From the NCBI GenBank assembly GCA_905235585.1, contig CAJOME010000005.1, positions 1 to 33,934 of the forward strand: a DNA stretch of 33,934 nt, read 5' to 3'. Position 1 is the stretch's first letter. The number at the start of each line of letters is the position of its first letter. The notes beneath the pieces are model-generated. The model saw only the letters and a program-made list of their open reading frames with translations, was not told where the DNA came from and searched no databases. Origin of the DNA: an uncultured Lachnospiraceae bacterium (GTDB taxonomy: Bacteria; Bacillota; Clostridia; Lachnospirales; Lachnospiraceae). This document shows, in pieces, positions 1 through 33,934 of this stretch. Made by a program: the position numbers and the translations under genes.

Positions 1-18
1 ACGAAGTGGCGGCGACAA

Positions 19-90
19 TCCTCGATAGCTCAATGGTAGAGCATTCGGCTGTTAACCGAAGGGTTGCTGGTTCGAGCCCAGCTCGGGGAG
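19..90 (+). tRNA. tRNA-Asn (GTT)
   Basis: Cloverleaf can be folded: acceptor TCCTCGA/TCGGGGA, anticodon loop CTGTTAA with GTT, T-arm GGTTCGAGCCC. Confidence 0.95.
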
Positions 91-130
91 TGGGGTTTCT
101 GTAAGCTGATACATTATGAACCGGATATAC

Positions 131-202
131 GGCCCGGTGGTCAAGAGGTTAAGACATCGCCCTTTCACGGCGGTAACACGGGTTCAATTCCCGTCCGGGT
201 CA
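131..202 (+). tRNA. tRNA-Glu (TTC)
   Basis: Acceptor GGCCCGG/CCGGGTC, anticodon TTC, T-loop GGTTCAATTCCC. Confidence 0.95.
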
Positions 203-203
203 C
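178..203 (+). repeat. attL-like direct repeat (tRNA-Glu 3' end)
   Basis: Identical 26 bp to 1511-1536. Confidence 0.85.
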
Positions 204-209
204 GAAAGT

Positions 210-235
210 AAAAGCCTTGATTTTTCAAGGCTTTT
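210..235 (+). terminator. Rho-independent terminator after tRNA-Glu (lies inside the island, past attL)
   Basis: aaaagccttga-ttt-tcaaggcttttt hairpin followed by a T-rich tail. Confidence 0.8.
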
Positions 236-278
236 TATTATTTTATCCCCGAAAAACGGGCGTTTCTGCCGTTTCAAT

Positions 279-482
279 TTATCCCCACAGATAGAGGGTT
301 TCCTTTATGATCCATCTGCCCTCGGGGTTCTCAACCATATCAGAGTGAACATGAGATATCCCGTCCACTATATCCTCATAGGTTAAAGCGCATATCTCTC
401 TGCGCCGCAGACCGATCATGGCAAAGCCCATATACATTTTCATGTTCTTTCCGGAGACGCTACGGCATAGGCTATTTATAAG
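279..482 (-). pseudogene. Tyrosine recombinase/integrase catalytic-domain remnant
   Basis: Minus-strand translation ...SGKNMKMYMGFAMIGLRRREICALTYEDIVDGISHVHSDMVENPEGRWIIKETLYLWG* resembles the GLRR-E-ICAL box of phage/ICE integrases; in-frame stops on both sides and no C-terminal catalytic boxes. Confidence 0.7.
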
Positions 483-552
483 CTATCAACGGATAGGGGC
501 GGATATACCACACTATAGCCTCCGGCGGATGTGTAAAAATTGCGCGTAGCCA

Positions 553-581
553 TTGACGTATACACAATTATTGTGTATTAT
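553..581 (+). promoter_or_regulatory. hicAB promoter with palindromic operator candidate
   Basis: TTGACG-N17-TATTAT with ATACACAA-TTA-TTGTGTAT (560-578) filling the spacer and overlapping the -10. Confidence 0.6.
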
Positions 582-605
582 AATATATGCCAGGAGGCAA
601 TACAC

Positions 606-779
606 ATGAAGAAAAGGGACTTGATTAAAAAGCTTGAAAAAGCAGGCTTCAAACTTGACAGACACGGTAGCAACCATGATGTCTACAAGAGAGGAGCTGA
701 CGAGGAGCCGGTGCCGAGGCACAATGAAATAGACGAAAGCCTTGCAAAGCACATAATCAGAAAGTGGGGGCTTAAATAA
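606..779 (+). CDS. hicA: HicA-family mRNA interferase toxin
   Basis: MKKRDLIKKLEKAGFKLDRHGSNHDVYKRG... has the HicA dsRBD-like pattern with GSNHD/H; SD caggagg upstream. The supplied ORF start (540) lies in the promoter. Confidence 0.9.
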   Translation: MKKRDLIKKLEKAGFKLDRHGSNHDVYKRGADEEPVPRHNEIDESLAKHIIRKWGLK

Positions 780-808
780 CCACATCCCTTGAAGAAAAGG
801 AGGTATAT

Positions 809-1231
809 ATGAAGATAGCATATCCGGTAATTTTTACACAGACAAAAGACAAAAAAGACACATACCTCGTCTATATTCCGGACATGGACGGAGCTACAGA
901 GGGATACGGACTGGTAGATGCAATCCACATGGCGAGGGATTACATAGGCAGTATTCTTTTCAACAAGTCTGAAGATGAATACCCCGCTCCAAGCTCATTG
1001 GTATCTATAGATGCAGCTTCGGGAGAGTTCAGCAGCTCAGGCGAGTCTTTTGTGTCGGTGGTAGACATTGATATGGGAGCATACAAAAAGGAACTTGACA
1101 ATAGATCCGTGAGGCGAAATGTGAGCCTACCTAATTGGCTCAACCAGGAAGCAGATAAAGCCCATATCAATGTATCCAGAGTTCTACAGGAGGCTTTGAT
1201 CAGCAAGCTTGATGAACTTAAAATGGCATAA
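809..1231 (+). CDS. hicB: HicB-family antitoxin, RNase H-like N-terminal domain plus RHH-like C-terminus
   Basis: N-terminal YPVIFTQTKDKKDTYLVYIPDMDGATEGYGLVDAIHMARDYIG matches the HicB fold; C-terminal RRNVSLPNWLNQEADKAHINVSRVLQEAL looks ribbon-helix-helix; SD aaggagg. Confidence 0.9.
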   Translation: MKIAYPVIFTQTKDKKDTYLVYIPDMDGATEGYGLVDAIHMARDYIGSILFNKSEDEYPAPSSLVSIDAASGEFSSSGESFVSVVDIDMGAYKKELDNRSVRRNVSLPNWLNQEADKAHINVSRVLQEALISKLDELKMA

Positions 1232-1391
1232 AACCCGACAATAAATACGCCCTCATTAGTAAAAAAGTATAGGCGCGATTGAATTAAGATGATACACTTA
1301 CGATACGTTTGTCGCAAACCGTAAGATCTCGAAAGGTAGCAAATTGATCGTGAAAGACAGACAATCCCATCTCTATTCAAAAAGGAGGATG

Positions 1392-1420
1392 TTGACAAAA
1401 AAACATCCTCCGCATATAAT
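1392..1420 (+). promoter_or_regulatory. Perfect-consensus sigma-A promoter without an annotated downstream gene
   Basis: TTGACA (1392-1397), 17-bp spacer, TATAAT (1415-1420). Confidence 0.6.
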
Positions 1421-1425
1421 AACTG

Positions 1426-1510
1426 ACGCATGACACGAAAATGTGTCACATTTTTGGACAGGAAATGTGACACGACACCATGCAAAGCCTGATAAACGCA
1501 GGGCTTTTAT
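1426..1510 (+). ncRNA. Candidate small RNA inside the island
   Basis: Downstream of the perfect promoter; contains an 11-bp perfect stem (1443-1453/1463-1473) and ends in a hairpin aaagcctg...cagggcttt with TTTT (1484-1508). No expression evidence. Confidence 0.3.
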
Positions 1511-1536
1511 ACGGGTTCAATTCCCGTCCGGGTCAC
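1511..1536 (+). repeat. attR-like direct repeat (orphan tRNA-Glu 3' fragment)
   Basis: Identical 26 bp to 178-203, without an adjoining tRNA body. Confidence 0.85.
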
Positions 1537-1554
1537 TTTGAGGAATCTAGAGAA

Positions 1555-1744
1555 TTCAGGTTTTCTCGATCGAGTGCTTAGTGGTATAATAGGATTGCTC
1601 GCAGAATGGCGATTAGATAGAATTCGCAGTGCATGCGATCTGGAAATAGGTAAAACTCGCAGAATGGCGATTAGACAGAATTCGCAGTGCATGCGATCTC
1701 GAAAACCTTTCAGGTTTTCTCGATCGAGTGCTTCGCACTATAAT
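1555..1744 (+). repeat. 25-bp direct repeat, each copy followed 5 bp later by TATAAT
   Basis: ttcaggttttctcgatcgagtgctt at 1555-1579 and 1709-1733; TATAAT at 1585-1590 and 1739-1744. Confidence 0.85.
1598..1699 (+). repeat. 58-bp-period tandem repeat, 2 copies
   Basis: ctcgcagaatggcgattaga[t/c]agaattcgcagtgcatgcgatct at 1598-1641 and 1656-1699 (43/44 identical). Confidence 0.9.
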
Positions 1745-1813
1745 TTCTTCGCGATAAGCACATATGCCCGCAAGCGGTCATGTGCTTTCCGCTCGAAATT
1801 GCACTGCTCATGT

Positions 1814-1884
1814 GGCGACATAGCCAAGCGGTAAGGCAAGGGTCTGCAACACCCGTATCACCAGTTCGATTCTGGTTGTCGCCT
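1814..1884 (+). tRNA. tRNA-Cys (GCA)
   Basis: Acceptor GGCGACA/TGTCGCC, anticodon loop with GCA, T-arm CCAGTTCGATTCTGG. Confidence 0.95.
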
Positions 1885-1887
1885 CTG

Positions 1888-1920
1888 AAAAATAGCTGAT
1901 GATTCATCAGCTATTTTTTT
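1888..1920 (+). terminator. Terminator after tRNA-Cys
   Basis: aatagctgatga-ttc-atcagctatt followed by TTTTTTT. Confidence 0.85.
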
Positions 1921-2052
1921 GTACAGGAGATTTAATTGGCAAAACTCGCTGATATTCGCTGCCAAAAGGCTGTGAATATCAGCAAATTATGGACACTGTA
2001 AGAACTATGGTATAATCTACCATTATAAACCTATATATCAGGAGAGCGTAGG

Positions 2053-3108
2053 ATGTCTCAGAAAAAGATAAGTGTCATAATACCCTGCTACAACGTGAGC
2101 ATGTTTGTCGACAGATGCATGGAGTCTCTTGAAAAGCAGACCATAGGGATGGACAGTCTCGAGATCATACTGATCAATGACTGCTCCAAGGATGCCACAC
2201 TCGGCAAGCTGCTGCTGTGGGAGATGAAGTATCCCGAAAGTATAGTGGTGATACCGCTCGAAGAGAATATAATGCAGGGCGCTGCGAGAAACATAGCAAG
2301 AGAGTACTGCACCGCTGAGTATATAGCTTATCTGGACGCTGATGACTGGATCCTGCCCAATGCCTTCGAGAAGATATACAGGGTCGCCAGACAGAACAAT
2401 GCCGACATCGTAAACTATCTTTCAAAGAAAACCTATGTGGAGCCCGAAGAGGATGATCCCACTACCAAAAGCGGGAAGCCAGACAGATTTGTGGAGGTAA
2501 ATACTGCGCAGGAGAGGCTTGATTTCTTCATGGGAGACTGCCCGTTGCTAAGAGGCTGCTGGGACAAGCTTTTCCGCAGGGATTTCGTGGAGGAGCATGA
2601 TCTGAGATTTGCCGAGGGTGTATTTGATGAAGAGAGTCTGTTTACCACCCCGGCATATATGCACTTTAAGAGGATATATCTTTTGAATGAATACCTGCAC
2701 AGGTATTATCAGAATCCCATCAGCTCCACCTACAATCTGATGAGAGATATGAAGAGAAGGGACGATAATGCCAGGACCTGGCTCGCCACCTACAAGGTGA
2801 TGAAGGCAGACGGATCACTTGATGAGAACCATGAGCTGGCGGAGTGGTTCTTTATCATAAACTATTTCATCCGGTCTATTGTGTTTGCGACAGGTCGCGG
2901 CATACCGTATGACCTTGCCGCCGTACAGGAGATGCAGAGGAACGTTCTGGATTTCTTCCCGAACTTCAAGCAGAATAAATCGCTGGCTGCGAGAGAGCTC
3001 TACAGGGAGCCCCTAAAGCTTATAGATATCCCCATAGATGAATCAAACTTTGCGGAGTACAATGCCGCATGGGAAGAGATAGTAAAGACATATCCGAATG
3101 GGATTTGA
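2053..3108 (+). CDS. Glycosyltransferase family 2 protein
   Basis: KISVIIPCYNVSMFVDRCMESL...YIAYLDADDW GT-A fold motifs; SD aggaga; extended -10 TGGTATAAT upstream. Confidence 0.9.
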   Translation: MSQKKISVIIPCYNVSMFVDRCMESLEKQTIGMDSLEIILINDCSKDATLGKLLLWEMKYPESIVVIPLEENIMQGAARNIAREYCTAEYIAYLDADDWILPNAFEKIYRVARQNNADIVNYLSKKTYVEPEEDDPTTKSGKPDRFVEVNTAQERLDFFMGDCPLLRGCWDKLFRRDFVEEHDLRFAEGVFDEESLFTTPAYMHFKRIYLLNEYLHRYYQNPISSTYNLMRDMKRRDDNARTWLATYKVMKADGSLDENHELAEWFFIINYFIRSIVFATGRGIPYDLAAVQEMQRNVLDFFPNFKQNKSLAARELYREPLKLIDIPIDESNFAEYNAAWEEIVKTYPNGI

Positions 3109-3109
3109 T

Positions 3110-4177
3110 ATGAAAAAGATCAGCATCATCATCCCCGTATACAATACCGAGAAGTATATAAACCGGTGTGTGATGTCGCTCGTGCGTCAGAGCATAGGAG
3201 CCGACGCGCTGGAGATAATGCTCATTAACGATGCCTCCACAGACGAATCTCTTAAGTATCTTTATGCTTGGGAAAAGGAATTTCCGGAAAGCATCTGTGT
3301 GATAGATCTTGAAGAAAACGTAAAACAGGGCAAGGCAAGAAACATCGCCCTGCAGTATACGACGGGGGAGTACATTGCCTATCTTGACTCAGACGACTGG
3401 CTTGTGCCGGATGCTCTGCGTATGCTGTATGATAAAGCGCAGGAGACCGGTGCGGAGATCGTGGCATATCTTTCAAAGGATGTGAGTATAGAAGAGCAGA
3501 AGAAAAAAGGCGATGCCATAATCCTTGAGAACGATACGGACAGCGGCATGGAGGATGAGTATCTCAGAATAAGGGATACGGTCGACTATATCAGGCTTTT
3601 CTTTGGAGGCATGTCACAGAGAGGCTGCTGGGACAAGCTTTACAGGCGCGATTTTGTATTGAAGCATGATCTTAAATATACCGAGGGCATCTTTGATGAA
3701 GAAAGTCTTTTCACTATCCCCGCGCTCATGCATGTGAAAAAATATTATCTGATGAACAGATACCTGCACAGGTATTCCGATAATCCCATGGGTACAGTCA
3801 GCAACCTCTCTCAGAAATACGAGCATCTGCATGATAATGAAGTCACATGGAGGCAGGTATATGATGTGCTGAAAAAGGACGGATTCCTTAAAAAAGAACC
3901 GGAGCTGACAGAAGCGCTCTTCGTTCACAACTACTTCAACCGTTCACTGATGAATGCCGATGCCGCAGGACTCCTGTATGACGCGGAGGGAATACGGGCA
4001 CTTCAGGACACCATACACAGGCTCTATCCGAAATACAGGTATAATCCCATCCTCATAAATATGAGGAGCTTCCCCTATATGGAAAAGCTCCTCGAAATGA
4101 ATGTGGATGAAGAAAGTGTAGATGCCTTTTACTCCATCCTCAGGGATTGGGAAAGCATAGTAGGAAACGAGGTCTGA
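3110..4177 (+). CDS. Glycosyltransferase family 2 protein (paralogue of the preceding gene)
   Basis: MKKISIIIPVYNTEKYINRCVMSLVRQS...YIAYLDSDDW; shared GCWDKL/RDFV and FDEESLFT blocks with 2053-3108. Confidence 0.9.
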   Translation: MKKISIIIPVYNTEKYINRCVMSLVRQSIGADALEIMLINDASTDESLKYLYAWEKEFPESICVIDLEENVKQGKARNIALQYTTGEYIAYLDSDDWLVPDALRMLYDKAQETGAEIVAYLSKDVSIEEQKKKGDAIILENDTDSGMEDEYLRIRDTVDYIRLFFGGMSQRGCWDKLYRRDFVLKHDLKYTEGIFDEESLFTIPALMHVKKYYLMNRYLHRYSDNPMGTVSNLSQKYEHLHDNEVTWRQVYDVLKKDGFLKKEPELTEALFVHNYFNRSLMNADAAGLLYDAEGIRALQDTIHRLYPKYRYNPILINMRSFPYMEKLLEMNVDEESVDAFYSILRDWESIVGNEV

Positions 4178-4206
4178 ACGTCATTTCTTTAATTCGGGTC
4201 AATCCG

Positions 4207-4257
4207 TTTTGGGTCGTAATCGTGCAGCAGGTGCGCGATTCTACTGTGAACTGTAAC
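4207..4257. repeat. Dispersed intergenic repeat, copy 1
   Basis: Core tttgggtcgtaatcgtgcagcaggtgcgc is an inverted match (26/29) to copy 2 at 16962-16990; flank actgtgaactgtaac resembles actgtgaatagtaac. Confidence 0.7.
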
Positions 4258-6358
4258 TCTTTAATACATATATCTCTGACGGTATGCGGCTGTCTTTGTA
4301 GTACACCTCATAATTACTGTCTTCCACTACGTTGAATATGGCATAGTTCTGATATGAGTAATCGGACTTGACCAGATCGGGTACAAGCTTTTTTATCTCA
4401 TCCTCTGACTCAATCTGCTCTGATACAGCTTCCTCATCGTCATATTGTATCTTAATGATATGGTCTATATCATCAGGATCAAGCTCTGCTTTTGCGTATA
4501 TCCCGCACTCATTGAGCAGAGATATGGTCTTTTCAAAGGACGGATATACATAGCCTATATTTACGGGATACGACTCACGATAACTGCCGTGGTCTATCTC
4601 TGTCTCAATATACAGATATCCTATAGGAGCTTCCTTTTGCAGATAGTCGAGGGAGAGTGCCCGGGTCTCATTCCTGACGGTCTCGATAAGGGACTTCATC
4701 TCGGAAGAAGAGAGCGTGCGGTCTCTGGTTTCATAGCTGCCTGATTCATAAGATATCTTCCGGATATTTTCCACATTGCCTGTTCCGTAAGGACCATAAG
4801 CGGCGGCATCGGACAGGATATAATATTCTGCGTTTTTATAGGCATCAGTGTCATATATCTGTTTCAAAGCATTAAGATTGGAACTGTCATTCAGATCCAC
4901 ATAATAGGTACGCTTAAACTGTCTGCCGGAACGGAGTCTGAGATTTACGGATATTTCCGTATAGTTCGATCCGACGGGCTCTGTACGGTCATACTCCATA
5001 TCAGGGGCATTTCGCTTCATCCTGTTTGCCTTTGCATATTCTGCGCCTGCCTTCGCCAGAGTATATACGGACTCTGTGTCGGTCAGACGCATATCACGCA
5101 TGATGCGATCTTCTTCAGACTCGGTGTAGCCGTCATAGCTGTATCTGTAATCGTATCGGTCACTATTGATGCCCGGTATGTACAGAGCAGAGCTTTCTAT
5201 GCTTCCTTCAGCCGGCAGCTTCGTATCATAGCCGGTAGGATCGAGTATGAAAAAGCACGCTGTCAGTGCGACGATCACGGCAGCGATCACCGCCGAAGGC
5301 AGATGCTTTATGCATGCCTTAAAGTCAAACTCATATATTATCTCGATCACGGCATGGCTCAAAACTATACCTATTATCAGACCGAATATCATCCAGCCGT
5401 AGGTCATACTGTCCGAGATGGAAGGAAAGAAAATGCCAAAGGCAAGCGCGGTGGGTATCATGATAAATACCTTTATAAAAGGCTTTGATGCTTCAAAAGC
5501 CATAGCCCTGCCTGCAGCCTCAGCGGGGCGGAGCTTTATGAGTGATCTTGTGAGCGCAAAGAGTACTGCCGTCGCAATGAGGGATACCGCGGCTATCACA
5601 AAGCACTGCAGAGGATATCGATACTGGGACGGGTCGGCATATTTGGTCTCGTTGCTCACTATCATTTTCCCGATGACGGTGACAGGCGAAAGATAAGTAT
5701 AATCGTTAAAGCCGCTGTACTTGCTCATAAAGAATGTGGTGCCGTATCCATCAAGCAAAAGGGCATATATCTCAAGTCCGAACATGAGCACGCCGGCTGC
5801 GGCTACGGTGACCGCACCGTGACCCGTGAGCACGGCGGCGAGTACGATAAATGTGTATATAAGAATATAAGCACTGATATAGATAAACATGGTCTGTACA
5901 CCGTACATGAATCCCGCACCGGTGACCAGCCCGTTTGAAGCTCCCAGTCCTGCGGCAAAGAGCTGCATCACGATATACGGGATAACACCGATCAGTATGC
6001 CGTTCAGATATGCCGCGGAAAACTTTGATGTGCGCAGCACAGGTATGGCGCCGTAGAAATCAGCCTCCTGCTTGCTGTGCAGATATTTCATACCGTGCAT
6101 GGCATTGAGTACTGCCATTATCATCAGTCCGAAAAGGGCAAAGCCGCTTGCGGGTCCTATCGTAAATCTGACAAACGAATACTGCAGCTGCAGCAGGGTA
6201 TCCCGCAGAGTCACATAGGAAGACAGGTGATCCTGTATTTTAATAAGAGCCAGTACGGGAAGCGCAAAGAAGAAGCCCACTATGGAAAGGGCAAGAGACC
6301 ATATCCTGCGTTTTAAATCCTCTGTCAATGTATTAATAAATGATCTTTTTGATGTCAT
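4241..6358 (-). CDS. ABC transporter permease, large multi-TM protein with extracytoplasmic C-terminal region
   Basis: Several hydrophobic segments, then a long polar region; directly downstream of and overlapping an ABC ATPase gene on the same strand. Confidence 0.8.
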   Translation of the reverse strand: MTSKRSFINTLTEDLKRRIWSLALSIVGFFFALPVLALIKIQDHLSSYVTLRDTLLQLQYSFVRFTIGPASGFALFGLMIMAVLNAMHGMKYLHSKQEADFYGAIPVLRTSKFSAAYLNGILIGVIPYIVMQLFAAGLGASNGLVTGAGFMYGVQTMFIYISAYILIYTFIVLAAVLTGHGAVTVAAAGVLMFGLEIYALLLDGYGTTFFMSKYSGFNDYTYLSPVTVIGKMIVSNETKYADPSQYRYPLQCFVIAAVSLIATAVLFALTRSLIKLRPAEAAGRAMAFEASKPFIKVFIMIPTALAFGIFFPSISDSMTYGWMIFGLIIGIVLSHAVIEIIYEFDFKACIKHLPSAVIAAVIVALTACFFILDPTGYDTKLPAEGSIESSALYIPGINSDRYDYRYSYDGYTESEEDRIMRDMRLTDTESVYTLAKAGAEYAKANRMKRNAPDMEYDRTEPVGSNYTEISVNLRLRSGRQFKRTYYVDLNDSSNLNALKQIYDTDAYKNAEYYILSDAAAYGPYGTGNVENIRKISYESGSYETRDRTLSSSEMKSLIETVRNETRALSLDYLQKEAPIGYLYIETEIDHGSYRESYPVNIGYVYPSFEKTISLLNECGIYAKAELDPDDIDHIIKIQYDDEEAVSEQIESEDEIKKLVPDLVKSDYSYQNYAIFNVVEDSNYEVYYKDSRIPSEIYVLKSYSSQ

Positions 6359-7235
6359 ATCCTTCTACCCCCGTTGATGTGATAAATATCTCTTCAAGTG
6401 AGAGCGGCAGCGTCTCCATGAATACCGGATTGCCTTCCAACAGCAGCTTCTTCAGTTCATCATGATCCCCTTTTACGATCAGAGTGTACAGAGAACCGCG
6501 TCTCTCCTGCTCCAAAGGCTTCAGTTTTTCAAGCAGCCCGGCCGGATCATAGTCCGACGAAAATACGATCTGGATCTTATGTATGTCTCCCTTGATATCA
6601 TCGAGATCCTCCGACAGCAGCATGCCGCCCTTGTAGAGCAGGCCGATGGTGTCGCATATGTCCTCCAGCTCACGGAGATTGTGCGAAGCGATGATCGGAG
6701 TGAAGCCCCTGTCGGTCATATCCTGCGCGAAAAGGCTTTTCACACCCTGACGCATCACCGGGTCAAGGCCGTCGAACGTCTCATCGCAGAACATATACTT
6801 TGTGTTCGCAGCCAGTCCCAGTATGATAGAGAGCTGCTTTTTCATACCCTTTGAGAACGTAGAGATCTTCCTCCTGCGATCCAGCTCAAAGCGCCGCATC
6901 AGATCTTCATAGCGGCTCCTGTCATAAGACGGATAGCAGGTCCCATAAAACCGGGCCATTTCATCGGGCGTGGCATTTAAGAAGAAAAAAGCCTCGTCAG
7001 ATATGTGGAAGAAGCTTTCCTTGCAGGAAGGATTCTCAAATACACTCTGTCCGTCTATCTCTATCAGACCGGAATCAGGCCTGAGTATGCCTGACAGCAT
7101 ACGAAGGAAGGTGGATTTGCCGGCTCCGTTTGTGCCGATGAGCCCGAAGACTTTCCCCTCCTCTATATGCAGTGTAACTCTGTCTACCGCCACGATATCT
7201 CCGAAGCGCTTGGTGACATTTACTGCTTCTATCAT
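6333..7235 (-). CDS. ABC transporter ATP-binding protein
   Basis: Walker A GTNGAGKST, signature-like FSKGMKKQLSI, Walker B-like YMFCDETFDGLD, H-loop ASHN. Confidence 0.95.
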   Translation of the reverse strand: MIEAVNVTKRFGDIVAVDRVTLHIEEGKVFGLIGTNGAGKSTFLRMLSGILRPDSGLIEIDGQSVFENPSCKESFFHISDEAFFFLNATPDEMARFYGTCYPSYDRSRYEDLMRRFELDRRRKISTFSKGMKKQLSIILGLAANTKYMFCDETFDGLDPVMRQGVKSLFAQDMTDRGFTPIIASHNLRELEDICDTIGLLYKGGMLLSEDLDDIKGDIHKIQIVFSSDYDPAGLLEKLKPLEQERRGSLYTLIVKGDHDELKKLLLEGNPVFMETLPLSLEEIFITSTGVEGYDIKKIIY

Positions 7236-7597
7236 TTGTGACTGTCCCCCTTTACTGCTTTTTGGATCTCATCCTCGGTAATACCGAGCTCGCGGGCTCT
7301 GTCAGCCAGTGCGGCAAGCTCGCGCAGAGTATCTTCCTTTTTCATTTTTTTTACTCCCTCCGTATCTTTTACAAAGCTCCCCCTGCCGGGTACAGAGTAG
7401 GTGTATCCGTCCGCTTCAAGCTGGCGGTATGCCTTCTGTATCGTATTGGGATTGATGGACAGATCCGTGGCAAGACTTCTTACGCTCGGCAAAGGCTCAT
7501 CCGGAGCGAGGAGACCGCTTATGATCTCATCCTCCATACCGGAGACGACCTGCTCGTATATGGGACGCTTATCCCGGAAATCAATTCTCCAAAGCAT
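7232..7597 (-). CDS. GntR family transcriptional regulator, YtrA-like
   Basis: RPIYEQVVSGMEDEIISGLLAPDEPLPSVRSLATDLSINPNTIQKAYRQLEADG wHTH; short effector region; SD aaaggag before ATG at 7597. Confidence 0.9.
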   Translation of the reverse strand: MLWRIDFRDKRPIYEQVVSGMEDEIISGLLAPDEPLPSVRSLATDLSINPNTIQKAYRQLEADGYTYSVPGRGSFVKDTEGVKKMKKEDTLRELAALADRARELGITEDEIQKAVKGDSHK

Positions 7598-7642
7598 CCT
7601 GACTCCTTTCTGCATAACTGTACTATGACGAATAATACGGTT

Positions 7643-7670
7643 AGTATACCACGGATCGCTCGTGTGTCAA
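7643..7670 (-). promoter_or_regulatory. Sigma-A promoter of the gntR-ABC operon
   Basis: Minus strand TTGACA-N16-TATACT. Confidence 0.75.
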
Positions 7671-7732
7671 TACAAAAAATACGATTTATGGTAAAATAAA
7701 TAGGTTAATGAGTCATTGCATGAGGATAAACG

Positions 7733-8389
7733 ATGGATAATATAGGAAATTACGAGGACGTAAACTCGTGGAATACGGTCATACTGCTGTACAATTCGGC
7801 GTTAAAGGAGATAGAGACCAAGCTCCAGATATTAAACGATGAGTTCCAGCATGTGCATCAGTACAATCCGATAGAGCATATAAAATCAAGGCTCAAGACA
7901 CCGGAGAGCATAGTAAACAAGCTGAAGCGTCGGGGCTATGAGTCTACCATCGCCAACATGGTGAAGTATGTCAACGATATCGCCGGAGTCCGTATCATCT
8001 GTTCCTTTACCTCCGATATATACAGGATAGCGGATATGATGGCAAGGCAGAATGATATCAGCGTGCTTTCGATAAAGGACTACATCAAGAATCCGAAGGA
8101 CTCGGGCTACAAGAGCTTTCATATGATCGTATCGGTGCCGATCTTCCTGTCCAACGAAACGATGGAGACCAAGGTGGAGATACAGATAAGGACAGTAGCG
8201 ATGGATTTCTGGGCGTCTCTGGAGCATAAGATAAACTATAAATATGACGGTACGGTGCCGGAGCATATCAAGAGAGAGCTCAGTGAGTGCGCTGAGATGG
8301 TATCGGATCTGGATGCTAAGATGATGAGCCTGAATGAAGAGATAAAGGAAAGCGAAAATACGAATGAGGATATGGTTCAGAGAGTTTAA
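7733..8389 (+). CDS. Small alarmone synthetase / GTP pyrophosphokinase family (RelA/SpoT domain)
   Basis: IVNKLKRRGY..., VNDIAGVRIICSF, DYIKNPKDSGYKSFHMIV, VEIQIRTVAMDFWASLEHKINYK synthetase motifs; no HD domain. Confidence 0.92.
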   Translation: MDNIGNYEDVNSWNTVILLYNSALKEIETKLQILNDEFQHVHQYNPIEHIKSRLKTPESIVNKLKRRGYESTIANMVKYVNDIAGVRIICSFTSDIYRIADMMARQNDISVLSIKDYIKNPKDSGYKSFHMIVSVPIFLSNETMETKVEIQIRTVAMDFWASLEHKINYKYDGTVPEHIKRELSECAEMVSDLDAKMMSLNEEIKESENTNEDMVQRV

Positions 8390-8399
8390 GGATAACCAT

Positions 8400-8630
8400 A
8401 TGCTGTGTGATCTGACAGTGGACGACTATGACAGGGATACCCGGACCCATAAGGTAGTAGGCGCGCTTGAGAAGGCCTGCAGCGAGCTGGATCTGTCGGT
8501 TCCGATATGGCTTGAGATAAACATCCGCGACTTTAAGAGGAATGCAAAGTGCCGTTTTTATCAGGACAGCTTTGTGGACAGCATAGGCTTTGACTATCTT
8601 GAAATGCAGGTAATAGAGGAGGATTTTTAA
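8400..8630 (+). CDS. Conserved-looking small hypothetical protein
   Basis: ORF follows the synthetase; in-frame ATG at 8400 with SD taagga fits better than 8364. Confidence 0.65.
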   Translation: MLCDLTVDDYDRDTRTHKVVGALEKACSELDLSVPIWLEINIRDFKRNAKCRFYQDSFVDSIGFDYLEMQVIEEDF

Positions 8631-8701
8631 GTTTGTTGTAAAACATTGACACTGGTGATAGAATAGACAGGATATAGCGTCTTTTATGAAAGGAGCTTTA
8701 A

Positions 8702-9520
8702 ATGGACAATTTCATGGACAGGCTTGTAGAGAGAATGAATGATCGTGACCAGGGGTACGGGGAGGATATCCCCCAGGATGAGGGAAGATATTCATCTGCA
8801 CCCAGGGGAAGGATGGAATATAACGAGCCGGATGACGGATATGGGTACGGCAGACCACAGAGAGCTGCCGCAGCGTCTTCTGTAGGACGCAGGGATCTCG
8901 AGGAGCTCGGCAGAGCAGTCATTTCGGCGCAGAAGAAGATATCAGACAATCAGACCGCAGCGATTGACGAGCAGAAGACTACTCTTGAAGCGTTAAAGAC
9001 TGCTCTGGTCGATCAGGCCAAGGGACTGGACGAGGGCTTTAAGGAGCAGGACGGCAAGATAGAGGCCAACTCCGAGAAGGTACTCGCGGCATTGCGCGAG
9101 CTCGCATCGGATGTAAAGTCCCCAGCGAACCAGCCTCAGGCACAGGACGGCGGCATCACCAGATCCTATCTGGAGGAGCTCTCCGCGGATATCACGGCGA
9201 AGTCCGCAGATGCGATACATAAGGAAGATGTCAAGCTTTACAAGAACGTACAGGCAATAGTAGAAGAGAATGCCGGCAACCTAAACAAGGCCATCACAGC
9301 ATCCAGCGCAAAGACCGCAGAGGATGTGAAGGCAGGGCTTGCTTCGCTGACACAGCTGGAGAAGATAAACGAGCTGGAGGCAGCCCTTGCGGAGACCAAG
9401 GAGGAGCTTGTAAACAAGACCTCCGGACTCAAGGCAAAGCTTACGGTGGTGATGCTTCTCAGCATAGTAAACTTTATAGGAGTGGCGGTACTGGTCGCTA
9501 TTGCTTTCGGATTTTTATAA
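8702..9520 (+). CDS. Predicted coiled-coil, C-terminal tail-anchored membrane protein
   Basis: Charged Gly/Tyr-rich N-terminus, long Ala/Glu/Lys helical region, C-terminal hydrophobic segment LTVVMLLSIVNFIGVAVLVAIAFGFL; SD aaaggag. Confidence 0.8.
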   Translation: MDNFMDRLVERMNDRDQGYGEDIPQDEGRYSSAPRGRMEYNEPDDGYGYGRPQRAAAASSVGRRDLEELGRAVISAQKKISDNQTAAIDEQKTTLEALKTALVDQAKGLDEGFKEQDGKIEANSEKVLAALRELASDVKSPANQPQAQDGGITRSYLEELSADITAKSADAIHKEDVKLYKNVQAIVEENAGNLNKAITASSAKTAEDVKAGLASLTQLEKINELEAALAETKEELVNKTSGLKAKLTVVMLLSIVNFIGVAVLVAIAFGFL

Positions 9521-9523
9521 GAA

Positions 9524-10837
9524 ATGGCACAGGATACTGATAAGGATCATTACATCATAAACGGCGGCATACCTCTGACCGGTGAGGTTAGCATAGGCGG
9601 CGCAAAGAATGCGGCGCTTGCCATCATAGCCGCATCCATAATGACAGACGAGACAGTGACTATCGAGAACGTACCTGACGTTCGCGATACTAAAGTCATG
9701 CTTGAGGCCATGGAGGGTATCGGGGTAAAGATCAATCGTCTTGACCGTCACACCATTGAGATAAACGGATCCCGGGTAGAGAATGTAAATATAGATACCG
9801 AGAATATCAGAAAGATAAGGGCATCCTACTATCTTCTTGGAGCGCTGCTCGGTAAGTACTGCCATGCGGAGGTGCCCCTCCCCGGAGGATGCGATATAGG
9901 CAGCCGTCCCATAGACCAGCATGTCAAAGGCTTTAAGGCGCTTGGGGCGAAGGTGAATATAGAGCGCGGTATAGTAAAGGCTTCGGCGGACAGACTTGCC
10001 GCTGCTCATATATACATGGACGTAGTGACTGTCGGAGCTACGATAAATGTCATGATGGCTTCCGTCATGGCAGAGGGCAAGACCATTATAGAGAATGCCG
10101 CAAAGGAGCCGCACATAGTCGATGTGGCAAACTTCCTTAACAGCATGGGGGCCAATATAAAGGGCGCAGGTACCGATGTGATCAGGATAAAGGGTGTAAA
10201 CAGACTTCATGCCTGCACATATAGCGTCATACCGGATCAGATAGAGGCGGGCACGTTTATGTTTGCTGCGGCCATAACAGGCGGAAATATCCTTGTAAAG
10301 AATGTGATACCCAAGCATCTGGAGTCGATCTCCGCAAAGCTTGAGGAGATAGGATGTCATGTGGAGGAGTTTGATGATGCAGTGAGAGTGTCCTCTTTCG
10401 GCAGACTGCAGTCCACTCATATCAAGACTCTCCCGTATCCCGGATATCCTACCGATATGCAGCCGCAGGTCGGAGTCGCGCTGGCACTTGCCGACGGTGT
10501 GAGCACCATCACAGAGAGTATATTCGAGAACAGATTCAGGTATGTGGACGAGCTCACCAGGATGGGAGCAACCATACGGGTAGAGGGAAATACCGCGATC
10601 ATTGACGGAGTGCAGCATTTTGCCGGCGCGCATATACAGGCTCCCGATCTGAGAGCCGGAGCCGCACTGGTGCTTGCCGCGCTTTCGGCAGATGGTACTA
10701 CCACCATGGACGATATACATTTCATCGAGAGAGGTTATGAGGACTTTGACGAAAAGCTCAGAAGCCTCGGCGGCGATATCCGCAAGACTGACAATATCCG
10801 TCAGGAATCCAGAAAATCAAAATTCAAAATAGTCTGA
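9524..10837 (+). CDS. murA: UDP-N-acetylglucosamine 1-carboxyvinyltransferase
   Basis: GGAKNAALAIIAASIM, LPGGCDIGSRPIDQHVKGFKALGA, PGYPTDMQPQ. Confidence 0.97.
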   Translation: MAQDTDKDHYIINGGIPLTGEVSIGGAKNAALAIIAASIMTDETVTIENVPDVRDTKVMLEAMEGIGVKINRLDRHTIEINGSRVENVNIDTENIRKIRASYYLLGALLGKYCHAEVPLPGGCDIGSRPIDQHVKGFKALGAKVNIERGIVKASADRLAAAHIYMDVVTVGATINVMMASVMAEGKTIIENAAKEPHIVDVANFLNSMGANIKGAGTDVIRIKGVNRLHACTYSVIPDQIEAGTFMFAAAITGGNILVKNVIPKHLESISAKLEEIGCHVEEFDDAVRVSSFGRLQSTHIKTLPYPGYPTDMQPQVGVALALADGVSTITESIFENRFRYVDELTRMGATIRVEGNTAIIDGVQHFAGAHIQAPDLRAGAALVLAALSADGTTTMDDIHFIERGYEDFDEKLRSLGGDIRKTDNIRQESRKSKFKIV

Positions 10838-10839
10838 TA

Positions 10840-11928
10840 TCAGAGTATAGCTTCCACGTAGAGACCATGCTCGTGCGACAGATCGATGTAATGGCTGCCG
10901 CAGTGTACCATGGGATGTGAGAGATCGAGCTTGTTTATGAGGACGATATCGCCCTCCATTCCGTTTGACAAAAGGACACGGTTATTCACATAGCTGTTGA
11001 CGATATATTCCAGAAAAGTAAGTATATATCTTGAGTCGTACTTCTGCAGTCCTTCGCTTTCAAAGATAGATATGACCTTGAAAGGGCAAAGAGGACCTCT
11101 GTAGACTCTGGCTGAAGTCATAGCATCATATACGTCCGCGATGGCGACTATCTTTGCGAAGGAATCTATCCTTTCGGAGGTGAGACCCAAAGGGTATCCC
11201 GAGCCGTCGCATCTTTCATGATGCATCAGAGCCGAATTCTTTATGTGATCGTCCACCTCGAGATCCTTCAGTATATTAAAGCCCTCTACGGTATGTGTCT
11301 TTATGACCTGATATTCATCATCCGTAAGCTTGGCCGCCTTGCCCAGTATCGTCTCGGGGATCTTGAGCTTGCCCACATCATGCAGGAGTCCGGCGACAGT
11401 AAGCGTATTTACATCTCTGTCGGGCATCCCGAGCCAGTTGCCGAATACATGACATATCAGAGCTACATTCATGCAGTGTGCAAAGGTTGGATCATCATAC
11501 ATACGCATATTGTGCAGCATATCAAAGATCTGGAGACCTGAGGGAGCCTTTTCAAGCAGCTCATTGGTATCCTCGAGCAGCTCTTCGGTATTGATCTTGC
11601 TTCCTTCGGAAACGGTGAGGAGCTTGTTTACCTTACCCTTGAAGTCATCAACAGCGTCTTCAAAATCGGCCTTGAAGATCTTGTACTCCTCCGAAGCCTT
11701 AATGCGCTGACTGTAGGTCATTTCCTCGGGTGCGATGTTTTCTCCCGAAGCTATCGGAGCGGATTCATCCTTTATCCTTACCGAGATGATCGAGTAAAAC
11801 TCAAGCTTGGTGATGGTCTTGTCGGTGAGCTCGGTGTCCTTGAGCAGAACCAGCTGGTTGTTGTACGTATATACATCCTCCGCGACCACCATGCCGGGTA
11901 TTAAATTCTGGGTAAGAACTCTTGCCAT
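10840..11928 (-). CDS. HD-GYP domain protein, putative c-di-GMP phosphodiesterase
   Basis: LLHDVGKLKIPETIL, HHERCDGSGYPLGL; the promoter's -10 at 11963-11968 rules out the longer start at 11961. Confidence 0.9.
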   Translation of the reverse strand: MARVLTQNLIPGMVVAEDVYTYNNQLVLLKDTELTDKTITKLEFYSIISVRIKDESAPIASGENIAPEEMTYSQRIKASEEYKIFKADFEDAVDDFKGKVNKLLTVSEGSKINTEELLEDTNELLEKAPSGLQIFDMLHNMRMYDDPTFAHCMNVALICHVFGNWLGMPDRDVNTLTVAGLLHDVGKLKIPETILGKAAKLTDDEYQVIKTHTVEGFNILKDLEVDDHIKNSALMHHERCDGSGYPLGLTSERIDSFAKIVAIADVYDAMTSARVYRGPLCPFKVISIFESEGLQKYDSRYILTFLEYIVNSYVNNRVLLSNGMEGDIVLINKLDLSHPMVHCGSHYIDLSHEHGLYVEAIL

Positions 11929-11962
11929 ACAATATCTCCGCTGTGCGTTTAAACCAAACATT

Positions 11963-11991
11963 AGTATAAAAATCTTTCGTGACTATGTCAA
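11963..11991 (-). promoter_or_regulatory. Sigma-A promoter for the HD-GYP gene
   Basis: Minus strand TTGACA-N17-TATACT. Confidence 0.75.
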
Positions 11992-12006
11992 ACATGATTT
12001 AGGGTA

Positions 12007-12035
12007 TTGCATTTCACTCTGAATTAAGATATCAT
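12007..12035 (+). promoter_or_regulatory. Promoter upstream of the SAM riboswitch
   Basis: TTGCAT-N17-TATCAT. Confidence 0.6.
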
Positions 12036-12070
12036 CACTACAGTTTAACCTATCAAATTTCATATCGGCG

Positions 12071-12186
12071 TTCTCTTATTAAGAGTGGTGGAGATGCAGA
12101 GGATCTGTGAAGCCACGGCAACCCCTGACACCGGCATACCGGATGGAAGGTGCCAACCTTGAGCGAGTGATCGAACAATGAGAGGA
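12071..12186 (+). ncRNA. SAM-I (S-box) riboswitch
   Basis: ctcttattaagagtggtggag...gaagccacggcaacc...aaggtgccaacc...tcgaacaatgagagg; P1 helix 12071-12080/12177-12186 pairs; upstream of metK. Confidence 0.95.
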
Positions 12187-12263
12187 TTTGATTAGATTAA
12201 TCGGTCCGCCTCAGGCGGACTATTTTAGTGCAAACCGTTTTCAATAAAGAAAGGAAATGATTT

Positions 12264-13445
12264 ATGGAAAAGAGACTATTTACTTCCGAATCCGTCACAG
12301 AGGGACATCCCGACAAAGTCTGCGATGCCATCTCAGACGCGATCCTTGACGAGTGCATGAGACAGGATCCCATGAGCAGGGTCGCATGCGAGACAGCATG
12401 CTGCACCGGATTTGTGCTCGTCACCGGTGAGATTACCACAAATGCATATGTCGATATCCAGAGGATCGTCCGCGATACCGTAAAGGAGATCGGCTACACT
12501 AAGTCAGAGTACGGCTTTGACGGCAATACCTGTGCGGTATTCTCGGCAATAGACGAGCAGTCTTCCGATATCGCCATGGGTGTGGACAAAGCGCTTGAGG
12601 CAAAGAAAGGCAGCCTGCAGGATGATCTCGACACCGGTGCCGGCGATCAGGGTATGATGTTCGGATATGCCACAAACGAGACCGAGGAATATATGCCTTA
12701 TCCTATTTCTCTTGCGCACAAGCTCGCGCTGCAGCTTACAAAGGTAAGAAAGGACGGCACATTAAAGTATCTCCGTCCCGACGGCAAGTCACAGGTATCC
12801 GTGGAGTATGATGAGAACGGCAAGCCGATCCGTCTGGAGGCTGTGGTGCTTTCCACACAGCATGATGATGGTGTGACACAGGAGCAGATACACGATGATA
12901 TAAAGAAGTATGTGTTCGATCCCGTCCTTCCCGGGGAGCTCGTCGATGACAATACAAAGTTCTTTATCAATCCTACCGGACGTTTCGTCATAGGCGGACC
13001 TCATGGTGATGCGGGTCTTACCGGAAGAAAGATCATAGTAGACACCTACGGCGGATACGCACGTCACGGCGGCGGAGCGTTCTCAGGTAAGGACTGCACC
13101 AAGGTGGATCGCTCGGCTGCGTATGCTGCAAGATATGTGGCAAAGAATATCGTGGCAGCGGGACTTGCCGACAAGTGCGAGATACAGCTCTCATATGCTA
13201 TCGGTGTGGCTCAGCCCACTTCAGTCATGGTAGATACCTTTGGCACAGGCAGGCTCTCGGATGAGAAGCTGGTGGACGTGATAAGAGAGAACTTTGATTT
13301 AAGACCCGCAGGCATCATCAAGATGCTCGATCTGCGTCGTCCCATCTACAAGCAGACCTCTGCTTACGGACACTTCGGTCGTAACGATCTGGATCTGCCG
13401 TGGGAGAAGACCGATAAGGCAGATGCGCTGAAGAAATACATCTAA
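12264..13445 (+). CDS. metK: S-adenosylmethionine synthase
   Basis: [57 protein letters not shown]. Confidence 0.98.
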
Positions 13446-13456
13446 ACCGTTTCGGA

Positions 13457-16400
13457 TCATACAATAGCTACGTTGTCGTCTCCGAATGCCTCCTTTAAGG
13501 GCTCTATGGCATCGGAGGCGGCAATTTTTATTCTGAGCTTTTTCTGCTGCCTTGTCTCTTTAAGATATACGATCACGGTATCTCCGCCCTCATCGACGGA
13601 GTTCAGTACAGACATCAGCTTTTTGTTATTGTTCTCGTAATCATCTTTGTTTTCGAAACGTATATAGAGCTTTACGGGCACCTCGTCAAAAAGAAATACC
13701 GTGGAAGCGGAGAGGCTTGCATCCCGCTCATCTTCATAGCGGACTCTTCCGGAGACAAAGATCTTTTTATCCATTTCCAGCAGCTCTTTGTATCTTTTAT
13801 ACTGGTCGGGCCATATCATGACCTGCACGGAGCCTACCAGATCCTCTATGGTCAGGATGGCAAGCGGATCACCCTTTTTGGTATAGCGTATCACGATGTC
13901 GGATATCATACCTCCGATGGTCTGTTCCGAGCCCTCCGCCACCGCAGGCATTGCGCTCTCTTCCTCGCGCATGAAGTCCACGGACCTTGCGGTCGTGTGT
14001 TTCTTCCATAGCTCAGCATAGGCATCAAGAGGGTGGCCTGAGATATAGATGCCGAGCACTTCTTTTTCAAAAGCAAGCTTTATCTCATCGGGATACTCGT
14101 CGGTCTCGGGGAGACGGACTGCCGCAGGGTTGTCAATGCCCTTGTCCTCCATGATGTCAAAGAGAGACATCTGTCCGGCGATACCGTTCTTTTTTTCGCG
14201 CGCCACATCATCCATCATGTCGGGAGCTACGATCAGCTTCTGTTTCCTGTTGCCGGGAAGAGAATCAAGAGCACCAGCCTTTATCAGGTTTTCGACCGCA
14301 CGCTTATTTACCTCTCTGCCGCTTATCCTTCTCATGAAATCGTGGATATCGGTGTACGGACCGCCTGATTCGCGCTCCTTCAGGATGGCTTCGATCGCGG
14401 GCCAACCGAGATTTTTGATGGCGGACATCCCGTAGCGTATGCCTCTCTCGCCCGTGGCGGTGAATTTACCGTAGCCCTCGTTGATATCGGGAGCAAGTAT
14501 CTCGATATTCATCGAGCGGCATACCAATATGTACTCTGACACCCTTGAGGTGTTGTCTATGAAGCTGGTGAGCAGAGCCGCCATATACTCGACGGGGTAG
14601 TAATACTTAAGATAGGCGGTCTGCATGGTGATCACGGCATAGCACGCGGCATGGCTTTTATTGAAGGCATATTTTGCAAAGTCATTCATGGAATCATAGA
14701 TCTTATTCGCAGCCTCCTCGGACACACCGAGACCTACACAGCCGACTATGCCCTGCTCGCTGTCACCGTATATGAAGGTCTTGCGGTTCTCGTCTATGAC
14801 GTATTGCTTTTTCTTGCTCATGGCGCGGCGGATATTGTCAGCCTGACCGAGCGAGTAGCCCGCGAGTCTCTGAAAGATCTGCATGACCTGCTCCTGATAG
14901 ACTATACAGCCGTAGGTGGAGTCCAGGATGGGCACGAGGCTGTCAGAGTCGTACTCTATGTGCTCCGGGTCGTTCTTTCCGGCAATGTACTTTGGTATAA
15001 AGTCCATCGGACCCGGCCTGTACAGTGCTATACCAGCGATGATATCCTCGAGCGATCTGGGCTTCAGCCTCTTCATAAAGACCTGCATGCCGCCCGACTC
15101 TATCTGGAAGATGCCGTCTGTAGCGCCTGTGCCGATATAGTCAAGTACCGCAGGATCATCCATGTCTATCTTATCTATATCGAGCGTAAGCCCCGGATGC
15201 CGCTCTACGGCAGCGTCCACGGCGTCCTTTATCACGGTAAGGGTACGGAGTCCGAGAAAGTCCATCTTCAAAAGACCCAGCTCCTCCAGCGTGGTCATCG
15301 TAAACTGTGTGGTGATCTCACCGCCGCCCTGCCTTGAGAGGGGCACATAGTTGTCCGCGTCCTCAGGGGTGATGAGTATGCCGGCGGCATGCATGGAGGT
15401 ATGTCTCGGCAGACCCTCAAGTCGCATTGACATATCCACTACCTCACGGACCTCGGGGTCGGTGTCGTAGAGAGTCCTGAACTCTTTGTTTTCCTCCAGT
15501 GCCTTGGATAGTGTGATACCAAGCTCTGCAGGGACAAGCCTTGCCAGCTGGTCGCCTCTCGAATACGGCAGATCCATCACGCGGCATACATCCCTCAGCA
15601 CACCCTTTGCCTGCAGGGTGCCGAAGGTCACGATCTGCACACATTTGGAACGTCCGTATTTCTGCACCACATAATCGATCACCTGCTGACGTCCCTCATA
15701 AGCGAAGTCCACATCTATGTCGGGCATTGATACACGCGCGGGATTGAGGAAACGCTCAAACAGCAGGCTGTATTTAATGGGATCTATATCGGTTATCTTA
15801 AGGCAGTATGAGAGTACGGCTCCGGCCGCGGAGCCTCTGCCCGGACCTACCGGGATACGGTGAGATCTGGCATAGTTGATGTAGTCCCAGACTATCAGGA
15901 AATAGTCTACATATCCCATGTTCTCTATGACAGAGAGTTCAAAATCAAGACGATCCTTGAGCGTACCGTCATCATCGGGATACCGCTCCTTAAGCCCTGT
16001 ATAGGCGAGATGCTTAAGATAAGCGAGCGAGTCCGCAAAGCCCTCCGGTATCTCGAAGTGCGGGAGCTTGGTGTTGTGGAACTCTATCTCCACATTGCAT
16101 CTGTCGGCGATCCTCTGGGTGTTTTCCAACGCTTCGGGCACGAAAGAAAAGAGCTGACGCATCTCCTCCTCGCTCTTTACATAGTACTGACCTCCCACAT
16201 ACCTCATGCGATCCTCGTCGTTTATCTTCTTGCCCGTCTGCAGACAGAGCAGTATGTCGTGAGGCTTCACGTCATCCGGATAGGTATAGTGGCAGTCATT
16301 TGTGGCTATCAACGGGATATCATGCTTTTGCGAGAGTCTGATCAGATCCTGATTGACCAGAGTCTGTGCCCCGTCGAGATGATCCTGGAGCTCCAGATAG

Positions 16401-16912
16401 AAATTGTCTTTGCCGAAGATATCCAGATATTCGAGCGCAGCCTTTTCAGCCTGATCCTTTAAGCCGCGCTTAAGGTCGCTTGCCACCTCTCCCGCCAGAC
16501 AGGCGGAGGTGCAGATGATGCCCTCATGGTATTTTCTGAGGGTGTCTTTATCGACTCTGGGCTTGTAGTAGTATCCGTCCACGAAGCCTATGGATACTAT
16601 CTTCATCAGATTCTGATACCCGGTGTTGTTTTCGGCGAGAAGGATCAGGTGGAAATATCTGTCATCTCCGTGAGAAGCCTCCTTATCAAATCTGGAACCC
16701 GGAGCGACATAGACCTCACATCCTATGACAGGCCTTATCCCCTGCGCCTGACATTCCTTGTAAAAGTCTATCACGCCGTACATCACTCCGTGATCTGTGA
16801 TGGCAGCGGCATTCATGCCGAGCTCCTTTACCCGTGAGACATATTCTTTTATTTTATTTGACCCGTCTAGCAGGCTGTACTCGGTATGAGTATGTAAATG
16901 AACGAATGACAT
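13457..16912 (-). CDS. dnaE: DNA polymerase III subunit alpha
   Basis: N-terminal PHP domain FVHLHTHTEYSLLDG; GPGRGSAAGAVLSYCL; MPDIDVDF; C-terminal OB-fold region. Confidence 0.97.
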   Translation of the reverse strand: MSFVHLHTHTEYSLLDGSNKIKEYVSRVKELGMNAAAITDHGVMYGVIDFYKECQAQGIRPVIGCEVYVAPGSRFDKEASHGDDRYFHLILLAENNTGYQNLMKIVSIGFVDGYYYKPRVDKDTLRKYHEGIICTSACLAGEVASDLKRGLKDQAEKAALEYLDIFGKDNFYLELQDHLDGAQTLVNQDLIRLSQKHDIPLIATNDCHYTYPDDVKPHDILLCLQTGKKINDEDRMRYVGGQYYVKSEEEMRQLFSFVPEALENTQRIADRCNVEIEFHNTKLPHFEIPEGFADSLAYLKHLAYTGLKERYPDDDGTLKDRLDFELSVIENMGYVDYFLIVWDYINYARSHRIPVGPGRGSAAGAVLSYCLKITDIDPIKYSLLFERFLNPARVSMPDIDVDFAYEGRQQVIDYVVQKYGRSKCVQIVTFGTLQAKGVLRDVCRVMDLPYSRGDQLARLVPAELGITLSKALEENKEFRTLYDTDPEVREVVDMSMRLEGLPRHTSMHAAGILITPEDADNYVPLSRQGGGEITTQFTMTTLEELGLLKMDFLGLRTLTVIKDAVDAAVERHPGLTLDIDKIDMDDPAVLDYIGTGATDGIFQIESGGMQVFMKRLKPRSLEDIIAGIALYRPGPMDFIPKYIAGKNDPEHIEYDSDSLVPILDSTYGCIVYQEQVMQIFQRLAGYSLGQADNIRRAMSKKKQYVIDENRKTFIYGDSEQGIVGCVGLGVSEEAANKIYDSMNDFAKYAFNKSHAACYAVITMQTAYLKYYYPVEYMAALLTSFIDNTSRVSEYILVCRSMNIEILAPDINEGYGKFTATGERGIRYGMSAIKNLGWPAIEAILKERESGGPYTDIHDFMRRISGREVNKRAVENLIKAGALDSLPGNRKQKLIVAPDMMDDVAREKKNGIAGQMSLFDIMEDKGIDNPAAVRLPETDEYPDEIKLAFEKEVLGIYISGHPLDAYAELWKKHTTARSVDFMREEESAMPAVAEGSEQTIGGMISDIVIRYTKKGDPLAILTIEDLVGSVQVMIWPDQYKRYKELLEMDKKIFVSGRVRYEDERDASLSASTVFLFDEVPVKLYIRFENKDDYENNNKKLMSVLNSVDEGGDTVIVYLKETRQQKKLRIKIAASDAIEPLKEAFGDDNVAIV

Positions 16913-16961
16913 AGGATTAGTGTACCAAAATCTTACGGTAAAGCCAAAGGGATGTTTTTTG

Positions 16962-17007
16962 GCGCACCTGCTGCGCGATCGCGACCCAAAGTACTGTGAA
17001 TAGTAAC
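16962..17007. repeat. Dispersed intergenic repeat, copy 2
   Basis: gcgcacctgctgcgcgatcgcgacccaaagtactgtgaatagtaac; see copy 1 at 4207-4257. Confidence 0.7.
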
Positions 17008-17084
17008 GGGTTTTGTGCTATCATAGACAGGTATGTATGGACGATAGTGATCTGATCGATCGAAAGCACGCAGGAGGTATGATA

Positions 17085-18695
17085 ATGTATACAGACGGCA
17101 GGATACGCATCGGAATGAAAGAGGACGGGGAAAATATATACATCAACCCGTCTATGAGCTGCAGACACGGGCTGATAGCCGGAGCTACCGGCTCGGGCAA
17201 GACGATCACGCTCAAGGTTCTCGCCGAGTCCTTTTCTGAAATGGGAGTACCGGTTTTCCTTGCGGATGTAAAGGGTGATCTCGCAGGTATGTGCATGCCC
17301 GGCGTGGACAGTGAGGATATGCAAAGGCGTATAGAGAAGTTCAGATTATCCGAAGCGGGCTTTGATTATCACGGATATCCGACTGTATTCTGGGATATAT
17401 ACGGTAAGAAGGGCACACCGCTGCGCACCACGATATCCGAGATGGGACCCGACCTCATGTCGGCAGTGCTCGGTCTCAATGATCTGCAGACAGCGCTGAT
17501 GTCCATCATATATAAGATAGCGGACGATCAGGGGCTTCTCCTTATAGATACAAAGGATCTGAAAGCCATCTTAAACTACGTGTCCGAAAACCATAAGGTG
17601 TTTGAAGAGGACTACGGCAAGATCGCCCCTGTCTCCATCGCCGCTATCGTAAGAGAGGTGGTCGCGCTCGAGATGAGGGGCGCTGAGCAGTTCTTCGGCG
17701 ACCCCGCGATAAATATCATGGATTTCTTCTCTACCGGACCCGAAGGAAGAGGAGTCATAAATATCCTCGATTCGTCATCGCTGATAAACGATCCCACGCT
17801 GTATTCGATGTTCATGCTCTATCTCCTGTCGGAGCTTTTTGAGACCCTGCCCGAGGTGGGAGATCAGGCCAAGCCCAAGCTGGTATTCTTTTTTGACGAG
17901 GCACACCTGCTCTTTAGCGGAGCGTCAAAGGATCTTCTTATAAAGATAGAGCAGGTAGTCAAGCTGATACGTTCAAAGGGTGTGGGTGTATATTTCGCGA
18001 CTCAGAATCCCTCAGACATACCCGACGGTGTGCTGAACCAGCTCGGCAATAAGATCGAGCACGCGCTCCATGCTTATACTCCGGCGGAGCAGAAGAAGGT
18101 AAAGGCTGCGGCGGAGGGACTCAGGGCAAATCCCGACTTTAATACATATGAGACCCTGATGGCACTCGGTACCGGCGAAGCCGTGGTATCTTTTCTTGGC
18201 GAGGACGGAGTGCCCGGTCTCGCGCAAAAGGTGTCCATACTTCCTCCGCAGAGCCAGATAGGAGAGATAAGTGATGCGACAAGAGATTCGGAGATAAAGA
18301 GCTCAGATATCTATACTAAGTACGCGGAGTCAAATGATCCCGACTCGGCGTATGAGTTTCTTAAGAGAAAGGGTGTAGAGGACGAAGAAGCTAAGGCCGC
18401 GGCGGAAAAGGCGGCAGCAGATGAAAAAGAAGCGCTCAAGGCGCAGCAGGCTGCAGAGAAGGAGGCACAGAAGGCTAAAGAAAAGGCTGAAAGAGAAGCC
18501 GAGCGTGAAAAGGAAAGAGAGAGCCGAAGGGTGAAATCCGCAGCCAAATCCGTCGGCAATTCCGTGGCAGGTACGGTAGGCAGAGAGGTCGGCAAGTCCG
18601 TGGGATCATCCTTCGGTAAGTTCGGCAAGACCCTCGGCGGCAACATGGGTGCCAGCATAGGACGCGGTATCATCGGTACGCTTTTCAAGCTCTGA
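17085..18695 (+). CDS. HerA-like helicase/ATPase, DUF853-type
   Basis: GLIAGATGSGKTITLKVLAE Walker A; KLVFFFDEAHLLF Walker B; ATQNPSDIPDGVLNQLGNKIEHAL; SD aggagg before ATG 17085. Confidence 0.88.
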   Translation: MYTDGRIRIGMKEDGENIYINPSMSCRHGLIAGATGSGKTITLKVLAESFSEMGVPVFLADVKGDLAGMCMPGVDSEDMQRRIEKFRLSEAGFDYHGYPTVFWDIYGKKGTPLRTTISEMGPDLMSAVLGLNDLQTALMSIIYKIADDQGLLLIDTKDLKAILNYVSENHKVFEEDYGKIAPVSIAAIVREVVALEMRGAEQFFGDPAINIMDFFSTGPEGRGVINILDSSSLINDPTLYSMFMLYLLSELFETLPEVGDQAKPKLVFFFDEAHLLFSGASKDLLIKIEQVVKLIRSKGVGVYFATQNPSDIPDGVLNQLGNKIEHALHAYTPAEQKKVKAAAEGLRANPDFNTYETLMALGTGEAVVSFLGEDGVPGLAQKVSILPPQSQIGEISDATRDSEIKSSDIYTKYAESNDPDSAYEFLKRKGVEDEEAKAAAEKAAADEKEALKAQQAAEKEAQKAKEKAEREAEREKERESRRVKSAAKSVGNSVAGTVGREVGKSVGSSFGKFGKTLGGNMGASIGRGIIGTLFKL

Positions 18696-19630
18696 TGAAA
18701 AAAGGCGGGGTATTTAATGTAGCGGCGCTCCTGCTCTGCGCTATGATATGGGGCTTTGCTTTTTCGGCGCAGTCAGTGGGTGCACAGTATGTGGGACCGT
18801 GGACATTTCTTGCGGCAAGGGCGTGGCTCGGAGTGCTCACGCTCATAGTCTTTATCGGCATAAGAAAGCTTATAGTCAGGTATACGGAGGAGGGGCGCAT
18901 AGCCGGAGCAGATGCAAAGCTTGAGGGCAGGACATCAGACGGCGACCTCAGGCTCATTATCATAGCAGGAGCGGTAACGGGGACACTGCTTTGCCTTGCA
19001 TCTGTGGTTCAGCAGGCAGGCATCGTCTATACCTCGGTCGCAAAGTCAAGCTTTATCACTGCCTTGTATGTAGTCCTTGTACCTATATTATCCATGGCCT
19101 TAGGCAGGAGGATAGGAGCGCGTATCTGGATAGCGGTCATGCTCAGCGTGGCGGGGCTTTATCTTTTAAGCTTCGCCGGTGGATTCGAGGCAGTAAACAC
19201 AGGCGATCTGATGATGGTCGGCTGCGCATTTCTTTTTTCTCTTCAGATCATATGCATCAACCATTTCGTAAACAGACTTGACGGGCTGATGCTCTCCTGC
19301 TTTGAGTTTTTCTTTGAGGCGCTCATCGCAAGCGCAGGTATGCTTATATTCGAAAAGCCGGAGATGAGCTCACTGCTGCCGGCTCTGTCCGCGATACTCT
19401 ACGCAGGCATCATGAGCAACGGTGTGGCATATACCCTTCAGATCATAGGACAGAGGAATTTCGATCCCACGATCGCGAGTCTCTGCATGTGTATGGAGAG
19501 TGTGTTCGGGGCGATAGGAGGCTTTATGCTTTTGGGGCAGACCCTTACGGCGAGAGAGATCCTGGGCTGTACCCTGATGTTTGCCGCGATCCTTATGGCG
19601 GAGATTCCGGTAGGACGAAAAAAAATATAA
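18695..19630 (+). CDS. EamA/DMT family transporter
   Basis: About ten hydrophobic segments; CAMIWGFAFSAQSVGAQYVGPWTFLAAR typical of EamA; start overlaps the upstream stop. Confidence 0.88.
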   Translation: MKKGGVFNVAALLLCAMIWGFAFSAQSVGAQYVGPWTFLAARAWLGVLTLIVFIGIRKLIVRYTEEGRIAGADAKLEGRTSDGDLRLIIIAGAVTGTLLCLASVVQQAGIVYTSVAKSSFITALYVVLVPILSMALGRRIGARIWIAVMLSVAGLYLLSFAGGFEAVNTGDLMMVGCAFLFSLQIICINHFVNRLDGLMLSCFEFFFEALIASAGMLIFEKPEMSSLLPALSAILYAGIMSNGVAYTLQIIGQRNFDPTIASLCMCMESVFGAIGGFMLLGQTLTAREILGCTLMFAAILMAEIPVGRKKI

Positions 19631-19634
19631 GGGC

Positions 19635-19663
19635 TTGACATCGGGTTGTGCGGGGGTTATTAT
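19635..19663 (+). promoter_or_regulatory. groESL sigma-A promoter
   Basis: TTGACA-N17-TATTAT just upstream of CIRCE. Confidence 0.75.
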
Positions 19664-19674
19664 ACTTGACGTGG

Positions 19675-19701
19675 TTAGCACTCGGGTCAAATGAGTGCTA
19701 A
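19675..19701. promoter_or_regulatory. CIRCE element (HrcA operator)
   Basis: Exact TTAGCACTC-N9-GAGTGCTAA. Confidence 0.98.
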
Positions 19702-19751
19702 CAACAAAAAAGCAGGTAAATAAATATAATCATATAAGGAGGCAAATTATT

Positions 19752-20039
19752 ATGAAACTGAAGCCATTAGGTGATCGTGTAGTACTTAAGCCTATCGAGG
19801 CTGAAGAAACGACAGCATCAGGGATAGTGATCCCCGGTAAAGAGAAGGAAAAACCCCAGCAGGCAGAAATCCTTGAGGTAGGCCCCGGAGGAGTCATTGA
19901 CGGTAAAGAGGTCAAGATGACCGTAAAGAAAGGACAGAAGGTCATCTACAGCAAGTATGCAGGTACAGAAGTAGAGCTCAAGAAGGACGAGAAGGTCATC
20001 ATCGTAAAGCAGAGTGACATCCTCGCAGTCATAGAATAA
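19752..20039 (+). CDS. groES: Co-chaperonin GroES
   Basis: MKLKPLGDRVVLKPIEAEETTASGIVIPGKEKEKPQQAEILEVGPG. Confidence 0.98.
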   Translation: MKLKPLGDRVVLKPIEAEETTASGIVIPGKEKEKPQQAEILEVGPGGVIDGKEVKMTVKKGQKVIYSKYAGTEVELKKDEKVIIVKQSDILAVIE

Positions 20040-20050
20040 TAGGGAGGTAA

Positions 20051-21685
<1,635 letters not shown>

Positions 21686-21705
21686 GCGCATAATACAGGA
21701 TGATA

Positions 21706-21748
21706 AAAAAGAAGTCCCCGCGATCACGCGAGGGACTTCTTTTTTTTT
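21706..21748. terminator. Bidirectional terminator between groEL and the dehydrogenase gene
   Basis: aaaaaagaagtcccc-gcg-atca-cgc-gagggacttcttttttttt between convergent genes. Confidence 0.9.
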
Positions 21749-21763
21749 CAGACTGTGAACGGA

Positions 21764-22783
21764 TTATACGGTCACCTCGTTTTTGCAAACTCCCGTTGCG
21801 AGATATTCCTTTATATTTGAAAGGGTGGTCTGCGCTATGTTCACCAGAGCTTCATGAGTAAGGAAAGCCTGATGGGAGGTTACGATCACGTTAGGCATCG
21901 AGATAAGCCTTGCGAGGGTATCATCTTCCAATATATGTCCCGATCTGTCCTCGAAGAAGATATCCGCCTCTTCTTCATACACATCCAGACAGGCGGCACC
22001 GATCTTGCGCTTCCTGATCCCGTCCAGCAGAGCATCGGCATCTATCAGGGCACCTCTTGAGGTATTTACGAGCACCACGCCCTTCTTCATCGCACGAATG
22101 CTTTTCTCATCCACCATATGATAGGTGTCATCGGTGAGAGGGCAGTGGAAAGAGATGATATCGCTCTTCTTCCATATCTGCTTCAGATCAACATACTCTA
22201 TGTCGCTGTCCTTTGCGGGAAATTTATCGTACGCGATCACATTCATGCCGAAGCCCCTGCATATATCTATGAATACGCGCCCTATCTTGCCGGTACCCAC
22301 TACACCCACGGTCTTGCCATGCAGGTCAAACCCCATGAGCCCGTTCAGGCTGAAGTTGAAATCCCTGGTGCGAATATATGCCTTGTGTATCCTTCTGATG
22401 GAGGTGAGGAGCAGCGACATCGCATGCTCCGCTACCGCATAGGGAGAGTAGGCAGGGACTCTTACCACACCGATCTGTCCCGCAGCATGCTTGATGTCTA
22501 CATTATTAAAGCCCGCGCATCTTAGGGCAACCAGCCTTACACCCTTTTTGGTGAGGGCATTTATCACCTTCTGGTTTACGGCATCGTTTACGAATACACA
22601 TACCACGTCATAGCCCTTGGCGAGCTTTACCGTATCCGGAGTGAGTCTGGTATCGAAATACTTGATCTCGAACTCCCCGTCCGTATTTGCCTCATCAAAA
22701 GAAGCTATATCATAATCCTTCGCATCAAAGAAAGCGATCTTTGTTTTTACCCTGCTGCTCCCGGTTTCACCTTTTTTACTCAT
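21764..22783 (-). CDS. D-lactate dehydrogenase-like D-2-hydroxyacid dehydrogenase
   Basis: VGVVGTGKIGRVFIDICRGFGMNVIAYD Rossmann motif; AYSPYAVAEHAMSLLL; VNTSRGALIDADAL. Confidence 0.9.
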   Translation of the reverse strand: MSKKGETGSSRVKTKIAFFDAKDYDIASFDEANTDGEFEIKYFDTRLTPDTVKLAKGYDVVCVFVNDAVNQKVINALTKKGVRLVALRCAGFNNVDIKHAAGQIGVVRVPAYSPYAVAEHAMSLLLTSIRRIHKAYIRTRDFNFSLNGLMGFDLHGKTVGVVGTGKIGRVFIDICRGFGMNVIAYDKFPAKDSDIEYVDLKQIWKKSDIISFHCPLTDDTYHMVDEKSIRAMKKGVVLVNTSRGALIDADALLDGIRKRKIGAACLDVYEEEADIFFEDRSGHILEDDTLARLISMPNVIVTSHQAFLTHEALVNIAQTTLSNIKEYLATGVCKNEVTV

Positions 22784-22942
22784 AACGGAACCTCCTGAGA
22801 AAGTGCTGTTCGTTCTAATATAACATACTGCGTAGGAAATAGCGACAGACTTCCGATTGCGTGAGGGTTGTCTTTGATATAAAATAAATCTGTTGAGTAT
22901 AAGGAAGCGCCTCCTGCCGGGGTGCGAAAGGGAGTAGAGGAT

Positions 22943-23923
22943 ATGCCAAAGACAAAAAAAGAAAAAAAGGTCGCTATACTTACATCGGGAGGCGATTCCC
23001 CGGGTATGAACGCAGCCATAAGAGCTGTCACGCGGAAAGCCATATATAACGGATTTCAGGTGATCGGTATACAGAGAGGATATCAGGGACTGCTGGAAGA
23101 GGATCTTCTTGAGTTTGATGCCAGATCAGTCTCTGACACCATACAGCGCGGAGGCACCATACTAAGGACTGCGAGATCGGAGGAGTTTAAGACCGAAGAA
23201 GGCAGGAAAAAGGCTGCGGAGATATGCAGGAAGCACAGCATAGACGCAGTGGTGGTCATAGGGGGCGACGGCTCATACAGAGGTGCGCTTAAGCTTTCAC
23301 AGGAAGGCATCGGAGTAATAGGTCTTCCCGGCACCATCGATCTGGACATAGCCTGCACGGACTATACCATAGGCTTTGATACAGCCGTAAACACAGCCCT
23401 CGAAGCGATAGATAAGATAAGAGATACATCCTCGTCACATGAGAGATGCTCCATAGTCGAGGTCATGGGACGCAATGCCGGATATATAGCGCTCTGGTGC
23501 GGCGTGGCTTCCGGCGCAGAGGATATACTGCTGCCCGAGAAGTATAGCTATGACGAGCAGGAGATAATAAACCATATCATCGAGAGCCGCAAGACCGGCA
23601 AGACGCATCATCTGATAATAAATGCCGAGGGCATAGGACACTCCACCTCTATGGCAAGACGTATCGAGGCAGCTACCGGCATGGAGACGAGGGCGACGAT
23701 ACTCGGCTACATGCAGAGAGGCGGCGCACCTACCTGCAAGGACAGATACTATGCCTCCATTATGGGAGCCATGGCAGCCGATCTGCTTGCGGAGGGCAAG
23801 ATAAACCGTGTGATAGGTTTCCATGACGGAGAGTTCATGGACTTTGACATAGACGAAGCGCTCGCCATGGAGAAGCAGATACCCGAGTATCAGTATGAGG
23901 TGGCAAGGGCTCTGTCCATCTGA
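22943..23923 (+). CDS. pfkA: 6-phosphofructokinase, ATP-type
   Basis: TSGGDSPGMNAAIRAVTR, GGDGSYRGA, GLPGTIDLDIACTDYTIGFDTA. Confidence 0.95.
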   Translation: MPKTKKEKKVAILTSGGDSPGMNAAIRAVTRKAIYNGFQVIGIQRGYQGLLEEDLLEFDARSVSDTIQRGGTILRTARSEEFKTEEGRKKAAEICRKHSIDAVVVIGGDGSYRGALKLSQEGIGVIGLPGTIDLDIACTDYTIGFDTAVNTALEAIDKIRDTSSSHERCSIVEVMGRNAGYIALWCGVASGAEDILLPEKYSYDEQEIINHIIESRKTGKTHHLIINAEGIGHSTSMARRIEAATGMETRATILGYMQRGGAPTCKDRYYASIMGAMAADLLAEGKINRVIGFHDGEFMDFDIDEALAMEKQIPEYQYEVARALSI

Positions 23924-24663
23924 TGTCTGAGCGTCCGGGTAATAAAAAAATAAAAGAAGTCCGGGCTTTGTGTGAGCGGACATCCGCCAGACGCAAGACC
24001 GGGCTTTTTGTCGTAGAGGGCGAGCGCGGATGCAGGGAGATACCCGCATCGGATATACGTGAGATCTATGTATCCAAAGGCTATAAAAAGGATCATCCCG
24101 GGATAAATGAAGATTTCCTGCTGGATGATAAGGAATTTGCGAAGCTTTCCGATACACAGCATCCACAGGGCATACTGGTCACAGCTGCGCAGAGATCCTA
24201 CCATCTCGGCGACATCATGGGCGGAGAGCTCTATCTGCTGCTGGAGACCATACAGGATCCCGGCAATCTCGGGACTATATTCCGTACCGCAGAGGCAGCG
24301 GGAGCTACGGCTGTGATCATGAGCCGTGACTGCGCGGATGTATATTCGCCAAAGGTGGTGCGAGCTACCATGGGAGCCCTGTTCAGGGTTCCGTTCATAT
24401 ATACGGATGATCTGCGGGAGACCGTGGGAGCACTCAGACAGGACGGCGTGACGGTATATGCGGCTCATCTTGACGGGATACTGCTCAAGGATGTCAGTAT
24501 GTCACCCCGCAGGGCATTTATTATCGGTAATGAAGGCAGCGGCCTGTCGGACAGGATGGCAGAGGCGGCTGATATGATGATAAAGATACCTATGAAGGGC
24601 AGAGCGGAGTCACTCAATGCGGCGATATCCGCGGCGCTTTTATCTTATTGGAATACTATTTAA
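23923..24663 (+). CDS. TrmH/SpoU family RNA 2'-O-methyltransferase
   Basis: ETIQDPGNLGTIFRTAEAAG, FIIGNEGSGLS, IPMKGRAESLNAAISAALLSY. Confidence 0.95.
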   Translation: MSERPGNKKIKEVRALCERTSARRKTGLFVVEGERGCREIPASDIREIYVSKGYKKDHPGINEDFLLDDKEFAKLSDTQHPQGILVTAAQRSYHLGDIMGGELYLLLETIQDPGNLGTIFRTAEAAGATAVIMSRDCADVYSPKVVRATMGALFRVPFIYTDDLRETVGALRQDGVTVYAAHLDGILLKDVSMSPRRAFIIGNEGSGLSDRMAEAADMMIKIPMKGRAESLNAAISAALLSYWNTI

Positions 24664-24677
24664 CGGAGGGAAAGACA

Positions 24678-25472
24678 ATGACTATCGGATTTATCGGACT
24701 CGGAAATATGGCCAGGGCTATCATAGGAGGCATATTAAATAATGCCATAGTCTCTGAGGGCTCTGTCATAGGATATGACAAGATGCCCGCGGCAAGAAAC
24801 GCCGCTATAGAAAAATACGGCATAGCAATGGCTGACAGCAATACAGACGTGGTAAAGAGAGCAGATGTGGTCGTGCTCGCGGTAAAGCCGCAGGTCATAG
24901 GAGAGGTGATAGAGGAGATAGCTCCGGATGTCCCAAAGAACATCATCATCATCTCGATCGCTCCCGGCAAGAGCATAGAATGGCTCACAGAGAGATTCGG
25001 CAGGGAGGTAAAGATAGTCAGATGTATGCCAAACACTCCGGCACTGGTAGGCGAGGGCATGACCGGATACTGTGTGAGCAAGAGCGTCACCGCAGAAGAT
25101 AAGCAGATAGCCGAGAAGATACTGACATCCTTCGGAAGAGCGGAAGAGGTAAAGGAAGAGCTGATGGCAGCGGTCACTTCCGTATCCGGCTCGAGCCCCG
25201 CGTATGTATTCATTTTAATAGAAGCAATGGCGGATCAGGCGGTCGCGGACGGCATGACCAGAGCTCAGGCTTATGAGTTTGCGGCACAAGCCGTACTCGG
25301 ATCGGCAAAGATGGTGCTCGATACCGGCAGGCATCCCGGGGAGCTCAAGGACATGGTATGCTCTCCTGCCGGCACTACTATAGAGGCAGTCAAAGAGCTC
25401 GAAAGAGGTGGCTTCAGGGCAGCCATAGAGGATGCTATGCAGGCCTGCACGGAGCGTGCCCGGCAAATATAA
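24678..25472 (+). CDS. proC: Pyrroline-5-carboxylate reductase
   Basis: MTIGFIGLGNMARAIIGGIL, MPNTPALVGEGMTGY, SSPAYVFILIEAMADQAVADGM; SD ggagg. Confidence 0.96.
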   Translation: MTIGFIGLGNMARAIIGGILNNAIVSEGSVIGYDKMPAARNAAIEKYGIAMADSNTDVVKRADVVVLAVKPQVIGEVIEEIAPDVPKNIIIISIAPGKSIEWLTERFGREVKIVRCMPNTPALVGEGMTGYCVSKSVTAEDKQIAEKILTSFGRAEEVKEELMAAVTSVSGSSPAYVFILIEAMADQAVADGMTRAQAYEFAAQAVLGSAKMVLDTGRHPGELKDMVCSPAGTTIEAVKELERGGFRAAIEDAMQACTERARQI

Positions 25473-25602
25473 TATGTTAACAAAATATAGTTGTCCGTCC
25501 ACGCCTGTATGACGCGGAAACACTATATATAGACATGTCCGGAGACAGCATAAAAGCTGCATCGTTGACAAATATTTACAAATATGTTAAAAACTTGTTA
25601 CT

Positions 25603-27012
25603 ATGCGTAATAAGGTTAAAAGTGCGGTGGCAGTGCTTGCCGCAACGGTTTTATTAAGTTCAGGTTTATATACGGCAGACATATATGCCGCAAACATAAT
25701 GACAGATCTTACTGCAGGCGCCGGAAAGAAAGAGGTGTCTGTATCGGTATATGCAAATACCCGTGTGATCAAAAACAGTAAAGCAAAGGCTGATACGCAG
25801 TCTCCGGGAGGGGTAGCGTCTGCGTCGACGCGCTCTTCTTCGTCTGCATACACTTCATCATCTAGCATGTCAGGCTATGTATCCGGCGAAGTGTCCGCTG
25901 ACAGTGTTTCAGATAAGGATAATGAATACAAGGATTTCTGCATCACTACCTCCGAGAGCGATCTGGAGGTCAGGGAGGAGCCTGAGGACAGTGCGGCCCT
26001 TGCAGGATATATGTATAAGAACTGTGTGGGCGAGATCATCGAGCAGCGTAACGGATGGTCACATCTTAGATCCGGAGAGCTCGAGGGATGGGCGAGAAAT
26101 ACAGGTCTCTTCTATGGAGATGAGGCTGAGGACAGGATAGCTGCGGCATGTATGCAGGTGGCGGTGATAAATACGGAGACACTCAGAGTCAGGGCAGATG
26201 CGTCGCAGGAGTCGGGTATCAATGCTCTTTTGGGACTTGGTGACGAGGTAGAGGTCATCGATACCGATGAAGAGGGTTGGACAGAGGTCAAGTATGAGGA
26301 CGGTACTTCGGGTACGGCTACCGGATATGTCTCAAACGAATACATCACCTTAAAGAAGAGCTACAAGACCGGAGAGTCTCTCGAAGAAATAAAGGACAGA
26401 GAAGAAAAGGCAGAGGCGAGCAGAAAGGCTGCTGAGGAACAGAAGGCAGAGGAAGAGGCCGAGGCTAAGGCAAAGAAAGAAAAAGAAGAAAAGGCCAAGG
26501 CAGAGGAGGCTGAAAAGGCTGAAAAGGAAGCAAAGGCTCTGGAGGAGTCCGTATCTCAGGACAAGAGTGTATCGGATGACAAGACAGAGACACCTAAGCA
26601 GGAAGAGGCTGCGGAGACCACCGAGGAAAAAGCCGCAGCTCCCGCAGCTCCCGCGGTAAATACCGGAGCGGTAGCGGCATCCGCGAATGATGAATTGCTG
26701 CTGGCAGCCCTTATACAGTGCGAGTGTAACGGTCCTTACGAAGCACAGCTTGCGGTAGGCGCAGTCGTCATGAACAGAGTGAAGACCGGCTACGGCAGCA
26801 TATCAAACGCAATATACGCACCACATCAGTTCGGACCTGCATCATCAGGCAAGCTTGCAGCCACACTGGCATCCGGAGCCATTTCAGCAACCGCGATGCA
26901 GGCAGCTCATGACGCGATCAGCGGCATATCAAATGTAGGCAATGCAAGATACTTCAGAAACGTCAGCTCAGGTCACGCCGGCATAGTCATAGGCAATCAT
27001 GTGTATTGGTAA
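25603..27012 (+). CDS. Secreted cell-wall hydrolase: signal peptide, two SH3b-like repeats, Lys/Glu/Ala linker, SleB-type hydrolase domain
   Basis: Signal peptide SAVAVLAATVLLSSGLYTADIYA; ELLLAALIQCECNGPYEAQLAVGAVVMNRVKTGYG...ISNVGNARYFRN matches SleB/CwlJ-like domains. Confidence 0.88.
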   Translation: MRNKVKSAVAVLAATVLLSSGLYTADIYAANIMTDLTAGAGKKEVSVSVYANTRVIKNSKAKADTQSPGGVASASTRSSSSAYTSSSSMSGYVSGEVSADSVSDKDNEYKDFCITTSESDLEVREEPEDSAALAGYMYKNCVGEIIEQRNGWSHLRSGELEGWARNTGLFYGDEAEDRIAAACMQVAVINTETLRVRADASQESGINALLGLGDEVEVIDTDEEGWTEVKYEDGTSGTATGYVSNEYITLKKSYKTGESLEEIKDREEKAEASRKAAEEQKAEEEAEAKAKKEKEEKAKAEEAEKAEKEAKALEESVSQDKSVSDDKTETPKQEEAAETTEEKAAAPAAPAVNTGAVAASANDELLLAALIQCECNGPYEAQLAVGAVVMNRVKTGYGSISNAIYAPHQFGPASSGKLAATLASGAISATAMQAAHDAISGISNVGNARYFRNVSSGHAGIVIGNHVYW

Positions 27013-27034
27013 ACATGCCCTTTGGCATGTTTAC
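27009..27034. repeat. Perfect 11-bp inverted repeat overlapping the stop codon of the hydrolase gene
   Basis: gtaaacatgcc-cttt-ggcatgtttac. Confidence 0.85.
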
Positions 27035-27210
27035 GGGCCGAGTTGCGAGCCTTGAGCGCGAGCAGGCCCCGGGGCTTCCCGGTCGCGAACACCTATACCA
27101 CTTCATGCGCCATTAAAGTTTCTAAACAGGCTCCGGCCTGTTTTTTTGATTGTAATGGGGAAACTGTGTTATAATTAATAATCTATTCTGTTTTTTTAGG
27201 AGGCATGATA

Positions 27211-28245
27211 ATGGAAGTGATATTAGTTTTATTGATACTTATTTTTATACTTGTTGTGGTAAACGTCCGTATTGTTCCGCAGGCAGAGGCGTTCGTCATG
27301 GAAAGGCTCGGTCAGTACAAGACCACATGGACGGCAGGCATACATGTGAAAGTGCCCTTTATAGAGCGAGTGGCGGTCAAGATGTCACTCAAGGAGCAGG
27401 TGCTCGACTTCCCGCCCCAGCCCGTTATCACAAAGGATAACGTTACCATGCAGATCGATTCGGTCGTATTCTGCAAGGTATTCGATCCGAAGCTCTATGC
27501 ATACGGCGTGGAGCATCCCATAGCAGGTCTTCAGAATCTCGCGGCCACCACCTTAAGAAATATCATAGGTGAGATGGAGCTCGACCAGACACTGACCGGC
27601 AGAGACCAGATCAATGCGAAGATGCAGACCATACTCGACGATGCTACAGATCCATGGGGTATCAAGGTAACAAGAGTGGAGATCAAGAACATCGCTCCTC
27701 CCAAGGAGATAGAGATGATCATGACCAAGCAGATGAGAGCGGAGCGTGAGAGGAGACAGACCGTTCTCGAGGCTCAGGCTCATCAGGAAGCTGTAGTCGC
27801 AAGAGCAGAGGGTGACAAGAAGGCAAAGATCCTTGCCGCGGAGGCTGAGAGAGACGCGCAGATAGCACTTGCCGAAGGTCGCGCAAAGTCAAAGAAGCTC
27901 GTATACGAGGCTGAGGCAGAAGGTGTGACCATGCTCAACAGAGCAAACATCACAGAGGGAGTACTCAGGCTCAAGGGTATAGATGCACTCAAGGATGTGG
28001 CAGACGGACGCGCTACAAAGATATTCATGCCCTCCGACATCTCAGCCGTAGTCGAGACCCTTGGCGTGGCAGCAGAGGCACTCGGTGTCGGCAATGCCGT
28101 CCCTGTGGATGACAGTGAGAGAGTCAAGGCAGCTCCGCAGGCTGATCCCTGCATACATCCCGAGACAGGCGCAGGCGCGATAGAGGCGGCAGAGACTACC
28201 GCGGCTATCATCGAAGACATAGAAAACACAAGTGAGGATCTGTAA
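27211..28245 (+). CDS. SPFH/band 7 (stomatin/QmcA-like) protein
   Basis: N-terminal TM; IVPQAEAFVMERLGQYKTTWTAGIHVKVPFIERV; long Ala/Glu coiled coil. Confidence 0.93.
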   Translation: MEVILVLLILIFILVVVNVRIVPQAEAFVMERLGQYKTTWTAGIHVKVPFIERVAVKMSLKEQVLDFPPQPVITKDNVTMQIDSVVFCKVFDPKLYAYGVEHPIAGLQNLAATTLRNIIGEMELDQTLTGRDQINAKMQTILDDATDPWGIKVTRVEIKNIAPPKEIEMIMTKQMRAERERRQTVLEAQAHQEAVVARAEGDKKAKILAAEAERDAQIALAEGRAKSKKLVYEAEAEGVTMLNRANITEGVLRLKGIDALKDVADGRATKIFMPSDISAVVETLGVAAEALGVGNAVPVDDSERVKAAPQADPCIHPETGAGAIEAAETTAAIIEDIENTSEDL

Positions 28246-28249
28246 AAAG

Positions 28250-29257
28250 ATGGTTTCGTTAAAGGACAGGGACTTTCTTACATTAAAAGACTTCACTCCG
28301 GAAGAGATCACATATCTGCTGGATCTTGCCACATACTTCAAAAAGCTGAAAAAGGATCATGTACTGCATGACAGGCTGCGTGGCAGGAATGTGGCACTCA
28401 TATTTGAGAAGACATCTACCAGGACAAGGTGTTCCTTTGAAGTGGCAGCCCATGACCTCGGTATGTATACGACCTACCTCGATCCCAATAGCTCGCAGAT
28501 AGGCAAGAAGGAAAGCATAGAGGATACGGCCAAGGTACTCGGGCGCATGTTTGACGGCATAGAGTACAGAGGCTTCGGACAGAGTATAGTCGAGGATCTG
28601 GCAGCGCACGCCGATGTGCCGGTATGGAACGGTCTTACCAATGAATACCATCCAACGCAGGTACTGGCGGATATGCTGACCATAAGAGAGTATATGGGCT
28701 CTCTGCAGGGCAGGACACTGGCCTATATGGGAGATGCTAGATACAACATGGGCAATTCCCTGATGATAGGCTGCGCCAAGCTGGGGGTAAACCTCCATGT
28801 GATATCACCGGCCAAATATTTCCCGGATGAGGATATCGTGCATCAGTGCAGAGAGTGGGCCGTACAGTCCGGTGCAGAGATAGTGCTCACCGAGGATGTG
28901 ATACAGGGCTCCAGGGGAGTAGACGCGGTGTATACGGATGTATGGGTATCAATGGGAGAGCCCGACAGCATATGGGAAGAGCGTATAGAGGATCTCACAT
29001 CCTACAGGGTAACGATGGATGTGATGAAGAATGCCGCAAAGAATGCGATATTCATGCACTGTATGCCTTCCTTCCATGATCTCGATACCGAGATAGGCAG
29101 GGGGATAAACCAGAAGTTCGGACTCACCTGTATGGAGGTCACGGATGAGGTATTCAGAGCATACGACAAGCCTCTCTTCGATGAGGCAGAGAACCGCATG
29201 CATACGATAAAGGCCGTGATGGCGGCCACGCTTTCCGACGAATGGAAGATAGACTGA
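28250..29257 (+). CDS. argF: Ornithine carbamoyltransferase
   Basis: STRTRCSFEVAAHDLG, NEYHPTQVLADMLTI, HCMPSFHD. Confidence 0.95.
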   Translation: MVSLKDRDFLTLKDFTPEEITYLLDLATYFKKLKKDHVLHDRLRGRNVALIFEKTSTRTRCSFEVAAHDLGMYTTYLDPNSSQIGKKESIEDTAKVLGRMFDGIEYRGFGQSIVEDLAAHADVPVWNGLTNEYHPTQVLADMLTIREYMGSLQGRTLAYMGDARYNMGNSLMIGCAKLGVNLHVISPAKYFPDEDIVHQCREWAVQSGAEIVLTEDVIQGSRGVDAVYTDVWVSMGEPDSIWEERIEDLTSYRVTMDVMKNAAKNAIFMHCMPSFHDLDTEIGRGINQKFGLTCMEVTDEVFRAYDKPLFDEAENRMHTIKAVMAATLSDEWKID

Positions 29258-29264
29258 ATCCGGC

Positions 29265-29549
29265 ATGAAGTTTGAAGTAAGAAATCCGAAGTTCATCACG
29301 GATATGTGTACACTGCTTTTATCGATCACAATAATTGCCCTCACTATCGTTGTGATATTCAACGGTTCGAGGGCAGTTCTTGCTATAGCATTCTATATGG
29401 GTGCCGTTCTGTTTGTGATCAAGGTGATCAGAGGCTTTATGAGCAAGAGAGTAAGGGCGGTCTTATTCATCATACCCATAGCGCTGTGCATCGCAGCCGC
29501 ACTCATGGCACAGGGCATCGTATCCACACCGGAGCTGCCATGGAGCTGA
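29265..29549 (+). CDS. Small predicted membrane protein
   Basis: 94 aa with several hydrophobic segments; sits between argF and birA. Confidence 0.65.
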   Translation: MKFEVRNPKFITDMCTLLLSITIIALTIVVIFNGSRAVLAIAFYMGAVLFVIKVIRGFMSKRVRAVLFIIPIALCIAAALMAQGIVSTPELPWS

Positions 29550-30514
29550 TAGAGTTTCTCAGAGAAAAAAACGACTTTGTCTCGGGACAGGAGATAGCCG
29601 ATGCCATGCACATATCGAGAAACGCGATATGGAAGCAGATAGAGCGTCTCAGAAAGGAAGGCATAGAGATAGAGGCTGTCACGGGGAAAGGCTACAGGAT
29701 AGTGGATGCGAGTGACGCCTTTGGCGAAAAGGCCATCAAATCCTTTCTTCACACCTCATGGCTCGGCAGAGAGCTGCTTTTTTTTGATGAAATCGACAGC
29801 ACAAATGACGAGCTGAAAAGGAGGGCAGACAAGGGAGCAGGAGAGGGGCTTGTCGCTGTAGCCGATATCCAGAGCAAGGGCAAGGGCAGAAGAGGCCGTG
29901 CATGGGAGACACCGGCAGGAGTGAACATAGCAATGAGCTATCTGCTCAGACCGAGGCTGTCCCCGGATATAGCGCCGATGATGACATTGATAATGGCAAT
30001 GGCAGCGGCAAAGGGGATCAAAGAGGTTTCCTCGCTTGATGCAAGGATCAAATGGCCCAATGATATCGTCATAAACGGCAAGAAGCTCGTGGGGATACTC
30101 ACCGAGATGACCGCGGAGCCCGACTATATCCATGAGGTGATAGTAGGCACCGGTATGAACATCAATACCGAGAGCTTTCCAGACGAGATCAAGGACACGG
30201 CGACCTCCTTGCTGATAGAAGGGGGGAGGAGATACTCCCGGGCAAAGGTAGTGGCGGCAGTCACGGATGCCTTTGAGAAGTATTATGAGATCTTTTGTAC
30301 GACCGGTGACCTGAGCATGATGCGTGAGGACTACAACGCAGCCTGTGTAAATACAGGTGCGGAAGTGAGAGTACTCGATCCCAAGGGAGAGTATGACGGT
30401 ATGGCAAAAGGGATAGACAATAGGGGCGAGCTCATCGTCATAAAGGAAGACGGAAGCGAGACCCGTGTATATGCGGGAGAGGTCTCCGTGAGAGGTATAT
30501 ACGGATATGTATGA
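29540..30514 (+). CDS. birA: Biotin--[acetyl-CoA-carboxylase] ligase / biotin operon repressor
   Basis: N-terminal HTH SGQEIADAMHISRNAIWKQIERLRKEGIEIEAVTGKGYRI; GKGRRGRAWETPAGVN; IKWPNDIVINGKKLVGILTEM. The upstream extension in the supplied ORF is out of frame with the overlapping small gene. Confidence 0.95.
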   Translation: MELIEFLREKNDFVSGQEIADAMHISRNAIWKQIERLRKEGIEIEAVTGKGYRIVDASDAFGEKAIKSFLHTSWLGRELLFFDEIDSTNDELKRRADKGAGEGLVAVADIQSKGKGRRGRAWETPAGVNIAMSYLLRPRLSPDIAPMMTLIMAMAAAKGIKEVSSLDARIKWPNDIVINGKKLVGILTEMTAEPDYIHEVIVGTGMNINTESFPDEIKDTATSLLIEGGRRYSRAKVVAAVTDAFEKYYEIFCTTGDLSMMREDYNAACVNTGAEVRVLDPKGEYDGMAKGIDNRGELIVIKEDGSETRVYAGEVSVRGIYGYV

Positions 30515-30848
30515 GGAAGAAAACAGATGTGTGCTGTGCGGCGCCAGCTCATATGAGAAGAAATACTATTTCAATAAAGACTTCTCCAGACTGCCGGATC
30601 AGGTAAAGGATACCCTTCAGATAATATGTGTGGAGTTTACCGAGAAATGCGGCGGGGTATTCACGGTGGAATTTGATGAGGATGGAGATCTGAAGCTCGT
30701 GACCGAGGCCGAGGAAATGGACGCGATGTATGATGACATCGGAGCGGAGCTGGAGATAAAGAGACTGCGCAGCACGCAGGCAGAGCTTTTTGAAGAACTG
30801 ACTTTATTCTACAGGGTCGTCTTCCTTGGAGAGAAGATAGATCTATGA
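30507..30848 (+). CDS. Small conserved-looking hypothetical protein
   Basis: MYEEENRCVLCGASSYEKKYYFNKDFSRLPDQVK...; overlaps both neighbouring genes, suggesting translational coupling. Confidence 0.75.
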   Translation: MYEEENRCVLCGASSYEKKYYFNKDFSRLPDQVKDTLQIICVEFTEKCGGVFTVEFDEDGDLKLVTEAEEMDAMYDDIGAELEIKRLRSTQAELFEELTLFYRVVFLGEKIDL

Positions 30849-31783
30849 GCGGTCACATCTATACCGTGCTCTCGCCCATGGCGGGTGTCACCGATATGAG
30901 CTATCGGGTGATCTGCCATGAGATGGGTGCCGATCTTACCGTCACGGAGATGATCTCCGCCAAGGCGGTCACCTATGGAAACAAAGCCACCTATGCTCTG
31001 TGCCGCATAGACGGATCGGAGCATCCGGTATCGCTGCAGATCTTCGGGTCTGAGCCGGAGACCATGGCGGAGGCGGCAAAGATACTCAGAGACAAAATCC
31101 CTTTTGATATGATGGACATCAATATGGGATGTCCTATGCCAAAGATAGTAAATAACGGAGAGGGCTCGGCGCTGATGCGTGATCCCCTGCTCGTTGGCAG
31201 GATAGTAGAGGCGGTAGCAAGGGCTATAGACAAGCCGGTCACGGTGAAGATCAGATCCGGCTTTGACGCAGAGCACATCAATGCCCCGGAGGTCGCATAT
31301 GCCGCACAGGAGTCGGGAGCACAGGCAGTCACGGTACACGGCCGTACCAGAGAGCAGTACTACGCAGGCAAAGCAGACTGGGGAGTGATAGCCGAGGTAA
31401 AACACCGTTTGAGTATCAGAGTGATAGGAAACGGAGACGTGAGAAGCATAGCCGATGCGAGGAGGATGACAGAGCAGACAGGCTGCGACGGTGTGGCAGT
31501 CGGAAGAGCCGCGCAGGGCAATCCGTGGATCTTTAAGGAGCTCTCCGAGGGCAAAGAATATATCCCCACAGTAAAAGAGAAAAAAGAGATCATGCTCAGG
31601 CATCTCGATATGACGATTGCAGAAAAAGGAGAGTATATCGGGATAAGAGAAATGCGCAAGCATATAGGGTGGTATACCTCCGGCATGCCGGGCTCCGCGA
31701 AGCTCAGGGTGAAGATAAATAAGGCAGAAACACTTGAAGAAGCGAAGGCTCTGATATTTGACTTTGAAAGGGTAATAGTATAA
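30845..31783 (+). CDS. dusB: tRNA-dihydrouridine synthase
   Basis: SPMAGVTDMSYRVICHEMGADLTVTEMISAKA, DINMGCPMPKI, GRAAQGNPWIF. Confidence 0.96.
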   Translation: MSGHIYTVLSPMAGVTDMSYRVICHEMGADLTVTEMISAKAVTYGNKATYALCRIDGSEHPVSLQIFGSEPETMAEAAKILRDKIPFDMMDINMGCPMPKIVNNGEGSALMRDPLLVGRIVEAVARAIDKPVTVKIRSGFDAEHINAPEVAYAAQESGAQAVTVHGRTREQYYAGKADWGVIAEVKHRLSIRVIGNGDVRSIADARRMTEQTGCDGVAVGRAAQGNPWIFKELSEGKEYIPTVKEKKEIMLRHLDMTIAEKGEYIGIREMRKHIGWYTSGMPGSAKLRVKINKAETLEEAKALIFDFERVIV

Positions 31784-31840
31784 AATGTCTTGTCCTGTAG
31801 TTTAGGATAAGATAGTAGCATTTATTTAGGAGTAAGGGAA

Positions 31841-32332
31841 ATGGCAGAAGAAGCACAGATCAAAAAATATGAGATGACGCAGGAGGGATATGACAACCTC
31901 GAGGCGGAGCTTGAAGAACTGACAAACGTAAAGATGAAGGAGATCGCAAAGAAGCTCGGTGAAGCAAGGGAGCAGGGCGACCTCTCCGAGAATGCAGAGT
32001 ATGACGCAGCAAAGAACGAGCAGTCTGAGATCGCCGGCAGGATAGAGAAGATCAAGCACATGCTGAAGTATGCCGTAGTGGTATCACAGGATGCCAACGA
32101 GAAGGGCAAGATCGGCATGGGAAGCACCGTCAAGATCCTCGACGTGGAGTTCAAGGATGAAATGGAGTACAAGATCGTGGGAGCTACCGAGGCAAACAGC
32201 CTCAAGAACAAGCTCTCCAACGAGTCACCCGTAGGCAAGGCCATACTCGGACACAAGAAGGGCGATACCGTAAAGGTAGAGACCAAAGCGGGTGTGCTCA
32301 AGTACAAGATCTTAAGCGTATCCAACAAGTAA
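31841..32332 (+). CDS. greA: Transcription elongation factor GreA
   Basis: MTQEGYDNLEAELEEL, EAREQGDLSENAEYDAAKNEQ. Confidence 0.97.
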   Translation: MAEEAQIKKYEMTQEGYDNLEAELEELTNVKMKEIAKKLGEAREQGDLSENAEYDAAKNEQSEIAGRIEKIKHMLKYAVVVSQDANEKGKIGMGSTVKILDVEFKDEMEYKIVGATEANSLKNKLSNESPVGKAILGHKKGDTVKVETKAGVLKYKILSVSNK

Positions 32333-32354
32333 TAAACGCAGCACGGAGGGCGAT

Positions 32355-33818
32355 ATGCCGCAGGAAGATATACTTGCAGTAAAAAGGGAAAAGCTGGCCA
32401 CACTTCAGGGCGAAGGCCGCGATCCCTTCCGGATAACCAAATATGATGTGACGCATCACGCTCAGGAGATCAAGGACGGCTTTGATGCTCTTGAGGGACA
32501 GACGGTACGTGTCGCAGGCAGGATGATGTTTAAGAGAAAGATGGGCAAGGCATCTTTCTGCAACTGCATGGATAAGAGCGGCAAGATACAGATATATGTC
32601 GCAAGAGACACCATCGGAGAGGCGGCATATGATGACTTCAAGAAGTATCTGGATGTAGGCGATATCATAGGTGTCGAGGGCGAGGTCTTCCGTACCCAGA
32701 CCGGAGAGATATCCATCCATGCGGCACAGCTCACACTTCTTTCAAAGGAGCTAAAGCCACTGCCCGAGAAGTTCCACGGACTCACCGACACGGATCTCAG
32801 ATACAGGCAGAGGTATGTGGATCTCATAATGAATGAAGAGGTCAAGGATACCTTCATCAAGAGATCACAGGTAATAAAGGAAATCAGGAACTTCCTCGAT
32901 GGCAGAGACTTCATGGAGGTAGAGACTCCAATGCTCGTATCAAATGCCGGCGGCGCAGCGGCGCGTCCCTTTGAGACTCACTATAATGCGCTCGATGAGG
33001 ATGTGAAGCTCCGCATATCACTGGAGCTCTATCTGAAGAGGCTCATAGTCGGCGGACTCGAGAGAGTGTATGAGATAGGCAGGGTCTTTAGGAATGAGGG
33101 AGTGGATACCAGACACAATCCCGAGTTCACACTGATGGAGCTGTATCAGGCATACACCGACTACTACGGGATGATGGAGCTCACCGAGTCCATGTTCAGA
33201 TATCTCGCGGAGAAGGTGTGCGGCTCCACGAAGTTTACCTACAGGGATGTAGAGCTTGATTTCGGCAAGCCCTTCGAGCGTATGACGATGAACGACTGCA
33301 TAAAGAAATACGCGAAAGTGGACTTTGATACCGTGGCAGACGATGAGGAGGCGAAGGCTCTTGCTAAAGAGCATCACATAGAATATGAAGACTTTCACAC
33401 AAAGGGAGATATCATAAATCTATTCTTCGAGACATACTGCGAGGAGCATCTGATCCAGCCTACCTTTATCATGGATCATCCTCTTGCGATATCGCCTCTT
33501 ACAAAGAAGAAGCCCGATGATCCGACCAAGGTAGAGCGCTTCGAGCTTTTCATCAATACGTGGGAAATGTGCAACGCATACTCAGAGCTGAACGATCCCA
33601 TCGACCAGCGTGAGCGGTTCGCTGCGCAGGATGCGCTTGCCGATGCCGGAGACGAGGAAGCAAACCATACCGACGAGGACTTCCTAAATGCCCTTGAGAT
33701 CGGCATGCCTCCCACAGGCGGCATAGGCTACGGCATAGACCGTCTCGTCATGCTCCTGACCAACTCAGAATCAATCCGGGATGTACTGTTGTTCCCGACA
33801 CTCAAGTCCCTCGGTTAA
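32355..33818 (+). CDS. lysS: Lysine--tRNA ligase, class II
   Basis: RYRQRYVDLIMNEEVKDTFIKRSQVIKEIRNFLDGRDFMEVETPML, RVFRNEGVDTRHNPEFTLMELYQAY, GIGYGIDRLVMLL. Confidence 0.97.
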   Translation: MPQEDILAVKREKLATLQGEGRDPFRITKYDVTHHAQEIKDGFDALEGQTVRVAGRMMFKRKMGKASFCNCMDKSGKIQIYVARDTIGEAAYDDFKKYLDVGDIIGVEGEVFRTQTGEISIHAAQLTLLSKELKPLPEKFHGLTDTDLRYRQRYVDLIMNEEVKDTFIKRSQVIKEIRNFLDGRDFMEVETPMLVSNAGGAAARPFETHYNALDEDVKLRISLELYLKRLIVGGLERVYEIGRVFRNEGVDTRHNPEFTLMELYQAYTDYYGMMELTESMFRYLAEKVCGSTKFTYRDVELDFGKPFERMTMNDCIKKYAKVDFDTVADDEEAKALAKEHHIEYEDFHTKGDIINLFFETYCEEHLIQPTFIMDHPLAISPLTKKKPDDPTKVERFELFINTWEMCNAYSELNDPIDQRERFAAQDALADAGDEEANHTDEDFLNALEIGMPPTGGIGYGIDRLVMLLTNSESIRDVLLFPTLKSLG

Positions 33819-33867
33819 TAGCAAGTCCGCAAACACCGATAAACACTGGGTTTTATGAAAAAGAAAA

Positions 33868-33913
33868 ACCGAAAAAAGTAGCTTACTACAACTTTACTAC
33901 AACTTTTTTCGGT
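33868..33913. repeat. 12-bp inverted repeat with internal direct repeats downstream of lysS
   Basis: accgaaaaaagt...acttttttcggt; loop contains ttactacaact twice. Confidence 0.8.
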
Positions 33914-33934
33914 GCAATGGTGAATAATAGAGAG

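Follow-up and report, generated by a model that had tools for sequence, protein, structure and literature searches.

A remnant at a Lachnospiraceae tRNA-Glu gene, probably a prophage reduced by deletion, that retains an intact hicAB operon

We conclude, with high confidence, that a segment of about 1.3 kb inserted in the tRNA-Glu gene of a rumen-type Lachnospiraceae bacterium is a prophage that has been reduced by deletion to attL, a scrap of integrase gene, hicAB and attR, and that is not self-mobile. The window, i.e., the whole stretch of 33,934 nucleotides that was analysed, comes from a single MAG (174 contigs, assembly 89% complete), and among the genomes searched this MAG is the only carrier of the island.

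Layout of the insertion and its integrase remnant

The window starts at a contig end, with a likely rRNA operon just upstream, and its first gene is tRNA-Asn(gtt) (19..90, plus strand; ARAGORN), which is also the first gene of the split cluster. The target gene, tRNA-Glu(ttc), lies at 131..203 (end 202/203, plus strand; ARAGORN and the repeat), and its 3' 26 bp (178-203) are supplied by the element. These 26 bp, ACGGGTTCAATTCCCGTCCGGGTCAC, run from the T-arm to the discriminator base plus one C; they constitute the attL core (178..203, plus strand) and recur exactly at 1511..1536 (plus strand), where the original 3' end of tRNA-Glu, now displaced, forms the attR core and has no tRNA 5' half before it. 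The 26-mer has exactly two copies in the window, and a 22-mer inside it has two in the whole assembly, both at this locus and with no third; the longest stretch common to tRNA-Glu and shuffled sequence was at most 11 bases (200 shuffles). One core copy together with the interior gives a repeat unit of 1,333 bp, and the distal copy lies 278 bp from tRNA-Cys(gca) (1814..1885, plus strand; ARAGORN), the next gene of the cluster, which directly follows tRNA-Glu in the relatives with an empty site. Just inside the element, 3' of tRNA-Glu, an intrinsic terminator (210..235, plus strand; fold z -4.9) occupies the same position as the hairpins found beside intact integrases. The original prediction had described a perfect copy of the tRNA-Glu 3' end at the distal position, a bounded segment of ~1.33 kb and a tRNA-Glu terminator that was brought in by the element, and all three descriptions hold, coordinates included.

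The remnant of an integrase gene that had been postulated within the segment is real, as judged by tblastn to an intact integrase and by alignment. It lies at 297..479 on the minus strand (frame about 279-479; open frame 279-443) and corresponds to residues ~163-222 of a 337-aa tyrosine integrase in a congener (G022), with 47.5% identity over 61 aa (E 1.7e-12, tblastn) and, in a second alignment, 50% over 52 aa (E 9.5e-13). It retains the motif of the first catalytic Arg, GLRRREI, but residues 1-162 and 223-337 are missing, which removes the N-terminal half for arm and core binding as well as the C-terminal portion that bears HxxR/Tyr; no Pfam or NCBIfam profile matched the remnant, which is too short. 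Intact or near-intact members of this integrase subfamily are convergent to the 3' end of tRNA-Ala (G022:C313, G063:C119) or of tmRNA (G013, G063:C23), and the remnant in the window is convergent to tRNA-Glu in the same manner. Between the subfamily integrases and the tRNA or tmRNA there is a hairpin and, in most of them, also 12-bp tandem arm repeats (L190, L194, L198, L202). The left side of the segment keeps the tRNA and the hairpin (210-235); the 12-bp tandem repeats are absent there, so that the deletion probably took the C-terminus of the integrase together with the arm on that side. In G022 itself two integrases of one subfamily, 60% identical, have a common tRNA-Ala core (L062 1-340 on C333 and L190 on C313), which suggests that elements compete or lie in tandem at one tRNA.

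At the opposite side, the stretch 1429-1508 is best read as the surviving attP arm, since its repeats and its hairpin match those of integrase relatives. Integrase arm-type repeats (GTGTCACATTT, an inverted pair; 1429..1473, unstranded) gave a 45-nt alignment to the arm repeats that flank the intact G022 integrase, and the 3' flank of the integrase is the only place in G022 where this motif forms clusters. The core-proximal hairpin of the arm (GCAAAGCCTGATAAACGCAGGGCTTTT; 1474..1508, plus strand) aligned with a hairpin beside the G032 integrase; for each of the two alignments, none of 500 shuffles was as good. A promoter-like site with a 12/12 sigma-70 consensus (1392..1420, plus strand) reads towards attR, and its -35 is overlapped by a 10-bp inverted repeat that is followed by a T-run on the minus strand (1384..1411). 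The right end had been described as a noncoding promoter/hairpin unit; the promoter-like site and the hairpins are present, but an attP arm is the better interpretation of the unit. Folding of 1392-1508 gave a z of -6.7, and no Rfam family matched this right-end RNA. As a separate observation, the promoter-like site, the overlapping inverted repeat and then the hairpins of 1392-1508 could yield a short RNA ending near attR.

The hicAB operon and the parent element

HicA and HicB domains stand together in one intact operon within the segment, where hicAB had been predicted. The gene hicA (606..779, plus strand) encodes a 57-aa, dsRBD-like HicA toxin with an HGSNHDVY motif (PF07927, E 1.8e-11; phrog_353, 7.5e-14), and hicB (809..1231, plus strand) encodes a 140-aa HicB antitoxin with a CcdA/RHH-type C-terminus (PF15919, E 1e-8; phrog_497, 1.4e-27). 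Modules of hicAB with HTH or RHH domains constitute classes 3/4 of Gerdes 2024 (PMC10865869). The operon is preceded by a promoter, TTGACG-17-TATTAT (553..581, plus strand), with the operator-like palindrome TATACACAATTATTGTGTATTATA; the same palindrome occupies the same promoter position upstream of homologous hicA genes, and it is a likely HicB operator. Compared with relatives, hicA showed pN of 0.17-0.23 and pS of 0.69-0.87, and hicB pN of 0.18-0.19 and pS of 0.88-0.91; the low nonsynonymous relative to synonymous difference indicates that hicAB has been under purifying selection, over a long divergence that is not informative on selection since this insertion.

The nearest HicB, with 72% identity, is encoded on a viral contig of a rumen phage (IMG/VR 2061766007_000246; L146), and the named hicAB homologues belong to Lachnospiraceae, many of them sampled from the gut of ruminants, the rumen included. 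Elements with a related integrase (G023:C117, G022:C333) carry endolysins, a phage-type Rep, a ParB-like protein and a helicase (PHROGs), and they have Rep, SleB-like, ParB and HAD genes in common with the viral contig that encodes the nearest HicB. The closest relatives of the remaining genes are thus on the phage side, part of the assignment for the integrase relatives resting on about 50% integrase identity, and a temperate phage, or a very similar integrative element, appears the likeliest parent. Among the sequences searched, no intact phage had both a related integrase and a related hicAB; the hicAB phage contigs, which may be fragments, gave no match to the integrase, and the integrase remnant as a query found no relative among viral sequences. 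An exact scan of IMG/VR with the core returned one contig only, on which the core belongs to a tRNA-Glu gene that the phage carries within a tRNA array. A search for full-length relatives with an intact integrase had also been proposed; intact integrases of the subfamily exist at tRNA-Ala and tmRNA, as described above, but no fuller version of the element was found at tRNA-Glu in 48 congeners.

In a CIME, attL and attR persist although the element has decayed, and an att-bounded remnant devoid of functional integration and transfer genes matches this definition (PMC5704250). If the term is taken strictly, the segment would descend from an ICE or IME and not from a phage; toxin-antitoxin (TA) modules are common cargo of both, and a hicAB homologue in G025 adjoins mobile-element replication-type genes. 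Such a descent is nevertheless unlikely in view of the endolysin, phage-type Rep, ParB and helicase genes in the elements with related integrases and of the viral contig that encodes the nearest HicB. The island contains no conjugation gene. The origin from an ICE or IME being unproven, prophage remnant is the safer label for a segment that works like a CIME.

Mobility and integrity of the locus

With the integrase broken and one arm lost, autonomous excision of the remnant is very unlikely, to judge from what is left of both; mobilisation by a helper in trans is possible but unsupported. The original prediction had considered a satellite mobilised in trans. In a wider form of this proposal the segment is a mini-element mobilisable in cis or trans, in which the integrase of another phage excises and moves the 1.3-kb unit and hicAB acts as stabiliser. 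The identical cores and the preserved right arm with its arm-type repeats would suit this proposal, and accretion-mobile CIMEs of 1.2-13 kb have been described (PMC7563491). We consider it improbable because no further integrase of the remnant's subfamily was found in its own 89%-complete assembly, where the other Phage_integrase proteins (C39, C15, C31, C21, C4) all fall outside this subfamily, and because the arm repeats that intact relatives have on the integrase side are missing on the left along with most of the integrase. In addition, no second copy of the element occurred in 48 congeners, no right end was present in 392 genomes of the order, which returned only tRNA cores and short matches to right-end DNA (those checked, in G209, G153 and G284, had no integrase in the fetched flanks), and a useless integrase scrap has been retained, as decay predicts. 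A live minimal satellite, in which an att-att hicAB cassette with one arm cluster is moved in trans by phage integrases acting at tRNA-Glu, hicAB securing maintenance and 1392-1508 acting as a small RNA, is more doubtful again. Further broken or truncated tyrosine recombinase genes are present in the same genome (L183/L187 on C15 and L184 on C31), which suggests that they are further decayed elements.

Integration by a tyrosine recombinase into tRNA-Glu had been predicted together with the splitting of an Asn-Glu-Cys tRNA cluster, and both are supported, the former by the repeat, the convergent integrase remnant and empty sites in relatives, the latter by these empty sites, which were found in G017 and six other congeners. 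In G017, the closest relative with the locus, the syntenic gap between tRNA-Glu and tRNA-Cys is 168 bp, and the region downstream is 87% identical and ends with the same glycosyltransferase. The corresponding gaps are 195 bp in G023, 235 bp in G027, 199 bp in G024, 49 bp in G013, 158 bp in G030 and 23 bp in G012, and such short distances indicate that the insertion split the cluster. The empty-site check that had been suggested was thus positive in relatives, but the literal 'tttgaggaatctag' junction was not found there because the spacer is not conserved between species. The window's own empty site would read tRNA-Glu joined straight to TTTGAGGAATCTAG, and the circle would have 1510 joined to 178.

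Two further congeners, G025 (820 bp) and G035 (8.6 kb), have ordinary genes between tRNA-Glu and tRNA-Cys; we rejected these insertions as sister islands, given the ordinary genes inside and no further exact core 22-mer in the genome. The one in G035 includes a gene (L036, 5324-8008) whose 894-aa product fuses a MatE transporter with HATPase and HD-CE domains; this gene adjoins a pair of histidine-kinase and response-regulator-like genes. In the window, the spacer between tRNA-Glu and tRNA-Cys contains repeated 'CTCGCAGAATGGCGAT...CGCAGTGCATGCGATCTCGAAA' units (1598-1646 and 1656-1704, also 1555-1590 and 1709-1744), and several congeners (L033, L034, L036, L037, L038) have this spacer filled with related units. 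A match to Clostridiales-1 RNA at 1685-1806 on the minus strand was sub-threshold (29.9 bits, E 4e-4). Two glycosyltransferase genes beyond tRNA-Cys (2053-3108 and 3098-4177) are in tandem and overlap, with segments that are 74% identical, and look like a duplication.

Since the source is a single fragmented MAG and its contig begins just upstream at a likely rRNA operon, an assembly artefact joining tRNA-Glu-flanked sequences has to be weighed; it is highly improbable, as the usual assembly words are longer than the 26-bp repeat, the orthologous flank is contiguous with the island on the right, and an integrase scrap and a terminator are biologically plausible components. Finally, the distal 26 bp as what is left of another tRNA-Glu gene, now decayed, with hicAB merely lying between two tRNA genes, was an objection that the original prediction had raised against itself, and some congeners (G014, G031) do have two tRNA-Glu genes, though on separate contigs; we rejected it with near certainty, because the tRNA-Glu 5' part, when sought in the 47 bases before the distal copy, aligned no better than shuffles (p 0.52), which makes this copy an att site, and because identity is exactly 100% with a sharp end at the T-arm, the segment contains an integrase remnant and arm repeats, and all Asn-Glu-Cys relatives have one tRNA-Glu at the site.

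Proposed history and known counterparts

The broken integrase beside an intact hicAB supports the predicted collapse of an integrative element, and we propose the following history for the prophage remnant. The attP of a temperate phage, or of a similar element, would have recombined with the T-arm and 3' end of tRNA-Glu through a tyrosine integrase, whereby the DNA of the element presumably rebuilt the 3' end of the gene and brought a terminator, and the original 3' end would have been pushed to 1511-1536. Internal deletions may then have removed nearly everything, including most of the integrase gene and the arm sites on its side, leaving the attL core with the terminator, the integrase scrap, hicAB, and the other attP arm with the attR core; no genome with a fuller version of the same element at tRNA-Glu was found that would give a direct view of these steps. 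It is most likely that HicB acts through the promoter palindrome as a repressor of the operon and also neutralises HicA, whose RNase activity would strike cells that have lost the locus. Addiction, which the original prediction had put forward and which would fit, or a use of hicAB in phage defence, is the likely reason why only this stretch survived.

The locus is a clean case, very small in size, of two att sites and one TA pair outliving the rest of an integrated element. Given that the closest relative shows the empty site, it is suited to a direct test of whether hicAB keeps the final piece of a prophage from being lost.

The CIMEs of Streptococcus salivarius and of the S. agalactiae tRNA-Lys (PMC5704250, PMC7563491) likewise kept attL, attR and cargo, while their integrase and transfer functions were lost; the size of classical CIMEs is 1.2-13 kb, and that of microCIMEs, which are devoid of genes, is 130-220 bp (PMC7563491). 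In contrast to these elements, which are defined as derived from ICEs or IMEs, the remnant described here looks phage-derived, stands alone and not in tandem, and carries only hicAB. It has in common with cryptic prophages at tRNA genes the att flanks, a tRNA 3' end restored by the element, an integrase pseudogene and phage-type relatives, but only about 1.3 kb of it remains, devoid of structural genes. A TA pair on an att-flanked island is also known from SXT mosAT (PMC2654960) and the HipAB island (PMC8978831); those islands are large and excise, and their stabilisation was shown, whereas that of the present remnant is only presumed. Phage-borne hicAB modules with an RHH-type HicB (PHROG 353/497) have the same toxin-first operon, HicA dsRBD domain and RHH-like HicB C-terminus, and the module in the window, with a nearest HicB that is also viral, shows no notable difference from them. 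Decayed elements at tRNA sites and TA cargo are well-known phenomena, of which this remnant is an unusually small example produced by ordinary decay.
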